Source of the DNA: Rhodobacteraceae bacterium Alg231-30
GTDB lineage: Bacteria > Pseudomonadota > Alphaproteobacteria > Rhodobacterales > Rhodobacteraceae
Assembly: GCA_900143615.1 (NCBI GenBank)
Contig: FREU01000003.1
Coordinates: 1 to 64,000 of the forward strand
Direction: 5' to 3'
Length of the DNA stretch: 64,000 nucleotides
This document shows, piece by piece, positions 1 through 64,000 of the stretch. Made by a program: the position numbers and the translations under genes. A model generated the notes under the pieces. That model did no database searches. It was not told the origin of the DNA and saw only the letters and a program-made list of their open reading frames with translations. Position 1 is the stretch's first letter. Every line of letters begins with the position of its first letter.

Positions 1-110
<110 letters not shown>

Positions 111-156
111 AGTAAACGACTTCAGGATAAAACGTATCTCTCTACGATGAAATCAA

Positions 157-204
157 TGCCTCACCAAAATCTAGATGAGGCAACTCAGGCCAATACAATT
201 GGCC
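157..204 (+). other. Two adjacent hairpins between 5S rRNA and tRNA-fMet
   Basis: Stem one is TGCCTCA (157-163) with TGAGGCA (176-182). Stem two is GGCCAAT (188-194) with ATTGGCC (198-204) and a three-base loop. Both stems are perfect. Neither is followed by a T-run, so they are more likely RNA processing signals in the rRNA-tRNA precursor than terminators. The processing role is an inference. Confidence 0.5.
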
Positions 205-210
205 CGGTTC

Positions 211-2017
<1,807 letters not shown>

Positions 2018-2025
<8 letters not shown>

Positions 2026-2215
2026 TCTTTAAACCTTTCTCATTAGGGGTATCATACGACACGTTGCTCGTTTCGGTTAGTTTTTTGTAATCATTTTCCG
2101 CAGAAATTCTTGCGAGATGTCTCACAAGATCTGTAATTGCGTCCGGCGTGAACTGCGAAGCCTCAGCAAAGGGCTTCGATGCACGCCCCTTCTGATGCTT
2201 CGACTTTCTGTTCAT
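2018..2215 (-). CDS. Small hypothetical protein upstream of the recombinase
   Basis: A 65-aa basic and polar protein starting MNRKSKHQKGRASK. It overlaps the recombinase start by 8 bp, which suggests translational coupling, and has GGGAG about 10 bases before its ATG. I do not recognise a family. Small proteins ahead of large serine recombinases can be accessory factors, but no motif here shows that. Its coupling and ribosome-binding site make it more credible than a chance ORF. Confidence 0.55.
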
Positions 2216-2387
2216 ACTCCAACCACTCCCATGGATATATTACCATAATATCATACAATTCAATGGCTTCGCAAATTTTAGCGAGGCGCGTTCCTATAGA
2301 TTTGATCGTTGTTTGACGTTTCATTGGTCTCTGGTCTTCCTTATTGAGGCGCGTAAAAGCGGCGTTTCGATAAGTAATTTGTTGCAT
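2163..2387 (-). CDS. Small hypothetical protein, uncertain
   Basis: A 74-aa ORF starting MQQITYRNAAFTRL that overlaps the next small ORF by 53 bp in another frame. No clear Shine-Dalgarno precedes its ATG. That ATG shares the palindromic CATG at 2385-2388 with the start proposed for the divergent plus-strand gene. An internal methionine (MKRQTTIKSIG) could be the true start. It is listed because it fits the minus-strand recombinase operon. It may not be real. Confidence 0.35.
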   Translation of the reverse strand: MQQITYRNAAFTRLNKEDQRPMKRQTTIKSIGTRLAKICEAIELYDIMVIYPWEWLEYEQKVEASEGACIEALC

Positions 2388-3303
2388 GTCTTGGAGTGTT
2401 GGGTTTGATTGTTGTGTTAAGTCATGTGATCAAAAAAGCAAAAGTGAGCAAATAGTGAGTGAATACTTTGATGGCAGGTGGGAGCAAAAGACTGCCCTGC
2501 GAAAAGCACTAGTTGCCCTAAATGCGCGCGGTGCAAGCGATCAGCGTATCACTGATCTGTTGGCCCAGTATGTAGGGAATGACAGAGTTCCAAAGTATGG
2601 GAGTGCTTCATCGCGAGCGGTGACGAGGCCAACCATACAGCGCATACGCAGTTCCGACGATAAGACACTTCGAGGCGTCCGTTCTGCGACTGTTGGCGTT
2701 TTGTATAACTTCTTGTGCCATTGCGAAGAGCTGGAAACCGATCTGTTTGACAGGAGTGCGCGTATTCACTCGGCTCATATGCTTGCGCCTCTCACCAGCG
2801 CTATCGAGGCGCATATTGGTGCAACTGACGGCCCCTTGACACATTTCAAGCTGAAGAGCTTTCAGGGTGTATATCATTTGTACCGCAAAGCGTGGACGTC
2901 TTTGGGAGCGGAATCATTCATTCGTTGCGTCATCCGATTTGATTGGGTCGGTGATGCCTTGTTCTACACCGAAGAACAGTTCTTCACAGATACAGTTGCC
3001 AATACTCAGATTGACGAGGTCGAGAGTGGAGTGGTCATTCCCTTTGGTCTAAATGTTGTCATGCTGGGCAAGCGAGCAGGCGCAGATCTGATGAAGTTTT
3101 ATTCCATCGACAACTTTTCGATTTTCCCTGATGGCAAGCAGATCATCCACAACTTCTCCGGAAACTTTATTGCCGTATACGGCAAGGGTGAGCATCCTGG
3201 ATATCGCGCCTATGCCGAGCGCGTAAGGCCAGAAAGCGCGTCGACCAAGTTCTACGCCCCGAATGAATTAAACCCAGAAATTGTAGAGCGATTGATGGGC
3301 TGA
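2386..3303 (+). CDS. Hypothetical protein, possible N-terminal DNA-binding segment
   Basis: A 305-aa soluble protein of unknown family. The segment near residues 40-105 (ALRKALVALNARG, then TRPTIQRIRSSDDKTLRG) reads like a helical DNA-binding region, with a residue pattern reminiscent of HTH proteins. The C-terminal 170 residues look like a mixed alpha/beta domain ending IPFGLNVVMLGKR and FSIFPDGKQIIHNF. The start is uncertain: the first ATG (2386) has no good ribosome-binding site, and in-frame GTG codons near 2443-2455 are alternatives. It diverges from the recombinase operon, so a regulator of the island is a reasonable guess but not shown. Confidence 0.6.
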   Translation: MSWSVGFDCCVKSCDQKSKSEQIVSEYFDGRWEQKTALRKALVALNARGASDQRITDLLAQYVGNDRVPKYGSASSRAVTRPTIQRIRSSDDKTLRGVRSATVGVLYNFLCHCEELETDLFDRSARIHSAHMLAPLTSAIEAHIGATDGPLTHFKLKSFQGVYHLYRKAWTSLGAESFIRCVIRFDWVGDALFYTEEQFFTDTVANTQIDEVESGVVIPFGLNVVMLGKRAGADLMKFYSIDNFSIFPDGKQIIHNFSGNFIAVYGKGEHPGYRAYAERVRPESASTKFYAPNELNPEIVERLMG

Positions 3304-3501
3304 TGCCTTTTGCTTTCCCGTTTCTTAAATGGGGAAGCCAGAGACTTTGCCTCTTTCTCCCCGCAAGTAAAATAGACACCGACCGTGGCTCACTGCGTTG
3401 CGCCCGCACCATCGTCATCGATTTTTCTTATCCCCTCCCAACTCCATCCTCGCCGGAGGCAAGGGTTCAACGCGAACCCCTTGTTAATTGGAGAAAAGAA
3501 A

Positions 3502-4008
3502 ATGACGACATTATTTGCACAACCTTATGACCTAGCCGCCAACGGATTTTATTTTGAATGCCGCGAAGAATACGAACACAAAGCAAGCGCCCTGCGGAAC
3601 GATTACGGCCAGCCGGTGGAGGAGTTCGAGATCCAGTTTATCGATGGTGACGACATCGATTGTGTGCTTGCTGGTGCCGTAGGTCTCACCCAAGGAAACG
3701 CGGCGCGTTTTCTTGAGGTTGCCGAAGAATGGGAGGAAGATCAAAAGATCCGTTATATTCTCGCTGTTGGTGAATGTGGCTATGATTTCGACTTGGCCAG
3801 TGATGACCCCCGCGATTTGAATGTCGACATCTACGAGGTCGAGACCATGCGCGAACTGGCCGAACAATTCGTCGATGAAGGCCTCTGTGGAGAGATCCCC
3901 GACAGCATGCGCTTTTACTTCGACTATGACGCCTACGCCCGCGATTTGGCGATGGATTATAGCGAAACAACAATCAACGGATCCCGCATCATTTATCGGT
4001 GCGGGTAA
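3502..4008 (+). CDS. ardA: ArdA-type antirestriction protein
   Basis: A 168-aa, very acidic protein. ArdA proteins mimic B-form DNA and inhibit type I restriction enzymes as mobile elements enter a host. The C-terminal part, with MRELAEQFVDEGLCGEIP and then FYFDYDAYARDLAMDY, matches the typical ArdA end in which a Y(F)DYEAxARDL motif is conserved. The ATG at 3502 is chosen over an upstream in-frame codon because GGAGA lies just before it (3490-3494). A bulged inverted repeat (AAGGGTTC / GAACCCCTT, 3461-3482) sits directly upstream and could be an operator. A type I restriction system is encoded 540 bp downstream, so the element carries both restriction and antirestriction functions. Confidence 0.8.
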   Translation: MTTLFAQPYDLAANGFYFECREEYEHKASALRNDYGQPVEEFEIQFIDGDDIDCVLAGAVGLTQGNAARFLEVAEEWEEDQKIRYILAVGECGYDFDLASDDPRDLNVDIYEVETMRELAEQFVDEGLCGEIPDSMRFYFDYDAYARDLAMDYSETTINGSRIIYRCG

Positions 4009-4063
4009 TACCGTTCAAACCTACGGTCTCGGTACTACCATTTTTTTGAGTTAAGGTGCGCCG

Positions 4064-4124
4064 CAAGATGTGTGTGGTAGTACCACACGATCTTGAAAAG
4101 GGGGCTGCTGCGCTCCCCCGTTTT
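4064..4124 (+). terminator. Long palindrome and terminator-like hairpin after ardA
   Basis: Bases 4064-4095 form an extended inverted repeat. CAAGAT pairs with ATCTTG at the outside and GTGTGGTA with TACCACAC inside, with one offset base. Immediately after it GGGGG (4100-4104) and CCCCC (4115-4119) form a second hairpin followed by GTTTTA. The second hairpin can act as a rho-independent terminator for the ardA transcript. The first may be a protein-binding palindrome. Both roles are inferred. Confidence 0.5.
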
Positions 4125-4547
4125 ATCCCCCAAAGCCATGATGAAGTTCAGGCATTGAGCCCTTCCATCATCATACAAACATACCGGTGTTTGATCCCTC
4201 ACAAGGAGACTGCGCTCTCCCTGTACCCTTCGCCCATTTCATGGAGATAAAAGAAGGGAGCATTCGCGCTGCCCTTCCTTTAAACCTTCCCATCGACTTG
4301 GGCGGCGTTCCTGCCCCCAAGACCCCAGACCAACCCTGCGCGGTTTGGATGTCGCCAGCTTGTGAAAGCTGGACCTGCAAGCGTGCGATCATACAGATGC
4401 ATGCGCATCGCTGATCTGACTTTATCGCTATGCAAAACAAGGCAAATTCTGTAATGTTATTCGGTAGTTGGTTCGCGTAAAGGTTGCGCGATTTACCGAG
4501 GGTATTAGCAAGGCGGCACAAAGCCCGTCAGGAAGAATTTAGAGCGC
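4125..4547. other. Non-coding stretch before hsdM
   Basis: About 420 bases without a convincing gene. Short ORFs on both strands have no recognisable content or ribosome-binding site. The stretch must contain the promoter of the hsd operon, but I could not pick out a clear -35/-10 pair. AGGAAG at about 4530 is the probable ribosome-binding site of hsdM. Confidence 0.5.
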
Positions 4548-6020
4548 ATGTTTGAGCAAACTTTCAAGACCATCGATGACGTCCTTTGGAAAGAGGCTGG
4601 CTGTACCACCGAGCTGGATTACACCGAGCAATCCTCGTGGATGCTATTCCTGAAATACCTCGATGATCTCGAACATGAACGCTCACTGGAGGCGGAGCTG
4701 GTCGGCAAGGCTTATACCTACATCATCGACCCTGCGCACCACTGGTCCAAATGGGCCGCGCCGAAAAAATCCGATGGCACCTTTGACCATGACAACGCTC
4801 TCACTGGCGATGACCTGATCCAATACGTCAACACTGATCTATTTCCCTACCTACAGGGCTTCAAGCAACGTGCCTCTGGCCCAGATACCATCGAATATAA
4901 AATCGGTGAAATCTTTGGCGAAATCAAAAACAAATTCCAAAGCGGCTACTCTCTGCGTGACGCGTTAGAGCTGATGGACAGCCTGCGGTTCCGCTCTCAA
5001 AAGGAAAAGCACGAGCTGTCTCACCTATATGAGGCCAAGATCAAAAACATGGGTAATGCGGGGCGCAATGGCGGGGAGTACTACACACCGCGTCCGCTGA
5101 TCCGCGCCATGATCCAAGTCGTGAAGCCCCAAATCGGCGAAACCGTCTATGATGGCGCGGTCGGCTCTGCGGGCTTCTTGTGTGAGGCCCATGACTATAT
5201 GCGTCATGAGCTGGGCGATCTGACCACCACGCAGCTCAACACCCTGCAATCCAACACCTTCTATGGCCGTGAAAAGAAATCGCTCGCCTATGTGATCGCG
5301 ATCATGAACATGATCTTGCACGGCATCGAGACACCCAACATCATTCACACCAACACCCTGTCCGAGAACATTCGTGATGTGCAGGAAAAAGACCGTCACG
5401 ATGTGATCCTTGCCAACCCGCCCTTTGGCGGCAAAGAACGCGCAGAGGTGCAGCAGAACTTCCCGATCAAAACCGGTGAAACCGCATTCCTATTCCTGCA
5501 ACACTTTATCAAACACCTAAAGGCAGGCGGGCGCGCCGCGATTGTCATTAAAAACACATTCCTCAGCAATTCCGACAATGCGTCCAAAGCATTGCGCAAA
5601 GAACTGCTGACATCGTGCAACCTGCACACCGTGCTGGATTGCCCCTCGGGCACCTTCCTCGGCGCGGGGGTGAAAACCGTTGTGCTGTTTTTCGAGAAAG
5701 GCGCGCCGACGCATAAGACGTGGTTTTACCAGCTCGAGCCCAAATCCGCCGATGGCAAACCGCGCAACATGGGCAAGACAAATCCGCTCAATGACAATGA
5801 CCTGAAAGAATTTGTCGCGCTGCAAACCAGCTTTGCAGACAGCGAGCAATCATGGTCGCTGGATATTTCCACGCTGGATGACGCCTATGACCTGTCGGTG
5901 AAAAACCCGAACACCCCCGAAGAAGCCCCCCTGCGCGAGCCCGCCGAAATCATGGATGAAATCGCCGCACTGGACAAAGAGAGTGCCGAGCTTCTGGCGA
6001 CCATTCGGGGTCTGCTATGA
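4548..6020 (+). CDS. hsdM: Type I restriction-modification system, methyltransferase subunit HsdM
   Basis: This 490-aa N6-adenine DNA methyltransferase subunit forms the HsdM2S modification core and, with HsdR, the restriction complex. The N-terminal HsdM helical domain spans about residues 1-140. The catalytic N6_Mtase domain has the SAM-binding motif as VYDGAVGSAGFL (about residue 200) and the catalytic motif NPPFGG within DVILANPPFGGKE (about residue 288). The length is normal for the family. It overlaps hsdS by 4 bp (ATGA), and the order hsdM-hsdS-hsdR indicates one operon. All key motifs are present, so the enzyme should be active. Confidence 0.96.
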   Translation: MFEQTFKTIDDVLWKEAGCTTELDYTEQSSWMLFLKYLDDLEHERSLEAELVGKAYTYIIDPAHHWSKWAAPKKSDGTFDHDNALTGDDLIQYVNTDLFPYLQGFKQRASGPDTIEYKIGEIFGEIKNKFQSGYSLRDALELMDSLRFRSQKEKHELSHLYEAKIKNMGNAGRNGGEYYTPRPLIRAMIQVVKPQIGETVYDGAVGSAGFLCEAHDYMRHELGDLTTTQLNTLQSNTFYGREKKSLAYVIAIMNMILHGIETPNIIHTNTLSENIRDVQEKDRHDVILANPPFGGKERAEVQQNFPIKTGETAFLFLQHFIKHLKAGGRAAIVIKNTFLSNSDNASKALRKELLTSCNLHTVLDCPSGTFLGAGVKTVVLFFEKGAPTHKTWFYQLEPKSADGKPRNMGKTNPLNDNDLKEFVALQTSFADSEQSWSLDISTLDDAYDLSVKNPNTPEEAPLREPAEIMDEIAALDKESAELLATIRGLL

Positions 6021-7279
6021 AGGCGGAGTGGGAAGAGAAGACGCTTGGTGAGGTGTCTGATATTATCAACGGAGGCACCCCAAAATCAAAGGTAGCTGAA
6101 TTTTGGGACGGTAATGTCAACTGGCTAACACCAAAGGACATGGGGAAACTTGACGGAAAATATGTAGCTGAAACCCCAAGGAAAATCACAGAGTTGGGGC
6201 TTCAAAAGTCGTCGGCAAAGCTAGCGAAACCCAGATCTGTAATCATGTCGACCCGCGCACCTATCGGGCACTTAGCAATCAATGAAGTGCCGATGGCGTT
6301 TAACCAAGGGTGCAGAGCTTTGCAGCCAAATGAAGGTACCGACGAACATTTCCTTTTTTACTATTTACTCGCGAATGTTACCCCATTGAACGACTTGGGC
6401 ACCGGAACTACTTTTAAAGAACTTTCTGGAAAGGCTTTGAAGGAATTCAAAATCCCCCTCCCACCACTCGCGGAGCAAAAACAGATTGTCTCTGTGTTGG
6501 ATCAAGCCTTTGCGGGGATAGAGCGGGCGGCGGAGGCGGCGCGCAAAAACCGCGACAACGCCCGCGAACTGTTTGAGACCACCCTAAACGCCACCTTCAC
6601 CCAAAAAGGCAAAGGCTGGGTGGAAACGACTTTGGGTGAGGTTTGTGAAATCACGCATGGTTTTGCTTTTAAAGGTAGTAATTTTGGCGTGTCTGATAAT
6701 GAAGAAGAGCCTATTGTGCTTACCCCTGGAAACTATTCAGAAGCAGGCCGCTTGGTTTTTACAGCGAAGAACACCAAGCGTTTCAACGGTGAGGTTCCGG
6801 TTAGTTACCTATTTGAAGTTGGCGAGCTTACGGTTGTGATGACCGATCTTTCTTCACAGATGAAGCTGCTGGGAAAACCTGCATTCATCGAGCATAGACA
6901 CATATTACATAATCAACGAATTGGGAGGGTAATATTCAAGACCGATTTTGTTGATCGAAAGTTCGTATATTATTTTTTGAGGTCACGGGTCGCATCCGTG
7001 GCGATACAAGAGACCTCAACGGGGACTATGGTTCGCCACACGGCACCAAAGCGGATATTAGCCCTGCGTTTTCCACTCCCAACGGACCGGAATCTGCTAA
7101 GCGCAGCAATTGGTAGGTTAGACCAGCTAGAGGCCAAAACCCAATGCCTCGAAATCCTCTACCAACAAAAGCTCGACGCGTTGGAGGAATTGAAACACTC
7201 TCTTTTACAAAAGGCCTTTGCCGGAGAGCTTACCGTTGATTTTGTAGCGGACAGGGCAGAGGACGCATTAGCGATTTAG
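6017..7279 (+). CDS. hsdS: Type I restriction-modification system, specificity subunit HsdS
   Basis: The 420-aa DNA recognition subunit has the usual two-halved layout. Target recognition domain 1 is at about residues 1-150, opening WEEKTLGEVSDIINGGTPK. A first conserved helical spacer follows (PLPPLAEQKQIVSVLDQAF, about 150-195). Target recognition domain 2 is at about 205-375, opening WVETTLGEVCEITHG, and a second spacer ends in LLQKAFAGEL. The parallel WxExTLGEV openings show the internal duplication. The recognition domains are more AT-rich than the flanking hsdM and hsdR DNA, as is common where domains are exchanged by recombination. The bipartite recognition sequence cannot be predicted here. 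Confidence 0.94.
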   Translation: MKAEWEEKTLGEVSDIINGGTPKSKVAEFWDGNVNWLTPKDMGKLDGKYVAETPRKITELGLQKSSAKLAKPRSVIMSTRAPIGHLAINEVPMAFNQGCRALQPNEGTDEHFLFYYLLANVTPLNDLGTGTTFKELSGKALKEFKIPLPPLAEQKQIVSVLDQAFAGIERAAEAARKNRDNARELFETTLNATFTQKGKGWVETTLGEVCEITHGFAFKGSNFGVSDNEEEPIVLTPGNYSEAGRLVFTAKNTKRFNGEVPVSYLFEVGELTVVMTDLSSQMKLLGKPAFIEHRHILHNQRIGRVIFKTDFVDRKFVYYFLRSRVASVAIQETSTGTMVRHTAPKRILALRFPLPTDRNLLSAAIGRLDQLEAKTQCLEILYQQKLDALEELKHSLLQKAFAGELTVDFVADRAEDALAI

Positions 7280-7287
7280 GATATTTT

Positions 7288-9615
7288 ATGAACGAAGCAG
7301 AAACCCGCGCAGAATTAATCGATCCCGCCCTTGCCGCCGCCGGATGGGGCGTTGTTGATGGATCACGGGTGCGGCGCGAGGTGATCACACTGGGCCGTTT
7401 GCAAGGCGCGGGCAAACGCAGCTCTCAGGACATCGCCGATTATGTGCTGTTCTATCGCGGTCAAAAGCTCGCCGTGATCGAAGCCAAACGCCGCAACCTG
7501 CCCGACACCGAGGGCGTGGCGCAGGCCAAGAAATACGCGGCGTCCTTGCAATGCCGTTTTGCCTATTCCACCAATGGCGCAGGCATCTATCGCATCGATA
7601 TGGAAACGGGGTATGAGACCTATGTCGACCGTTACCCCACGCCAGAAGAGCTGTGGGACGCCACCTATGCCGTGCCCAACCTGTGGCGCAACCGTTTCGG
7701 CGCTGTCCCGTTCGAGGACAAAGGCGGCCAATGGCAGGCGCGCTATTACCAGCACAACGCCATCAACCAAACGCTGGAAGCTATCGCAGACGGCCAAGAC
7801 CGCATTTTGCTGACACTGGCGACAGGCACGGGTAAAACCGCCGTGGCGTTCCAATTGGCGTGGAAGCTGTTTCATGCCCGCTGGAACCTGAATGATTGGA
7901 AAACGGACGCCGAGCCAACCCGCCGCCCGCGCATCCTGTTTCTGGCCGACCGCAATATTCTGGCCAATCAGGCGTATAATTCATTCTCGGCCTTCCCCGA
8001 GGATGCATTGGTGCGGATCAGCCCCAAAGAGATCAGCAAAAAGGGACGCGTTCCCAAGAACGGCAATATCTTTTTCACGATCTTCCAGACGTTCATGACG
8101 GGAGAAGAAGGCGCCGAGAACTACGGCGACTACCCGCGTGATTTCTTTGATTTGATCATCATCGACGAATGCCATCGCGGCGGCGCAAATGACGAAGGCA
8201 ATTGGCATGGGATTTTGGAATATTTCGCCCCTGCCGTGCAGCTTGGACTGACTGCTACGCCCAAACGCAAAGACAACGTCGACACCTACGGCTATTTCGG
8301 CGATCCCGTTTACACCTATTCCCTAAAAGAAGGCATTAACGATGGATATCTGACGCCCTTCAAGGTGAACCAGATCGCCACCACGCTGGATGATTACGTT
8401 TACACCTCCGATGATGCTGTGATCGAAGGCGAGGTTGAGGAAGGTAAGCGGTACTCTGAGGGCGAGTTCAACCGCGTGATTGAGATCGCGGAGCGCGAAA
8501 AATACCGCGTGAGTTTGGTGATGCAGGCGATTGATCAGTCGCAAAAAACCATCGTGTTTTGTGCCACGCAAGAGCACGCCTTGGCTGTGCGCGATTTGAT
8601 CAACCAGATGAAGACCAGCACCGACCCGAATTATTGCGTGCGCGTGACTGCCGAAGATGGCGCACTGGGCGAGCAGTGGCTGGAAGAATTTCAAGACAAC
8701 GAGAAAACCATTCCCACGGTTCTAACGACGTCGCAAAAGCTCTCAACCGGTGTGGATGCCCGCAATGTGCGCAACATCGTTTTGATGCGCCCTGTGAATT
8801 CGATGATTGAGTTTAAGCAGATCATCGGGCGGGGTACGCGGTTGTTTGATGGCAAGGATTACTTCACCGTTTATGACTTCGTGAAGGCCTATGAACATTT
8901 CAACGATCCCGAATGGGATGGCGAACCTGCTGAACCGGTGGAAACCACCACTGCTGGCGGTTCTGGCGACGGTGAAAAAGACGACACACCACGTGAACCC
9001 AATGAAGATGGCGAAGACAAGCCCAAACGCGAGAAGGTGAAAATCAAACTTGCGGATGGCAAAGAACGTACCCTGCAACACATGAGCGCGACAACGTTCT
9101 GGAGCCCTGAAGGCAAGCCGATGTCGGCGGCAGAGTTTATTGAGCGGATGTTTGGCGAACTGCCGGAATTGTTCAAAGATGAAGATGAACTGCGAGAGAT
9201 TTGGAGCAAGCCTGATACAAGAAAAGCCTTACTCGATGCGCTTTCCGAGAAAGGTTACGGGCAGGATCAGCTTAATGAAATTAAGGGGCTGATCAACGCG
9301 GAAAAAAGCGACCTCTTTGATGTGCTTGCATACATCGCATTTGCGCTATCGCCAATTTCGCGGAGGAAAAGAGCTGATCTTGGAGAGCAGAATATCGCAG
9401 CTGAGTACGACGAAAAGCTGCGCTTGTTCCTGAGTTTTGTGCTGGCGCAATATGTTCGCGAAGGCGTTAGCGAGCTTGATCAAGCCAAACTGCCGGATCT
9501 GCTGGAATTAAAGTATCAGGCTGTTTCTGATGCTGCTGCGGAGCTTGGTGGCGTTTCACGTATTAGGGAGGCTTTTGTAGGCTTCCAGAAACATTTGTAT
9601 CACGGTGAGCTTTGA
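7288..9615 (+). CDS. hsdR: Type I restriction-modification system, endonuclease/translocase subunit HsdR (EcoEI-like)
   Basis: This 775-aa motor and nuclease subunit has an N-terminal PD-(D/E)xK nuclease domain with DYVLFYRGQKLAVIEAKRR (D, then ExK) near residues 50-68. The SF2 helicase motifs follow: Walker A LATGTGKTAVAF (about 178), DECHRGG (about 293), LTATPKR (about 320), and the C-terminal RecA-like domain with TGVDARNVRNIV and QIIGRGTRLFDG. An acidic linker (about 550-585) leads to an EcoEI-type C-terminal region. The size fits the EcoEI group, shorter than EcoKI or EcoR124. It begins 8 bp after hsdS. No disruption is visible. Confidence 0.95.
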   Translation: MNEAETRAELIDPALAAAGWGVVDGSRVRREVITLGRLQGAGKRSSQDIADYVLFYRGQKLAVIEAKRRNLPDTEGVAQAKKYAASLQCRFAYSTNGAGIYRIDMETGYETYVDRYPTPEELWDATYAVPNLWRNRFGAVPFEDKGGQWQARYYQHNAINQTLEAIADGQDRILLTLATGTGKTAVAFQLAWKLFHARWNLNDWKTDAEPTRRPRILFLADRNILANQAYNSFSAFPEDALVRISPKEISKKGRVPKNGNIFFTIFQTFMTGEEGAENYGDYPRDFFDLIIIDECHRGGANDEGNWHGILEYFAPAVQLGLTATPKRKDNVDTYGYFGDPVYTYSLKEGINDGYLTPFKVNQIATTLDDYVYTSDDAVIEGEVEEGKRYSEGEFNRVIEIAEREKYRVSLVMQAIDQSQKTIVFCATQEHALAVRDLINQMKTSTDPNYCVRVTAEDGALGEQWLEEFQDNEKTIPTVLTTSQKLSTGVDARNVRNIVLMRPVNSMIEFKQIIGRGTRLFDGKDYFTVYDFVKAYEHFNDPEWDGEPAEPVETTTAGGSGDGEKDDTPREPNEDGEDKPKREKVKIKLADGKERTLQHMSATTFWSPEGKPMSAAEFIERMFGELPELFKDEDELREIWSKPDTRKALLDALSEKGYGQDQLNEIKGLINAEKSDLFDVLAYIAFALSPISRRKRADLGEQNIAAEYDEKLRLFLSFVLAQYVREGVSELDQAKLPDLLELKYQAVSDAAAELGGVSRIREAFVGFQKHLYHGEL

Positions 9616-9677
9616 GGCGATGAAAATCGTTCTCGGATTTCCCAAATAGAAGATTGAATAATAGCTAAGGATTTTAA

Positions 9678-10637
9678 ATGGCATTACCTTCAAATTACCG
9701 GTGGATCGTAGTTGGAAATTTAGCGATCAGGAACCGCGCTAATGTACCACATTACGCACCCGATTTTGCAATTGGGGACTTGATTGCGGCGATCAATGAT
9801 AGGATCGCTCGAGGCGATGTGCATCGTGAGTATTCCAAAAATTCTCGCCTTATGTGGTGTGAAAATTTCGAAGACGGCGACGTTTTCTATCGCCTAATTT
9901 TACAGGTGGGTGACAAGAACGTAACTGGTGTCTCGTTTCTTCATTTTGAAACCAAGGAGACACGTGACATCGAGAAGGAAGAAGAAGAAGGCGGTCATTA
10001 TGCTGCCCACATCTTGATCAAGAAAGCGGCTGACCCACATGGGCGACACCTGATCCTTATAGAAAAGGTTCCCGGCGTTTATCTTTCGTCAGTTAAGGAT
10101 CATCTGACGTGGGTTTGCAAAAACGCACTTTATGAGAAGGAAGCGCAGGATGATGATGGTGAAATAAAGCGCTTTCGACCGGTGTTTGATATAGATGGCC
10201 ACCAGTCCCGAACGATCCGTGAAGCACTGAGAACTGGAACGCTTCAGGATATCGAGTTCATTGGGCATGAAGAAAACCATGAAGATGGATTGGATGAAGA
10301 CCCCATCGTGGAAGAGGTCGTTCATGAAGCAAGATGGGAAATTAAAAAGCGCGTATCCGATGATCAAGCGCAAACGATCTTTGGGCGTGTCGGTGGGTTC
10401 TTAGATCGTTTCAGAGGTGGTGCAGATGACACACAAATCTTTGTGAGGATTAAAGCTGCAAATGGGCAAATCAAACGAACTGAGGTGCATCATAATGGGG
10501 ATGAAATTCTTGAGCAGGCGTTTGTGCAGAATGAGATCGTGAACGAGTTCGATCCGCCGTTGACACAACGCTATGCAGCTTTTCGTCAAGACATGATACA
10601 AAAAATGGTCGATGTGGCCAACAATGTAGGCGGTTGA
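9678..10637 (+). CDS. Unknown soluble protein, first gene of a coupled two-gene module
   Basis: A 319-aa protein with no signal peptide or membrane segment and no motif I can name. The N-terminal two thirds look alpha/beta, opening YRWIVVGNLAIRNRANVP. An acidic stretch is at about 95-105 (DIEKEEEEGG) and another at about 195-215 (HEENHEDGLDEDP). A beta-rich part follows, with TQIFVRIKAANGQIKRTEV, and then a C-terminal helix. The start has TAAGGA seven bases upstream. It lies 62 bp after hsdR and its stop is one base before the ATG of a membrane protein gene, so the two are almost certainly co-translated. The pairing of a roughly 320-aa soluble protein with a four-helix membrane protein resembles membrane-effector defence systems such as Kiwa in outline only. 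Homology is not claimed. Confidence 0.75.
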   Translation: MALPSNYRWIVVGNLAIRNRANVPHYAPDFAIGDLIAAINDRIARGDVHREYSKNSRLMWCENFEDGDVFYRLILQVGDKNVTGVSFLHFETKETRDIEKEEEEGGHYAAHILIKKAADPHGRHLILIEKVPGVYLSSVKDHLTWVCKNALYEKEAQDDDGEIKRFRPVFDIDGHQSRTIREALRTGTLQDIEFIGHEENHEDGLDEDPIVEEVVHEARWEIKKRVSDDQAQTIFGRVGGFLDRFRGGADDTQIFVRIKAANGQIKRTEVHHNGDEILEQAFVQNEIVNEFDPPLTQRYAAFRQDMIQKMVDVANNVGG

Positions 10638-10638
10638 T

Positions 10639-11214
10639 ATGGCGTTCCAAAAACATACCAAAGTATTCACGGTTCTTTCGTTCTTACGGCTGCGAAGCCC
10701 CGACATTTTTTGGTATCAATGGATTTACCCGACAATTGTATTTCTTGTAGTTTTTGGAGGCTTCCAAATCTGGGGAGATAGCTTCCTCACCTTTGATAAG
10801 GACAAGCTCATCGGCGATGTAAATGCTTTGATGGGAATTTTGGTGGGGTTCTATATCGCGGCTTTGGCCGCTGTTTCCAGCTTTTCAAATGAAAATCTAG
10901 ACCAAGTTATGAAAGGACGCGCACCGACTATTGTTAGCATGCGAAAAAAAAATGAGATTAAGGAAACGCTGACCAGAAGACGATTTTTGGCGGTGATTTT
11001 TGGATATTGCGCGACTTTGGCGATTGTCCTTTATGTATTTGGAGTATTGCAAGTTCACTTAACTGTGACGCAACCAACGGCAACTTGGGCCGTGATCGCA
11101 GCATGTTTAGCACAAAAGGCAGTATGGGGCCTATATGTTTGGATGATTTCGAGTTTGCTAGTGGTGACCCTCTTGGGGCTTCATTATTTGGTTGAGCGAA
11201 TGCACCGCGCTTAG
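10639..11214 (+). CDS. Four-helix membrane protein, second gene of the two-gene module
   Basis: A 191-aa inner-membrane protein. Predicted helices fall at about residues 27-43 (PTIVFLVVFGGFQIWG), 62-82 (NALMGILVGFYIAALAAVSS), 113-135 (FLAVIFGYCATLAIVLYVF) and 160-185 (VWMISSLLVVTLLGLHYL), with a further hydrophobic stretch near 148-158. A basic loop, MRKKNEIKETLTRRR, separates the second and third helices. There is no signal peptide cleavage site or catalytic motif. Translation starts one base after the stop of the upstream gene, which strongly suggests a protein pair. Within a restriction-centred island, a sensor plus membrane-effector module is a plausible role, but this is inference. Confidence 0.75.
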   Translation: MAFQKHTKVFTVLSFLRLRSPDIFWYQWIYPTIVFLVVFGGFQIWGDSFLTFDKDKLIGDVNALMGILVGFYIAALAAVSSFSNENLDQVMKGRAPTIVSMRKKNEIKETLTRRRFLAVIFGYCATLAIVLYVFGVLQVHLTVTQPTATWAVIAACLAQKAVWGLYVWMISSLLVVTLLGLHYLVERMHRA

Positions 11215-11240
11215 GTCAACTCATAAAGGGATGGCAGTAG

Positions 11241-12293
11241 CTACGATTTCTGGTACCACGTTGCTCTTGCTTTGCCATGCTTGGAAATATGGCCAGAATT
11301 CACAAGTTCTCGCAGTCGCACTTTGATCGTGTTTTTATTGCCGCCGGTCAGTTCTTCGATTTTGGAGAGGTTCAGGCGGTCATGGGTTTCAAACAGATCT
11401 AAGATTTTCAAGGACAGTTCTGGCAGGTCAACTTTGTCGATCTGAGGCTGTTCACGGTCCAGACGTTTGACGAGGTTGTCTTTTTGTTTCTTTAAGCAGC
11501 GCAGGAAAAAGCCAATCCAAGGCGTCCAGTCAGGATCGTTGCTTTTTAGTGTGGTTTGGGTGCGGCGCAGGCTTTTATAGTAGATGTCCTTGTTCTCTTC
11601 GATCACGCTTTCCAGTGAGGCATAGGGTACATAGGCATAGCCAGCGCGCAGAAGCATCAATGTTGTCAAGACGCGTGAGAGCCTGCCGTTCCCATCTTGG
11701 AACGGGTGGATGGCCAGAAACTGAACGGTGAATACAGCAACAATCAGCAGCGGGTGCATGGATTCTTCTTCCACCGCCTTATGGGTCCAGCGTACCAGAT
11801 CTTCCATCAAGTGAGGCGTTTCAAACGGTTGCGCCGTTTCAAAAATAACACCGACTTCTTTGCCGTTTGCATCGATAGCCACGACGTTGTTCGCCAGTTT
11901 CTTGTAATCACCGCGATGGCGTTCATCTTTGGTGCTGTGGCGCAAAAGAACTTGGTGCAACTGACGAATATGGTTCTCCGTAAGGGGCATGTCTTCAAAG
12001 GCCTGAAAAATCAGATCCATCGCCTCAGCATAACCCGCGACCTCTTGTTCATCCCGCGAGTCCAGCTTTTGCATCTGGATGTTGGAGAGCAAGGTTTCGA
12101 CCTGTACGTCAGTCAGCTTTGCCCCTTCAATCCGTGTCGATGAGCCAACGCTTTCGACGGTCGCAACCTTGCGCAAGGCGTTGAGGTGATCAGGCGACAG
12201 GTTCTTTAACGCTTCCCAACGGCCTTTGAACTCATCAACCTCTGCGATGAGTTTCAAAAGGTCTTGGGTTAGTGGTACGTTGGGCTCATTCAC
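11241..12293 (-). CDS. Fic domain protein with autoinhibitory motif and winged helix
   Basis: A 350-aa Fic family protein. Such enzymes usually transfer AMP from ATP to protein hydroxyl groups. The catalytic motif HPFQDGNGRLSR is complete (about residues 195-206). An N-terminal STRIEG sequence (about residues 50-57) fits the inhibitory (S/T)xxxE(G/N) helix, placing it with class II Fic proteins that are self-inhibited in cis. The C-terminus carries a winged-helix segment (LNLSKIEELTGGNKNTIKVR, about 308-327) that may bind DNA and control its own promoter. It converges on the upstream membrane protein gene. Directly before its start is an array of short repeats (12311-12351). The target is unknown. 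Confidence 0.93.
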   Translation of the reverse strand: MNEPNVPLTQDLLKLIAEVDEFKGRWEALKNLSPDHLNALRKVATVESVGSSTRIEGAKLTDVQVETLLSNIQMQKLDSRDEQEVAGYAEAMDLIFQAFEDMPLTENHIRQLHQVLLRHSTKDERHRGDYKKLANNVVAIDANGKEVGVIFETAQPFETPHLMEDLVRWTHKAVEEESMHPLLIVAVFTVQFLAIHPFQDGNGRLSRVLTTLMLLRAGYAYVPYASLESVIEENKDIYYKSLRRTQTTLKSNDPDWTPWIGFFLRCLKKQKDNLVKRLDREQPQIDKVDLPELSLKILDLFETHDRLNLSKIEELTGGNKNTIKVRLRELVNSGHISKHGKARATWYQKS

Positions 12294-12310
12294 TTGGATT
12301 TGGCTTTCGG

Positions 12311-12351
12311 ATATTCGATTTCATACCCGATTATACCCGATAATATCCGAT
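12311..12351. repeat. Four phased 9-bp repeats upstream of fic
   Basis: Units ATATTCGAT (12311), ATACCCGAT (12323), ATACCCGAT (12333) and ATATCCGAT (12343) are spaced 12, 10 and 10 bp, about one helical turn apart. They lie 18-58 bp upstream of the fic start codon and overlap the 3' end of the small gene at 12331-12531. Such arrays usually bind a protein cooperatively. The winged-helix domain of the Fic protein itself is the obvious candidate binder, by inference. Confidence 0.65.
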
Positions 12352-12531
12352 TTGTCGAACCAGCTTTTGATCAAGAACGGTGTCGATGTTTTCAAGGCTC
12401 GCAAGGATATTGCGGCGATCTGCTGAGTTTGGTTCGGTTGCCATCAGCAACTTGAGAAGGATCAGATGAAGGTTTTCAAGTTCGGTTTGGGTCAGTTGTT
12501 CCAGTTCAAAAATTGTAATCAATGCAATCAT
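12331..12531 (-). CDS. Small hypothetical protein upstream of fic
   Basis: A 66-aa protein starting MIALITIFELEQLTQTELENL, probably helical, with a conserved-looking SADRRNILASLENI segment of a kind found in small proteins on alphaproteobacterial mobile elements. Its stop lies within the repeat array in front of fic, so the two genes may share a transcript. No function can be assigned. The resemblance to mobile-element small proteins is from memory of the family and is not verified. Confidence 0.55.
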   Translation of the reverse strand: MIALITIFELEQLTQTELENLHLILLKLLMATEPNSADRRNILASLENIDTVLDQKLVRQIGYYRV

Positions 12532-12749
12532 CTTAAATCTCCTGTCTTGTTAGCCCAGCCATTCTGGGGCTTTGAAAAACAGGGATGCGCACAAGATCAC
12601 GCAAAACACCCTTGGGGGCGCAACGAATGTGCAGCAGGCCCGCCCTTGTTTGGCATTGGTCAGTGATGCCAATTCTATGTTTGAAGCCCTAAATGGATGG
12701 AGAGCCTAAAAGGCAGTGCTTAAAATGTATGGATATTGGAATTTTTCGA

Positions 12750-13130
12750 TTAAATGCGACCGCACCCAGCCGTCCAAACGCGATTACCGTATTCAGCTTT
12801 CCAGAACCTGAAGCCACTGGGGACGACTTTTGATGGAGTTGGCTGGCAATTCATCCATCGCCCGCATTCATCAAGCCAGAGCCAAAACATGAGCAAATGA
12901 GAAATCGGAGTATCCTCGTGCGGGTTCAATTCACAGTGAATGACCCATTCGGAAAAACTGATGTCACCACGCGCTTCTAGCCAGTCGATGTAGTCCCAGT
13001 AGGATTGGGGCAAAGAAATGAGTTCATCTGCGCCGGAACTGTTTTCAAAGGTGCGGGAAATAACTTGGTTCTCAGAATTTTCGGTTGATTTTGAATGGAG
13101 CCATCGCATGTATTCTTGGTGTTGGTTCAT
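12750..13130 (-). CDS. Hypothetical protein with a WxEARGxxSxSEW-type helix segment
   Basis: Read from MNQHQEYMRW (13130) this is 126 aa; an in-frame start at 13205 would add 25 basic residues. The middle reads YWDYIDWLEARGDISFSEWV and then NPHEDTPISHLLMFWLWLDE, a two-helix pattern seen in small ribbon-helix-helix-like proteins of Roseobacter mobile elements, though I cannot prove membership. The C-terminal FRFWKAEYGNRVWTAGCGRI is rich in aromatic residues. Neither start has a strong ribosome-binding site. Function unknown. Confidence 0.5.
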   Translation of the reverse strand: MNQHQEYMRWLHSKSTENSENQVISRTFENSSGADELISLPQSYWDYIDWLEARGDISFSEWVIHCELNPHEDTPISHLLMFWLWLDECGRWMNCQPTPSKVVPSGFRFWKAEYGNRVWTAGCGRI

Positions 13131-13323
13131 GGGATTATCATAGCAAAATTTCGCTTGCCTCGCCACTGGAATATAATTTTTACGCCTCGTAAGTGTTGTG
13201 GGCATTTTCGCGTAGTTGTCTGAATAATAATGATAAATATTGATATCCGAACGGTTTCAATTGCGTGGATGACCCGCATCGTCTACTCTCGATCCATTAT
13301 TCAAGGTTCTTAGAGGTAGTGAT

Positions 13324-14784
13324 TTGACAGGCAAGATATTTGACAAAATTAGAGGCGCAGTTTCAAAAGTACCTGTGCGGGAAATGACGTCGGGTGCCGA
13401 AAAGGCAATCAAGGAACAGATCACAAGCACAAAAGAAAATTTCGAACCCATTTCTGATGAAAACTGGTACAAAAATTCAGCTGAGGCCTGTGAGGGCGTG
13501 CGAGATGCGCTTTTACGGGAAGAGTCCGGTTTTTCGAACAAGCTGGTCAAAGGTGTTTCTGGAAAGCTGGGGTTTGCAGGAACCGGTGCGGGGATTTTCT
13601 CTGTTGCATCGCTTCTTGGAACGGCTGGGACAGGAACGGCCATTGGTTCCCTGTCGGGTGCTGCTTTTACAAATGCTGCACTCGCATGGGTAGGTGGTAG
13701 TGTCATAGCGGGAACAGCGATAATTGGTGCAGCATCCGTTGCTGGCGGTATCGGAACCATACTCGGGGTTGGTTGGCTGAAAAGAAAATACGTTTCAGGG
13801 GAAGCTCGCGAAAAAAGTGAGCTTGAGCTACAGGAACAACGTGTTTTGGATGTGTGTCTTTCATTGGCAATTGCTTTCAGGGAGCAAGAAAAAGCGGGAC
13901 GACTCCTTGATCCAATGACGGCATCTGCGGTGTATGGGGATGCACTAAAGCCTTTGTGCGAGGAACTCATGGAGTGCAACTATCGCGCAAACTCATGGCC
14001 AGTATTGGCAAGGAGAAACCTTAAATCTGCGACAGCAAAGCTCCACAGTGCAACGGGCTATGTCTATCGATGGTCGAAGGACCATCCCAATGTCTCCACA
14101 GGGATTGTATCGGTGGTTGTTCTACAGTTACTGGCTGATGGGGTCCCATCCTTTTCAGAGAATGAACAGTTTGTGTTGGAGGCCTTGCGGCGTTCCAATA
14201 ATGAGCTGACCAACGCAACAGATGAGGAGCTTGCGGTATACATTCAGAGTATGGAGCCAGTTCAGCTGTCCGGTTTGACGAACAATATCAAAGGAATTTA
14301 CCATGAGCTGCTTTTCCAGCACGAGGAAAATAGCGATGGTGATCAGTACATTGTCGAAATATTTGATGCGACAAATCACGCTGGCTCAGATGTTCGCATA
14401 ATCAACACTGTAACTGATGAAGTGAAAGAAGTTCAGCTGAAGGCGACTAAGTACGCATCTTATGTTCGTGAGCATAACGAGAAGTATGAAAATATCGAAG
14501 TTTTTGCAACCGAAGAAGTCGCGGGCACGAGCGGAGATTTAACGTCGACAGGTTTTTCAAATTCGGAACTGAATGAGGATGTTGGGAATGTTTTTGAAGG
14601 GTTGGATGATTTTGATCATCCTAGCGCCTTGATGAGCATGTCAACTGCGGCAATGATAACATTGGCGCGAAATTCACGGGTACTTCTACGCGGTGGAGGC
14701 ATCCCGCAAGCTGAGAAAGAGAAGATGGTCAAAGACGGTGCGATTTCAGCGGGTGTTGCCGGTTTCGTGCACCTGATTCTTTGA
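13324..14784 (+). CDS. Membrane-associated protein with a PD-(D/E)xK nuclease-like domain
   Basis: A 486-aa protein that starts at TTG with GAGGT eight bases upstream. Residues about 75-155 are glycine/alanine-rich and hydrophobic (for example IGSLSGAAFTNAALAWVGGS and IAGTAIIGAASVAGGIGTIL), suggesting membrane insertion. A second hydrophobic segment lies near 260 (STGIVSVVVLQLLADGVP). Residues about 320-400 resemble a PD-(D/E)xK core: a helix with Glu (GIYHELLFQHEE), then GSDVRII with the Asp, then EVQLKAT with QxK. The C-terminus is hydrophobic again. A membrane-tethered nuclease would fit a phage-defence role in this island. The nuclease call rests on motif spacing only. The gene converges on the mobilisation operon. 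Confidence 0.7.
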   Translation: MTGKIFDKIRGAVSKVPVREMTSGAEKAIKEQITSTKENFEPISDENWYKNSAEACEGVRDALLREESGFSNKLVKGVSGKLGFAGTGAGIFSVASLLGTAGTGTAIGSLSGAAFTNAALAWVGGSVIAGTAIIGAASVAGGIGTILGVGWLKRKYVSGEAREKSELELQEQRVLDVCLSLAIAFREQEKAGRLLDPMTASAVYGDALKPLCEELMECNYRANSWPVLARRNLKSATAKLHSATGYVYRWSKDHPNVSTGIVSVVVLQLLADGVPSFSENEQFVLEALRRSNNELTNATDEELAVYIQSMEPVQLSGLTNNIKGIYHELLFQHEENSDGDQYIVEIFDATNHAGSDVRIINTVTDEVKEVQLKATKYASYVREHNEKYENIEVFATEEVAGTSGDLTSTGFSNSELNEDVGNVFEGLDDFDHPSALMSMSTAAMITLARNSRVLLRGGGIPQAEKEKMVKDGAISAGVAGFVHLIL

Positions 14785-14809
14785 CCTGTTTCTATTGATT
14801 TTAGCGTTT

Positions 14810-15100
14810 TCAGCGTTCCCAATCCGGCCCTTTCTTCGGGGACTTGGGTGCGATTGAGTTGAACTTTTTTGACAGGTCCCCAGATTGTTTGATCGAGAAG
14901 CGCTTGCCTTTTTCGTGTGACGAATTTGACGGCAGGCCTTGTTTGATGCCAGACATGCCCGAAGGCGCGAGGTTGGGAGCTGGCTTGATCCGTAGGTGTT
15001 TTGGTTGCAGCTTTGGCTTGGCGTTGTCTTTGTCGCGAATTTGATCACGGTCAGGATCGGCGCGAAGGTTGAATGGTTTACTGGGACGGTTATCGGACAT
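14810..15100 (-). CDS. Small basic, proline/lysine-rich protein at the end of the mob operon
   Basis: A 96-aa, strongly hydrophilic protein starting MSDNRPSKPFNLRADPDRDQ with many Lys, Pro and Ser residues and no hydrophobic core, so it is probably disordered. GAGGAAG lies nine bases before the ATG. It follows virD4 by 68 bp on the same strand and is probably the last gene of the mobilisation operon. I do not recognise the family. A basic tail-like protein might assist DNA processing, but nothing shows this directly. Confidence 0.6.
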   Translation of the reverse strand: MSDNRPSKPFNLRADPDRDQIRDKDNAKPKLQPKHLRIKPAPNLAPSGMSGIKQGLPSNSSHEKGKRFSIKQSGDLSKKFNSIAPKSPKKGPDWER

Positions 15101-15168
15101 AAGAATGCTTCCTCATTTGGGGGTAAAGCGAAGCGGGCGATGAGTCTCCCCACCGCCCAGATCCTGTC

Positions 15169-16962
15169 TTACTTGTCGTGAAGATTGACGCCTTTGGCTT
15201 TCAGCTCATCGTCTTCAAACCAAGGGGTTTTCGTGACGATCATCGGGTACATATTGTCGATGAAGACCAATTGCTTTTGGGCATTCATTCGCATCAGCTC
15301 ATCAGGGTAGGCCAATTTGCGTTGCGATGCCGCCCGCGTATCGCTTTGCGTGACCGTTTCAGACGAGCTCAAACCACCATTGCCTGTACTTGTGCCAATC
15401 GCACGGGACAACGCGGAGCTGAAGTTCCACACTGTCGTTTCGCCACACAAGGCGGAAAAATATTCAGCAGTCATGCGGTCAGTCGAACCGAAGTAGTTGA
15501 TCATGCCGGTGTTGGCGATGAAGGATTGCCAGCCTTTGCCATAGAGGCGCTCCAACTGGCTGAGATCTTGGACAAAACTCCAAAGCTGCATACCAAACCC
15601 AGCCATCAATCCATATGCCTGTTCAATCACCGCAAGTTTGCCGAGCGCAGGCATTTCGTCCAAGATGAACAGCACAGGCTTTTCAGGCTTGTCGGCAATG
15701 TTACGGGCGTTGACCGTGATCGATTGCTGGATCAGCAAACGCAACCAGCGTGCAAATGGGTGCAGGCGGTCTGCTGGCAGAACCAAATAGATGCTCATGG
15801 CCGTTGTTTTCAGATCCTCAAATTTGAAGTCTGATACCGACAGACTTTCGCGAATGCGCGCACTATCAAGAAAGTGCGTTTCAGCTTGCGCAGATGCGAT
15901 CACATTGGCCAAGAGTTTCTCTTCTTTTTGCAAACTGCGCGCACCCGTGCTGGCCACGACATGATGTGGAGATTGCGACATCAGGGTGAACAGCTTGGTG
16001 AGGTCTTCGCCGTCGAGCAAAAGAAGATCACGAACGCGGCCCAAGTGACGTTGCCCATCTTCATGTTCGTCAGTAGCGACATAGAGGATGATGCCTTGCA
16101 GCAAAGCTTTGGCCTCTTCGCTCCAAAATTTGTCGCTTGTTCCATCAGGCATGATCAACGCATCCGCCAAGAGCATCGCATTTTCAGTGATGTCGACGTC
16201 ACCTGCGACCAGCCAATCCAAAGGATTGAAGCGTGCCGTTTGAATGCCGTTCACTTGCGCAATTCCCCATGGATCAACCAATTGAACAGCTTGCCCCATG
16301 TCCTTGCGTGCCTGTGCCGTGATCAAAGCGTTTTCACCCTTTGGATCAATTACCAATACTGAGCCTGTGTAAGACAGCAAATTGGGGATGATTGCACTGA
16401 CACCCTTGCCTGCGCGGGTCGGAGCGACTGTCAGCAAGTGACTGTCACCGGAATAACGAATTTCCTGCGCGACCTCATCTTTGCTGACGGTTGTTGTTCC
16501 AAGGCGGATACCGCTTTGTTCGAACAAATTCTTGGCCATCATATCTTTGATTGTCGCCCAGCGGCTTGAGCCAAATGTCGTTGGCACTTCAGCTAGTGCT
16601 TTCACACCGGTTCCGATCCAATAGCCAATCGCAACAAAGAAGCCGACGACAGATACCAGCCAAGTGCTGCTCCACCCCAGCGCCCCTTGGTTGAAAATCG
16701 CGAGGAATACAGTGAGGCCAGCGATGCAGAGCAGGATAATGCGGCGCAGATGTTTCGCTTGCGGCGACATGAACCACCCAAGGCAAAAACCAGAGCCAAT
16801 CGAAATGGCCATGATGAACATGCGCAGCATTGCCATTTCTGCTGAGAAGCCGCGATTGTAACGCCCATAGGGATCGCCAAACAATGATTGTGCCAGAGTT
16901 TCATTCGCAACAATGACAATCGCCATCGTCAAGCTAAGTAGTATTTTGTTTTGCCGTTTCAT
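15169..16962 (-). CDS. VirD4/TraG-type conjugative coupling protein
   Basis: This 597-aa type IV coupling ATPase delivers the relaxase-DNA complex to a secretion channel. Hydrophobic segments occur in the first 130 residues (including FIMAISIGSGFCLGWFM and WLVSVVGFFVAIGYWIG), anchoring it in the inner membrane. Walker A is APTRAGKGVSAIIP (near 180) and Walker B is VLFILDEMPALGKL. The start at 16962 (MKRQNKILLS) has GGAGA eight bases upstream; an ATG at 16974 without as good a site is possible. It begins 14 bp after the relaxase stop. No type IV secretion genes are in the window, so transfer would need a helper element. Confidence 0.93.
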   Translation of the reverse strand: MKRQNKILLSLTMAIVIVANETLAQSLFGDPYGRYNRGFSAEMAMLRMFIMAISIGSGFCLGWFMSPQAKHLRRIILLCIAGLTVFLAIFNQGALGWSSTWLVSVVGFFVAIGYWIGTGVKALAEVPTTFGSSRWATIKDMMAKNLFEQSGIRLGTTTVSKDEVAQEIRYSGDSHLLTVAPTRAGKGVSAIIPNLLSYTGSVLVIDPKGENALITAQARKDMGQAVQLVDPWGIAQVNGIQTARFNPLDWLVAGDVDITENAMLLADALIMPDGTSDKFWSEEAKALLQGIILYVATDEHEDGQRHLGRVRDLLLLDGEDLTKLFTLMSQSPHHVVASTGARSLQKEEKLLANVIASAQAETHFLDSARIRESLSVSDFKFEDLKTTAMSIYLVLPADRLHPFARWLRLLIQQSITVNARNIADKPEKPVLFILDEMPALGKLAVIEQAYGLMAGFGMQLWSFVQDLSQLERLYGKGWQSFIANTGMINYFGSTDRMTAEYFSALCGETTVWNFSSALSRAIGTSTGNGGLSSSETVTQSDTRAASQRKLAYPDELMRMNAQKQLVFIDNMYPMIVTKTPWFEDDELKAKGVNLHDK

Positions 16963-16976
16963 GGCATTCTCCATAA

Positions 16977-18272
16977 TCAGAGTTCAAATTTTGGGCCGCG
17001 ATCACGTTTGTGACGTTGAGCCCGCTCACGGGGCCGATTGGCATCCGTTTGGGATCTGCGCTCAGTGCCGCGCAGAAATTTGCTGACATCGCGAGCGAGG
17101 AACTTGCGATCTTGAATTTGTTTTTTGCGGATTGTGTCGAAGCGCCTTTGCAAAGCGTGACGATCAGACATTTGTGCCTTGACCAGATCGTCACGCTGCT
17201 TTTGGTCGCGGAGCATGCATTGATGCGCTTCGAGTTCATTACGCTTCTTGGTGGATTTTGCTCTCCCGCTGACCCAGTCGATCAGCCCGCGAACGCCCTT
17301 GTTCAGACGTTCAGAACGGAGCCGTGTTTCGTCCTGCCATCGGTTCTCTTGCCCTTCGCGCATTTGTTTCCGCTCAGAGCGATGCAATGAAACAAGCTTG
17401 GTTTTTTCACGTTGCAGTGGCTCTAGGTCGTGCAGGTGCTTGGCTTTTACGTCACCGATGAAACCCTTTAGTTTATCGGAGACAGCTGCGCGCAAATCGC
17501 GGCGTACATGGTCAACACTTGGTAGCTGATTTGGTGAGCCAAACTTGCCTTTTGCGTCCTTGGCACGAACACCGGACCATTTCGGGATGGAATAAACTTC
17601 TCCGTTCACGTCCAGCGCGACAAAGCCACGGCGATCTCCCTTGGCGATGAAGTAGCCGCGTTCAGCCAAGGCGTTGCCAAATGCCTTGAGGTTGTCGCTT
17701 CTCTTCCACGCATCTTGAAAGACGCTTTTGATTTCACGGGGATCAACGCCTTGGCGTTTGGCTTGTTGCCATTCTTCGAGCGTGAAATTGAGCGGGCTTT
17801 TCCCACCGCCAGCCTGCAAACCTTTTGGTAGCTCCCAGCCGTGATCCAGATACAACTCACGCGACAAGTCACGCAGACGGTTTTTGAAATGAGGGAGATT
17901 GATGGCCTTCAGCTCATCGCCATCAATTCGGGAAAACACCACGTGTGCGTGGCGGCGACCTTCTTTCTCGTGGATGACCACCGCGCGCGGTTGCCCTGAA
18001 AGACCAAGGGCTTCTTCAGCACGATCAGCGGCATCAAGAAAATCTTGTTCAGTCGCGATGTGATCCGTTGGTGGATTGAGGCTCAGAGAAAATAAATATT
18101 GCTTGCACTGGGTTGCCTTAGAAATGGCGTGCGCTTCGTTCAGAGCGCCATGTAGATCGTCAGCGACAAATCCACGGAGTTCGAGCACCGCAACATGGTC
18201 GTTGTCGCGGTCGTTCATGAGATGCGCAGATAATTTAGTCGCGCCAGCGCGTTGGGAGCCCTTGAGGATCAT
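16977..18272 (-). CDS. VirD2-like relaxase (mobilisation nuclease)
   Basis: This 431-aa relaxase would nick the origin of transfer and pilot the strand during mobilisation. The N-terminus MILKGSQRAGATKLSAHLM and the metal-binding histidine motif EGRRHAHVVFSRID (about residues 107-120) match the relaxase family common on alphaproteobacterial plasmids and integrated elements. The second half is highly charged, with clustered Arg and Lys, as is usual for DNA-processing tails. It overlaps mobC by 4 bp and precedes virD4, forming a mobC-relaxase-virD4 operon. The catalytic tyrosine could not be placed with certainty. Confidence 0.9.
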   Translation of the reverse strand: MILKGSQRAGATKLSAHLMNDRDNDHVAVLELRGFVADDLHGALNEAHAISKATQCKQYLFSLSLNPPTDHIATEQDFLDAADRAEEALGLSGQPRAVVIHEKEGRRHAHVVFSRIDGDELKAINLPHFKNRLRDLSRELYLDHGWELPKGLQAGGGKSPLNFTLEEWQQAKRQGVDPREIKSVFQDAWKRSDNLKAFGNALAERGYFIAKGDRRGFVALDVNGEVYSIPKWSGVRAKDAKGKFGSPNQLPSVDHVRRDLRAAVSDKLKGFIGDVKAKHLHDLEPLQREKTKLVSLHRSERKQMREGQENRWQDETRLRSERLNKGVRGLIDWVSGRAKSTKKRNELEAHQCMLRDQKQRDDLVKAQMSDRHALQRRFDTIRKKQIQDRKFLARDVSKFLRGTERRSQTDANRPRERAQRHKRDRGPKFEL

Positions 18273-18751
18273 ACCGTGAACCTCTTCGGATTAGTGTCTT
18301 GGTCAGTAGTCGGCTTCGGTTTCGCAGCTGCTCTTGCAAAACTTTGCGATGTGCTTTCGGAAACGACACCAAGTCCATTGGTTTCAACGCCAAGAGCACG
18401 AAGAAGAAGTTCGCGTATCGCGTGCACATCGGCGCAGGCGCGATTAATGTCGCGTTTGGTTTCGTCGTCGCAAAACAGAGATCCTGTGTTTGCGGCCTTG
18501 GCAAGTTGATTGAGATTGTTGGAAATTCGGCTCGCGCCAATGCAGGCCAAAACCTCAGCGAGGAGTTTTTCATCAGGTTCCGCGACACGACGACGTTTGC
18601 GGTATTTCGCGGCATCATCCGCAAAAAGAAGCGACTTTATGTATGACCCAATGGGCATACTTCCCGCATTGCGCTCAAGGCGGCTGCGTTCTTCAAAGGT
18701 CAAGCGCAACGAAAATGGCGCGTCTCTGGTTCCAATAGGTCTCTGTGTCAT
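18269..18751 (-). CDS. mobC: MobC-like relaxosome accessory protein
   Basis: A 160-aa DNA-binding accessory protein of the relaxosome. The N-terminal part (PFSLRLTFEERSRLERNAG) looks like a ribbon-helix-helix and the middle carries the MobC signature RISNNLNQLAKAAN. The start at 18751 (MTQRPIGTRD) is preferred over one 39 bases upstream because GGAGG lies six to seven bases before it. Its stop overlaps the relaxase start (ATGA). It probably binds the inverted repeats just upstream (18788-18833). Confidence 0.88.
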   Translation of the reverse strand: MTQRPIGTRDAPFSLRLTFEERSRLERNAGSMPIGSYIKSLLFADDAAKYRKRRRVAEPDEKLLAEVLACIGASRISNNLNQLAKAANTGSLFCDDETKRDINRACADVHAIRELLLRALGVETNGLGVVSESTSQSFARAAAKPKPTTDQDTNPKRFTV

Positions 18752-18787
18752 GGTCTGTCCTCCAGCCCATGACGGCCAACTCTTTGG

Positions 18788-18833
18788 CAAAGCAGATGTA
18801 ATCCGGCCCGAAGCGGATTAGTTAGTAGCTTTG
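18788..18833. promoter_or_regulatory. Nested inverted repeats upstream of mobC, candidate oriT or MobC operator
   Basis: An outer pair CAAAGC (18788-18793) and GCTTTG (18828-18833) encloses a perfect inner pair TAATCCG (18799-18805) and CGGATTA (18814-18820) with loop GCCCGAAG. Origins of transfer next to mobC-relaxase operons usually have such repeats beside the nick site. The alternative is a regulatory operator for the operon. Position and symmetry are seen; function is inferred. Confidence 0.5.
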
Positions 18834-18930
18834 TCTTTTCAAGGAGTTAGTTACGTCATAGGCGTTGAAGAGCAGATCAAACCTATGTTTTTGATCACCA
18901 TCGCGTGACTCAAGGGTATGATGGTGGCGC

Positions 18931-18944
18931 ACTCCCGCAACCAA
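18931..18944 (+). repeat. Right attachment-site repeat (attR)
   Basis: ACTCCCGCAACCAA is identical to the tRNA-fMet 3' end at 275-288. It lies just beyond the mobilisation operon and before ordinary chromosomal genes, which fits the right end of the island. The identity does not extend further in either direction. Confidence 0.65.
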
Positions 18945-19602
18945 AAATACACCAATAAAATAATACGTAAACGCTCGCTGGGCGCTTTCTGCGTTCGGCC
19001 TCTCAAAACACACGGTGCTACACTGGTTCTAGGCTAATTACCATTTCTTAGTCCGAAGAGGAGTCATACCCGATAGCGCAACATTGTTCGACAACGGCGG
19101 TTGTGTGCTCCTGCGGTCAACTTTAAATACCAATATCAATATGTTAATAGTCACCTCAGGGTGGCCGTTCGCGTTCGTACATCTCCAGTGGAAGCACTGT
19201 GGAAGCAATTGGGGCGAAGTCGAAGGTGTGGCGGATGGGTAACATGATGAGTAATGGAGATATCCTTTCGCACGGCCCATTAGTTGGTATTCATCACGTC
19301 CAGCTGATAAAAAACATAAAGTGACGGCTTGCTGCCATGGTGCTGGGACACGACGGGCGTGAAGCCGGCATTCCCTGCAGTGCGAAAAAAGCAGCTATAT
19401 AATGGATCGCCGTTCAATGTCTCCGCTTAGTGTGGAGATTTCCTGGTTGTGCAGTAGTCGATACGCAAAATATGGTTGGTTAAGGATTAACAGTACTCAG
19501 GGCGCATTATCGAGAAACCAGATATCTCGGTGGTTTGAAATGAACCGGAGAGTATTTGGAAGGCAGCCGTTTGGGAAAATACCCGGTTGCTTATCCGTAG
19601 TA
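18945..19602. other. Non-coding stretch between the island end and iclR
   Basis: About 660 bases with no gene I can support. Short ORFs at 19038-19280 (minus) and 19402-19653 (plus) have no recognisable motifs, and the second runs into iclR on the other strand. The stretch is relatively AT-rich. It may contain worn remains of a mobile element beyond attR, but no terminal repeats or transposase motifs are visible. Confidence 0.45.
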
Positions 19603-20397
19603 TCAAGTGAATTCGGCATAGCTCTGGCCGATGCGTTTCGCGGCAGACCGTAGGCGCCTAAGATGAGCTGTCGCGACGTCCTCGACCCGTTGATCGCTGG
19701 CATTCCAAACCAAATTGAGCGCACCGACGGCTTCTGTGCCAGAAATTATCGGAACGGCAATAGCTGCGGGGAGCTCGCCATAATCCACCGCGCGCCCCCA
19801 ATGTCCGTGTGCGCGGATTGCAAAGCCTCGCTTTGTACCTTCTTTCAGAGATTTTGATAGCTCGGGCAAAGCGCCGTCGATTTCGCGTGACGGACCATTC
19901 TCAACGCGCTGTAGTGTCTCGACGTCGCCGGTTTCAAAGAGCCCCATGAGGAAAGCGAACCCAAGAGCTGAAACCGTGGGCGAGGGGCGAAACCCGACGG
20001 TGTCCGGATAGACGCCATGTTTTTTGAACACTCGTGTCGTATCCACGATCTCTGTGCGGCCCTCGCCAATCGCAGCGGCCAGATCAACTCCCAACCCGGT
20101 GTCTTCGGACAGACGCACGATCTCTTCTTTGGCGACTGCCACAAGACGGTCGACCAATTCGGGCATGCCGCCGGAATGAGGGAAAGCCGAACCGAGTTGG
20201 TAACAGCCATCGCTGCTTCTGCGGATGATCCAGCGACGATTTTCCAACGTTGCACAGATGCGCAACAACGTCGCCTTCGGCAAGTCCGTCTGGTCAGCAA
20301 GAAAAGCCAGTGAGCTCGCGCCAGAGCGATGGACAACTTCCAGCACCATGAGGCCGCGTTCGATGGATCGGTTGAGTTTTGTCATATCGCGTTTCAC
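19603..20397 (-). CDS. IclR-family transcriptional regulator
   Basis: A 264-aa regulator with an N-terminal winged helix (RGLMVLEVVHRSGASSLAFL, then DLPKATLLRICATLENRRWI, about residues 14-58) and a C-terminal IclR effector-binding domain with the conserved end AIAVPIISGTEAVGALNLVW. The start is a GTG at 20397, or an ATG at 20385 that lies 12 bases after AGG. It is divergent from the TRAP transporter genes and overlaps a perfect palindrome (20391-20407). It therefore probably controls both itself and the transporter-sulfatase operon in response to the imported substrate. Confidence 0.93.
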   Translation of the reverse strand: MKRDMTKLNRSIERGLMVLEVVHRSGASSLAFLADQTDLPKATLLRICATLENRRWIIRRSSDGCYQLGSAFPHSGGMPELVDRLVAVAKEEIVRLSEDTGLGVDLAAAIGEGRTEIVDTTRVFKKHGVYPDTVGFRPSPTVSALGFAFLMGLFETGDVETLQRVENGPSREIDGALPELSKSLKEGTKRGFAIRAHGHWGRAVDYGELPAAIAVPIISGTEAVGALNLVWNASDQRVEDVATAHLRRLRSAAKRIGQSYAEFT

Positions 20398-20407
20398 CTA
20401 GTGAAAC
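20391..20407. promoter_or_regulatory. Perfect palindrome, probable IclR operator
   Basis: GTTTCAC CTA GTGAAAC has two perfect 7-bp arms and a 3-bp centre. It overlaps the iclR start codon region in the divergent interval before the TRAP operon. Operators of this GTTTCAnnnTGAAAC type are known for IclR-family proteins in alphaproteobacteria. Binding is inferred. Confidence 0.7.
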
Positions 20408-20513
20408 ACTAAATCGACAAAAGCTCACCGGTTCAATACTTTTTTAATCACGCGCCTCATGCCACGAACCAGAGACCGTGACAGTTGGAGCGCGTCACGC
20501 TTGGGAGGACGTT

Positions 20514-22379
20514 GTGCTGGAATTCAAACAAAATGCGTACCTCGGATACGTGTTGACGGGGCTGTCACTCGCGATCATCGGTGTGGTGTTCTACGTTTCT
20601 GTATTTGGCGTTTTCTCAGATTCCTATCTGCGCGTGGGTATGCTGTTAAGCGGAGGATTGTTGATCACACTCTCCTCATTCGGGCGAACCAAAGGGCCTT
20701 TGGATCGTGCGCTTTTGTTTGCAACCGCAATTGCTCTATCTCTGAGTGTTTATCAGTATTTCCGCGCCGCCGAAGAGATTGAGACCGGTCTCTACTTTCT
20801 AACGCGAAACGACATCTGGATGGGCTTTCTGGGTCTGTTTGCAGTCATCGAACTGACCCGACGATCTGTCGGTCTTGTTATGGCAGTGGTTGCCAGCGTT
20901 CTGCTCGCCTACGGGGCTTTTGGCCATCTGGCCCCGGGTTTTCTAAGACATGCGGGGATTTCCACCGAAGAGCTGATGACGGTTCTATGGTACTCCTTTG
21001 ATGGTGTTTTTGGACGGCCCATGGCGACGGTTGTATCGACGATTCTGATCTTTATTGTCTTTGGGTCGCTTCTTGAATTGCTCGCCATTGACCGCGTGCT
21101 CGTGCGGCTCGCGATGGCCGCCACCGGAAAAATGCGGTCTGGTCCTGCGGCGGCTGCCACAGTGGCAAGCGGACTGTTTGGCACCATCTCAGGCAGCGCT
21201 GTCGCCAATGTCGTGGGCACAGGCGTCATTACCATTCCCTTGATCAAAAAACGGGGATTTTCGTCCCGATTTGCAGCTGCTGTCGAATCCGCCGCCTCAA
21301 GTGGCGGGCAGATCACACCACCCATTATGGGGGCCGTGGCCTTTATCATGGCTGACGTCACCAATGTTCCCTATCTCACCATTTGCGCCGCTGCCGCTGT
21401 GCCTGCGCTACTGTATTACTGCGGCTTGTTCGTCGCGATCTCGAGTGCCGCGCGCAATATGGATCTGGCCGAAGAGCCGCGTCCGAACATCTCGTTCAAC
21501 TGGCGCGAACTTGTGCAAATCGGCATTTTTGTTCTGTCGCTTGCCGGTATCGTGGTGACCATGGTCGGAGGCTCTTCCCCCGCCTATGCGGGTTTTGTTG
21601 GCGTGGCTTTGGCCGCTGCTCTGGGTTTTGCTGTCCGTCCCGATCTTCTGACCGACAGGCTGGCCTGGCTCAAGTTTATCCGCTCGGCAGGTCTCATCTC
21701 GGCACAGCTGGTGGTGATCGTGGGCGCTGTAGGTATTGTCATCGGCGTGTTGAACTTGACCGGCGTGGGGCTGCGCTTTGCGTCTCTACTTTCGGGCCTT
21801 GCTGAAAATCAGATTATCCTTTCGCTGATTTTGATGGCGATTGCCTGCCTGTTGCTTGGGATGGGGATGCCAACTGTCCCTGCGTATTTGATAATCGTCT
21901 TGGTGATGGGCCCGTCGCTTCAAAAGCTCGGTGTGCCGATTGTCCACACCCATATGTTCGTGCTGTATTTTGGCGTTCTTTCGGCCATCACCCCGCCCGT
22001 GGCGCTTGCCGCTTTCGCAGCGGCACCGATCGCAGGCTCAAGTCCCATGCCCACCGCCCTGGAGGCGTCAAGATTGGCGTTACCGGGATTTGTGATCCCG
22101 TTTGCCTTTGTCTATCAACCGGCGCTTCTGCTTGGAACGGGGTTCCATTGGACAGAGTCGCTGCAGTCAATTTTGTTTGTGCTGCTTGCCACCATCCTGA
22201 TCTCGCGCGCCTGCTACCCGAGACGGGGAAGGGCTTACATGGTGCCCGTCGGATTGGCGCTGGCAGGGGCACTTATCTTCTTTGGACCAACCGTATCCTG
22301 GATCGCCACAGCCACAGGGATCGGACTGATGTATTTCGACCGGCTGGAACTGACCAGCAAAAACCAGACTTCATTATGA
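20514..22379 (+). CDS. TRAP transporter permease, fused small and large subunits (TAXI type)
   Basis: A 621-aa inner-membrane permease of a TRAP secondary transporter, driven by an ion gradient and working with the periplasmic TAXI binding protein encoded next. N-terminal helices correspond to the DctQ-like part, and the rest is the DctM-like core with TISGSAVANVVGTGVITIPL, AASSGGQITPPIMGAVAF and GMGMPTVPAYL, motifs typical of fused TAXI permeases. A GTG at 20514 is chosen because GGGAGG lies five bases before it. A GTG at 20478 would add 12 residues without as good a site. The substrate is unknown. The neighbouring hydrolase suggests an organosulfate, organophosphonate or related organic acid. 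Confidence 0.93.
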   Translation: MLEFKQNAYLGYVLTGLSLAIIGVVFYVSVFGVFSDSYLRVGMLLSGGLLITLSSFGRTKGPLDRALLFATAIALSLSVYQYFRAAEEIETGLYFLTRNDIWMGFLGLFAVIELTRRSVGLVMAVVASVLLAYGAFGHLAPGFLRHAGISTEELMTVLWYSFDGVFGRPMATVVSTILIFIVFGSLLELLAIDRVLVRLAMAATGKMRSGPAAAATVASGLFGTISGSAVANVVGTGVITIPLIKKRGFSSRFAAAVESAASSGGQITPPIMGAVAFIMADVTNVPYLTICAAAAVPALLYYCGLFVAISSAARNMDLAEEPRPNISFNWRELVQIGIFVLSLAGIVVTMVGGSSPAYAGFVGVALAAALGFAVRPDLLTDRLAWLKFIRSAGLISAQLVVIVGAVGIVIGVLNLTGVGLRFASLLSGLAENQIILSLILMAIACLLLGMGMPTVPAYLIIVLVMGPSLQKLGVPIVHTHMFVLYFGVLSAITPPVALAAFAAAPIAGSSPMPTALEASRLALPGFVIPFAFVYQPALLLGTGFHWTESLQSILFVLLATILISRACYPRRGRAYMVPVGLALAGALIFFGPTVSWIATATGIGLMYFDRLELTSKNQTSL

Positions 22380-22398
22380 CACTAGGGAGAGAGACAAT

Positions 22399-23430
22399 AT
22401 GAAGACAACACATCTCAATCGCCGTAGCCTTTTGGCTGGCACGGCCGCGCTTGCGACGCTGAGTGTTCTGCCACGTGCTGCGCAGGCAAAAGAGCTTTTG
22501 CGCATGTCCACACTGGGGCCGGGAACCAGCCCGAACCTTGTGATGACGACCTTCGCCAACATCGTAAACAAGGAACTGCCGGACTATGAAATCCAGCTCA
22601 ACGCCACCGGCGCGGCCACGCGCCATGTGCTTGACGTTGCTATGGGCAAAACCGAGTTCTGTATGACCTCTCCGGCCCTTCATGCATTGATGTCGAACCA
22701 GAAAGCGATGTTTGCAAAACTGGAGCAGGCGCCAGAACTGTCCAAGAAACTTCGGACCGTGCTGAACTTCCCGATGGGCGTTTATCACATCGCGGTTTAT
22801 GAATCCTCGGGCATCAAATCGATTGAAGACGCACGCGGCAAACGGGTCTTCCTCGGCCCTCCGGGCGGTGCTGCTTATGCGACCATGCAGCGCCTGTTCA
22901 AAGCTGTAGCCGGTCTGGAAGAAGGCACCGATTACGAAGCCGTCAAACTTGGATGGGACGCCGCGGCGGCTTCGTTCCAGGATGGCAATCTGGATATCTA
23001 CTGCAATCCGACAAACGCGCCCAGCCCCGTACTGACACAGATCGCTGTAACCAACCCGATCCGTTTCCTGGGTATCCCTGAGGACAAACTGGAAACCGAT
23101 GGCGTCAAGGCTCTGGTAAACCGTCCGGGCTTTGGTGCGGGTACCCTGCCAGCAGGCGTTTATGGTGACAACCAGAAGAACGAAAGCGACGTAACCACAC
23201 TGCGTGTCACCGTCGGTATTGTCACCAATGACAGCGCGGACGATGCAATGATCTATGAAATGAGCAAAGCATTCTTCTCAGGCGTAGACGAGATGCGCGA
23301 TAGCGCGCCTTGGCTCGAAGCGATCACGCCCGAAGGCGCAGTAGCCGACATCAATATGCCCCTGCATCCGGGTGCCTTGCGCGCTCTGGAAGAGTTTGGC
23401 GTGACAATCCCGGATGTTGCCCGCGGTTAA
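22399..23430 (+). CDS. TAXI-family TRAP transporter substrate-binding protein
   Basis: A 343-aa periplasmic binding protein. It begins with a twin-arginine signal (LNRRSLLAGTAALATL, then cleavage near RAAQA-KE), so it is probably exported folded by Tat. The mature part opens LLRMSTLGPGTSPNLVMTTF and contains RGKRVFLGPPGGAAYATMQ, the usual TAXI core. It is 19 bp downstream of the permease, preceded by GGGAGAGAG. A strong hairpin after its stop may stabilise its mRNA relative to the downstream sulfatase gene. Confidence 0.93.
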   Translation: MKTTHLNRRSLLAGTAALATLSVLPRAAQAKELLRMSTLGPGTSPNLVMTTFANIVNKELPDYEIQLNATGAATRHVLDVAMGKTEFCMTSPALHALMSNQKAMFAKLEQAPELSKKLRTVLNFPMGVYHIAVYESSGIKSIEDARGKRVFLGPPGGAAYATMQRLFKAVAGLEEGTDYEAVKLGWDAAAASFQDGNLDIYCNPTNAPSPVLTQIAVTNPIRFLGIPEDKLETDGVKALVNRPGFGAGTLPAGVYGDNQKNESDVTTLRVTVGIVTNDSADDAMIYEMSKAFFSGVDEMRDSAPWLEAITPEGAVADINMPLHPGALRALEEFGVTIPDVARG

Positions 23431-23440
23431 TCAAAAGCCA

Positions 23441-23462
23441 GTCGGGGCGACTTCGCCCCGAC
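23441..23462 (+). other. Intercistronic hairpin after the TAXI binding-protein gene
   Basis: GTCGGGGCG and CGCCCCGAC pair perfectly around ACTT. No T-run follows, so it is not a full terminator. Such hairpins after binding-protein genes commonly protect the upstream mRNA from 3' decay, giving more binding protein than downstream enzyme. The role is inferred. Confidence 0.6.
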
Positions 23463-23486
23463 CCACAATCCAGCTGGTGTTGAAGC

Positions 23487-25130
23487 ATGCCCAAGAACGT
23501 CCTTTTCATCATGTGCGACCAACTTCGGTGGGATTATCTGTCCTGCACGGGTCATCCGCATCTCCACACCCCCCATATCGACAGGCTCGCTGAACGCGGT
23601 GTTCTGTTTGACCGGACGTATGTGCAGTCTCCGATTTGCGGGCCATCACGCATGTCGTTTTATACTGGGCGTTATGCCAGCTCGCACGGCTCGACCTGGA
23701 ACAACATTCCCCTCAAGGTGGGCGAGATGACACTGGGCGATCACCTGCGCCCGCTTGGTGTGCGCACGGCCCTTTGCGGCAAAACCCATATGACCGCAGA
23801 TGTCGAAGGAATGCGCCGGCTTGGATTGGCGCCAGACAGCTCAATTGGGGCGCTTGTGTCAGAATGCGGTTTCGAACCCTACGAGCGCGAGGATGGCTTG
23901 CACCCGGACGGCCCCCGCTATGCGCGCAACGAAGCCTATGACGCCTTTATGAAAGAACGCGGTTGGCCTGACGAAAACCCGTGGCAAACCGTTGCCAACA
24001 GCGCCGAAGACGAAGATGGCAATATCCTGAGCGGCTGGTTTATGGACAATGCCAACAAACCCGCGCGCGCCGCCGACGAAGAAAGCGAAACACCCTATAT
24101 CACGGGCCGCGCGATGGATTTCATCCGCGAGGCGGGCGACACGCCATGGTGTCTGCACCTAAGTTACATCAAACCCCACTGGCCCTATATCGTGCCTGCG
24201 CCCTATCACGACATGTATGGCCCCGAGACCCATCTTGATCCGGTGCGCAGCGAGGTAGAGCGCACCGATCCCCACCCTGTTTACGGCGCCTTCATGGAAG
24301 AGCGCGTATCCAAGGCGTTCTGCGACGACGGAACGCGCACCCGTGTGCTGACCGCCTATATGGGATTGATCAAACAGATCGACGACCAGATCGGCCGGTT
24401 GATGGGGTTTCTGGACGACCAAGGCATCACCGACGACACTATGATTGTTTTCACGTCGGACCACGGCGACTATCTGGGCGATCACTGGATGGGGGAAAAG
24501 GAACTGTTCCACGAAGCGTCTGCGCGCATTCCCCTTATCGTGGTTGATCCACGTCCCGAAGCCGATGCCACTCGCGGCGTAAAATCTCCCGCGCTGGTCG
24601 AGGCGATTGATGTTGTTCCAACAATTCTGAACTACTTCGGCGGAGCAGACGTCCCGCACATCATCGAAGGTAAATCGCTTCAGCCGATCCTGCATGGACA
24701 GGTGGACAGCCTACGGGAGTTTGCGATTTCGGAATACGACTATTCGATGCGCAATGTGCGAACGCTTCTTGGCGTGTCTGTTCAGGATGCAAAGCTGACA
24801 ATGCTGTTTGACGGGCGCTGGAAATACATCTTTGCCGAAGGCTTTCGGCCGATGCTGTTCGATCTGGAAACCAATCCTGACGAATTTGTCGACCACGGGG
24901 GCGATCCGGCTTATGCAGAGGAACTGACCCGTCTGGAAAAGCTGTTCTTTGGCTGGTCGCGGCGCACATCCCAGCGCACAACCCGATCGGATGCATGGAT
25001 CGCCGCGCGTGATCCGAGCCTCGGGGAAGCCAAGGCGGGTATCCTGATCGGCTATCGTAACGAGGCAGAACTTCGCGAAGTTTTGTCCGAGACCAAACCC
25101 AAGTCAAAAGACACTGGCAAGGTTTCCTGA
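23487..25130 (+). CDS. Sulfatase / phosphonate monoester hydrolase-like enzyme
   Basis: A 547-aa cytoplasmic alkaline phosphatase-superfamily hydrolase. Metal ligands appear in NVLFIMCDQLRWD (Asp11) and in TSDHGDYLGDHW. The formylglycine signature is CGPSRMSFYTGR with Cys51, so the enzyme needs maturation to formylglycine. The C-terminal region (FAISEYDYSMRNV, LFDLETNPDEF, DPAYAEEL) resembles rhizobial phosphonate monoester hydrolases, which also cleave sulfate and phosphate esters. No signal peptide is present, so the substrate must enter the cell, presumably through the co-transcribed TRAP transporter. The exact ester is unknown. Confidence 0.9.
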   Translation: MPKNVLFIMCDQLRWDYLSCTGHPHLHTPHIDRLAERGVLFDRTYVQSPICGPSRMSFYTGRYASSHGSTWNNIPLKVGEMTLGDHLRPLGVRTALCGKTHMTADVEGMRRLGLAPDSSIGALVSECGFEPYEREDGLHPDGPRYARNEAYDAFMKERGWPDENPWQTVANSAEDEDGNILSGWFMDNANKPARAADEESETPYITGRAMDFIREAGDTPWCLHLSYIKPHWPYIVPAPYHDMYGPETHLDPVRSEVERTDPHPVYGAFMEERVSKAFCDDGTRTRVLTAYMGLIKQIDDQIGRLMGFLDDQGITDDTMIVFTSDHGDYLGDHWMGEKELFHEASARIPLIVVDPRPEADATRGVKSPALVEAIDVVPTILNYFGGADVPHIIEGKSLQPILHGQVDSLREFAISEYDYSMRNVRTLLGVSVQDAKLTMLFDGRWKYIFAEGFRPMLFDLETNPDEFVDHGGDPAYAEELTRLEKLFFGWSRRTSQRTTRSDAWIAARDPSLGEAKAGILIGYRNEAELREVLSETKPKSKDTGKVS

Positions 25131-25370
25131 AACGATGATCTTGGCCCGCAGAACGCGGGACCGGATTTCGCCGAGAGAGCAGTGTCCTGAAAGGTTGAAG
25201 CCTCAGCTACGTATAACAGTAGGGTTAAAGGGAAGCGCCTTTAATTGCTTGAGCCTAGAAAAGGCTCTTGCAATGTGAATTACAGGCTGGCGAACGATCT
25301 CAAGGGAATGAAGCAGATACTCAGCAAGCGCGTTATTTGTCAAAACTTTCAGACTTAATTACCGTTGAAC

Positions 25371-28055
25371 TCATTGAAGTTGCAAAATGTCAGGGATGCA
25401 GAGCTGCCTTTTGGCAGGCATTTGATCCGCGCCATCCGAACGCTTGAGCCGCTTTGGCCCATCCTTAACTTTGATTTTTGGGTCCGCCATTGGCCCCTTA
25501 ATGGTTGCGGGCCAAGGGCTGCGCGACAGCGGATCTCCAATTTTGCGAGGTTGTACGCTGAGGTCTAGCTCTTTCTGGGTTAAATCCACCCCTCCGAAAA
25601 CAACAACTTGCACCTGATCGGTTTCCAGCGTGGTCTTTTTGGTTGAGATATTTCCGTTGGAGACACTAAAGGGCGCACGCAAACAGACGATGGGCGCAAC
25701 TTTTTGTTTTTCTTTGGAAAAAACCCACGGCAGTATTCCAAGACCTGCGAGATCAAGAAGCTGGGTTTCAATAGAGCCATCATACAGAGAGACCGTGGCA
25801 GTCCCTGTCATAGAGCGCACAAAAGCTTTGGCCGACTCGGTTCCGCCCGAGAGGTCGAAATCGGCGTGAAGGGTGCCGCTTGCGCCTTTTTGGAAGTTCA
25901 GAGTGTGCAAGAGGTCATCCAGCCGCCATCCGCCCGCTTTGCCGGACAAGGCCAAACGGTGCGCGTCATCATTTAGGTCCATATGCCCGTTCACGTGGAA
26001 ATGCCCGCCGCCATATTCAAATTCCAAAGGCCCAGCCCGTAAATCGTTGTCATCAAGCGTTAGCTCGCTTTGTAGACTGCTGATGCCTTTGGCGCCTTCG
26101 ATTTGGCGCAGGTCAATGTCGACATCCATGTTCAAACCCGACAGAAGAACAGATCGCCCGATTGGTTTGAGCGACACATCCCTGAGTGGGCTTGCGGCGT
26201 CGCTGTTCTGGGGCGTTTCTGCTTCCTCAGGGCCTTTTTCGGTCGTGTCCGAATTCCCTAGCTTTCTCAACTGCATTGCAGCCAAAACAATTGTGCGAAT
26301 TTGGTCTATCTTGATCAGGTCACTTTCAATGGTGCCCTGCAACACAGGCGTGGTCGTGGCGTCATCAAGGTCGGCTGAAAACTCAAGGACGGAGTCAGCG
26401 ACAGAGACATCAGCGTCCGCATTCCAATCGCTCCCTTGGCTGCGCAGGCTGACCGCAAAGCTGGCGGGGCCGGTTGGGACCGGCTCCAGTGACAGCGCCT
26501 GCAATAGGTCTGCTCCGGAAGGTACGTTGACCTCTATTCCCAAATCCAGGTTTTCGAACTTGAGAACGTTGCTCACCGTTCCATGAACATTCAGGCTCCA
26601 GATATCTGTTTCGCTTGTTTGTCCATCCAAATCGGTCAGCGAAAGCTGGTTGATGTCTCCATTCAAGTGGAAAATACCCGAGAACTTTCCAAGTTGATCC
26701 TCTGGCCCCAACAAGTCCGGCGAAATCAAGCTGCTGGCTGGAATATCCAGCACACCCTCGGCGGAAATGCCTTGCAGCTGCAACGCATCCTCGATGGACC
26801 CGTTCAAAATAATGATCGGATTTGTCGGAACCCCGATACGCAGATTGACGTTGCCAACGCGCAAGGCCCCATTTGGCGTTCTGGATATCCCTGAAAATGC
26901 GATTGGGGGCGGCCCTTCGCCAGAGGTATCAAGGGTAAATCCATTGGTTTTTATGACCATTTGACGCTGCGGAGTTTGCCCCGGGACGCTGTCGATGACC
27001 ATATCAACGGCAATAAGTTTGAGATCTTGCCGTTTCTCTGTCGGCGCAGGTTCCCCACCTTCGGGATAAAGCCTGATGCGGGTTACAAGTGAAACATCGG
27101 CCGGATTTCCAAGCTCACCGATGTGCCCAGTCACAGCAAGGCTTTGCCCCCCATCTAGTTGAAAGCCTACATCGACATCATCTATGCGCGCGATCTCTTT
27201 GTCGCTTTTGAGCGTCGCGCTGATACTTCCTGTCCCTTCCAGAACGCGGTTCAGTTTCAGTAGATTTTGCAGCTGCCCCAGCTCGCTGATCTCGATGGCT
27301 GTCTTTACTTCTAAACCGCTGACATCAGGGACCTGATTTGCCGCAATAGAAATATGCTCAAACTCAACCAGAACATGAAATGGAGCATCGGATGGAAAGA
27401 TGCCCTGCAATTCATAGGGCTCGCCATTCAACTCCCCCGCGCCAGCCGCAGAAGCGTCTTGAGAGGCGCTTGCGCCATTCAAAGCCAATTCGGAGAGTTT
27501 TAAATCTAAATCCAGACCGTTTTGGGCATTTTGGTAAAGGACCGAAATGTCGGTGAGGTCAATTTTTTGATCTGAGAACAATTTGCTGGTTAAGCCGTCA
27601 GATGACTTGGATGGGTTGGACGGGCTGCCCGCTTGTTTCAGCATTCCCTGCCAAGTGGATGTGCCTTTCTCGTCCGTGAGAAGATTAAGGTGAACGCCAG
27701 ACACTGCGAGATTGCTTAGCGCCAAACGATCTTTCAATAAATCCATGACTGAAACGTCAAATTTCAATGTGTCTATGACCGCGAGGTCAACACTGTCCAT
27801 ATGCGGGCTTGGAAACCGCACGCCGGCCGCGGACACTGCCAGATTTTTGCCAATGCCTATTTGCACCGCATCTTCTATCAAAACCTGCTGGCCGAGCTTT
27901 TTGGTTATCAGATTTTCAATGAAAGCTGTCCTCATCGATGAAAATAAGGATGACGACAGGATGAGCCATGCGAAACAGACCAAAATTAGGGCAACGGTGC
28001 CCAATACTGCGAAACCTTTTGCCACGAACCGCACGGGCCTCTCCCTTGTTTTCAA
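25371..28055 (-). CDS. AsmA-family membrane-anchored protein
   Basis: An 894-aa protein with one N-terminal membrane helix (VLGTVALILVCFAWLILSSS, about residues 18-37) and a long periplasmic region of repeated beta strands typical of AsmA/TamB-like proteins, which are linked to lipid transport and outer-membrane biogenesis. The AsmA opening (LITKKLGQQVLIEDAVQIGI) and the AsmA-type C-terminal part (TGTATVSLYDGSIETQLLDL) are recognisable. The start appears to be TTG at 28055, since no ATG lies nearby in frame. It is divergent from the ABC locus at 28489. The specific lipid cargo is unknown. Confidence 0.85.
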   Translation of the reverse strand: MKTRERPVRFVAKGFAVLGTVALILVCFAWLILSSSLFSSMRTAFIENLITKKLGQQVLIEDAVQIGIGKNLAVSAAGVRFPSPHMDSVDLAVIDTLKFDVSVMDLLKDRLALSNLAVSGVHLNLLTDEKGTSTWQGMLKQAGSPSNPSKSSDGLTSKLFSDQKIDLTDISVLYQNAQNGLDLDLKLSELALNGASASQDASAAGAGELNGEPYELQGIFPSDAPFHVLVEFEHISIAANQVPDVSGLEVKTAIEISELGQLQNLLKLNRVLEGTGSISATLKSDKEIARIDDVDVGFQLDGGQSLAVTGHIGELGNPADVSLVTRIRLYPEGGEPAPTEKRQDLKLIAVDMVIDSVPGQTPQRQMVIKTNGFTLDTSGEGPPPIAFSGISRTPNGALRVGNVNLRIGVPTNPIIILNGSIEDALQLQGISAEGVLDIPASSLISPDLLGPEDQLGKFSGIFHLNGDINQLSLTDLDGQTSETDIWSLNVHGTVSNVLKFENLDLGIEVNVPSGADLLQALSLEPVPTGPASFAVSLRSQGSDWNADADVSVADSVLEFSADLDDATTTPVLQGTIESDLIKIDQIRTIVLAAMQLRKLGNSDTTEKGPEEAETPQNSDAASPLRDVSLKPIGRSVLLSGLNMDVDIDLRQIEGAKGISSLQSELTLDDNDLRAGPLEFEYGGGHFHVNGHMDLNDDAHRLALSGKAGGWRLDDLLHTLNFQKGASGTLHADFDLSGGTESAKAFVRSMTGTATVSLYDGSIETQLLDLAGLGILPWVFSKEKQKVAPIVCLRAPFSVSNGNISTKKTTLETDQVQVVVFGGVDLTQKELDLSVQPRKIGDPLSRSPWPATIKGPMADPKIKVKDGPKRLKRSDGADQMPAKRQLCIPDILQLQ

Positions 28056-28488
28056 ATGTTTGCGATCTCAACCTAGATCAAATTTGTCTCGGGTTGTTCA
28101 AAATTCTGGCTTATGCGCATTTTGGTAGACTTGATCGAATTTTGATCCAGGGTTTTTCCGAGTTCACTAGATCCTGTTGGGGGCGCCAAGCGCAGCCTTT
28201 CGCACCGGCTTTCGCTACAAGTGGAAATTCGCGAACAATCTCTTCGATTTGCACTCGCAGCTGCTTGGTTATTGTTGAAGATGTGTTCGGTCGACAACTG
28301 GCCTGGCTATGTGGTAATCGAGTGGCAGAGGGTGAGGGTGATTGGGCCACAGCTTGGGGGTGGCAGCAGCTGTAAGTCGAGGCGGTTTTGTTTGTAGGGA
28401 CCGTCATCGTGCCCAAACGTCAAAGTTTTCGAAGAAACATGGTGATTTAACACTCGACAACTCATCCCCCCAAATATTTAGTCGCACT
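28056..28488. other. Divergent non-coding region between asmA-like gene and ABC locus
   Basis: About 430 bases that should hold promoters for both directions. An open frame runs on the plus strand into the ABC ATPase gene, but its first 49 codons encode nothing recognisable and the ATG at 28489 fits the ATPase N-terminus. I see no clear Zur-, Fur- or MntR-like operator by eye. Confidence 0.45.
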
Positions 28489-29181
28489 ATGAAAACTATA
28501 GAAATCCGCTCGCTTCAGCACAGTTGGGACAGCGCGCAGGCGCCGGTGCTTAACGTGTCCGCTTTTGATCTTGTCGCAGGGGAGCATGTGTTTGTGCATG
28601 GCCCCAGTGGGAGTGGTAAATCCACTTTTCTCTCTGCGATTGCCGGGGTCATCAAGGTGCAACATGGCGCCATAAGGGTGGTTGGATCCGATGTTGGCGC
28701 GATGGTGGGCCGTAAATGTGACCGTTTTCGTGTCGATCATTTGGGGATCATTTTTCAGGTGTTTAACTTGCTGCCTTGGCTGAGTGTTTTGGAGAACACT
28801 CTGCTTCCGTGCCGTTTTTCTGCGCGTCGGCGTGAAAACGCAGGACCAGATCCTACGGCGAGTGCGACGCGACTGTTGAGCAGTTTGGGATTGGATGATC
28901 CAAAGATTTGGAATGGGCCTGCCAGTGCGCTCAGCGTAGGACAGCAACAACGCGTGGCAGCAGCCCGTGCGCTGATTGGGGCGCCAGACGTTGTTTTGGC
29001 GGATGAGCCGACTTCGGCGCTGGATGAGGACACAAAAGAGCGTTTTGTTGACCTCTTGCTACACGAATGTCGCGCCTCGGGTGCAAGCCTCGTGTTTGTG
29101 AGCCATGATCGCGGGCTAGAAAACCGGTTTGACCGGTCGGTGGATTTGCGCAGCCTGAACGACGGGGGCTCGAATGATTAA
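28489..29181 (+). CDS. ABC transporter ATP-binding protein (LolD/MacB-like)
   Basis: A 230-aa ABC ATPase. Walker A is GPSGSGKSTFLSAIAG (about residue 42), the Q-loop region reads GIIFQVFNLLPWL, the signature is a variant (ASALSVGQQQRVAAARAL), and Walker B is VVLADEPTSALDED followed by the H-loop FVSHDR. It belongs to the group that powers FtsX-type permeases. The start is set at ATG 28489 (MKTIEIRSL). It overlaps the permease gene by 8 bp and forms an operon with it and the DUF3299 protein. Similar ATPase-permease-DUF3299 sets occur in zinc-related loci. Confidence 0.9.
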   Translation: MKTIEIRSLQHSWDSAQAPVLNVSAFDLVAGEHVFVHGPSGSGKSTFLSAIAGVIKVQHGAIRVVGSDVGAMVGRKCDRFRVDHLGIIFQVFNLLPWLSVLENTLLPCRFSARRRENAGPDPTASATRLLSSLGLDDPKIWNGPASALSVGQQQRVAAARALIGAPDVVLADEPTSALDEDTKERFVDLLLHECRASGASLVFVSHDRGLENRFDRSVDLRSLNDGGSND

Positions 29182-30715
29182 TCTGTGTTTGAAGAGCCTG
29201 CTGAACCGCACTTTTATCGCCGGTTTAACAATCTTTAGCATCGCGCTGAGCGTGGCGCTCATTCTGGGGGTTGAACGTTTACGCACCCAAGCGCGCGCAG
29301 GATTTGCCAATTCGGCCTCCGGGATTGATCTGATCGTCGCAGCGCGTGGGAACGACGTACAAATACTATTGTCGACAGTCTTCGGGGTTGGTTCAACTGG
29401 AGCAGGGGTGAACTGGGAAAGCTATGAGATGCTTCGGGCCACGCCAAAAGTCGCTTGGGCGGTTCCGGTCATGATAGGGGACAACCACCGGGGCTATCCG
29501 GTGATTGGCACTTCGGCGTCTTATTTTGATCACTTCCGCCACAGCGGTGGCCAAGCGCTTGCGTTTGAGAGTGGCGCGGTCTTTGCCTCGCCGGAAGGCG
29601 CGGTGATCGGCGCAGAGATTGCAGAGAAGTTTGGCTACGAGGTTGGGACGCAGATTATCAATGCACATGGTGCCGGAAGCGTTGCTTTTCACCTTCATGA
29701 TGAGGCTCCGTTCACTGTTTCGGGCATTTTGTCGCCAACAGGGACGGCTGCTGATCGCATGGTTTATGTCTCTTTGGAAGGCTTTGACGATCTGCATAAA
29801 GATGCCACGACGATGCCAGTCGATCCGTTTTCCGATTTAGCACAGAGAGATAAAGCACCTGTCGGGGAGCGTGAGCATGACGCGCACGATGAGGGCCACG
29901 AGCATGACGCGCATGACGAGGGCCACGAGCATGACGCGCACGATGAGGGCCACGATCATGACGCGCACGATGAGGGCCATGAGCATGACGCGCATGACGA
30001 GGGCCACGAGCATGACGCGCACGATGAGGGCCACGATCATGACGCGCACGATGAGGGCCATGAGCATGACGCGCATGACGAGGGCCACGAGCATGACGCG
30101 CACGATGAGGGCCACGATCATGACGCGCACGATGAACACCACGAGCATGATGGCCATGCGCCAGCCAGCATTAACGCAGTCTATGTGGGGCTGACAGACA
30201 GAGCTGGCGTGCTTTCGGTTCAGCGTGCGGTGGCGGAGTATCGCGAAGAGGCTTTGACGGCGGTTCTTCCCAACGTTGCGCTGCTGCAGCTATGGTCGAT
30301 CACGGGAACTGCGGAAAGCGCGCTGCGGCTGATGGCGGCTGCGGTGGCATTGGCCGGGGTGATTGGGATGCTGGTGATGCTCTCAGCGACGCTTGAGACG
30401 CGGCGGCGCGAGTTTGCAATTCTGCGCTCCGTTGGGGCGACACCGATCAGTATTCTCGGGATGATTGTAGTTGAGGCGGTTTTGTTGCTGATCGCAGGCA
30501 TTGTTTTGGGCTATGCGCTGCTGACCGCAGTAACTTTTGTGGCTGATCCGATCTTATCTGCAAACCTTGGTCTGAGATTGGGTCACGGAATGCCAACTTT
30601 GCGTGAGGGTCTTCTCATTGGGGTGGTATTCTGCTCTGGTGTGATTGCGAGTGCTGTGCCAGCGGTGAGGGTCTACAAGATGACGCTCAACGACGGGCTG
30701 TCGATGCGGTTGTAA
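29174..30715 (+). CDS. FtsX-like ABC permease with a His/Asp/Glu tandem-repeat loop
   Basis: A 513-aa permease with one N-terminal helix (about 12-28), a MacB-like periplasmic domain, and three C-terminal helices from about residue 380 (AAAVALAGVIGMLVMLSATL, VVEAVLLLIAGIVLGYALL, GLLIGVVFCSGVIASAVP) with the FtsX motif ETRRREFAILRSVGA. Inserted before the C-terminal domain, residues 234-328 consist of ten 9-residue units of the form (E/D)HDAHDEGH plus a partial unit. They contain over 30 histidines and a like number of acidic residues. This loop would lie in the periplasm and should bind divalent metals such as zinc. The metal role is inferred from composition and from the DUF3299 neighbour. 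Confidence 0.9.
   Translation: MINLCLKSLLNRTFIAGLTIFSIALSVALILGVERLRTQARAGFANSASGIDLIVAARGNDVQILLSTVFGVGSTGAGVNWESYEMLRATPKVAWAVPVMIGDNHRGYPVIGTSASYFDHFRHSGGQALAFESGAVFASPEGAVIGAEIAEKFGYEVGTQIINAHGAGSVAFHLHDEAPFTVSGILSPTGTAADRMVYVSLEGFDDLHKDATTMPVDPFSDLAQRDKAPVGEREHDAHDEGHEHDAHDEGHEHDAHDEGHDHDAHDEGHEHDAHDEGHEHDAHDEGHDHDAHDEGHEHDAHDEGHEHDAHDEGHDHDAHDEHHEHDGHAPASINAVYVGLTDRAGVLSVQRAVAEYREEALTAVLPNVALLQLWSITGTAESALRLMAAAVALAGVIGMLVMLSATLETRRREFAILRSVGATPISILGMIVVEAVLLLIAGIVLGYALLTAVTFVADPILSANLGLRLGHGMPTLREGLLIGVVFCSGVIASAVPAVRVYKMTLNDGLSMRL
29873..30157 (+). repeat. 27-bp coding tandem repeat with an 81-bp higher-order period
   Basis: Ten consecutive 27-bp units (29873-30142) and a partial eleventh encode the His-rich loop of the permease. 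Units 2-4, 5-7 and 8-10 form three nearly identical 81-bp blocks, distinguished by synonymous changes (CACGAT versus CATGAC) and by GAG versus GAT at the first codon. The last block ends differently (GAACACCAC). The near-identity of the blocks implies recent expansion by slippage or unequal crossover and predicts length variation between strains. Confidence 0.95.
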
Positions 30716-30731
30716 AGCAAAGGCGGGTTTT

Positions 30732-31391
30732 ATGAAGACATTTTCCACGGCTGTGGCGACAGCTTTAACAGTGATTTGTGCGTTCCCCGTGATGGCGGCT
30801 GATCCGCAGCAGGTGTCTTGGGTTGATCTCCTGCCGGAAGAGCGCCCGTATCATGATCCTTTTTTGGAGATGGAATACAGTCAGCTTGGTGATCTCGCCC
30901 GCCTGTTCCGCATGGAATATGACGCGGAAGAAGGCGACGTCATGGATGAGGCGACAAAGGCCGAAACGATAGAGATCCGCACGCGTCTGGAGGAACAGGG
31001 GCTGGACCCTGACTATCTGTTTAAACAGCGCGAAATTGTCATGAACCAGCGCAGAATTGCTGCGACGGAGCCTAATCCCGATCTGATTGGGAAATCTGTG
31101 CGCCTTCCGGGGTATATATTGCCGCTGGAAATGGAGGGTCAGAAGACTGTTGAATTCTTGCTGGTGCCCACCGTTGGAGCCTGTATTCACACACCACCCC
31201 CTCCGGCCAATCAAATTGTGTTGGTCAACTATGCAGAAGGATTTGAGGTCGACGGGTTCTATACGCCGGTGTGGATTAGTGGCGAAATGCAAGCCCAGTC
31301 GCAGACAAGTTCGATCTATTTGGTGGATGGGGACACAGACGTCGAGACAACCTATGTTTTGGATGCCTTAAGTGTTGAGATTTATGAATGA
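30732..31391 (+). CDS. DUF3299-type exported protein
   Basis: A 219-aa protein with a Sec signal peptide (FSTAVATALTVICAFPVMAA). The body matches the DUF3299 pattern, with GKSVRLPGYILPLEMEGQ followed by EFLLVPTVGACIHTPPPPAN and QIVLVNY. The Cys-His pair in GACIHTPPPP may bind metal. It starts 16 bp after the permease stop. DUF3299 proteins are encoded with ABC ATPase-permease pairs, including the zinc-regulated zrg-type loci of Vibrio, so a role in periplasmic metal handling is likely, though not shown here. Confidence 0.8.
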   Translation: MKTFSTAVATALTVICAFPVMAADPQQVSWVDLLPEERPYHDPFLEMEYSQLGDLARLFRMEYDAEEGDVMDEATKAETIEIRTRLEEQGLDPDYLFKQREIVMNQRRIAATEPNPDLIGKSVRLPGYILPLEMEGQKTVEFLLVPTVGACIHTPPPPANQIVLVNYAEGFEVDGFYTPVWISGEMQAQSQTSSIYLVDGDTDVETTYVLDALSVEIYE

Positions 31392-31460
31392 GTCACGTGC
31401 GCATAGCTCGATGAGCGGTACGATATTCCGGATTGTGCAAATGAAACCGAGCGCCGTGCA

Positions 31461-32519
31461 ATGAGGACTGCGCTGCGCAAAAGTTTGTTGTCGAAGGTGG
31501 CGCTTTCAACGTTTTTGGCAGGGGTTGGCCTGGCCACTTCGGCCACCTCTTGCGGATTTCACAATTATGCGCCGCAGCCAACATTGATTGATCGCCTTTT
31601 TGGCAGTGATGACATTGTTTTGGCCCGACCATCGCCCGACAACCCGTTTCGCTATGAAGCTTTCAAAGCCTTTGAGGGTCCTCTGGAGACGGTGGAAATT
31701 CCCTTTCTGGTGGATAGCAATACGCGCACGCGCTTTGCGCTAAATCCTGAGGCTGCGGTTTTGTTTGCGCGCGATGGAACCTATGGCCCGTGGCAGCGCA
31801 TTGTGTTTGTCGACGTCGCAATGGCGCCGGTGTTGGATACCATCATGGCGCAGCTAGAGCGTTGGCAATATGGTGAAGATTTAGAACGGTTTAGCTATTT
31901 TGCCACTTTGATCGGACATCCGGATGAGACAATACACAAGCTCGCTCTGCGCGAGCTGGATCAGGCAGACTACAGCATTCTGCGACAGCTCACACTGCAG
32001 GTGGACAAAGACCGATTGTTAGAGCCGCTGAACGGCCTTTACGACGTCGATTTCAAGGCCATACGCATCCTTTTGCTGGGGCTAAGCGGCGAGGCATCCC
32101 TCCGTCCTGTTTTAGCGCGCGGTGTTGAGGAAAGCCTTTTGGCTGATGGGCGATTTTTGGGGGCTTTTGCCACCGCTTTGATCGAGTTGGAGGGCCCTGA
32201 TGCCGTCGCGCATTTGACCTCAACCTATTTGACAGACCGCAGTGTGCCTCTGTTGGCGCGGGAGCTAATTGTGGAAGCGCTGGCCTTGCAAAGCTTGACG
32301 GACCAAAAAGATCTGCAAGACACAATAACCCAAGCCATCGAAGGGGTGTTGTGGATTGATGCAGACCTATCCTGGGCCGTGGCACGGCAATTTGGGGCGC
32401 GTGCCAACTGGTCATTTGCGCCAGCGCTTCAGGCTGTCATGGACGCAGGCACTGTCTACTCCGCTGCGGAGCGGCAGGACATTTCCCAGTATTTGGAAAT
32501 CGCGAAACAGGTCCAATAG
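31461..32519 (+). CDS. Exported hypothetical protein with HEAT-like helical repeats
   Basis: A 352-aa protein with an N-terminal signal peptide (LLSKVALSTFLAGVGLATSA) followed by an early Cys. The second half (for example DFKAIRILLLGLSGEAS and SVPLLARELIVEALALQSL) looks like repeated helical pairs of the HEAT or PBS-lyase type, suggesting a protein-interaction scaffold in the periplasm. It is 69 bp downstream of the DUF3299 gene and probably in the same operon, so it may act with the metal-related ABC system. I do not recognise a named family. Confidence 0.65.
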   Translation: MRTALRKSLLSKVALSTFLAGVGLATSATSCGFHNYAPQPTLIDRLFGSDDIVLARPSPDNPFRYEAFKAFEGPLETVEIPFLVDSNTRTRFALNPEAAVLFARDGTYGPWQRIVFVDVAMAPVLDTIMAQLERWQYGEDLERFSYFATLIGHPDETIHKLALRELDQADYSILRQLTLQVDKDRLLEPLNGLYDVDFKAIRILLLGLSGEASLRPVLARGVEESLLADGRFLGAFATALIELEGPDAVAHLTSTYLTDRSVPLLARELIVEALALQSLTDQKDLQDTITQAIEGVLWIDADLSWAVARQFGARANWSFAPALQAVMDAGTVYSAAERQDISQYLEIAKQVQ

Positions 32520-32552
32520 CGTTTCTGCACACCCTGTTTGGTGGGGCGTTGC

Positions 32553-33305
32553 CTAGGGCAGAACATAGGGTTTATTGCACACCATTTCGACGTTGGCTGC
32601 CGTGCCGAACACATCGCGCAGCAAGGCCGTGGTCACGAGATCTTCGGGGCGCCCAGTGCAGTTGATTTGACCGTCTTTCATTACAACGAGATGATCCGCA
32701 TAGTGGGCAGCAAAGTTGATGTCATGCAGCACGATGACGATGGTTTTGTTTTGGGTGTCGGCGAGATCGCGCAACAGCGCCATAAGCGCGCGCGAGGCGG
32801 CGATGTCGAGGTTGTTGAGCGGCTCATCGAGCAGCAGATAATCGGTATCCTGCGCATAGGTCATGGCCACATGCGCTTTGTGGCGCTGCCCCCCTGAGAG
32901 CGTGTCCAGAAATCGGTCGGACAGCGCTTCCAACCCAAAGGCTTCGATGGCGGCATCGACTCGGGCGTGGTCTTTGGGGCCAAGGCGGCCTTTGCAATGT
33001 GGATAGCGGCCAAAGCGGATCAGTTCGCGCACGCTGAGGCGGGTCACAAAATGCACCTGTTGGGGCAAGATGGCCAGCTTACGCGCCAAATCGGAACTGG
33101 CGCAGTGACCGATTTCCAGATCATCAACTCTGACGCGCCCGGTTTGCAGGGGCAAGAGGCGTGAGACATGTGACAGAAGCGTAGATTTGCCCGCGCCATT
33201 GGGGCCGATCAGGGCGGTCATGCCGCCTTTGGGCAGATCAACACTGACGTCATGCAAAATCTGGGTGCCATTGACCGAATAGTTCAGGTTTTCAACGGTT
33301 ATCAT
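32553..33305 (-). CDS. Iron-siderophore ABC transporter ATP-binding protein
   Basis: A 250-aa ATPase of the FecE/FepC type. Walker A is GPNGAGKSTLLSHVS, the signature is LDTLSGGQRHKAHVAM, and Walker B is DYLLLDEPLNNLDI with HDINFAAHYAD as the H-loop. It overlaps the upstream permease gene by 4 bp and is the last gene of a four-gene minus-strand operon. It energises import of a ferric siderophore from the periplasm. Confidence 0.94.
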   Translation of the reverse strand: MITVENLNYSVNGTQILHDVSVDLPKGGMTALIGPNGAGKSTLLSHVSRLLPLQTGRVRVDDLEIGHCASSDLARKLAILPQQVHFVTRLSVRELIRFGRYPHCKGRLGPKDHARVDAAIEAFGLEALSDRFLDTLSGGQRHKAHVAMTYAQDTDYLLLDEPLNNLDIAASRALMALLRDLADTQNKTIVIVLHDINFAAHYADHLVVMKDGQINCTGRPEDLVTTALLRDVFGTAANVEMVCNKPYVLP

Positions 33306-34246
33306 GTCCAGCCTTTCCGCAAAACAAGGGCGAGGAAAACAAGGCCGCCGACAAAATCCACCACCACTGAGAGGGGGGTTGCGAGGCCAAGGATATGTTC
33401 AAGAATAGTTTGCCCACCCACCAGAATGATGCCTGCGATCAACGCACACAGCGGCAGTAGGGTTGCATGTGTTTGATTGGGAGCTACCAGTCGCGCAAGG
33501 CTGACCACCAGCAAGCCTAAGAAGGCAACGGGGCCGACGAGGGCTGTGGAGACAGAGACCAGTACCGCGACCAATATCAGGACCTGGGTTTGGCGGCGTT
33601 TGACGTTTTCACCCAGATTGACCGCCGTTTCATAGCCAAGTGCGACCACGTCAAGCTGTCGGCGCATCCGCCAACAGGCGATCAATGCTATTGTGCAGAG
33701 AACGACGGAAATTGTGAGCAGGGAAACGTCGATGTAGTTGAAGCGCGCGTAAGAGCGAACCTGAATGGTGGCGAATTCATTGGGGTCGATCATCCGGTTC
33801 ACAAAAGCCGTCAGCGAGCGGAACAGGATGCCAAAGATGATGCCGGTCAACACCATGCGCATGAGGTCGGCACGGTGTTGACCCAAGAGTGTGCCAAATA
33901 GGGCAAGCGAGGCTGCAATCAGGAGCACCAGATTGAGGGTAAACACAACTTGCGACGGCAGTTGGTTAAATCCGGCGGAGCCAATGACAAAAACCGACAT
34001 GGTCAGGATCAGCACATAAAGGGCATCAAAGCCCATGATCGACGGCGTCAAGATGTGGTTTCGCGAAATGGTCTGAAACAGCAGCGTGGCGGTGGAGACG
34101 GACATGCCGACCAGTAAAAGAGCGGCCAGTTTTCGCCCCCGAAACTTAAGGATGAATTCCCAGTGCCCGCCGGAATTCAACGTCATGAACAACACACAAC
34201 AGCCCAGCAGAACCAACGTGCCAATGATCAGGGGATTAATGCGCAT
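33302..34246 (-). CDS. Iron-siderophore ABC transporter permease (FecCD family)
   Basis: A 314-aa inner-membrane permease read from ATG 34246 (MRINPLIIGTLVLLG). A longer in-frame start at 34348 would sit deep inside the previous gene and add non-conserved residues. Conserved FecCD features include FRGRKLAALLLVGMSVSTAT near the N-terminus and VGPVAFLGLLVVSLARL in the second half, the coupling region. It overlaps the upstream permease gene by 11 bp. The pairing of two distinct permeases is typical of the catecholate-type VctDG/FatCD/CeuBC systems. Confidence 0.93.
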   Translation of the reverse strand: MRINPLIIGTLVLLGCCVLFMTLNSGGHWEFILKFRGRKLAALLLVGMSVSTATLLFQTISRNHILTPSIMGFDALYVLILTMSVFVIGSAGFNQLPSQVVFTLNLVLLIAASLALFGTLLGQHRADLMRMVLTGIIFGILFRSLTAFVNRMIDPNEFATIQVRSYARFNYIDVSLLTISVVLCTIALIACWRMRRQLDVVALGYETAVNLGENVKRRQTQVLILVAVLVSVSTALVGPVAFLGLLVVSLARLVAPNQTHATLLPLCALIAGIILVGGQTILEHILGLATPLSVVVDFVGGLVFLALVLRKGWT

Positions 34247-35198
34247 GGCGCGGCCCCCGATAGAGTAACCACAGGAACACAACGGCGCCCAACACACCCA
34301 TGATGGTGCCAACAGGAATTTCAAACGGGTGACGTACGATCCGGCCAATGATATCCGAGGCCAGAACCAGCATACCGCCGCATAAAGCTGTCAGAGGCAG
34401 CGTCTGGCGCAGGTTGTCGCCAAAGCGACGGCTGACGATGTTGGGGACAATCAAGCCGATAAACGGGATGGCGCCGACGGTGACAACTGTCAGCGCGGCG
34501 ACGATGGAGATTACGACCAACCCCATGATCATGACTTGGTTATAGTTCAGGCCCAGATTGACGCTGGCGTCGCGCCCAAGGCCGAGAATGGCGAATTGAT
34601 CCGCTACAAAATAGGCCAGTGCGGCCACAATGGCGGCGATCCACAAGAGCTCATAGCGACCGCGCATGATGCCTGAGAAGTCGCCGTTCAGCCAGATGTC
34701 GATGAATTGCAACATGTCGGTTTGATAGGCAAAGAAGGTCATCGTTGCGCCAAGGATACCGCCGTAGATCATGCCCACTAATGGCACCAGCAGCGGCTGG
34801 GTTGGGGGCAGGCGGCGCACCATCATCAGAAAGCCCAAGCTGGCAAAGAGAGCAGTCACCGAGGCAAGCGCCATTTTTGCAAACATCGGCGCGCTGGGAA
34901 AAAAGATGGTCACGACGAGAATGCCAAGTGCTGCGCCTTGGCCGGTGCCGGCTGTCATGGGTTCGACAAAGCGGTTGCGTACCAGCGTTTGCATAATCAG
35001 GCCGCAGACCGCGAGGGCGGATCCGGAAATCAGCGCTGCGATTGTACGGGGCAGGCGGCTGTCAGCGATCAAGGTCCAAGAGGCCGGATCTTGCCACAGG
35101 TCTCGGGGGCCGAGGGAAATCACCCCGACAAACAGTGAAATTGTGGCCAGAACAAAGGTTCCGGCCACCAAGAGAGCTGCGATATAGCCGCGTTTCAT
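34236..35198 (-). CDS. Iron-siderophore ABC transporter permease (FecCD family)
   Basis: This 320-aa permease partners the one encoded downstream. It has about nine hydrophobic segments. DSRLPRTIAALISGSALAVC is the conserved FecCD opening and VGAIPFIGLIVPNIVSRRFG is the coupling region that contacts the ATPase. The start is 7 bp after the stop of the binding-protein gene. Together the two permeases form the heterodimeric channel. Confidence 0.93.
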   Translation of the reverse strand: MKRGYIAALLVAGTFVLATISLFVGVISLGPRDLWQDPASWTLIADSRLPRTIAALISGSALAVCGLIMQTLVRNRFVEPMTAGTGQGAALGILVVTIFFPSAPMFAKMALASVTALFASLGFLMMVRRLPPTQPLLVPLVGMIYGGILGATMTFFAYQTDMLQFIDIWLNGDFSGIMRGRYELLWIAAIVAALAYFVADQFAILGLGRDASVNLGLNYNQVMIMGLVVISIVAALTVVTVGAIPFIGLIVPNIVSRRFGDNLRQTLPLTALCGGMLVLASDIIGRIVRHPFEIPVGTIMGVLGAVVFLWLLYRGPRHAH

Positions 35199-35205
35199 TA
35201 AGAGG

Positions 35206-36090
35206 TCAGTCCGCGCTTACAGAGTTGTAAATGAGGTCGAGTGTGCGGCTCATCGATTGAACGCCGCCGCCGGCGATGTAGACATCTGCCGAGTTCAGAT
35301 AGATCACGTTGTCATTGGTCCATGCCTTGGTTTCCTGAACCAAAGGGTTGTCCAATGTGATCCGTGCGCTGTCGCCGGGTTGACCAATCGCGGCAAGGCG
35401 GTCGGCAACGATCAGAATGTCAGGATCGGCGTCTTTGATGAATTCAAAGGACACGGCCTCACCATGGGTGGCCTCGGCAACGGCTTGGACAGCTTCGGGC
35501 AGGCCCAATTCGGTGTGGAACCAGCCATAGCGGCCCTTGGTGCCGTAGGCTGAAATTTTGGGACCGTTGGTTTGGATCATCAAAGCTGTGCCCAAAGTTT
35601 CGGTGCGGGCACGGGTGCGCTCGAATTTGGCTTCGATCTCGGCGCGCAATTCGGCGGCGCGCTCTTCTTTGCCAAATAGAATGCCATAGGCGTCAAGGCG
35701 GGCAAGCCCGTCAGAGATGGCGTCTTCGCCAATTGCCATGTTGATGACGGGCGCCAGTTCGGAGAGCCCTTCGGTTTGGGTGGCGGCGCGGCTGCCAACG
35801 ATGATGAGGTCGGGTTTCAGCCCATAAATGGCTTCAAAATTGGGTTCGTGCATCGTGCCAACGGTTGCGGCATTCGCGGCGACGTCATCTAAGTAGTCCA
35901 CACGCAGCGCATCTGGCGTGCCGGCGATATCGATGCCGAGCGCATTCAGGGTATCGATGGCTGCAACTTCCAGCACGACAATGCGTTCGGGACTGTTAGG
36001 GATATCAACAGGACCGATTGCGGTCTCGATTTCCACCGCATGGGCAGTGGTCGCGGTTAGGGCGCATACGACGGCAAGCTGTCGGATCAT
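35206..36090 (-). CDS. Siderophore ABC transporter substrate-binding protein
   Basis: A 294-aa periplasmic binding protein with a short Sec signal (MIRQLAVVCALTATTAHA). The mature protein opens IETAIGPVDIPNSPERIVVL and contains the class III binding-protein features YGLKPDLIIVGSRAA and ISAYGTKGRYGWFHTELGL. It resembles the CeuE/FatB/VctP group that binds catecholate siderophores. It is the first gene of the operon. No TonB receptor or siderophore biosynthesis gene is in the window, so the ligand may be a siderophore made by other organisms. Confidence 0.92.
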   Translation of the reverse strand: MIRQLAVVCALTATTAHAVEIETAIGPVDIPNSPERIVVLEVAAIDTLNALGIDIAGTPDALRVDYLDDVAANAATVGTMHEPNFEAIYGLKPDLIIVGSRAATQTEGLSELAPVINMAIGEDAISDGLARLDAYGILFGKEERAAELRAEIEAKFERTRARTETLGTALMIQTNGPKISAYGTKGRYGWFHTELGLPEAVQAVAEATHGEAVSFEFIKDADPDILIVADRLAAIGQPGDSARITLDNPLVQETKAWTNDNVIYLNSADVYIAGGGVQSMSRTLDLIYNSVSAD

Positions 36091-36503
36091 GTCGGGAACT
36101 CCGGTCTGTGCAGCTTGGCTGGATATTTGGCTGAGCTGATTTGACGGGGTGATAGGCTTTGAATTTGTTCAGGTCCAGAGTGCCTGAGTTTTTCTATCGG
36201 AAAAGCGGCGAAGATTTGCCAACGTTTTTAAGGAGTGGTGTTTCGGGGATCTCACGCTGTGTCGGTATCGGCTCTTTCCTGAAAGGTAAAACAATCATGA
36301 ATCTTATGGGGTTGTATGAAGCTGTGTCGCTGAAGGCGTCTTGAATGGTGTGCGCTGGCGGAACTGTCCGTAGCTTGGATGCAATGAAAAGGTCGCTGGA
36401 GAAGGGTGGTGATGTGTCAATTACTCATACGGTAAGCGCGGAAAAGTGCCTTATGCCCTTGCGCTGCCAAGCAGGGCAAACTAGAAGAACCCAAATTTTT
36501 AAC
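36091..36503. other. Non-coding region before trigger factor
   Basis: About 410 bases between the siderophore operon (leftward) and tig (rightward). Two short ORFs here have no recognisable content. The region must contain promoters in both directions. I could not identify a clear iron-responsive (Irr or RirA) box. An imperfect hairpin GCCCTTGC / GCAGGGC lies near 36456-36478. Confidence 0.45.
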
Positions 36504-36526
36504 GCGCGCGGGCCGGTCCCGCGCGC
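36504..36526 (+). promoter_or_regulatory. Strong GC hairpin just upstream of the trigger factor start
   Basis: GCGCGCGGG (36504-36512) and CCCGCGCGC (36518-36526) form a perfect 9-bp stem with a CCGGT loop, ending 21 bases before the tig ATG and about 10 bases before its ribosome-binding region. No T-run follows, so it is not a simple terminator. It may influence translation or mRNA stability, or it may be a cold- or heat-sensitive element. Function is inferred. Confidence 0.55.
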
Positions 36527-36547
36527 ATCTACTTATGGGGATTCCTG

Positions 36548-37882
36548 ATGCAGGTCACCGAAACGCTGAACGAAGGTCTGAAACGCGGCTATCAGATGAT
36601 GCTGACTGCTCAAGAGCTTGAAAGCAAAGTCAACGAAAAGCTGAAAGAAGCTCAGCCTGAAATCGAAATGAAGGGTTTCCGTAAAGGTAAGGTCCCTATG
36701 CCTCTGCTGAAAAAGCAGTTTGGCGAGCGTCTGTTGGGCGAAGCGATGCAGGAAGCCATCGACGAAGCCATGAACAAGCACTTTGAAGACAGCGGCGACC
36801 GCCCAGCTCTGCAGCCTAAAGTCGAAATGAAAAACGGCGAAGACTGGAAGCAAGGCGACGACGTCACTGTTGAAATGGCTTACGAAGCACTGCCGGTTGT
36901 TCCCGAAGTTGAGCTGAAAGGCATTTCGCTGGAGCGTATGACTGTCAAAGCTGACGACGCAGCGGTTGAAGAAGCTCTGGCCAATCTGGCTGAGACAGCA
37001 CAAGACTTTAAAGCGCGCAAGAAAGGCTCGAAAGCCAAAGACGGCGATCAGGTTGTCATGGACTTTGTTGGTCGTATCGACGGTGAAGCCTTTGAAGGCG
37101 GTGCTGGCGAAGATTTCCCACTGGTACTGGGGTCTAACCAGTTCATCCCAGGCTTTGAAGAGCAGCTGGTTGGTGTGAAAGCTGAAGAAGAAAAAGACGT
37201 AACTGTTTCTTTCCCTGAAGAGTATCAGGCCGAGCATCTGGCCGGTAAAGAAGCCGTGTTCAGCTGCACCATCAAAGAAGTCAAAGAGCCTGTTGCTGCG
37301 GAAGTAAACGACGAGCTGGCGACTAAATTTGGTGCCGAAGATCTGGCTGGGCTGAAAGGTCAAATCAGCGAGCGTCTGGAAGCAGAATACGCCGGTGCTG
37401 CCCGCGCTGTGACTAAGCGTGCGCTGCTCGACGAGCTGGACAAACTGGTGAGCTTTGAGCTGCCTCCATCATTGGTTGAAGCTGAAGCTGGTCAAATTGC
37501 ACACCAGCTGTGGCACGAAGAAAACCCAGAAGTTGAAGGCCACGATCACCCTGAGATCGAGCCAACTGACGAGCACAACTCGTTGGCTGAGCGCCGCGTT
37601 CGTTTGGGTCTGCTGTTGGCCGATCTGGGTCAGAAAGCCGAAGTTGAAGTGACTGACGCCGAGATGACACAAGCGATCATGAACCAGGCACGTCAGTACC
37701 CGGGTCAAGAGCGTCAGTTCTTTGAATTCGTTCAGCAAAACGCTCAGATGCAGCAGCAAATGCGCGCGCCAATCTTTGAGGACAAAGTTGTAGACTATGT
37801 TCTTGAGCTGGCTGATGTGACCGAAAAAGAAGTGAGCAAAGACGACCTGCAAAAGGCTGTTGAAGCACTTGACGAAGAATAA
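36548..37882 (+). CDS. tig: Trigger factor, ribosome-associated chaperone and prolyl isomerase
   Basis: This 444-aa chaperone binds nascent chains at the ribosome exit tunnel. The N-terminal ribosome-binding domain holds the GFRKGKVP loop (about residues 43-50). The FKBP-type isomerase domain (about 165-245) includes [20 protein letters not shown] and [13 protein letters not shown], and the C-terminal arms form the chaperone cradle. Length is normal. A strong hairpin precedes the gene and an intrinsic terminator follows it. Confidence 0.97.
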
Positions 37883-37905
37883 ATCCGTCAGGATATTCTG
37901 AAAGA

Positions 37906-37931
37906 AAGGTCGCCTTCGGGCGGCCTTTTTT
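37906..37931 (+). terminator. Intrinsic terminator of tig
   Basis: GGTCGCC - TTCG - GGCGGCC forms a stable stem with one mismatch or wobble and a UUCG-type tetraloop, followed by TTTTTTGTT. It starts 25 bases after the tig stop codon. Confidence 0.88.
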
Positions 37932-37995
37932 GTTGGACTCAGCGTTACTGTGCGGCTGTGGTATACTCCCGTTTTGCGACAGGAGGAAATGTGCC

Positions 37996-38529
37996 ATGTG
38001 GAGTTTGGAACAGTTTGTTGCAGACTGCCGGACCTCGGTGGATCGGGACCGTTCTCATAAGGCTGTTGGTGAAATTGTCGACCAAGCGATGCGTGTTCCG
38101 TCGCGTGTGCTGAAGGAAGTTGGCGAGCCAACTCAAAGCGGTGTCATTCCGATTTATCAATCACCTGACCTGACAATTATCAATGTGGTCTGGAAGCCGG
38201 GCATGACGATCATGCCGCATAATCATGAAATGTGGGCGGTGATCGGGATTTATGGCGGGCGTGAAGATAACATCTTCTGGCGTCGAGTTGCGGATGATCC
38301 GGACGGCCGCATTGAGGCCGCGGGTGCGCGGGCCTTGTCGACAGGGCAGTCGGCGCCGCTGGGGAAAGATTTGATACATTCGGTGACCAACCCCATTCCG
38401 AAATTGACGGGTGCCATTCACGTTTATGGCGGGGATTTCTTTGAAGCAGAGCGCAGCGAATGGGACCCCGAGCATTTGACAGAACACGCCTATGACCTCG
38501 CAAAAGTGAAGGCGATGTTTTCGGACTAA
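37996..38529 (+). CDS. Cupin-fold protein, cysteine dioxygenase-like
   Basis: A 177-aa soluble protein. The central PGMTIMPHNHEMWAVIGIYG supplies the His pair of a cupin metal site, and a later LIHSVTNPIPKLTGAIHVYG matches the second cupin motif. It resembles predicted metal-dependent enzymes related to cysteine dioxygenase and 3-mercaptopropionate dioxygenase. ATG 37996 is selected because AGGAGG lies nine bases before it. An upstream in-frame codon would overlap the tig terminator. The substrate cannot be told from the sequence. Confidence 0.8.
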   Translation: MWSLEQFVADCRTSVDRDRSHKAVGEIVDQAMRVPSRVLKEVGEPTQSGVIPIYQSPDLTIINVVWKPGMTIMPHNHEMWAVIGIYGGREDNIFWRRVADDPDGRIEAAGARALSTGQSAPLGKDLIHSVTNPIPKLTGAIHVYGGDFFEAERSEWDPEHLTEHAYDLAKVKAMFSD

Positions 38530-38644
38530 ATGTCGCTGTGGTTTTGGCAGGTTTTGGATGGGTGCGACCGTAGCGTCTCCAAGCTTTTGATGCTTGGTTT
38601 TTGCCGGTGTGTGCGTAAGGCTCGCGGAAACGGGAGGAAACAAG

Positions 38645-39058
38645 ATGCCTTACACAAGTTTTGACAAAGCGGGCTATGACGCCTTTCGCAATAACTCCCG
38701 CTCTGGTCCTGTGCAGATGCTGAACCTTGTCAAGCTGCGCGCCAAAGCGGACTACGGCGATGGGCGTGATGTTAGCGGCAAAGAGGCTTATGCCGCTTAC
38801 GGGGCGGCAAGTGCGCCTGTGTTTCACCGTCTTGGTGGGCGCATCGTGTGGCGCGGACGTATGGAGCAGATGCTGATTGGACCCGACAAGGATTGGGACA
38901 TATGTTTTATTGCCGAATACCCAAGTGTTGAAGCCTTTGCTGGCATGCACAAAGATCCCGAATATCGCCGTGCGGTCGAGCATCGGCAAGCGGCTGTGGA
39001 AGACAGTCGTCTGATCCGGATGGAACCGTTGGATGTCGGCGGTAATTTCGGGGAATGA
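38645..39058 (+). CDS. DUF1330 family protein
   Basis: A 137-aa protein with the DUF1330 pattern (QMLNLVKLRAKADYGDG, then AYAAYGAASAPVFHRLGGRI), a dimeric ferredoxin-like alpha/beta-barrel fold with no settled function. The start at 38645 has GGGAGGAAACAAG directly upstream. It follows the cupin gene by 115 bp and may be co-transcribed with it. Related folds act as monooxygenases or stress proteins, but no catalytic residues can be named. Confidence 0.8.
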   Translation: MPYTSFDKAGYDAFRNNSRSGPVQMLNLVKLRAKADYGDGRDVSGKEAYAAYGAASAPVFHRLGGRIVWRGRMEQMLIGPDKDWDICFIAEYPSVEAFAGMHKDPEYRRAVEHRQAAVEDSRLIRMEPLDVGGNFGE

Positions 39059-39091
39059 TCCCCGAAATACCGTTTGTATTTTGTGGCCTGA

Positions 39092-40330
39092 TTAGTGGCC
39101 TGAGAAGACCAACGTCTGCACTGGCAACATCAATGCCTGAAGACGCAAGATGGCGGCATGAGCGATCCCGACCGCGTCTACGGCGTGCAGAGCCACCCAT
39201 TTGAGTGCGCCAACATCGGGATCGTCGAGACGATCATGGTTGTTGGTATACACGTTGGCAATGCATTTGGATCCCGGTGGAACGTGATCGACAGTGCCAG
39301 CATAAAGTGGTTCTAGAACTACTGTTACCGTGCCAGGGCGGGCGGAATCCTGCGTGTCAAGCAGGCGGTCAGAGGGGCGGAACTGACCAGAGGGTATGTG
39401 GCGCTGAACCTCGACGACAACCATCGGCACAATCTTGAGCGGGTTGGTCATACAGGTAATCTCTGCTAACATTCCCGGATTAACAACCTGTGCAGTCAGT
39501 TGCCCAAACCCGGCTTGGAACTGGTTGAAACCTGATCCGGCGCCGGTGGGTACAAGAATACCCGCAGGACGTAAAATTGGATTGATGTAGTCACCGACAG
39601 TAAGCGCAAATTGCTTCACATGCCCGTCTACACCTGCAACCACCGTGAGCTTTTCGATTTCGGTTTCAGCCTGTTCAAGTGAGGCCACAGCGCTGGCGCG
39701 TTGGGCGGGATATTGTATGCGCACGCGATCAGACACAGTATCGAGATTGGCCTGCGCTGCCTCGAGGCCTCCTTCACGTTCTGCGACAAGGTTTTCCAGC
39801 CGTTCGACTTCGCGTGCAGCGACGGCAGCGGAGCCTTCGGTAAACAACGTGTTTTTGCGTGTGTATTCGTCCATTGCCTGCTCAAGCGCAGCTTCGGCCT
39901 GGGAAACGTTGGCCTTGGCAACATTGAGCTCGGACTGGCCGACGGCAATTAAGGCATCCACTTCGGCAATACGGGCGCGTGCGGTGGTCGCTGCAGCTTC
40001 CTGACTGGCACCGTCGAGGCGAAAGATCGGGTCGCCTTTGTTTACATGCTCATGGTTTTTCACATAGACCTCGGCGACACGTCCACCGCCTTCGGACAGG
40101 ATGGTGATGGTGCGGAAATAAGACAGCACGTTGGTTGTGGAAGGGTGGAAATAAAACACAACGGTGATCAGCGCCACCGTCAGGATAGCGCAGGTGGTGA
40201 TCCCCCAGCGAAGTTCATACCACATTGTAAAGAAAGTGATTTCTTGCCCCCATCTCTTGCCTTGGAACCTCGTGCGGAAGATCCAGTCGGGCAGGATGGT
40301 GATCACGGAACAGAGAATAAATTCTAGCAT
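39092..40330 (-). CDS. HlyD-family membrane fusion protein (YiaV/YibH-like)
   Basis: A 412-aa membrane fusion protein. A membrane helix lies near residues 45-62 (GITTCAILTVALITVVFYF). Then come the biotinyl-lipoyl half-motif (VKNHEHVNKGDPIFRLD), a long alpha-helical hairpin (about 105-225, rich in Ala, Glu and Gln) and the second lipoyl half (VVAGVDGHVKQFALTVGDYI). It is 3 bp downstream of the DUF3302-like gene. Such two-gene sets are typical of the YiaW-YiaV or YibI-YibH type. No ABC or MFS partner is adjacent. Confidence 0.87.
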   Translation of the reverse strand: MLEFILCSVITILPDWIFRTRFQGKRWGQEITFFTMWYELRWGITTCAILTVALITVVFYFHPSTTNVLSYFRTITILSEGGGRVAEVYVKNHEHVNKGDPIFRLDGASQEAAATTARARIAEVDALIAVGQSELNVAKANVSQAEAALEQAMDEYTRKNTLFTEGSAAVAAREVERLENLVAEREGGLEAAQANLDTVSDRVRIQYPAQRASAVASLEQAETEIEKLTVVAGVDGHVKQFALTVGDYINPILRPAGILVPTGAGSGFNQFQAGFGQLTAQVVNPGMLAEITCMTNPLKIVPMVVVEVQRHIPSGQFRPSDRLLDTQDSARPGTVTVVLEPLYAGTVDHVPPGSKCIANVYTNNHDRLDDPDVGALKWVALHAVDAVGIAHAAILRLQALMLPVQTLVFSGH

Positions 40331-40333
40331 GGC

Positions 40334-40774
40334 TTATACTTCCTCTGCTTTGGGCGCTATTTCGGGGGCATCGGACGGTTCCGCAGGCGTAGTCGCGGCG
40401 GAGGCTGTAAACGAGCCCCCAGAGGTGCTGAGTTTCTTGAGTGAACGCGCAATGCTTTGCAGCGGCGACAGGAAGTCCGGAATGTTGATGCCAGCGATGA
40501 GCAACGCGAGAATCCAGAAGATGTTATTATGTGTGAACAGCGCGAGGATTGCGAGAACGCTCACCAGCTGAAGTTGGGATGCCCCCGTACCATGCGCCAT
40601 TTGTTCGGGTAGGGCATGTAATTTCAGATAGAACACACCAAGACCTAGTACCAACCCGACGACAAAGATTATCATGACCGTCATGAATGGGTCGCCAGAT
40701 GCCGGATCCGGCAACCAGCCGGGGATGTAATGCGGGGCCATCGGGTGCAATGCCGCGTCGCCTTGAGTGGCCAT
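40334..40774 (-). CDS. DUF3302-like inner-membrane protein
   Basis: A 146-aa protein with two predicted helices, about residues 30-50 (FMTVMIIFVVGLVLGLGVFY) and 68-93 (LVSVLAILALFTHNNIFWIL), around a short loop LHALPEQMAHGT. This arrangement recalls YiaW/YibI proteins. The C-terminus is an Ala/Pro/Ser-rich tail. It is the first gene of the pair with the HlyD-family protein, and the two probably form one complex. The family assignment is by pattern and context. Confidence 0.65.
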   Translation of the reverse strand: MATQGDAALHPMAPHYIPGWLPDPASGDPFMTVMIIFVVGLVLGLGVFYLKLHALPEQMAHGTGASQLQLVSVLAILALFTHNNIFWILALLIAGINIPDFLSPLQSIARSLKKLSTSGGSFTASAATTPAEPSDAPEIAPKAEEV

Positions 40775-40848
40775 GAAACGCTCCTGAAATCATTCTAGTA
40801 TGATTTGCAGCTTAGGGAGCGTTTCATCTTCTGCCAAGCATCGCGTGG

Positions 40849-41319
40849 TTATTGCAGGCCGGTTTCTTTGAGCAATCCTGCGGCCTTGGCTTCGGGGTAG
40901 TAGCCTTTGGCGTAGAGGAAAACCGACCTGTCATAATTGCCTTCGGCCACCAGATAGGCGCCGGCGAGGTATTTCACGGCGTAGGTGAGGTTTGTTTCCG
41001 CATCCAGCAAGCCAGCGCGATCGCCTTCATAACCCATGCCGCGCGCGGTGGGCAGCTGGATTTGCATCAGGCCGATATTGGGGCCGTTGCTGGCGTAGGG
41101 GCGGTGGGTGCTCTCGCGGATCACGACGCGCTGAACCAAATCGCGGGGCACGCCGTAAAAGTCGGCGTATTGATTGATCAACTCACGCAGCTCGCGCGTT
41201 TCATTGGGGTAGAGGGGAGGCGTAAGTTCCGCATTGGTTTCAGCCTTGGTTGAGCAGCCAGCCAGTGCGGCGGCGCCAATCATGAGAAGCGCGGTGCGTC
41301 GGGGGATGAGATTAGGCAT
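40849..41319 (-). CDS. Lytic transglycosylase lipoprotein (SLT domain)
   Basis: A 156-aa lipoprotein with the N-terminal RRTALLMIGAAALAGC lipobox, so it is probably lipid-anchored in the periplasm. The SLT fold is short but recognisable: the catalytic Glu in VVIRESTHRPYA, GPNIGLMQIQLPTARGMGY as the GxMQI motif, and NLTYAVKYLAGAYLVAEGNY in the last part. It cleaves peptidoglycan glycan strands. It is smaller than soluble Slt enzymes but normal for stand-alone SLT-domain lipoproteins. Confidence 0.88.
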   Translation of the reverse strand: MPNLIPRRTALLMIGAAALAGCSTKAETNAELTPPLYPNETRELRELINQYADFYGVPRDLVQRVVIRESTHRPYASNGPNIGLMQIQLPTARGMGYEGDRAGLLDAETNLTYAVKYLAGAYLVAEGNYDRSVFLYAKGYYPEAKAAGLLKETGLQ

Positions 41320-41511
41320 TCAGGAGTCTTTCGATTTCTGTGACAGGTCCGATATTTTGGGACTTCCGCGAGCGATACTGGGCAAGTTCGGAACTGGGTG
41401 ACTTGATCTTGGGCAACCACAAAACACAACCTAACTTACAAACTCACTCACAAAGACGCCATTTAGCGATCGCCCCATTTTCAGCGGCAAGTATGCCTGA
41501 GGACGGACCAA

Positions 41512-41548
41512 CAAAAAAGGCCATGCCCGAACGGATCGGGCATGGCCT
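41512..41548 (-). terminator. Intrinsic terminator of the rpsF-rpsR-rplI operon
   Basis: AGGCCATGCCCGA (41518-41530) and TCGGGCATGGCCT (41536-41548) form a perfect 13-bp stem with a five-base loop. Read on the minus strand it is followed by TTTTTTG. It lies 23 bases after the rplI stop codon. Confidence 0.93.
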
Positions 41549-41570
41549 AAGATTTTCAGCGGAAAAGACC

Positions 41571-42191
41571 TTACTTTTCTTCAGCGGTCTCTTCTTCCGC
41601 CGGAGCGGCTTCGATGCCATCGTCGTCATCAGACGCAGCAGCGCCGATATCGTCGAACAGTTCAGCGATCTCGAATTCTGCTTCAGCTTCTGCTTCGGCA
41701 GCCAGTTCTTGGATCGATTTACCAGACGCTTGCAGTTCAGCTTCTTCTTGTGAACGGGCTACGTTCAGTTCGATGTCAGCTTGAACTTCAGGGTGCAGGA
41801 TGACGTGCACAACGTGCAGGCCCAGATCCTTGATCGGCTTGGACAAGGCAACCTGTTTTTTGTCGACCGAGAAGCCGTCTGCGGTTGCAGCTTCTGCGGC
41901 GTCACGTGGTGTAACAGAACCGTAGAGAGCGCCAGCGTCAGACGCGGAGCGAATCACGATGAACTGTTGTCCGTCGAGCTTCGCAGCCAGTGCTTCTGCT
42001 TCTGCTTTGGTTTCAAGGTTGCGCGCTTCCAGCTGAGCTTTCTGCTCATCAAAAGCGGCAATGTTGGCAGCCGATGCGGTCAGACCTTTGCCCTGAGGCA
42101 GAAGGAAGTTGCGCGCATAGCCAGCTTTAACGTCAACGACGTCGCCCATTTGGCCGAGCTTGGCAACACGTTCCAGAAGGATAACTTTCAT
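41571..42191 (-). CDS. rplI: 50S ribosomal protein L9
   Basis: A 206-aa ribosomal protein. The N-terminal domain [20 protein letters not shown] with [16 protein letters not shown] is the L9 signature, followed by the connecting helix and the C-terminal RNA-binding domain. The last 55 or so residues are a strongly acidic tail (for example [20 protein letters not shown]), making the protein longer than the roughly 150 residues of E. coli L9. Such tails are usual in Rhodobacterales. It is the last gene of the rpsF-rpsR-rplI operon. Confidence 0.97.
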
Positions 42192-42203
42192 GTCAGTGTC
42201 TCC

Positions 42204-42431
42204 TTACTTCACGGCGTAGGGCAGAAGGGCGAGGAAACGGGCGCGTTTGATCGCACGGGCCAGTTCACGCTGCTTCTTGGCCGAAACGGCGGTGATACGC
42301 GATGGGACAATCTTGCCACGCTCAGAGATGTAACGCTGAAGCAGACGAGTGTCTTTGTAATCGATTTTTGGTGCATTGTCGCCCGAGAATGGGCACACTT
42401 TGCGACGGCGGAAAAACGGTTTTGCAGCCAT
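42204..42431 (-). CDS. rpsR: 30S ribosomal protein S18
   Basis: A 75-aa protein with [20 protein letters not shown] and [20 protein letters not shown], both diagnostic of S18. It binds next to S6 in the 30S platform. It lies between rpsF and rplI in the conserved operon. Confidence 0.97.
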
Positions 42432-42456
42432 AACTTAGAGTCCTTTCTTCAAGCGA

Positions 42457-42813
42457 TTAGTTGCGGCGTTCGCGGCGATCGCCACGTTCGTCACGTTTTT
42501 GCATTTGAACCGATGGGCCTTCGGGGTGTGCGTCAACCTTGATGGTCAGAACGCGCATCACGTCATCATGCAAACGCATCAGGCGTTCCATTTCCTGAAC
42601 CGCAGCAGCAGGTGCGTCGGTCTTCAGAAAGGCGTAGTGGCCTTTGCGGTTTTTGTTGATTTTGTAGGCCATCGTTTTGACGCCCCAGTATTCGCTTTCA
42701 ACAACGGAACCGCCGTTGTCAGCCAAAACTGTGCCAAAATGTTCGACGAGGCTTTCTGCTTGCGCGTTGGACAAGTCCTGGCGCGAGATGAAAACATGCT
42801 CATAAAGCGGCAT
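42457..42813 (-). CDS. rpsF: 30S ribosomal protein S6
   Basis: A 118-aa protein opening MPLYEHVFISRQDLSNAQAE, with RKGHYAFLKTDAPAAAVQEM in the middle, both typical of S6. The ATG at 42813 is preferred to a longer frame reaching 43020 because GGAGA is just upstream and the family begins here. A charged C-terminal tail (KRDERGDRRERRN) is present. It is the first gene of the rpsF-rpsR-rplI operon. Confidence 0.96.
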   Translation of the reverse strand: MPLYEHVFISRQDLSNAQAESLVEHFGTVLADNGGSVVESEYWGVKTMAYKINKNRKGHYAFLKTDAPAAAVQEMERLMRLHDDVMRVLTIKVDAHPEGPSVQMQKRDERGDRRERRN

Positions 42814-43090
42814 GTGCTCTCCATTCAATTTCAAGCGCATTTCAAAGAGCGGGGCAGTGAACCCTTTTGCGCCCCACCCACGAGAGACTGCGCGGTTAGC
42901 TATTGTGCAAAAGGAAGGCGCTGTATAGCGGAATTCGCGCTTTGCGCAACCCCTGATTGGCCTGTGTTTTAAGGGCGCAAATATCTTGAGTCGGCACAGG
43001 GTTTCCCTCTGGATGCCCAATTCTTGCCGGAATTGCCACCCAGTCTGAGATCAAGCCACTGGACACCCCGGTGCGTAAGGAGATTTCGGC

Positions 43091-43582
43091 ATGGTTGCGC
43101 TGACTAGTTTTATGGAAGAGACCCGCTCGCCTGTGGCGACTGTTGAAGGCAAAGGCCATTCGGTTTCGGTGCGCGCAGCATCGGTTATCTTCGGCTTTGC
43201 GTTCATCTGGGCGGGGACAGGGTTGTGGTTGGTTCCGGGACTGGACCTCACACCAAGTGTTTTGTTGGCCAAAATGGGATTGTCGATCCTGTTGGTGACA
43301 GCCGGTGTCGGCATGACACAGATCGCAACCGAGAAACCTCGCATGGAGTTGCATTTTGATGTCCGTAATCGACAGTTGTTGGTGATGGAAACTCTGCCGC
43401 GGGGACGCAAGCATGTGTCCAAAGCGATAAATTATGAAGACATTGATCGCGTGAATGTCACCGACAGTAAGCTGGAAGTCTCTGGAGAGAGTGGTGTTTT
43501 GGTGGCTATGCCGCTGGATGGACCTCATGCGCGGCTGGATGCAATTGCGCAACTTCGCAGTCAAGCGATTTTCCACGGATAG
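43091..43582 (+). CDS. Conserved hypothetical membrane protein with two helices
   Basis: A 163-aa protein with two predicted membrane helices (about residues 32-50, FGFAFIWAGTGLWLVPG, and about 60-77, AKMGLSILLVTAGVGMTQI). A cytoplasmic or periplasmic beta-rich domain follows, resembling a bacterial PH-like fold (MELHFDVRNRQLLVMETLPR). The start has AAGGAGA upstream. It is a single-gene unit between rpsF (divergent) and fabD and ends at an intrinsic terminator. No function can be assigned. Confidence 0.75.
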   Translation: MVALTSFMEETRSPVATVEGKGHSVSVRAASVIFGFAFIWAGTGLWLVPGLDLTPSVLLAKMGLSILLVTAGVGMTQIATEKPRMELHFDVRNRQLLVMETLPRGRKHVSKAINYEDIDRVNVTDSKLEVSGESGVLVAMPLDGPHARLDAIAQLRSQAIFHG

Positions 43583-43624
43583 AAGATTTGGTGCTTTTGG
43601 CACCACGTTTGAATTGAGTTTTAG

Positions 43625-43650
43625 CGCGCGACCGTGAGGTTGCGCGTTTT
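43625..43650 (+). terminator. Terminator after the two-helix membrane protein gene
   Basis: CGCGCGACC and GGTTGCGCG pair over nine positions with one G-T wobble around a GTGA loop, followed by TTTT. It lies about 43 bases after the stop codon. Confidence 0.7.
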
Positions 43651-43761
43651 GCGTTTGGGCAAGGCAGATTTGAAGGCTGGCATGCGGCGCGGCGCATTGA
43701 CGTTGCGCCAACTCGCCAAGCGCGGTATCTGCGAGCGCAAGTTGACTAAGGAGTGCCTAAC

Positions 43762-44703
43762 ATGAGCCGCGCATTTGTATTTCCCGGGCAGGGTGCCCAA
43801 ACCATTGAAATGGGGAAGGCCTTGGCTGATACCTATCCTGAGGCAAAGGCCGTATTTGATGAGGTAGACAGTGCGCTGGGGGAAAGCCTGAGCACGTTGA
43901 TTTGGGACGGTGAACAGGATCAGTTGACGCTCACCCAAAATGCGCAGCCCGCGTTGATGGCGACGTCTTTGGCGGCCATGAAGGCGCTTGAGGCGGAAGG
44001 TGTTACTATTGAAGCGGCGTCCTTTGTCGCGGGGCATTCGCTCGGTGAATATTCGGCTCTAGCGGCTGCGGGCGCACTGAGCATTGCCGATACAGCACGC
44101 TTGCTGCGCACACGTGGGACAGCAATGCAGGCTGCGGTGCCTGTTGGCGAAGGTGCCATGGCTGCCATTCTGGGATTGGATTTCGCAGCAGTGCAGGACG
44201 TGGCCGAAGCCGCCGCTCAGGGCGAAGTGTGTCAGGCGGCTAATGACAATGACCCAACTCAGGTTGTCGTGTCCGGTGCCAAAGCTGCTGTTGAGCGGGC
44301 TGCAGACATCGCCAAAGAAAAAGGCGCGCGCCGCGCTGTGATGCTCCCTGTTAGCGCACCGTTCCATTGTGCCCTGATGCAACCCGCAGCGGATGTGATG
44401 GCCGAAGCCTTGGCGGCGGTTGAGATCAAATCACCAACAGTTCCAGTTTTTGCCAACGTGCGGGCAGCGGCTGTGTCTGACCCGTCCGAGATCCGTGAGC
44501 TACTTGTGGCGCAAGTCACGGGATCTGTGCGGTGGCGCGAATCGGTGGTGAATATGGCAGCCGCTGGTGTGACGGAATTCTGGGAAATTGGCGCAGGCAA
44601 AGCGCTGTCGGGTATGATCCGCAAGATTGATCGCGCGAATGCGGTTCGGGCTGTGGGCACTCCGGAAGACATCAAAGCGGCCGTTGAAGCGCTGAACGGC
44701 TAA
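43762..44703 (+). CDS. fabD: Malonyl-CoA:ACP transacylase
   Basis: This 313-aa enzyme transfers malonyl from CoA to acyl carrier protein, the first committed loading step of type II fatty acid synthesis. FVFPGQGAQTIEMGKAL is the N-terminal motif, GHSLGEYSAL holds the catalytic serine, and APFHCALM holds the catalytic histidine. ATG 43762 is chosen over a GTG nine bases earlier because AAGGAG is eight bases ahead. The genes fabG, acpP and fabF follow in order, as in other Gram-negative bacteria. Confidence 0.97.
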   Translation: MSRAFVFPGQGAQTIEMGKALADTYPEAKAVFDEVDSALGESLSTLIWDGEQDQLTLTQNAQPALMATSLAAMKALEAEGVTIEAASFVAGHSLGEYSALAAAGALSIADTARLLRTRGTAMQAAVPVGEGAMAAILGLDFAAVQDVAEAAAQGEVCQAANDNDPTQVVVSGAKAAVERAADIAKEKGARRAVMLPVSAPFHCALMQPAADVMAEALAAVEIKSPTVPVFANVRAAAVSDPSEIRELLVAQVTGSVRWRESVVNMAAAGVTEFWEIGAGKALSGMIRKIDRANAVRAVGTPEDIKAAVEALNG

Positions 44704-44780
44704 TTTCGAACGTAAAATCACTCTAGGATTTTCCGCCCGCTGCAAAGGAAAGACAGCGAGGCGGTATGAAAGGACAGAAA

Positions 44781-45518
44781 ATGTTTGATCTGACAGGTAA
44801 GACAGCTCTGATTACAGGTGCTTCGGGCGGGATTGGCGGCGAAATCGCTAAAGTGCTGCACGCAGCGGGGGCTACCGTTGGGATTTCTGGTACGCGTGTG
44901 GACCCGCTAGAAGCTCTGGCTGCGGAATTGGGTGAGCGCGTGCATGTGTTGCCATGCAACCTGAGTGACGCAGACGCGGTAGATGCGCTGCCAAAACAGG
45001 CGATTGAGGCGATGGGTGGCGTTGATATTCTGGTGAATAACGCCGGTATTACACGTGATCAGATTTTCATGCGCATGTCGGATGAAGAATGGCAGAGCGT
45101 GATTGACGTCAATCTGACCAGTGCGATGCGCCTGTGTCGCGGTGTCATGCGTCCAATGATGAAAGCGCGTTGGGGCCGGATCATTAACATCAGCTCGATT
45201 GTTGGAGCAACGGGCAACCCAGGTCAGGCAAATTATGCGGCCTCCAAAGCGGGTCTCATTGGTCTCACCAAGTCGATCGCCTATGAGGTCGCCAGCCGCG
45301 GTATCACCGCGAATGCGGTTGCACCGGGCTTTATTGCGACTGCGATGACCGATAAATTGACTGATGATCAAAAAGCTAAGATCAACACACAAATTCCGGC
45401 TAACCGCATGGGCAGCCCCGAGGAAATTGCGGCTGCTGTTCTGTATCTGGCGAGCCCAGAAGCAGGATATGTGACCGGAACGACCTTGCATGTTAACGGC
45501 GGCATGGCCATGTTGTGA
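44781..45518 (+). CDS. fabG: 3-oxoacyl-ACP reductase
   Basis: A 245-aa NADPH-dependent reductase of the SDR family. The cofactor motif is TGASGGIGGEIAKVL, NNAGITRD is the NNAG motif, and the catalytic Ser, Tyr and Lys are in INISSIVGATGNPGQANYAA followed by SKAG. The ATG at 44781 (MFDLTGKTAL) is preferred, with AAGGA seven bases upstream. An ATG 15 bases earlier is possible. It sits between fabD and acpP. Confidence 0.96.
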   Translation: MFDLTGKTALITGASGGIGGEIAKVLHAAGATVGISGTRVDPLEALAAELGERVHVLPCNLSDADAVDALPKQAIEAMGGVDILVNNAGITRDQIFMRMSDEEWQSVIDVNLTSAMRLCRGVMRPMMKARWGRIINISSIVGATGNPGQANYAASKAGLIGLTKSIAYEVASRGITANAVAPGFIATAMTDKLTDDQKAKINTQIPANRMGSPEEIAAAVLYLASPEAGYVTGTTLHVNGGMAML

Positions 45519-45573
45519 CCTTCTGGTCGTTTTGCAGAGTGTGAAATGGCCTTTGGCTGCTTGTGGAAAGCGT

Positions 45574-45600
45574 TTGCCTTGAAAGGTGGATGTGCTATAG
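45574..45600 (+). promoter_or_regulatory. acpP: Probable acpP promoter
   Basis: TTGCCT (45574-45579) and CTATAG (45595-45600) with a preceding TG form a plausible -35 and extended -10 pair with a short (15-16 bp) spacer. Transcription would start near 45607, leaving a leader of about 145 nt with a nested stem-loop. This is a by-eye prediction. Confidence 0.4.
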
Positions 45601-45619
45601 GCGGCAAAGATTTTCCAGG

Positions 45620-45684
45620 GTGCCCATGCGGCAATCTTGGGGGGAATCCGGGTAACCGGACCAAGAACCGCCTGTAATGGGCAC
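45620..45684 (+). promoter_or_regulatory. Nested stem-loop in the acpP leader, candidate structured RNA
   Basis: Four co-axial stems are visible. From outside in they are GTGCCCAT / ATGGGCAC (45620-45627 with 45677-45684), GCGG / CCGC (45628-45631 with 45668-45671), CTTGG / CCAAG (45636-45640 with 45661-45665) and TCCGG / CCGGA (45647-45651 with 45656-45660) closed by a GTAA tetraloop of the GNRA type. Two smaller hairpins follow before the acpP ribosome-binding site (45693-45709 and 45718-45730). I do not recognise a known riboswitch class. It could be a regulatory leader or a stability element for the very abundant acpP mRNA. Confidence 0.6.
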
Positions 45685-45750
45685 TACCATAGCCTGTTCT
45701 AAAGACAGGTGATCAACGGGCTGCTTGCCCAAGACGAATGAGGAATTGAC

Positions 45751-45984
45751 ATGAGCGACGTCGCAGACCGCGTAAAAAAGATCGTTGTAGAGCACTTGGG
45801 TGTGGAAGAAGACAAAGTTGTTGAAAACGCGTCCTTCATCGACGATCTGGGCGCTGACAGCTTGGACACAGTGGAACTGGTAATGGCTTTTGAAGAAGAG
45901 TTCGGCATCGAGATCCCTGATGACGCTGCTGAAACTATCCAGACTTTTGGCGACGCCACCAAATTCATCTCGGAAGCTGTTTAA
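45751..45984 (+). CDS. acpP: Acyl carrier protein
   Basis: This 77-aa carrier protein is acidic throughout. The phosphopantetheine attachment serine is in [10 protein letters not shown]. It shuttles acyl intermediates for fatty acid synthesis. GAGGAA precedes the ATG. The gene has its own probable promoter, a structured leader and an intrinsic terminator, suggesting expression independent of fabG and fabF. Confidence 0.98.
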
Positions 45985-46028
45985 TCTGAGATAGCGCACC
46001 GGAGAAATCTGGTTGTGCATAAATAGAG

Positions 46029-46060
46029 CGCCCGCGCAGCATCGCTGAAGCGGGCGTTTT
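46029..46060 (+). terminator. Intrinsic terminator of acpP
   Basis: CGCCCGC (46029-46035) and GCGGGCG (46050-46056) form a perfect stem followed by TTTT, 45 bases after the acpP stop codon. Confidence 0.85.
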
Positions 46061-46189
46061 CTGTTTGGAGACAGTGTGAGGCAGTCTGGACGGTGGCGCC
46101 TTGGGGATCGCAGCCATTTAACGGCGGATCGCAAAGAACTGCAGTTGACCACTTCACACTATATCCTACATGGTGTTTCGCGCTGCGCA

Positions 46190-46222
46190 CTCTTGCCCCT
46201 GAGGGGCGATGCGGGGTAAGAG
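46190..46222 (+). promoter_or_regulatory. Two competing hairpins in the fabF leader
   Basis: CTCTTGCCCC (46190-46199) can pair with GGGGTAAGAG (46213-46222) with one G-T wobble. The same GCCCC can instead pair with GGGGC at 46203-46207 around TGA. The two folds exclude each other, and an A-run follows. They lie 30 bases upstream of the fabF start. An upstream TTGACC (46144) with TACATG at about 46167 is a possible promoter. A regulatory switch is possible but not shown. Confidence 0.45.
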
Positions 46223-46252
46223 CAAAAAAAGACTTCTGAGGAAGGGCATATC

Positions 46253-47512
46253 ATGCGTCGTGTTGTTGTTACTGGGCTTGGTCTTGTTACTCCGCTGGCT
46301 TGCGGAGTGGAAGAAAGCTGGAGCCGTATTCTGGATGGTCAGTCGGGCGCAGGTCCGATTACACGGTTTGATCCTGAGCGGGTTACAACCAAATACGCTT
46401 GTCAGGTGCCGGATGGCGATGGCACGGATGGCACGTTCAATGCAGATGATTGGATGGCTCCTAAAGAACGTCGTAAGGTCGATGACTTTATCCTCTATGG
46501 CGTTGCTGCAGCGACTCAGGCAGTCGAAGACTCTGGCTGGAAGCCTGAAGACCAAGAAGGTCAGGAACGCACAGGCGTGATGATCGGCTCGGGCATTGGT
46601 GGCTTGCAGTCGATTGAGCAGACCACGCTGTTGATGGCTGAAAAAGGCCCGCGTCGCGTGTCGCCGTTCTTTATTCCCGGTGCGCTGATCAACCTGATGT
46701 CTGGTCAGGTCAGCATAAAATATCAATTCAAAGGCCCAAACCATGCTGTTGTGACGGCATGTTCGACCGGCGCGCACGCCATTGGTGATGCGGCACGTCT
46801 GATTGCATCGGATGATGCGGATGTGATGGTTGCGGGTGGCGGTGAAGCCGCGATTTGTGAGATCGGCATCGCGGGCTTTAACGCCTGTAAGGCGCTGAGC
46901 ACAAAATTTGGCGACGATCCTGAAAAGGCCAGCCGCCCCTATGATGCGGATCGTGATGGGTTTGTTATGGGCGAGGGTGCCGGTATTGTTGTGCTGGAAG
47001 AATATGAGCACGCCAAAGCCCGTGGTGCCAAGATTTATGCCGAAGTTCTGGGCTATGGTCTGTCCGGTGACGCCTATCACATCACTGCACCTTCTGAGGA
47101 TGGCGATGGTGGCGAACGTTCTATGCGTGCCGCTTTAAAGAAGGCGGGCCTTGAGCCAAAAGACATCGACTATATCAACGCGCATGGCACATCTACCATG
47201 GCGGACGTGATCGAATTGTCCGCTGTTGAGCGCCTGATGGGCGATGCTGCGGGTTCGGTTACAATGTCTTCTACCAAGTCGATGACCGGCCACCTGTTGG
47301 GGGCAGCTGGCGCGATTGAGGCGATCTTCTCGATCCTTGCGATCCGCGATCAGGTGGCTCCGCCGACAATCAACCTTAATACTAAAGCGGTAGATACGCC
47401 TGTGGATCTGGCACCAAACGCCAAAGTTGAGCGGGAAATCAATGTGGCCTTGTCCAATTCCTTTGGGTTCGGCGGCACAAATGCTTCGGTGATCTTCGGA
47501 AAGGTCAACTAA
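46253..47512 (+). CDS. fabF: 3-oxoacyl-ACP synthase II
   Basis: This 419-aa condensing enzyme elongates acyl-ACP with malonyl-ACP. The active-site cysteine is in ACSTGAHAIGDA and the two histidines are in NAHGTSTMADV and SMTGHLLGAAG. Length and motifs are standard for KASII. GAGGAAG precedes the ATG. Its stop overlaps the mltG start by one base (TAATG), so the two are translationally coupled. Confidence 0.97.
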   Translation: MRRVVVTGLGLVTPLACGVEESWSRILDGQSGAGPITRFDPERVTTKYACQVPDGDGTDGTFNADDWMAPKERRKVDDFILYGVAAATQAVEDSGWKPEDQEGQERTGVMIGSGIGGLQSIEQTTLLMAEKGPRRVSPFFIPGALINLMSGQVSIKYQFKGPNHAVVTACSTGAHAIGDAARLIASDDADVMVAGGGEAAICEIGIAGFNACKALSTKFGDDPEKASRPYDADRDGFVMGEGAGIVVLEEYEHAKARGAKIYAEVLGYGLSGDAYHITAPSEDGDGGERSMRAALKKAGLEPKDIDYINAHGTSTMADVIELSAVERLMGDAAGSVTMSSTKSMTGHLLGAAGAIEAIFSILAIRDQVAPPTINLNTKAVDTPVDLAPNAKVEREINVALSNSFGFGGTNASVIFGKVN

Positions 47513-48666
47513 TGTGGCGCAATATCGCCTCGAACGCGGTCACTCTGTTGATCGTGATCTCTTTCCTTTTGGCGGGCGTGATTCTTTTTGGACAGTCGCA
47601 ATATCGCTCTGAAGGGCCATTGGCGGAGGCCATGTGTCTGCGCGTTCCAAACGGATCCAACATGAGCCGCGTGTCAACAGATCTTGAGGATCAAGGCGCT
47701 ATTGGCAGCGGCGCCGTGTTTCGTCTGGGCGCTGAGTACTCTGCGAAGTCCGGTGATCTTAAGGCGGGAAGCTTTTTGGTGCCAGCCGGTTCGTCCATGG
47801 AAGAGATCGTGGATATTGTAACCCGTGGCGGCGCAAGCACTTGCGGCACTGAGGTTGTGTATCGTGTCGGTGTCACGCGCCAAAACGTGCAAGTACGTGA
47901 GTTGGACCCGACAACCGGTAGCTTTGCCGAAGTTGTGGCGTTTGAGTTGACTGACGAAGCGGAATTGCCTGAGCCATTCACGCGTGTGCGTGCGCAGGCG
48001 GACACGCGCTACCGGATTGCTGTGGCAGAAGGTGTGACCAGCTGGCAGGTGATGGATGCGCTCAACAACATCGATTTGCTGACCGGTGAGATAGAGTTGC
48101 CAGTCGAAGGTATGTTGGCGCCTGACAGCTATGAGGTTTCTGCGGGGGACACGCGCGCAAGCGTCATCACGCGCATGGAGCAAGCTCAGGAGGTTCTGAT
48201 CGCCGCAGCATGGGAAGGTCGTGCCGATGGCGTGCCGCTCAATACTGCGGAAGAGCTGTTGATCCTGGCCTCGATCATCGAAAAGGAAACCGCGGTGCCA
48301 GAAGAACGTCGCACCGTGGCAAGCGTGTTTTCAAACCGTCTGAACCGCGGCATGCGTCTACAAACCGACCCAACCGTGATCTATGGTGTGACCAAAGGTG
48401 TGGGTGTTCTCGGGCGCGGTTTGCGCCAAAGTGAGCTGCGCGGCGCAACACCTTGGAATACCTACGTGATCGAAGGTTTACCACCGACACCAATTGCTAA
48501 TCCGGGGCGCGCAAGTCTTGAGGCGGCGGCCAATCCGGATGACACAAGCTATATCTTCTTCGTGGCGGATGGCACGGGTGGACATGCGTTTGCGGAAACT
48601 CTGTCTGAGCATAATGCCAACGTGGCTGAGTGGCGCAAAATTGAAGCAGAACGTGCCAATCAATAG
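47512..48666 (+). CDS. mltG: Endolytic murein transglycosylase MltG
   Basis: A 384-aa inner-membrane enzyme with an N-terminal helix (AVTLLIVISFLLAGVILFG), a LysM-like segment, and the YceG domain with the catalytic glutamate in SIIEKETAVPEER. It also has LQTDPTVIYGVTKG and the terminal NTYVIEGLPPTPIANPGRAS. It cuts nascent glycan strands to end elongation. It is coupled to fabF and followed by an intrinsic terminator that separates it from the GTA cluster. Confidence 0.96.
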   Translation: MWRNIASNAVTLLIVISFLLAGVILFGQSQYRSEGPLAEAMCLRVPNGSNMSRVSTDLEDQGAIGSGAVFRLGAEYSAKSGDLKAGSFLVPAGSSMEEIVDIVTRGGASTCGTEVVYRVGVTRQNVQVRELDPTTGSFAEVVAFELTDEAELPEPFTRVRAQADTRYRIAVAEGVTSWQVMDALNNIDLLTGEIELPVEGMLAPDSYEVSAGDTRASVITRMEQAQEVLIAAAWEGRADGVPLNTAEELLILASIIEKETAVPEERRTVASVFSNRLNRGMRLQTDPTVIYGVTKGVGVLGRGLRQSELRGATPWNTYVIEGLPPTPIANPGRASLEAAANPDDTSYIFFVADGTGGHAFAETLSEHNANVAEWRKIEAERANQ

Positions 48667-48690
48667 GCGATTGTTGGTGATTTAAGCATA

Positions 48691-48722
48691 CGGCCGGGGC
48701 AATTGCTCCGGCCGTTTCTTTT
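48691..48722 (+). terminator. Intrinsic terminator of the fabF-mltG operon
   Basis: CGGCCGGGGC and GCTCCGGCCG pair around AATT with one mismatch, followed by TTTCTTTTT. It lies 25 bases after the mltG stop codon. Confidence 0.9.
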
Positions 48723-48786
48723 TGAAGGGTTGCGATAACGGGGAAACTGAGTTCGATAGGGTAACTATCTGATAAGGTTGTTTTAT

Positions 48787-48815
48787 TTGACTTTGCGTGC
48801 GGTGCCCTGTAATCA
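48787..48815 (+). promoter_or_regulatory. Probable promoter of the GTA operon
   Basis: TTGACT (48787-48792) and TAATCA (48810-48815) are separated by exactly 17 bp, close to the sigma-70 consensus. Transcription would start near 48822, in the gap between the mltG terminator and g1. Just upstream is a small palindrome GATAG GGTAA CTATC, which might be an activator site. In R. capsulatus the cluster is activated by GafA and CtrA. No CtrA box is evident here by eye. Confidence 0.55.
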
Positions 48816-48841
48816 TTTGGATATGCTAGAAGGCATGTGAG

Positions 48842-48875
48842 CGGCGTTTGGAGGAAATCCCGAACGCCGTTTTTT
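48842..48875 (+). terminator. Terminator-like hairpin in the GTA leader
   Basis: CGGCGTT (48842-48848) and AACGCCG (48863-48869) form a perfect stem with a loop containing GGAGG, followed immediately by TTTTTT. It is a canonical intrinsic terminator. It sits about 20 bases after the predicted GTA transcription start and 33 bases before the g1 start codon, so it would act as an attenuator. Confidence 0.75.
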
Positions 48876-48907
48876 CATGTTGCTTGTGCGGAGGGGGTGG
48901 ACTGCGC

Positions 48908-49279
48908 ATGAGAGGCAAAGAGCATCTAATGACAAATAAAAATCCGCCTAAGGGCACTGTTGCGTTGAAACAAGACATCGACGCGCTACGGCAATCGCTT
49001 CGCAAGATTACCCAAGATTTGGAAATTCTGAATGGCAAAATCCGTTCAGGCGATCCGGTCGCATTGGGAAAAGCGCCAATATTTCTGGCCGAAGTCAGAC
49101 AGTGTGTTCGATTGGCTTTGCAAACGGAGAAACAAATTGATGACCACAAACTTGCAACCCAAAGCGGGGCAGCTGTTCACGCCCTCGACCTTGATGCCGC
49201 CCGATCTTCGATCCGCTGCCGTTTGGATCGCCTCCGAACCTGCGCAGGTGCAGGCCGATTTCCTGAACAGCCTGACTGA
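48908..49279 (+). CDS. orfg1: GTA protein g1, probable small terminase subunit
   Basis: A 123-aa protein at the head of the GTA cluster. In RcGTA the g1 product is the small terminase that partners TerL in DNA packaging. The central KGTVALKQDIDALRQSLRKI is a predicted coiled coil, and the end (ALDLDAARSSIRCRLDRLRT) looks helical and conserved. ATG 48908 is chosen with GGGTGG seven bases ahead; ATG 48929 is an alternative. The last 140 bases overlap the proposed start of g2 in another frame. The identification rests mainly on position and general pattern. Confidence 0.75.
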   Translation: MRGKEHLMTNKNPPKGTVALKQDIDALRQSLRKITQDLEILNGKIRSGDPVALGKAPIFLAEVRQCVRLALQTEKQIDDHKLATQSGAAVHALDLDAARSSIRCRLDRLRTCAGAGRFPEQPD

Positions 49280-50549
49280 GGGAGAGCTACTGGCTCTCCC
49301 ATTTTTGTTCGACTTCTGGGCGATGCCGCATCAGTTACCGCCCGACGGGGCGTGGAAAACCTGGGTGATCCTTGGCGGACGGGGCGCAGGTAAAACCCGC
49401 GCGGGCGCCGAGTGGGTGCGTGCCCAAGTTGAAGGTGCGGGGCCGATGGACAGAGGACGCGCAAGGCGTGTGGCTTTGGTCGGGGAAACGATTGATCAGG
49501 TTCGGGATGTGATGGTGTTTGGCGACAGCGGTATTCTGGCGTGCTCACCGCCCGATCGGATGCCGGTTTGGGAAGCGGGGCGCAAACGTCTGGTTTGGCC
49601 CAATGGCGCTGAGGCCAAGGCGTTTTCCGCCCATGATCCCGAAAGCCTGCGGGGGCCGCAATTTGACGCGGCTTGGGCGGATGAGCTGGCAAAGTGGCGC
49701 AATGCGCAGGAAACATGGGACATGTTGCAGTTTTCGCTGCGATTGGGAGAGCACCCTCAACAGATTGTCACCACAACGCCGCGCAATACAGCGGTGCTGA
49801 AGGCTCTACTGAAGGCGGCCAGTATGGTGCAAACATCAGCGGCAACCGAGGCCAATCGCGCAAATCTGGCAGACAGTTTTCTGCAGGAGGTGCGCGCACG
49901 TTATGAGGGGACGCGTTTGGGACGACAGGAGCTGGATGGTACGCTGCTGGAGGACCACGAAGGGGCGTTGTGGCGGCGTGATATGCTGGATGCTGCCCGT
50001 ATCGCAAAAGCGCCCGACATGGACCGGATCGTTGTGGCCGTGGATCCACCGGTAAGTGGGCATTCCAAGTCAGATGAGTGTGGGATTGTCGTCGTTGGTG
50101 CTGTCACCAAAGGACCTGTACAGGATTGGCGGGCGTATGTGTTGGAAGATGTGACCATGGGTGCGGCAAGTCCAGATGCTTGGGCCCGGGTGGCGATTGC
50201 AGCGATGGAAAGCTGGGGCGGAGATCGCTTGGTGGCTGAGGTCAATCAGGGCGGCGATCTGGTGCAATCGGTGATCAACCAAATCGATCCGCTGGTGCCG
50301 TTTCGCGCGGTGCGCGCCACCCGAGGCAAGGCTGCGCGCGCGGAACCTGTGGCGGCGCTCTATGAGCAGGGGCGGGTGCATCACCTTGCGGGATTGGATC
50401 AGCTGGAAGACCAGATGTGTCGCATGACGTTGCAGGGCTATGAGGGCGGGCGCAGTCCGGACCGGCTGGATGCGCTGGTTTGGGCGCTGACTGATTTGAT
50501 CATTGATCCGGCAGCGCATTGGCGGCGTCCTCGAATGCGGGGGCTATAG
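49140..50549 (+). CDS. orfg2: GTA large terminase (TerL) g2
   Basis: This 469-aa DNA-packaging ATPase and nuclease has Walker A in WVILGGRGAGKTRAGAEWV, Walker B near PQFDAAWADELAKWRN, and an RNase H-like nuclease domain in the second half (IVVAVDPPVSGHSKSDECG and later DRLDALVWALTDL). ATG 49140 has GGAGA upstream and gives MTTNLQPKAG. ATG 49194 is also possible, since the conserved region begins with RSAAVWIASEP. In GTAs this motor packages random host DNA of about 4 kb. All motor motifs are intact. Confidence 0.95.
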   Translation: MTTNLQPKAGQLFTPSTLMPPDLRSAAVWIASEPAQVQADFLNSLTEGELLALPFLFDFWAMPHQLPPDGAWKTWVILGGRGAGKTRAGAEWVRAQVEGAGPMDRGRARRVALVGETIDQVRDVMVFGDSGILACSPPDRMPVWEAGRKRLVWPNGAEAKAFSAHDPESLRGPQFDAAWADELAKWRNAQETWDMLQFSLRLGEHPQQIVTTTPRNTAVLKALLKAASMVQTSAATEANRANLADSFLQEVRARYEGTRLGRQELDGTLLEDHEGALWRRDMLDAARIAKAPDMDRIVVAVDPPVSGHSKSDECGIVVVGAVTKGPVQDWRAYVLEDVTMGAASPDAWARVAIAAMESWGGDRLVAEVNQGGDLVQSVINQIDPLVPFRAVRATRGKAARAEPVAALYEQGRVHHLAGLDQLEDQMCRMTLQGYEGGRSPDRLDALVWALTDLIIDPAAHWRRPRMRGL

Positions 50550-50690
50550 GGCTTCCAGCCCTGCGCGCAACGCCTCGCGTGCGGTGGTCTCGGCGGAAAT
50601 TAAACCCACTCTGCGATAACTGGTCTTGTTCAAAAGACGACCCCCGAAAAACATCTCGGAACGGTCAAGGCGGATGAGGAGCACGACACT

Positions 50691-51878
50691 ATGCTTAAGG
50701 ACTTCTTTGGACAGCGCGCTGTCAAAGCCCCAGAAGAAAAGGCCAGCGCCGCAGGGCCGGTGTTTGCCGGGCATGGGGCAGGGCGTGTAGCGTGGAGTCC
50801 GCGTGATACTGTGTCGCTTACAAAAACCGGATTTGCCGGAAACCCTGTTGGGTTTCGCTCGGTCAAGTTGATTGCCGAGAGTGCGGCGGCATTGCCTTTG
50901 GTGCTGCAAGACAGCCAGCAGCGGTTTGAGACCCACCCTTTGGTGTCATTGATCACATCGCCCAATGCCGCACAGGGCCGTGCGGAGCTGCTTGAAGCCC
51001 TCTACGGCCAGCTGTTGCTGTCAGGCAATGGCTATCTTGAGGCGGTGATGTCTGATCAGGGCGCACCGCTGGAGCTGCATGTGCTGCGTTCGGACCGTAT
51101 GAGCGTTGTGCCGGGCGCGGATGGATGGCCGGTGGCCTATGAATACGCGGTGGGTGGGCGCAAACACCGGTTTGATGTTCAGGGGCAGCCAACAGTGTGC
51201 CACATCAAAAGCTTTCATCCGCAGGACGATCATTATGGTTTATCGCCCCTTCAGGCGGCTGCGATGGCGTTGGATGTGCACAATAGCGCGTCGCGGTGGT
51301 CCAAGGCATTGCTGGACAATGCTGCGCGGCCGTCGGGGGCAATTGTGTATCGGGGGGCGGATGGCCAAAGCAGCATGAGCACGGATCAGTATGATCGGTT
51401 GGTGAGTGAGATGGAAAGCCATCATCAAGGCGCGCGCAATGCGGGTCGCCCGATGTTGCTGGAAGGCGGGTTGGATTGGAAACCTATGGGGTTTTCGCCC
51501 AGTGACATGGAATTTCAGAAAACCAAAGAGGCGGCGGCGCGGGAAGTGGCCTTGGCCTTTGGTGTGCCGCCGATGTTGCTCGGGCTGCAAGGGGATGCGA
51601 CCTATGCCAACTATCAGGAAGCCAATCGCGCGTTCTATCGCCTGACGGTGCTGCCGTTGGCGACGCGGGTTGCGGCGGCTGTAGGCAATTGGTTATCGGG
51701 TTTTGGCGGAGACGACCTCACACTTAAGCCAGATTTGGATCAGGTGCCTGCTTTGGCGGCTGAGCGGGACGCGCAATGGAGCCGGATTTCGGCCGCAGGG
51801 TTTCTGAGCGATGCAGAAAAGCGGTCGTTGCTGGGGCTGCCGCCAAGTTCCAAGGCGGGTGAGGTTTCAGATGGGTGA
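50691..51878 (+). CDS. orfg3: GTA portal protein g3 (HK97 family)
   Basis: A 395-aa portal protein forming the dodecameric ring at the capsid vertex. LLLSGNGYLEAVMSDQGAPL, HIKSFHPQDDHYGLSPLQAA and ALAFGVPPMLLGLQGDATYA are characteristic HK97-type portal segments. It begins 141 bp after g2. Its stop overlaps the g3.5 start by 8 bp. Confidence 0.95.
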   Translation: MLKDFFGQRAVKAPEEKASAAGPVFAGHGAGRVAWSPRDTVSLTKTGFAGNPVGFRSVKLIAESAAALPLVLQDSQQRFETHPLVSLITSPNAAQGRAELLEALYGQLLLSGNGYLEAVMSDQGAPLELHVLRSDRMSVVPGADGWPVAYEYAVGGRKHRFDVQGQPTVCHIKSFHPQDDHYGLSPLQAAAMALDVHNSASRWSKALLDNAARPSGAIVYRGADGQSSMSTDQYDRLVSEMESHHQGARNAGRPMLLEGGLDWKPMGFSPSDMEFQKTKEAAAREVALAFGVPPMLLGLQGDATYANYQEANRAFYRLTVLPLATRVAAAVGNWLSGFGGDDLTLKPDLDQVPALAAERDAQWSRISAAGFLSDAEKRSLLGLPPSSKAGEVSDG

Positions 51879-52107
51879 GCACCGCTATGGGTTTGAGCCA
51901 TTTGATTGTGCGCCAGCCTTGCGCCTAGAGGCCCATGAGCGGGTGGCAAAGCTGCAAATGGATGGGTTGAACCGTCGGTTGGACAAAATTGAAGAGATGA
52001 TTGAGCGGTTGGAGCGGCGGTTGTGGTTAACGGTGTACGGCGTGATTGGCACCATTCTGGCGACGGCGTTTCAGTCGTTGGTTGCAGCCTCGCCGGTGTT
52101 GGGTTGA
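51871..52107 (+). CDS. orfg3.5: GTA small protein g3.5, single membrane helix
   Basis: A 78-aa protein with a short coiled-coil-like segment (RVAKLQMDGLNRRLDKIEEM) and a C-terminal helix (LTVYGVIGTILATAFQSLVA). It overlaps the portal gene by 8 bp. A small ORF in this position is also annotated in the R. capsulatus GTA. Its role in particle production is not established. Confidence 0.75.
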   Translation: MGEHRYGFEPFDCAPALRLEAHERVAKLQMDGLNRRLDKIEEMIERLERRLWLTVYGVIGTILATAFQSLVAASPVLG

Positions 52108-52121
52108 AGAAGGAATTCGAT

Positions 52122-52679
52122 ATGGAACAAGACACGGGACTAGAGCACAAATTTGCCCGCTTTGGCGAGGATGTCGCGGTGCAGGATGGTGCGGTGATTG
52201 AAGGCTATGCGTCGCTGTTTGGCGCGGCTGATCAGGGCGGAGATGTTGTGCAAACGGGGGCCTATGGCAAGTCGCTCAGCGCGCTGAGTGCTGCGGGGCG
52301 TCGGGTCAAAATGCTGTGGCAACATGATCCGGCGCAACCGATTGGCATTTGGGATGAGGTGCGCGAGGACGCCAAAGGCTTGTGGGTCAAGGGGCGCCTG
52401 CTTGAGGAGGTGGCACGCGGGCGCGAGGCGGCGGCGCTGATTGCTGCGGGGGCCATTGACGGGCTGTCGATCGGGTATCGCACGGTGCGCGCGGCGCGCA
52501 ATGTCAAGGGCGCGCGGCTTTTGAAGGAACTGGAGCTTTGGGAGGTGTCTCTTGTGACCTTCCCGATGCTGCCCAGTGCGCAGATTCAGGCAAAGCAAGA
52601 GGACACCTTGCTCGCGTGTGACCTGCGGGAATTGGCGGCGACTTTTGAAGGCGCACGTCGGGAACTGTCATCCGGCTGA
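52122..52679 (+). CDS. orfg4: GTA prohead protease g4 (HK97 family)
   Basis: A 185-aa serine protease of the S78 family that matures the capsid. The conserved His is in KMLWQHDPAQPIGIWDEV and the nucleophile Ser is in AIDGLSIGYRT. A third conserved segment reads ELWEVSLVTFPML. ATG 52122 (MEQDTGLEHK) has AAGAAGGAA upstream. It lies between the portal and capsid genes as in HK97-like phages. Confidence 0.94.
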   Translation: MEQDTGLEHKFARFGEDVAVQDGAVIEGYASLFGAADQGGDVVQTGAYGKSLSALSAAGRRVKMLWQHDPAQPIGIWDEVREDAKGLWVKGRLLEEVARGREAAALIAAGAIDGLSIGYRTVRAARNVKGARLLKELELWEVSLVTFPMLPSAQIQAKQEDTLLACDLRELAATFEGARRELSSG

Positions 52680-52710
52680 GCCGGCAAGACGCAAGATTGA
52701 GGAAAATTGG

Positions 52711-53889
52711 ATGAGCAAAACCGAGGCAGCGCCTCGGGGCGGAGAAGATGTGTCTCTGGCCTCAGAGGTGAAGACAGCGGTGGCGGGTTTTATGGGCGAT
52801 TTGAAAACGTTCACCGCCGACCTTGAACAACGTTTTACGAAGCAGGAAGAGCGAATGACCATGTTGGAACGAAAAACAGTGACCACAGCGCGCCCGGTTT
52901 TGGGCATGGCGGATCAACACGCCCCACATCAGAAGGCGTTTGATGCCTATCTGCGTACCGGCGAAGATGATGGTCTGCGTGGCTTGGAGTTGGACAGCAA
53001 ATCAATGTCCACGGCTGTGAACAGCGACGGCGGCTATCTGGTGGATCCGCAGACCTCTGAAACGATCCGTTCGGTGCTAAATGCCACGGCGTCTATCCGT
53101 GCAATTGCCAATGTGGTGAATGTCGAAGCCACGTCTTACGATGTGCTGATCGACACCACCGAAGCAGGTGCGGGCTGGGCAGATGAGACATCGTCCACAA
53201 GCGAAACCGGCACGCCAAACATCGAGCGCATCGCCATTCCACTACATGAGCTTTCGGCGCTGCCCAAGGCCTCCCAACGCCTGCTGGATGACAGCGCATT
53301 TGATATTGAAAACTGGCTGGCTGGACGCGTGGCGGACAAGTTCGCCCGCGCTGAGGCGGCGGCGTTTGTGTCTGGTGACGGGGTCGACAAGCCAACGGGT
53401 TTCTTGACGCACACGGTCGTGGATGACGCCAGTTGGAGTTGGGGCAATCTTGGCTATGTGGCGACCGGTGTGGACGCAGCGTTTGATGGCGGTGATGCGA
53501 TCATAGATCTGGTTTATGCCTTGGGCGCACAGTACCGCGCCAATGGCAGCTTTGTGATGAACTCAAAAACCGCAGGCGCTGTGCGCAAGCTCAAGGATGC
53601 GGATGGGCGGTTCTTGTGGTCAGACGGTCTGGCCGCCGGCGAGCCCGCACGCCTATTGGGATATCCGGTGCTGATTGCCGAAGACATGCCCGATATCGCC
53701 TCGGATGCTGATGCCATTGCTTTTGGCGATTTTAACGCAGGCTACACTGTGGCCGAGCGCCCCGATTTGCGTATTCTGCGCGATCCGTTCAGCGCCAAAC
53801 CACATGTTCTGTTCTATGCCACCAAACGTATTGGCGGTGATGTGAGCGACTTTGCAGCGATCAAGCTGCTGCGGTTCTCAGCGGCCTAA
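52711..53889 (+). CDS. orfg5: GTA major capsid protein g5 (HK97 fold)
   Basis: A 392-aa capsid precursor. The N-terminal 100 residues form a coiled-coil delta domain acting as scaffold (FTADLEQRFTKQEERMTMLE), removed by the g4 protease. The mature part begins near MSTAVNSDGGYLVDPQ and contains LSALPKASQRLLDDSAFDIE and RLLGYPVLIAEDMPD, typical of HK97 capsids. ATG 52711 (MSKTEAAPRG) has GAGGAAAA before it. A hairpin follows the gene. Confidence 0.96.
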   Translation: MSKTEAAPRGGEDVSLASEVKTAVAGFMGDLKTFTADLEQRFTKQEERMTMLERKTVTTARPVLGMADQHAPHQKAFDAYLRTGEDDGLRGLELDSKSMSTAVNSDGGYLVDPQTSETIRSVLNATASIRAIANVVNVEATSYDVLIDTTEAGAGWADETSSTSETGTPNIERIAIPLHELSALPKASQRLLDDSAFDIENWLAGRVADKFARAEAAAFVSGDGVDKPTGFLTHTVVDDASWSWGNLGYVATGVDAAFDGGDAIIDLVYALGAQYRANGSFVMNSKTAGAVRKLKDADGRFLWSDGLAAGEPARLLGYPVLIAEDMPDIASDADAIAFGDFNAGYTVAERPDLRILRDPFSAKPHVLFYATKRIGGDVSDFAAIKLLRFSAA

Positions 53890-53902
53890 AGGCTTAGAAA
53901 AG

Positions 53903-53920
53903 CGGCAGCTTAGGCTGCCG
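53903..53920 (+). other. Hairpin after the GTA capsid gene
   Basis: CGGCAGC and GCTGCCG form a perfect stem with a TTAG loop, 13 bases after the capsid stop codon and with no T-run. It separates g5 from g6 and may stabilise capsid mRNA or cause partial termination, giving more capsid than tail proteins. Confidence 0.6.
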
Positions 53921-54026
53921 TTGGGGCGCGCGCCGGACTTCGTCACGTTGTCTAGCTTACCCCCTCCGTTCGAGCGACGTGAGGGCGCGCGCCCAATCTG
54001 CAAACAAGAGAGTTTCGGAGAAAGTG

Positions 54027-54626
54027 ATGATGTTAGTCGAAGAAACCACGGTGCTAACGGAGGCGCTTCCGATGGAGGCTTTTCGGGCGCATTTGCGGCT
54101 GGGCAGCGGATTTGGTGAAGACAGTTTGCAAGACAGCGTGCTTGAGAGTTTTTTGCGTGCTGCGATGAGTGCTGTAGAAGCCCGCACAGGTAAAATATTG
54201 ATTGTGCGTGATTTTCGGTGGGTCGTTACCAGGTGGCGCGACACCGTTCAGCAGGTTTTTCCGGTAGCCCCGGTCTTTGTGATCACGTCGGTGGAGTTGG
54301 CCGATCGCATGGGGGGAAACGTTACTGTGGCCTCTAGTGCCTATCGGTTGTTTGAAGATACCCACGCACCACGCGTCGTGGCTTCGGGGGGTAGTCTGCC
54401 GTCCATCCCGACAGAAGGGAGCGCGACGCTGCGGTTTCAAGCGGGATATGGCTCCAGTTGGCAGGATGTGCCCGCAGATCTTGGGCAGGCTGTGCTGTTG
54501 CTGGCGGCACATTACTACGAATACCGCCATGAAACAGCACTGCAAAGCGGGTGTATGCCTTTTGGTGTGACCAGCTTGCTTGAGCGTTACCGCCCGATGC
54601 GGTTGACGGTGGGAGCAGGCCAATGA
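54027..54626 (+). CDS. orfg6: GTA head-tail connector protein g6
   Basis: A 199-aa adaptor protein of the neck. It opens MMLVEETTVLTEALPMEAFR and contains LESFLRAAMSAVEARTGKIL, the helical pattern of phage gp6-like connectors, followed by a beta-rich middle and a helix LGQAVLLLAAHYYEYRH. ATG 54027 has GGAG six bases upstream; the adjacent ATG at 54030 is equivalent. It overlaps g7 by 4 bp. Confidence 0.9.
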   Translation: MMLVEETTVLTEALPMEAFRAHLRLGSGFGEDSLQDSVLESFLRAAMSAVEARTGKILIVRDFRWVVTRWRDTVQQVFPVAPVFVITSVELADRMGGNVTVASSAYRLFEDTHAPRVVASGGSLPSIPTEGSATLRFQAGYGSSWQDVPADLGQAVLLLAAHYYEYRHETALQSGCMPFGVTSLLERYRPMRLTVGAGQ

Positions 54627-54961
54627 AGTCTATTCATCTCAATCGCGCGCTCACCCTTGAGACGCCGGTGGACACGCCGGATGGTGCGGGAGGCTTTACA
54701 CGCAGCTGGCAGGCACTTGGCATGTTGTGGGCCAATATCGTGCCGCGGACGGGACGGGCGCGCGATGGTGGTGAAGTCTCGGTGGCTCAAACGCGCTATC
54801 GCATCACGTTGCGCGCGGCTCCGGTGGAGGCGGCGCAGCGGCCACGCCCCGAGCAGCGGTTTCGGGAAGGTGCACGCGTATTCTTGATCGAAGCCGTCTT
54901 AGAGAGCGACGACAGCGGTCGGTATCTGACGTGTTTTGCGACAGAGGAGCAGGCGTCATGA
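54623..54961 (+). CDS. orfg7: GTA head-tail joining (stopper) protein g7
   Basis: A 112-aa protein of the SPP1 gp16-like head closure family, with LTLETPVDTPDGAGGFTRSW and RFREGARVFLIEAVLESDDS. It seals the portal after packaging and joins the tail. It overlaps both neighbours by 4 bp (ATGA), as is usual in this tightly coupled cluster. Confidence 0.9.
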   Translation: MKSIHLNRALTLETPVDTPDGAGGFTRSWQALGMLWANIVPRTGRARDGGEVSVAQTRYRITLRAAPVEAAQRPRPEQRFREGARVFLIEAVLESDDSGRYLTCFATEEQAS

Positions 54962-55368
54962 GCTATGCAGCAGCCTCGGCTTTGCAAGAGGCAATTTATC
55001 AGGCGCTCGTCAATGATGCGGCCGTTGCCGCCATCACAAACGGGGCGATTTATGACGCGGTGCCCGCAGGTCAGTTGCCGCCGGTCTATGTGACTTTGGG
55101 ACCGGAACAGGTGCGCGAGCGTGGCGATGTGAGCGGCGGTGGTGCGGAGCACCGCATCGAGTTGTCGGTTGTGTCGGACGGAGCTGGTTTCGGACAAGCC
55201 AAGTCTGTCGCAACGGCCATCAGTGACGCTTTGCATGCGGCGGATTTGACCCTATCGCGCGGGCGGCTGGTTTTTCTCAATTTCGAGCGCGCTGTCGCAA
55301 AACGCGACGGTGCCGCAAATCTCAGGCGGATTGATCTGCGTTTTCTGGCGCGGGTTGAGGCGGATTAA
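54958..55368 (+). CDS. orfg8: GTA tail terminator g8 (DUF3168)
   Basis: A 136-aa protein that caps the tail tube at the neck. ASALQEAIYQALVNDAAVAA at the start and YVTLGPEQVRERGDVSGGGA in the middle match DUF3168 tail-completion proteins. The ATG at 54958 overlaps the g7 stop by 4 bp. Confidence 0.9.
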   Translation: MSYAAASALQEAIYQALVNDAAVAAITNGAIYDAVPAGQLPPVYVTLGPEQVRERGDVSGGGAEHRIELSVVSDGAGFGQAKSVATAISDALHAADLTLSRGRLVFLNFERAVAKRDGAANLRRIDLRFLARVEAD

Positions 55369-55392
55369 TCACAATCACTACGGAGTAAAGTT

Positions 55393-55806
55393 ATGGGTGC
55401 TCAGAACGGCAAAGACCTTTTGGTCAAAGTGGATTTGACCGGAGACGGTCAGTTTGAAACCATCGCGGGGCTGCGGGCGACGCGGATCAGTTTCAATGCG
55501 GAAAGCGTTGATGTGACATCGCTAGAAAGCCAGGGCGGCTGGCGGGAATTACTGGGCGGCGCTGGTGTGAAATCTGCGGCAATTTTCGGGTCAGGTGTGT
55601 TTCGCGACGCTGGAACGGATGAACGCGCGCGCCAGATATTTTTTGACGGAGAAACCCCTGATTTTCAGGTGATTATTCCAGATTTTGGCACCGTGGAAGG
55701 CGCGTTCCAGATTGCCGCGATCGAGTATGCTGGCAGCCACAATGGCGAGGCGACATATGAGATGTCGATGGCTTCTGCGGGGGCTTTGACCTTTACGGCG
55801 GCCTGA
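55393..55806 (+). CDS. orfg9: GTA major tail tube protein g9
   Basis: A 137-aa protein of the TP901-1-type major tail family. MGAQNGKDLLVKVDLTGDG, then GLRATRISFNAESVDVTSLE, are diagnostic. It polymerises into the tail tube. It starts 24 bases after g8 with its own GGAGTAAAG site, consistent with high expression. Confidence 0.93.
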   Translation: MGAQNGKDLLVKVDLTGDGQFETIAGLRATRISFNAESVDVTSLESQGGWRELLGGAGVKSAAIFGSGVFRDAGTDERARQIFFDGETPDFQVIIPDFGTVEGAFQIAAIEYAGSHNGEATYEMSMASAGALTFTAA

Positions 55807-55807
55807 C

Positions 55808-56134
55808 ATGGGAAATCCTTGGGCAGGTGAAACAGAGCTTGTGATTGCAGGCGAGCGGCATGTTCTCAAGCTGACGCTAGGGGCGTTGGCGGAACTTGAG
55901 GCAGCGCTTGAGAGCGACAGTCTGATGGCGTTGATCAAACGGTTTGAAACCGGTGGGTTTTGCGCGGCTGATGTCTCGGCCTTGGTGCTGGCGGGGCTGC
56001 GCGGCGGCGGGTGGCGCGGCAGTGCGGCGGATTTGCTGAACGCGGACATTGAGGGCGGTCCAATGCAGGCTGCGCGGGTGGCTGCGCAATTGTTAGCGCG
56101 GGCATTTTGCTTGCCGGACAGCGCGGCACTATGA
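55808..56134 (+). CDS. orfg10: GTA g10, probable tail assembly chaperone
   Basis: A 108-aa protein, largely helical (GALAELEAALESDSLMALIK, then VSALVLAGLRGGGWRG). By position between the tail tube and tape measure genes, and by its GTA family pattern, it is the counterpart of the phage G tail assembly chaperone. It overlaps g10.1 by 4 bp. In phages, G and GT are linked by ribosomal frameshifting. Here the second protein has its own ATG. Confidence 0.87.
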   Translation: MGNPWAGETELVIAGERHVLKLTLGALAELEAALESDSLMALIKRFETGGFCAADVSALVLAGLRGGGWRGSAADLLNADIEGGPMQAARVAAQLLARAFCLPDSAAL

Positions 56135-56334
56135 GCGCCTTTGAGTGGTCAAAACTGCTGGGTGTCGGTCTGAAACACCTTGGTCTTTCACCGGCCGAGT
56201 TTTGGGCGCTGACGCCGGCAGAGTTCAGTTTAATTGTTGGGCGTGCGACTGGGCCTGCGCCGATGACACGTGGTGGATTGGATGCGTTGCTGCGCAGCTA
56301 TCCAGATGCTGAGGAAGGATCGTTGGATGAGTGA
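56131..56334 (+). CDS. orfg10.1: GTA g10.1, tail assembly chaperone second component
   Basis: A 67-aa protein with EWSKLLGVGLKHLGLSPAEF followed by WALTPAEF, a pattern typical of the small phage tail assembly chaperone proteins of Rhodobacterales. The ATG overlaps the g10 stop and its own end overlaps the tape measure gene by 8 bp. It probably acts with g10 to keep the tape measure protein soluble before tube assembly. Confidence 0.87.
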   Translation: MSAFEWSKLLGVGLKHLGLSPAEFWALTPAEFSLIVGRATGPAPMTRGGLDALLRSYPDAEEGSLDE

Positions 56335-56986
56335 GATCGACGGAATTGACGAGCTGGATCTTGAGCTTGAAACGCTTGAAGTGAGCCTCGGGCAAACCTC
56401 GGCTTTGGTGGCGGGATTTGATGGCGAGTTGCGGCGTATGCAGCAGTCTCTGTCTGCTACAGGTCAAGACGTGGTGACCCTTGAAAAAGGGCTGAGCCGC
56501 GGGCTGCGCAAGGCGTTTGACGGGTTGGTGTTTGACGGCATGAAACTGTCAGATGCGCTGGAAACTGTGGCGCAGGGGATGGCGGATGCCGCGTATCGTG
56601 CGGCTCTTAAGCCAATCACAGATCAGGTTGGATCGGTTGTGGCCACGGGCATTGGTGGCGTGATCGGAACGCTGCTGCCCTTTGCCCAAGGTGCCGGATT
56701 CAGCCAAGGGCGGGTGATGCCGTTTGCCAATGGCGGCGTTGTGTCGGGGCCGATGAGCTTTCCTATGCGGGGGGGGATTGGCTTGATGGGTGAAGCCGGA
56801 CCGGAGGCGATTATGCCCTTGATGCGCGGCAATGACGGAAAACTGGGGGTGCGTGGCGGTGGCGGTTCAAATGTGAACATCGTGATGCACATCAGCACAC
56901 CTGATGTCGCAGGATTTCGCCGCTCACAAGGGCAGGTCGCGGCGCAAATGAGCCGGGTTCTGAGCCGTGGTCAGCGCAACAGATAG
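56327..56986 (+). CDS. orfg11: GTA tape measure protein g11
   Basis: A 219-aa tape measure protein, very short for this class, as expected for the short tail of GTA particles. The N-terminal half is helical (LETLEVSLGQTSALVAGFDG). The middle has a hydrophobic glycine-rich part (VGSVVATGIGGVIGTLLPFA) and the C-terminal GEAGPEAIMPLMRG matches the conserved tape measure motif. ATG 56327 overlaps g10.1 by 8 bp. Confidence 0.92.
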   Translation: MSEIDGIDELDLELETLEVSLGQTSALVAGFDGELRRMQQSLSATGQDVVTLEKGLSRGLRKAFDGLVFDGMKLSDALETVAQGMADAAYRAALKPITDQVGSVVATGIGGVIGTLLPFAQGAGFSQGRVMPFANGGVVSGPMSFPMRGGIGLMGEAGPEAIMPLMRGNDGKLGVRGGGGSNVNIVMHISTPDVAGFRRSQGQVAAQMSRVLSRGQRNR

Positions 56987-56995
56987 GAGGCGGAT

Positions 56996-57628
56996 ATGGG
57001 GTTTCACGAGGTTAGATTTCCTCCCAACTTGAGCTTTGGCTCAATCGGGGGACCGGAGCGGCGTACCGAAGTTGTGACGTTGGTGAACGGGTTTGAAGAG
57101 CGCAATTCTCCGTGGGCGCATTCGCGGCGGCGCTATGATGCGGGAGTTGGCATGCGCTCATTGGATGATGTGGAAACGTTGATATCGTTTTTTGAAGCGC
57201 GACGTGGCCAGCTCTTTGGGTTTCGCTGGAAAGATTGGTCTGACTTCAAATCCTGCCTGTCCTCGCGTGAGGTGAATTATCGCGATCAGGTTATTGCGGT
57301 GGGTGATGATGTGACGGCGCGCTTTCAATTGCTTAAGACTTATCGCTCAGGTGAGCAGAGCTATTCCCGTCCGATTTGCAAACCCGTTGAGGGGTCGGTG
57401 CGGATGGGCGTGGCGGGAGATGAAATGCGCGATGGGGTCCATTTTACAGTGGATCAGGCCACGGGTTGGGTCGAGTTCGATCATCCCCCAAATGACGGTT
57501 TGGAAATTACTGCAGGGTTTGAGTTTGACGTGCCGGTGCGGTTTGACACTGACCGTATTCAAACCAGCATTGCCAGTTTCAAAGCCGGTGATGTGCCAAG
57601 CGTTCCAGTTGTTGAAGTGAGGGTCTGA
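56996..57628 (+). CDS. orfg12: GTA distal tail protein g12 (DUF2460)
   Basis: A 210-aa protein with the DUF2460 pattern FHEVRFPPNLSFGSIGGPER and FFEARRGQLFGFRWKDWSDF. In RcGTA it forms the ring at the distal end of the tail tube, to which the hub and baseplate attach. AGGAGG precedes the ATG. Confidence 0.93.
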   Translation: MGFHEVRFPPNLSFGSIGGPERRTEVVTLVNGFEERNSPWAHSRRRYDAGVGMRSLDDVETLISFFEARRGQLFGFRWKDWSDFKSCLSSREVNYRDQVIAVGDDVTARFQLLKTYRSGEQSYSRPICKPVEGSVRMGVAGDEMRDGVHFTVDQATGWVEFDHPPNDGLEITAGFEFDVPVRFDTDRIQTSIASFKAGDVPSVPVVEVRV

Positions 57629-57630
57629 GT

Positions 57631-58515
57631 ATGGGGCAGGCTGAAATACATGATCACATGCGTCTGGGAACCACGACGGTGTCCAGAGCGTGGTCGGTGA
57701 CCCGTCGGGATGGTGAGGTGTTCGGCTTTACAGACCATGACGAAGATCTGGCGTTTGAGGGGATTGAATTCCGGGCGGCGACGGGACTTGAGGCGTCATC
57801 GCTTGAGCAAAGCACAGGTCTGGCCGTGGACAACGTTGAGGCAATTGGCATTCTAAGCGATGTGTCCGTGCGTGAAGATGATATTTTTGCGGGGCGATTT
57901 GACGGGGCAGAAGTGGTCGCGTGGATGGTGAACTGGGCTAAACCCTCGGAGAGATCGGTGTTGTTTCGCGGCACAATCGGGGAAATTAGACGGAGTGGGG
58001 AGTCTTTTACTGCTGATTTGCGTGGGCTGTCGCAGCCTCTAAACCTACCTAAGGGACGTGTTTTTCAAAAACCCTGCTCGGCGGTTTTAGGGGACGCAAC
58101 CTGTCGGTTCGATGTCGGCCAACCTGGTTTTGTGAGCCAAAGATTGGTAGAGGAAATCGAAGAGTCGCGTGTGTTTCGCTGGGAGGACGATAGCGGTTTT
58201 GAGCCAGGATGGTTTCAACAAGGCAGGTTGATCGTCGAAAACGGTGCGGCAGCTGGTTTGAATGGGATTATCAAGCGCGATATGTTGGGCACGGACGGTG
58301 TTCGCAGCATCGAACTCTGGGAGCCTCTCGCAGCAGTCGTCGTTGCCGGAAACAATGTGCGTCTTGAGGCGGGCTGCGACAAGCGGTTTGAAACCTGTCG
58401 TTACAAATTTCTCAATCATCTAAATTTTCAAGGTTTCCCTGACATTCCAGGTGAAGATTGGATGGCCAGCTATCCACGCCGAAGCGGCGGTAACACTGGA
58501 GGGAGTCTCCGGTGA
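57631..58515 (+). CDS. orfg13: GTA hub protein g13 (DUF2163)
   Basis: A 294-aa baseplate hub protein. The DUF2163 N-terminal part has LGTTTVSRAWSVTRRDGEVF and FTDHDEDLAFEGI. The C-terminal part carries cysteines in PCSAVLGDATCRF and AGCDKRFETCRYKF, which would suit the metal or iron-sulfur site reported for RcGTA-type hubs. It starts 2 bases after g12 and overlaps g14 by 4 bp. Confidence 0.92.
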   Translation: MGQAEIHDHMRLGTTTVSRAWSVTRRDGEVFGFTDHDEDLAFEGIEFRAATGLEASSLEQSTGLAVDNVEAIGILSDVSVREDDIFAGRFDGAEVVAWMVNWAKPSERSVLFRGTIGEIRRSGESFTADLRGLSQPLNLPKGRVFQKPCSAVLGDATCRFDVGQPGFVSQRLVEEIEESRVFRWEDDSGFEPGWFQQGRLIVENGAAAGLNGIIKRDMLGTDGVRSIELWEPLAAVVVAGNNVRLEAGCDKRFETCRYKFLNHLNFQGFPDIPGEDWMASYPRRSGGNTGGSLR

Positions 58516-58961
58516 GTCGTGAGCATCAAGACCGCGTCGTCAAGATTGCAAGATCTTGGATCGGCACGCCTTATTGCCATCAAGCCAGTTGCAAAGCGGG
58601 CGGGACTGATTGTCTGGGTTTGATCCGTGGTGTCTGGCGAGAATTACTAGGTGCTGAACCCGTGGAAATCCCAGCTTACAGTTTCGACTGGTCTGAGCCT
58701 CAGCGTCGCGAAGACCTGTGGCGTGGGGCACAACGCTATCTGATTGAGCAAACCTCTGGGCCACTTCAGCACGGCAGTGTTTTGCTGTTTCGGATGCGCG
58801 ACAGAAGTGTCGCGAAACATCTGGGTATTGCGGTGGAGACCGCAAACACAATGACGTTCATTCATGCCTATTCAGGTCATGGCGTTATGGAAAGCACGCT
58901 GACGGCGCCTTGGCGGCGTCGTGTTGTGTCCTGTTTTCAATTCCCCAAGGAGATTAAGTGA
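58512..58961 (+). CDS. orfg14: GTA cell-wall peptidase g14 (NlpC/P60)
   Basis: A 149-aa NlpC/P60 peptidase. The nucleophile Cys is in AGGTDCLGLIRGVW and the catalytic His in VAKHLGIAVE. It sits on the baseplate and cuts recipient peptidoglycan so that DNA can enter. It overlaps g13 and g15 by 4 bp each. Confidence 0.94.
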   Translation: MSREHQDRVVKIARSWIGTPYCHQASCKAGGTDCLGLIRGVWRELLGAEPVEIPAYSFDWSEPQRREDLWRGAQRYLIEQTSGPLQHGSVLLFRMRDRSVAKHLGIAVETANTMTFIHAYSGHGVMESTLTAPWRRRVVSCFQFPKEIK

Positions 58962-61900
58962 TGGCTACGGTTGTATTGTCAGCAGTTGGGGCGGCGATTG
59001 GTGGGTCTTTAGGGGGGAGTGTTGCCGGAATTTCTTCGGTAGCAATCGGTCGCCTGCTCGGGGCAACGGCGGGTCAGATGATTGATCAGAAAGTCTTGGG
59101 GCAAGGGTCGGAGGTTGTTGAAAGCGGAAAAATCGACCGTTTCCGAATTACAGGAGCGGCGGAAGGCGCAACGATTTCGCGGGTTTTTGGCCGCATGCGG
59201 GTCGCAGGACAAGTGATTTGGGCCACCCGGTTTTTGGAAAGTTTCACCACATCCGGTGGCGGCAAGGGCGGACCACCACAACCCAAGACCCGAGAATATA
59301 GCTATTCTGTCTCTCTAGCGATCGCGCTGTGTGAAGGAGAAATTCTGCGGGTTGGCCGAGTTTGGGCCGATGGCGTGGAGGTGGCGCCGAACTCGTTAAA
59401 CATGCGGGTATATACAGGATCACAGACGCAACATCCGGACCCCAAAATTGAAGCGGTGGAAGGCAGCGGAGCAGCGCCCGCCTATCGCGGTACGGCCTAT
59501 GTGGTGTTTGAGGATTTGGTATTGGAGCCGTTTGGCAACCGCTTGCCGCAGTTTAACTTTGAAGTGGTTCGTGGCTCTCCTGTGGCGCAGTCATCGGCAC
59601 AGTCCGACTATGCACGATCCGTCAAAGCCGTTGCTTTGATGCCGGGCTCAGGGGAATATGCTTTGGCCACAACACCTGTGCACTACACTCATGGAGCTGG
59701 GCAGTTCTCGTCAGCCAATGAAAACGCCCCTTATGGCAAGTCTGACTTTGCCACCTCAATGGATATGCTGGATCAGGAATTACCTGCCTGTGGTGCAACG
59801 TCTTTGATTGTGAGCTGGTTTGGTAACGATTTACGAGCAGGGAAGTGCAAACTGCGGCCAAAGGTTGAACAGAAAGAAGCTGATGGGCGTAACATGCCGT
59901 GGAATGTTGCCGGGCTTACCCGCGCACAAGCGCACGCAATCACTTCGCTTGAAGGGCGACCTGTCTACGGGGGGACGCCAACAGATCAATCCGTCGTCGA
60001 GGCCATAACTCTCTTGAAATCACAAGGGAAGGCGGTGACGTATTACCCATTTATCTTGATGGAGCAGTTGGAAGAAAACGGGTTGCCGGATCCGTGGAGC
60101 GATCAGGAAAACCAACCTGTTTTGCCGTGGCGCGGGCGTATCACCTTGTCGCGCGCACCGGGTCAGGCGGGATCACCCGATGGGACGTCATTGGCTGACC
60201 AAGAAGTCGCGAGTTTCTTTGGAGCTGCGGCTGCCTCGGATTTTAGCATCGGCAATGGCGCGGTGACCTATCAGGGGCCGGATGAATGGAGTTTTCGGCG
60301 GTTTGTTTTACACAACGCTGCTCTTTGCGCTGCAGCGGGGGGGGTGGATGCCTTTTGCATTGGTTCGGAAATGCGCGGACTTACCCAGATACGTGGCGGC
60401 ACCGGGTTCCCCGCTGTAGAGGCATTGCGGGATTTGGCGGCAGAGGTGCGTCAATTGCTTGGAGAGAATACCAAGCTTGGGTACGCCGCAGATTGGTCAG
60501 AGTACTTCGGGTATCAACCAAATGACGGTAGCGGTGACGTTTATTTTCATCTGGATCCTTTGTGGGCTGATGAAAACATCGATTTCATTGGCATCGACAA
60601 CTATATGCCTCTGTCTGACTGGCGTGAGGGGCATGCGCATTTGGATGCAGAAAAGTGGGATAGCGGCTATGATTTGGAATACCTGAAGGCCAATATTGAA
60701 GGGGGCGAGGGGTATGACTGGTATTACCACTCTTCCGAAGCGCGTGATGCTCAGCGGCGCACCGAGATATCAGATGGCGCATACTCTGAACCGTGGATTT
60801 TTCGTTACAAAGACCTGCGTGCATGGTGGTCAAATTTCCATTTTGAGCGCAGGCAAGGTACACGTGTCGAGGCTGCGACAGAGTGGGTGCCTCAGAGCAA
60901 GCCGATCTGGTTCACGGAAATTGGTTGTTCCGCCATCGATAAAGGGACCAATCAACCCAACAAATTTCTGGACACTAAATCCTCGGAGTCAGGCCTACCG
61001 TACTTCTCCAATGGCGTGCGGGATGATTTAATCCAGCAGCTCTATTTGCAGGCCATGGCAGAATATTGGGCGGATCCGCAGAAGAACCCGCGATCAAAAG
61101 AATATGAAGGCCACATGGTGGATGTGGACAACATGTATGTCTGGGCATGGGATGGACGGCCGTTTCCAGCGTTTCCCAATAACCAAGAGCTTTGGAGCGA
61201 TGGCGGAAACTATCACAAGGGTCATTGGATTTCGGGGCGCAATGCGAACCGGACCTTGGCGTCAGTTGTTGAGGAAATCTGCTCTTCCGCGGGGGTTAAG
61301 AATTACGATACGTCGGCTCTGTTTGGCACTGTGCGTGGCTATCAAGTTGATGACGTCAGCGAAGCGCGTGCAGATTTGCAGCCGCTTATGTTGCGCTACG
61401 GCTTTGATGCGGTTGAGCGGGGCGGAACGCTTAGGTTTGTGATGCGTGGAGAAGACAGCGCGACGGATGTGCAAACGTCACAAGTGGTGGAAACCTCTGA
61501 AATTGAGGGAGGAATTGAAAGTCAAAGAACCTCGCATGTTGAGATATCGGGTCGGGTCCGTTTGGGATTTCCGCAGGCAGAATCTGATTTCGAAACGGTG
61601 TCTGAAGAGGCAATTTTACCGGATGAGCCGACGACTGCGGTGTCCAAAAGCGAGATGGCCTTGGCCATGACGCGTGGCGAAGGGCGTATGGCTGTCGAGC
61701 GGTGGCTGGCTGAGGCCCGTAGCGGCCAAGAGGCGGTTCGGTTTGCATTGCCTCCCTCCATGGCACAATTGGGGGCGGGTGATCTTGTGCGGTTGTCTGG
61801 AAAACCCGATAATGAAGCGCTTTACCGCATTGATCGGGTCGAGTTGGGAACATCTCGATTGATAGAGGCCGTTCGAGTAAACCCTTCCGTTCATGACGTG

Positions 61901-62881
61901 GTGGATTTCGCAGAAGTGGCACCGCGCACGTCCGGTTTTATCTCTCCACACCCGGTGCAATCGCTGTTTCTGGATTTGCCTCTAATGTCAGGTGATGAAG
62001 TACCACACGCGCCTCATTTGGCTGTGACAGGCCGTCCCTGGCCGGGGTCAGTTGCCGTTTATGATGCACTGGAAGACAAGGATTATCGGGTCAATCGTCT
62101 GATCACCGGGGCTGCAGTTGTCGGAACAACCAAAACACCACTGCACCGCGCGCGCATCGGCCTGTGGGACAGGGGGGAGGCACTTGAAGTAAGCCTTGTA
62201 TCTGGTGCTGTTCAATCGATTGAGCAAGGTGCGATGCTAAGGGGGGGGAACCTCGCAGCAATTGGGGATGGAACCTCGGGCACTTGGGAGGTGTTCCAAT
62301 TTCAGAATGCTGAATTGATTGGAGAGGATCGCTACTGGCTTGCCAATCGGCTGCGCGGGCAACTTGGGACGGATGCATTAATGCCTGACTTTTGGCCAGA
62401 GAATTCATGGTTTGTGTTATTGGATCCGCGGGTGGTGCAGATTGATCTCGCCAGCAGCTCTCGCAACCTTGCGCGACACTATCGGATTGGGCCAGCGTTG
62501 AGGGGGCTAGATGATCCGTCATATTCGGAACATGTCGAGGCCTTTGCCGGCAACGGTCTTCGCCCGCTTTCTCCGGTTCATTTGAGAGCCAGAACATCGG
62601 AAAATGGTGACCTAGCTTTGACATGGGTGCGACGCAGTCGCATCGATGCTGACAATTGGGAGCTCGCGGATGTTCCGTTGGGAGAGGAGCGAGAAGCTTA
62701 CCAAGTGCGGGTCTACTCCGAAAACACGATTTTGCGGGAAGCGACTACCACAGTGCCGAGTTGGACATATGCGGCGCAGAACTGGGTGCAAGATCAACAA
62801 ACGGGACCGTTGAGGGTCGAAGTTGCACAGATTTCAGCACGGTTTGGGGCGGGGCTAAGCGGTGTTCTCTCATTGGCGTGA
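58958..62881 (+). CDS. orfg15: GTA baseplate megatron / host-recognition protein g15
   Basis: A 1307-aa protein, the largest of the cluster. The N-terminus has a hydrophobic glycine-rich stretch (VGAAIGGSLGGSVAGISSVA). A GTA TIM-barrel domain (about residues 430-730) includes GYAADWSEYFGYQPNDGSGD, FIGIDNYMPLSDW and KPIWFTEIGC, glycosidase-like features with a possible catalytic Glu. The C-terminal half matches phage tail GTA proteins involved in attachment and possibly DNA passage. The frame is intact. It is the last gene of the cluster. Confidence 0.94.
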   Translation: MMATVVLSAVGAAIGGSLGGSVAGISSVAIGRLLGATAGQMIDQKVLGQGSEVVESGKIDRFRITGAAEGATISRVFGRMRVAGQVIWATRFLESFTTSGGGKGGPPQPKTREYSYSVSLAIALCEGEILRVGRVWADGVEVAPNSLNMRVYTGSQTQHPDPKIEAVEGSGAAPAYRGTAYVVFEDLVLEPFGNRLPQFNFEVVRGSPVAQSSAQSDYARSVKAVALMPGSGEYALATTPVHYTHGAGQFSSANENAPYGKSDFATSMDMLDQELPACGATSLIVSWFGNDLRAGKCKLRPKVEQKEADGRNMPWNVAGLTRAQAHAITSLEGRPVYGGTPTDQSVVEAITLLKSQGKAVTYYPFILMEQLEENGLPDPWSDQENQPVLPWRGRITLSRAPGQAGSPDGTSLADQEVASFFGAAAASDFSIGNGAVTYQGPDEWSFRRFVLHNAALCAAAGGVDAFCIGSEMRGLTQIRGGTGFPAVEALRDLAAEVRQLLGENTKLGYAADWSEYFGYQPNDGSGDVYFHLDPLWADENIDFIGIDNYMPLSDWREGHAHLDAEKWDSGYDLEYLKANIEGGEGYDWYYHSSEARDAQRRTEISDGAYSEPWIFRYKDLRAWWSNFHFERRQGTRVEAATEWVPQSKPIWFTEIGCSAIDKGTNQPNKFLDTKSSESGLPYFSNGVRDDLIQQLYLQAMAEYWADPQKNPRSKEYEGHMVDVDNMYVWAWDGRPFPAFPNNQELWSDGGNYHKGHWISGRNANRTLASVVEEICSSAGVKNYDTSALFGTVRGYQVDDVSEARADLQPLMLRYGFDAVERGGTLRFVMRGEDSATDVQTSQVVETSEIEGGIESQRTSHVEISGRVRLGFPQAESDFETVSEEAILPDEPTTAVSKSEMALAMTRGEGRMAVERWLAEARSGQEAVRFALPPSMAQLGAGDLVRLSGKPDNEALYRIDRVELGTSRLIEAVRVNPSVHDVVDFAEVAPRTSGFISPHPVQSLFLDLPLMSGDEVPHAPHLAVTGRPWPGSVAVYDALEDKDYRVNRLITGAAVVGTTKTPLHRARIGLWDRGEALEVSLVSGAVQSIEQGAMLRGGNLAAIGDGTSGTWEVFQFQNAELIGEDRYWLANRLRGQLGTDALMPDFWPENSWFVLLDPRVVQIDLASSSRNLARHYRIGPALRGLDDPSYSEHVEAFAGNGLRPLSPVHLRARTSENGDLALTWVRRSRIDADNWELADVPLGEEREAYQVRVYSENTILREATTTVPSWTYAAQNWVQDQQTGPLRVEVAQISARFGAGLSGVLSLA

Positions 62882-63011
62882 AGATCGCGCCGGTTGCCTT
62901 TGCGTTCACATTTCGGTGTATTCCAGCTTACGATTGGAGGCATCACGCCTTTGAATTTGCGAGGCAACGCTTATGTGGTGTAGTCTGATCAGATCAGAAA
63001 GAGGGCGAGCT

Positions 63012-63830
63012 ATGGCTAAAACGCGCACCAATATCACCGAACTGGATCCGGTTTGGCAAAGGATTACTGCTGAGGCTGAACAGGCAGTTCAAGACGAGCC
63101 TTTGATGGGCGGTCTCGTACACGCCTGTGTTTTGCACCATAATTCAATCGAGCGTGCCCTGAGCTATCGTTTTGCGGCCAAGCTGTCTTCAAACGAAATG
63201 TCGATGGTGATTTTGCGTGAGATCGCGGATGAAGTCTTTAGCGAGGCGCCGGAAGTGGTTGAGGCTGCACGCTCTGATTTGATGGCCGTTTTTGAACGTG
63301 ATCCAGCGTGCCACCGTTTGTTGCAGCCGATTTTATTCTTCAAAGGGTATCAGGCCGTTCAGGCTTATCGCATCGGAAACTGGCTCTGGAAACAGGGCCG
63401 CACTGATCTGGCCTACTTTATTCAGATGCGCACCAGCGAAATCTTTGGGATCGACATTCATCCGGCGGCCACCATTGGCAAGGGCATCATGATTGATCAT
63501 GCCCATTCGATTGTGATTGGGGAAACTGCGGTTGTCGGCGACAATGTCTCAATGCTGCACTCGGTCACGCTTGGCGGGACGGGCAAAGAAGAAGAGGACC
63601 GTCATCCTAAAATTGGCGATGGGGTGCTGATTGGCGCGGGTGCCAAGGTGCTGGGAAATATCTCAGTTGGACATTGCAGTCGCGTTGCTGCGGGGTCGGT
63701 GGTTTTGCAAGACGTGCCACCGTGCTCGACGGTTGCGGGTGTTCCCGCCAAGATTGTAGGAGCTGCTGGATGTGACCAGCCGGCCATCGAGATGCGTCAA
63801 AACCTTTCGGATTGCAAAGGCGCGCTTTGA
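63012..63830 (+). CDS. cysE: Serine O-acetyltransferase
   Basis: This 272-aa enzyme makes O-acetylserine, the acceptor for sulfide in cysteine synthesis. The N-terminal helical domain (ELDPVWQRITAEAEQAVQDE) precedes a left-handed beta-helix of hexapeptide repeats with catalytic residues in GIMIDHAHSIVIGETAVVG and a terminal IGAGAKVLGNISVG. ATG 63012 (MAKTRTNITE) has GAGGGCGAG upstream. An earlier in-frame ATG at 62973 is less likely. cysE next to the GTA cluster is a shared arrangement in Rhodobacterales. Confidence 0.96.
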   Translation: MAKTRTNITELDPVWQRITAEAEQAVQDEPLMGGLVHACVLHHNSIERALSYRFAAKLSSNEMSMVILREIADEVFSEAPEVVEAARSDLMAVFERDPACHRLLQPILFFKGYQAVQAYRIGNWLWKQGRTDLAYFIQMRTSEIFGIDIHPAATIGKGIMIDHAHSIVIGETAVVGDNVSMLHSVTLGGTGKEEEDRHPKIGDGVLIGAGAKVLGNISVGHCSRVAAGSVVLQDVPPCSTVAGVPAKIVGAAGCDQPAIEMRQNLSDCKGAL

Positions 63831-63851
63831 GTTTTCAAGCAGATTGAAGAA

Positions 63852-63885
63852 GGGCGCGTCGAGTTTAGATCGACGCGCCCTTTTT
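63852..63885 (+). terminator. Strong intrinsic terminator after cysE
   Basis: GGGCGCGTCGA (63852-63862) and TCGACGCGCCC (63870-63880) form a perfect 11-bp stem with a seven-base loop, followed by TTTTTG. It could serve the convergent gene as well, although the A-run on the opposite side is weaker. Confidence 0.93.
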
Positions 63886-63907
63886 GTTTCGAGTAAATAT
63901 TCGGAAT

Positions 63908-64000
63908 TCAAGCAAGCATGGCCATCGGGTTTTCTAGATTGTCGACAATGGCTTGCAGAAGTTGTGCACCAAGGGCTCCGTCGATCACACGATGATCCAC
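63908..64000 (-). CDS. pdhC: Dihydrolipoamide acetyltransferase (pyruvate dehydrogenase E2), C-terminal end only
   Basis: Only the last 30 codons are in the window; the gene continues past 64000. The translation contains DHRVIDGALGAQLLQAIVDN and ends ENPMAMLA. DHRVIDG is the catalytic HxxxDG motif of the E2 acyltransferase core. The ending is typical of the pyruvate dehydrogenase E2 of Rhodobacterales. A related 2-oxo acid dehydrogenase E2 is the alternative, since only the end is visible. Confidence 0.85.
   Translation of the reverse strand: MDHRVIDGALGAQLLQAIVDNLENPMAMLA

Follow-up and report, generated by a model that had tools for sequence, protein, structure and literature searches.

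RexB of phage lambda is a four-helix protein encoded together with RexA. According to the discussion of PMC12894663, RexAB was the first abortive-infection system to be tied to phage defence, what triggers it is not yet known, and no more than five RexAB-like systems have been described. Besides the lambda pair, these comparisons involve RexABpp of Pseudomonas putida (PP_5643/PP_5644), gp30/gp31 of phage Sbash and gp44/gp43 of phage CarolAnn, the last two being actinobacterial phages. We consider it likely that two adjacent genes, named here M53A and M53B, in a stretch of 64,000 nucleotides from a Rhodobacteraceae bacterium (the window) form an abortive-infection system of the RexAB type, in which M53A with its predicted RexA/RdgC fold would act as sensor and M53B would damage the membrane, as a second line behind type I restriction. 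The genes concerned and the parts of them discussed below are as follows.

4548 to 6020, forward strand: hsdM, type I methyltransferase (PADLOC MTase_I, 5.8e-158).
6017 to 7279, forward strand: hsdS, type I specificity subunit (PADLOC Specificity_I, 1.9e-61).
7288 to 9615, forward strand: hsdR, type I restriction subunit, 62 nt upstream of M53A (PADLOC REase_I, 3.3e-134).
9678 to 10637, forward strand: M53A (ORF1), soluble RexA-like protein of 319 aa, proposed DNA-clamping sensor; ATG start, intact.
9678 to 10127, forward strand: M53A residues 1-150, N-terminal part of a putative split globular domain, its boundary estimated from the secondary structure of the model and the RexA description in the part of PMC11077077 consulted.
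10587 to 10628, forward strand: M53A residues 304-317, C-terminal helix that would complete the globular domain (predicted model and the same part of PMC11077077).
10639 to 11214, forward strand: M53B (ORF2), four-helix membrane protein of 191 aa, proposed membrane-damaging effector; PADLOC PDC-M53B match (1.4e-36), hydropathy, model pLDDT 79, ATG start, intact.
10885 to 10983, forward strand: M53B residues 83-115, the basic loop between TM2 and TM3, in which R113 and R114 are invariant; a contact or gating role is proposed from its conservation and by analogy with the loop mutants of Sbash gp31 (PMC6426596, in part).

A sequence-only reading of the window had described two genes one base apart directly after hsdR, a soluble first product with acidic patches and a four-helix membrane protein with a basic loop as the second, and each of these points holds. 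Indeed, the genes are co-directional with a spacing of one base, and hsdR ends at 9615. M53A is acidic (57 D+E against 40 K+R) and a hydropathy scan of it found no stretch above the hydrophobicity threshold; the hydrophobic windows of M53B join up into four stretches, the whole protein having 18 K+R against 10 D+E and the TM2-TM3 loop 9 K+R. At E<=1e-3 there are 126 homologues of M53A and 311 of M53B (the best 120 of each listed), which marks both as genuine genes rather than chance ORFs.

The same reading had proposed profile searches as a check, and these assign both proteins to a PADLOC defence candidate, PDC-M53 (PDC standing for phage defence candidate in the part of PMC11514479 consulted). 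Five PDC-M53A models match M53A (best 2.2e-28, residues 31-313) and PDC-M53B matches M53B over residues 11-190 at 1.4e-36, so that the window pair resembles the catalogued one in its A then B order and in the coverage of both proteins over most of their length. PDC-M53 is a nameless candidate, for which the PADLOC output gives no fold, mechanism or restriction link. Pfam and NCBIfam profiles gave nothing above cut-off for either protein, the PHROGs matches were at best to families of unknown function, and a SLATT-type effector found no support, Pfam SLATT_1 reaching E 0.23 and 11.9 bits, below its cut-off of 26.3. A literature term search returned no paper naming PDC-M53. The suggestion of an undescribed defence system thus stands in part only: the pair is already in PADLOC and systems of the RexAB type have been described, but the term search found no test of PDC-M53.

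Loci of the family were taken from genome contigs (12 loci), viral contigs, phages, plasmids and whole genomes. M53A lies directly upstream and on the same strand in 95 of 97 distinct M53B sequences; these sequences are distinct without being independent, an earlier and smaller set forming 55 groups at 80% identity. One of the two unpaired M53B begins 287 nt from the end of its contig, and the other stands alone on a Microvirga plasmid. The gap between the genes has a median of 7 nt (range -56 to 75), and sizes run from 306 to 403 aa for M53A, shorter and partial matches excluded, and from 168 to 227 aa for M53B. The row sets comprised the window with 74 of 120 listed homologues (A2) or 84 of 125 listed proteins (A3), and, for dereplicated locus proteins, the window with 49 of 51 (A6) or 50 of 55 (A7); the viral scans covered the best 80 of 117 and the best 80 of 137 relatives.

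PADLOC confirmed the pair in Salmonella phage F1055, in Shigella phage SfII, where it lies between Q and the lysis genes on the opposite strand, in a Vibrio tectivirus-like phage, in Moraxella phage Mcat23 and on an Acinetobacter plasmid; the pair is also found on a Sulfitobacter plasmid. Among 5426 E. coli genomes, 9 carry the SfII pair. M53B was found in 2 of 398 sampled genomes of the phylum and 1 of 385 of the class, the own genome being counted each time, and M53A in 1 of 100 relatives searched, which is the own genome. This rare and patchy spread fits mobile genes.

Some individual copies show peculiarities. In F1055 (L099, 2918-3009), the E. coli matches listed take in the opening 80-90 nt of the M53A gene as annotated; with this gene as query 921 of 5426 E. 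coli genomes match a part and 1 matches most, and the PADLOC alignments start at residue 54 or later. The annotated start of this gene may be too far upstream. One M53A copy (L015, 3571-5623) is broken by an insert with a transposase-like ORF (Pfam DDE_Tnp_IS1595, just below cut-off), and in genome G545 the pair (L209, 6137-7640, reverse strand) comes directly after gyrB, which is on the other strand.

Structure prediction, another check proposed beforehand, was informative for M53A: its model shows a RexA-like fold in a structure search, with the two domains of the RexA/RdgC fold. The M53B model gave no meaningful match; by prediction it is an adjacent four-helix membrane partner in the order A then B, as in RexAB-type pairs. 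The lambda pair shares with M53 the gene order, the short gap and, through the predicted model of M53A, the RexA-like fold, whereas lambda RexB has 144 aa against 191 for M53B and the lambda genes lie in the immunity region. RexABpp is a prophage pair located downstream of a CI-like repressor, whereas the M53 pair sits behind restriction genes. The Sbash and CarolAnn pairs are in the same A then B order as M53, but their sequence similarity to it is undetectable by hhalign.

At the sequence level, neither protein matched the lambda Rex family models (Pfam PF15969/PF15968, PADLOC RexA/RexB), the positive controls being recovered, and thus the pair is not filed in the lambda RexA/RexB sequence families. 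The Sbash pair misses the PADLOC Rex models likewise. With hhalign the pair scored 0.3-1.6% against the Rex families, a comparison in which an accepted Rex control, lambda against actinophage, was missed as well at 0.1%. This sequence gap, together with the unmatched M53B model, speaks for another two-gene defence system, with the same sensor-effector logic and a different ancestry and trigger, in which M53A and RexA would share no more than a common DNA-binding fold and M53B would be an unrelated membrane effector; we regard this as unlikely. Because the pair misses the Rex sequence models and hhalign misses accepted Rex pairs too, our claim is restricted to a RexAB-like way of working and to the RexA-like predicted fold of M53A; common descent with Rex is likely. 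If the predicted fold is right, a catalogued family without a name, with 95 distinct pairs, becomes a sizeable mobile group of the RexAB type.

The sequence-only reading had also compared the pair with Kiwa, and this comparison found no support. Kiwa does combine a four-helix membrane protein with a soluble one at sizes near those of M53, about 190 aa (177-190 aa in the loci compared) and about 300 aa (289-299 aa). However, its order is KwaA then KwaB, opposite to the soluble-then-membrane order of M53, and no KwaA or KwaB model matched the pair at E<=1, in a library which recovers true Kiwa loci. The hhalign comparison of Kiwa with M53 was flat (0.3% and 0.5%), though without power, the Rex comparisons being no better, and KwaA chains, of which solved structures exist, were absent from the 50 structure matches listed for either M53 model, without this excluding Kiwa. 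A divergent Kiwa with reversed gene order is hence very improbable.

Positively charged residues mark the cytoplasmic side of membrane proteins (positive-inside rule). Across 51 M53B sequences the median K+R is 4 at the N-end and 6 in the TM2-TM3 loop, and 0-1 in the other two loops, which places both ends and the TM2-TM3 loop of M53B in the cytoplasm. The predicted topology matches that given for Sbash gp31 in the part of PMC6426596 consulted, where the ends and the TM2-TM3 loop are cytoplasmic and two substitutions in this loop abolish defence. Most invariant positions of M53B are at the end of TM2 and in the TM2-TM3 loop, among them F71, I73, A74, A77 and A78 at TM2 and R113 and R114 in the loop, a pattern that suits an active part of the protein without proving one. 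The roles could also be exchanged, with soluble M53A as a growth-stopping effector restrained by M53B until infection, as in phage Butters, where the effector is gp30, cytosolic and RexA-like, and gp31 sequesters it (PMC12894663, in part). Gene anatomy alone fails to separate the two arrangements, but in RexABpp, Sbash and CarolAnn, with the same order and layout, it is the membrane protein which acts as effector (PMC12894663 and PMC6426596, each in part), and the invariant TM2 end and loop speak for an active M53B; we hold the exchanged roles to be decidedly unlikely.

By analogy with these RexAB-type systems, M53A, probably as a dimer, would hold DNA until phage replication or recombination intermediates, or a phage protein, switched it. 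Switched M53A would contact the basic TM2-TM3 loop of M53B, and activated M53B would damage the membrane, so that growth stops and the infection is aborted. As the last genes behind the type I operon, the pair would form a second line against phages that restriction misses. The sensor-effector abortive infection suspected earlier from the layout gains support from the PADLOC candidate status, the RexA-like predicted fold of M53A and the RexB-like layout of M53B. No terminator-like site was found in 9400-11400; the pair may be co-transcribed with the restriction genes and may have a working link to restriction.

The count of defence neighbours, also proposed in the sequence-only reading, covered 14 alphaproteobacterial loci (the window, L005-L016 and plasmid L101). 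In 8 of them the neighbour of M53A is a restriction-modification gene, and in 7 it lies upstream and co-directional at 17-62 nt, with three kinds of system. In the window this is type I hsdR, at 62 nt; in L005, L006, L008, L011 and L101 it is a large enzyme of 1623-1741 aa, at 17-18 nt; and in L016 it is a Mod-Res pair of type III, at 30 nt. The large enzyme is type ISP by annotation in L101 and through a REase-MTase model match in L005, those of L006, L008 and L011 being assigned by size and by 60-80% identity to the L101/L005 enzymes. In L015 a type I hsdM is divergent beside M53A, with an hsdS-like gene. No restriction gene was recognised beside the pair in L007, L009, L010, L012, L013 and L014, where only some neighbours were profile-scanned and L009, a 3.8 kb contig, was searched with the proteins of the window alone.

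The identities of enzyme and M53A disagree between loci: L008 and L011 share 79% identity in the ISP enzyme and 60% in M53A, L005 and L008 60% in the ISP enzyme and 72% in M53A, and the window M53A is 85-86% identical to that of L005, L006 and L101, yet stands behind a type I system. For this reason the sequences point to an exchange of restriction partners rather than to one inherited cassette. These neighbours may simply reflect clustering in defence islands, or the upkeep of the restriction operon itself, without functional link to the pair, for which we see about an even chance. Indeed, 6 of the 14 loci have no recognised restriction gene beside the pair, the phage copies, if working at all, do so without one, and the count was confined to M53 loci. 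Against this stand the same side and direction, the short gaps in 7 of 14, the three restriction kinds and the reshuffled partners.

The repeated position after restriction genes suggests, in a form that can be tested, what a RexAB-type sensor such as M53A may read. Tentatively, and with considerable doubt, we propose that the M53A clamp could respond to what the adjacent restriction enzyme produces or fails to do and then fire M53B, in a two-tier operon of restriction and abortive infection assembled on several occasions and with enzymes of types I, ISP and III. On this doubtful reading the signal could be free ends, an enzyme stalled in translocation, phage DNA that replicates without being restricted, or the blocking of restriction by an anti-restriction protein. 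PrrC is a restriction-linked backup system, and a restriction-linked M53 pair is a possible counterpart to such systems.

The surroundings agree with the defence-rich island noted previously, type I hsdM/S/R, ArdA, a SoFic-like Fic protein and VirD4, relaxase and MobC genes lying around the pair. The ArdA-like antirestriction gene (3385-4008, forward strand; Pfam 3.5e-9) is just upstream of the type I genes, and the Fic gene (11241-12293, reverse strand; PADLOC SoFic 1.4e-56) is convergent with the pair. The mobilisation genes for a VirD4-type coupling protein, relaxase and MobC occupy 15169-18790 (reverse strand). At 211-287 a tRNA-Met overlaps the end of an ORF for a large serine recombinase (244-2025, reverse strand), closest to CcrB-type models (NCBIfam 1.9e-37, below cut-off); a search for repeats of at least 18 nt found none, and the region 211-2025 may be a border of an integrated element. 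Finally, an ORF of 486 aa with a TTG start (13324-14784, forward strand) matches PADLOC PDC-M72B in its C-terminal part (1e-21) and PDC-M09A in its inner part (1e-12), and by these matches is a second defence candidate of the island.
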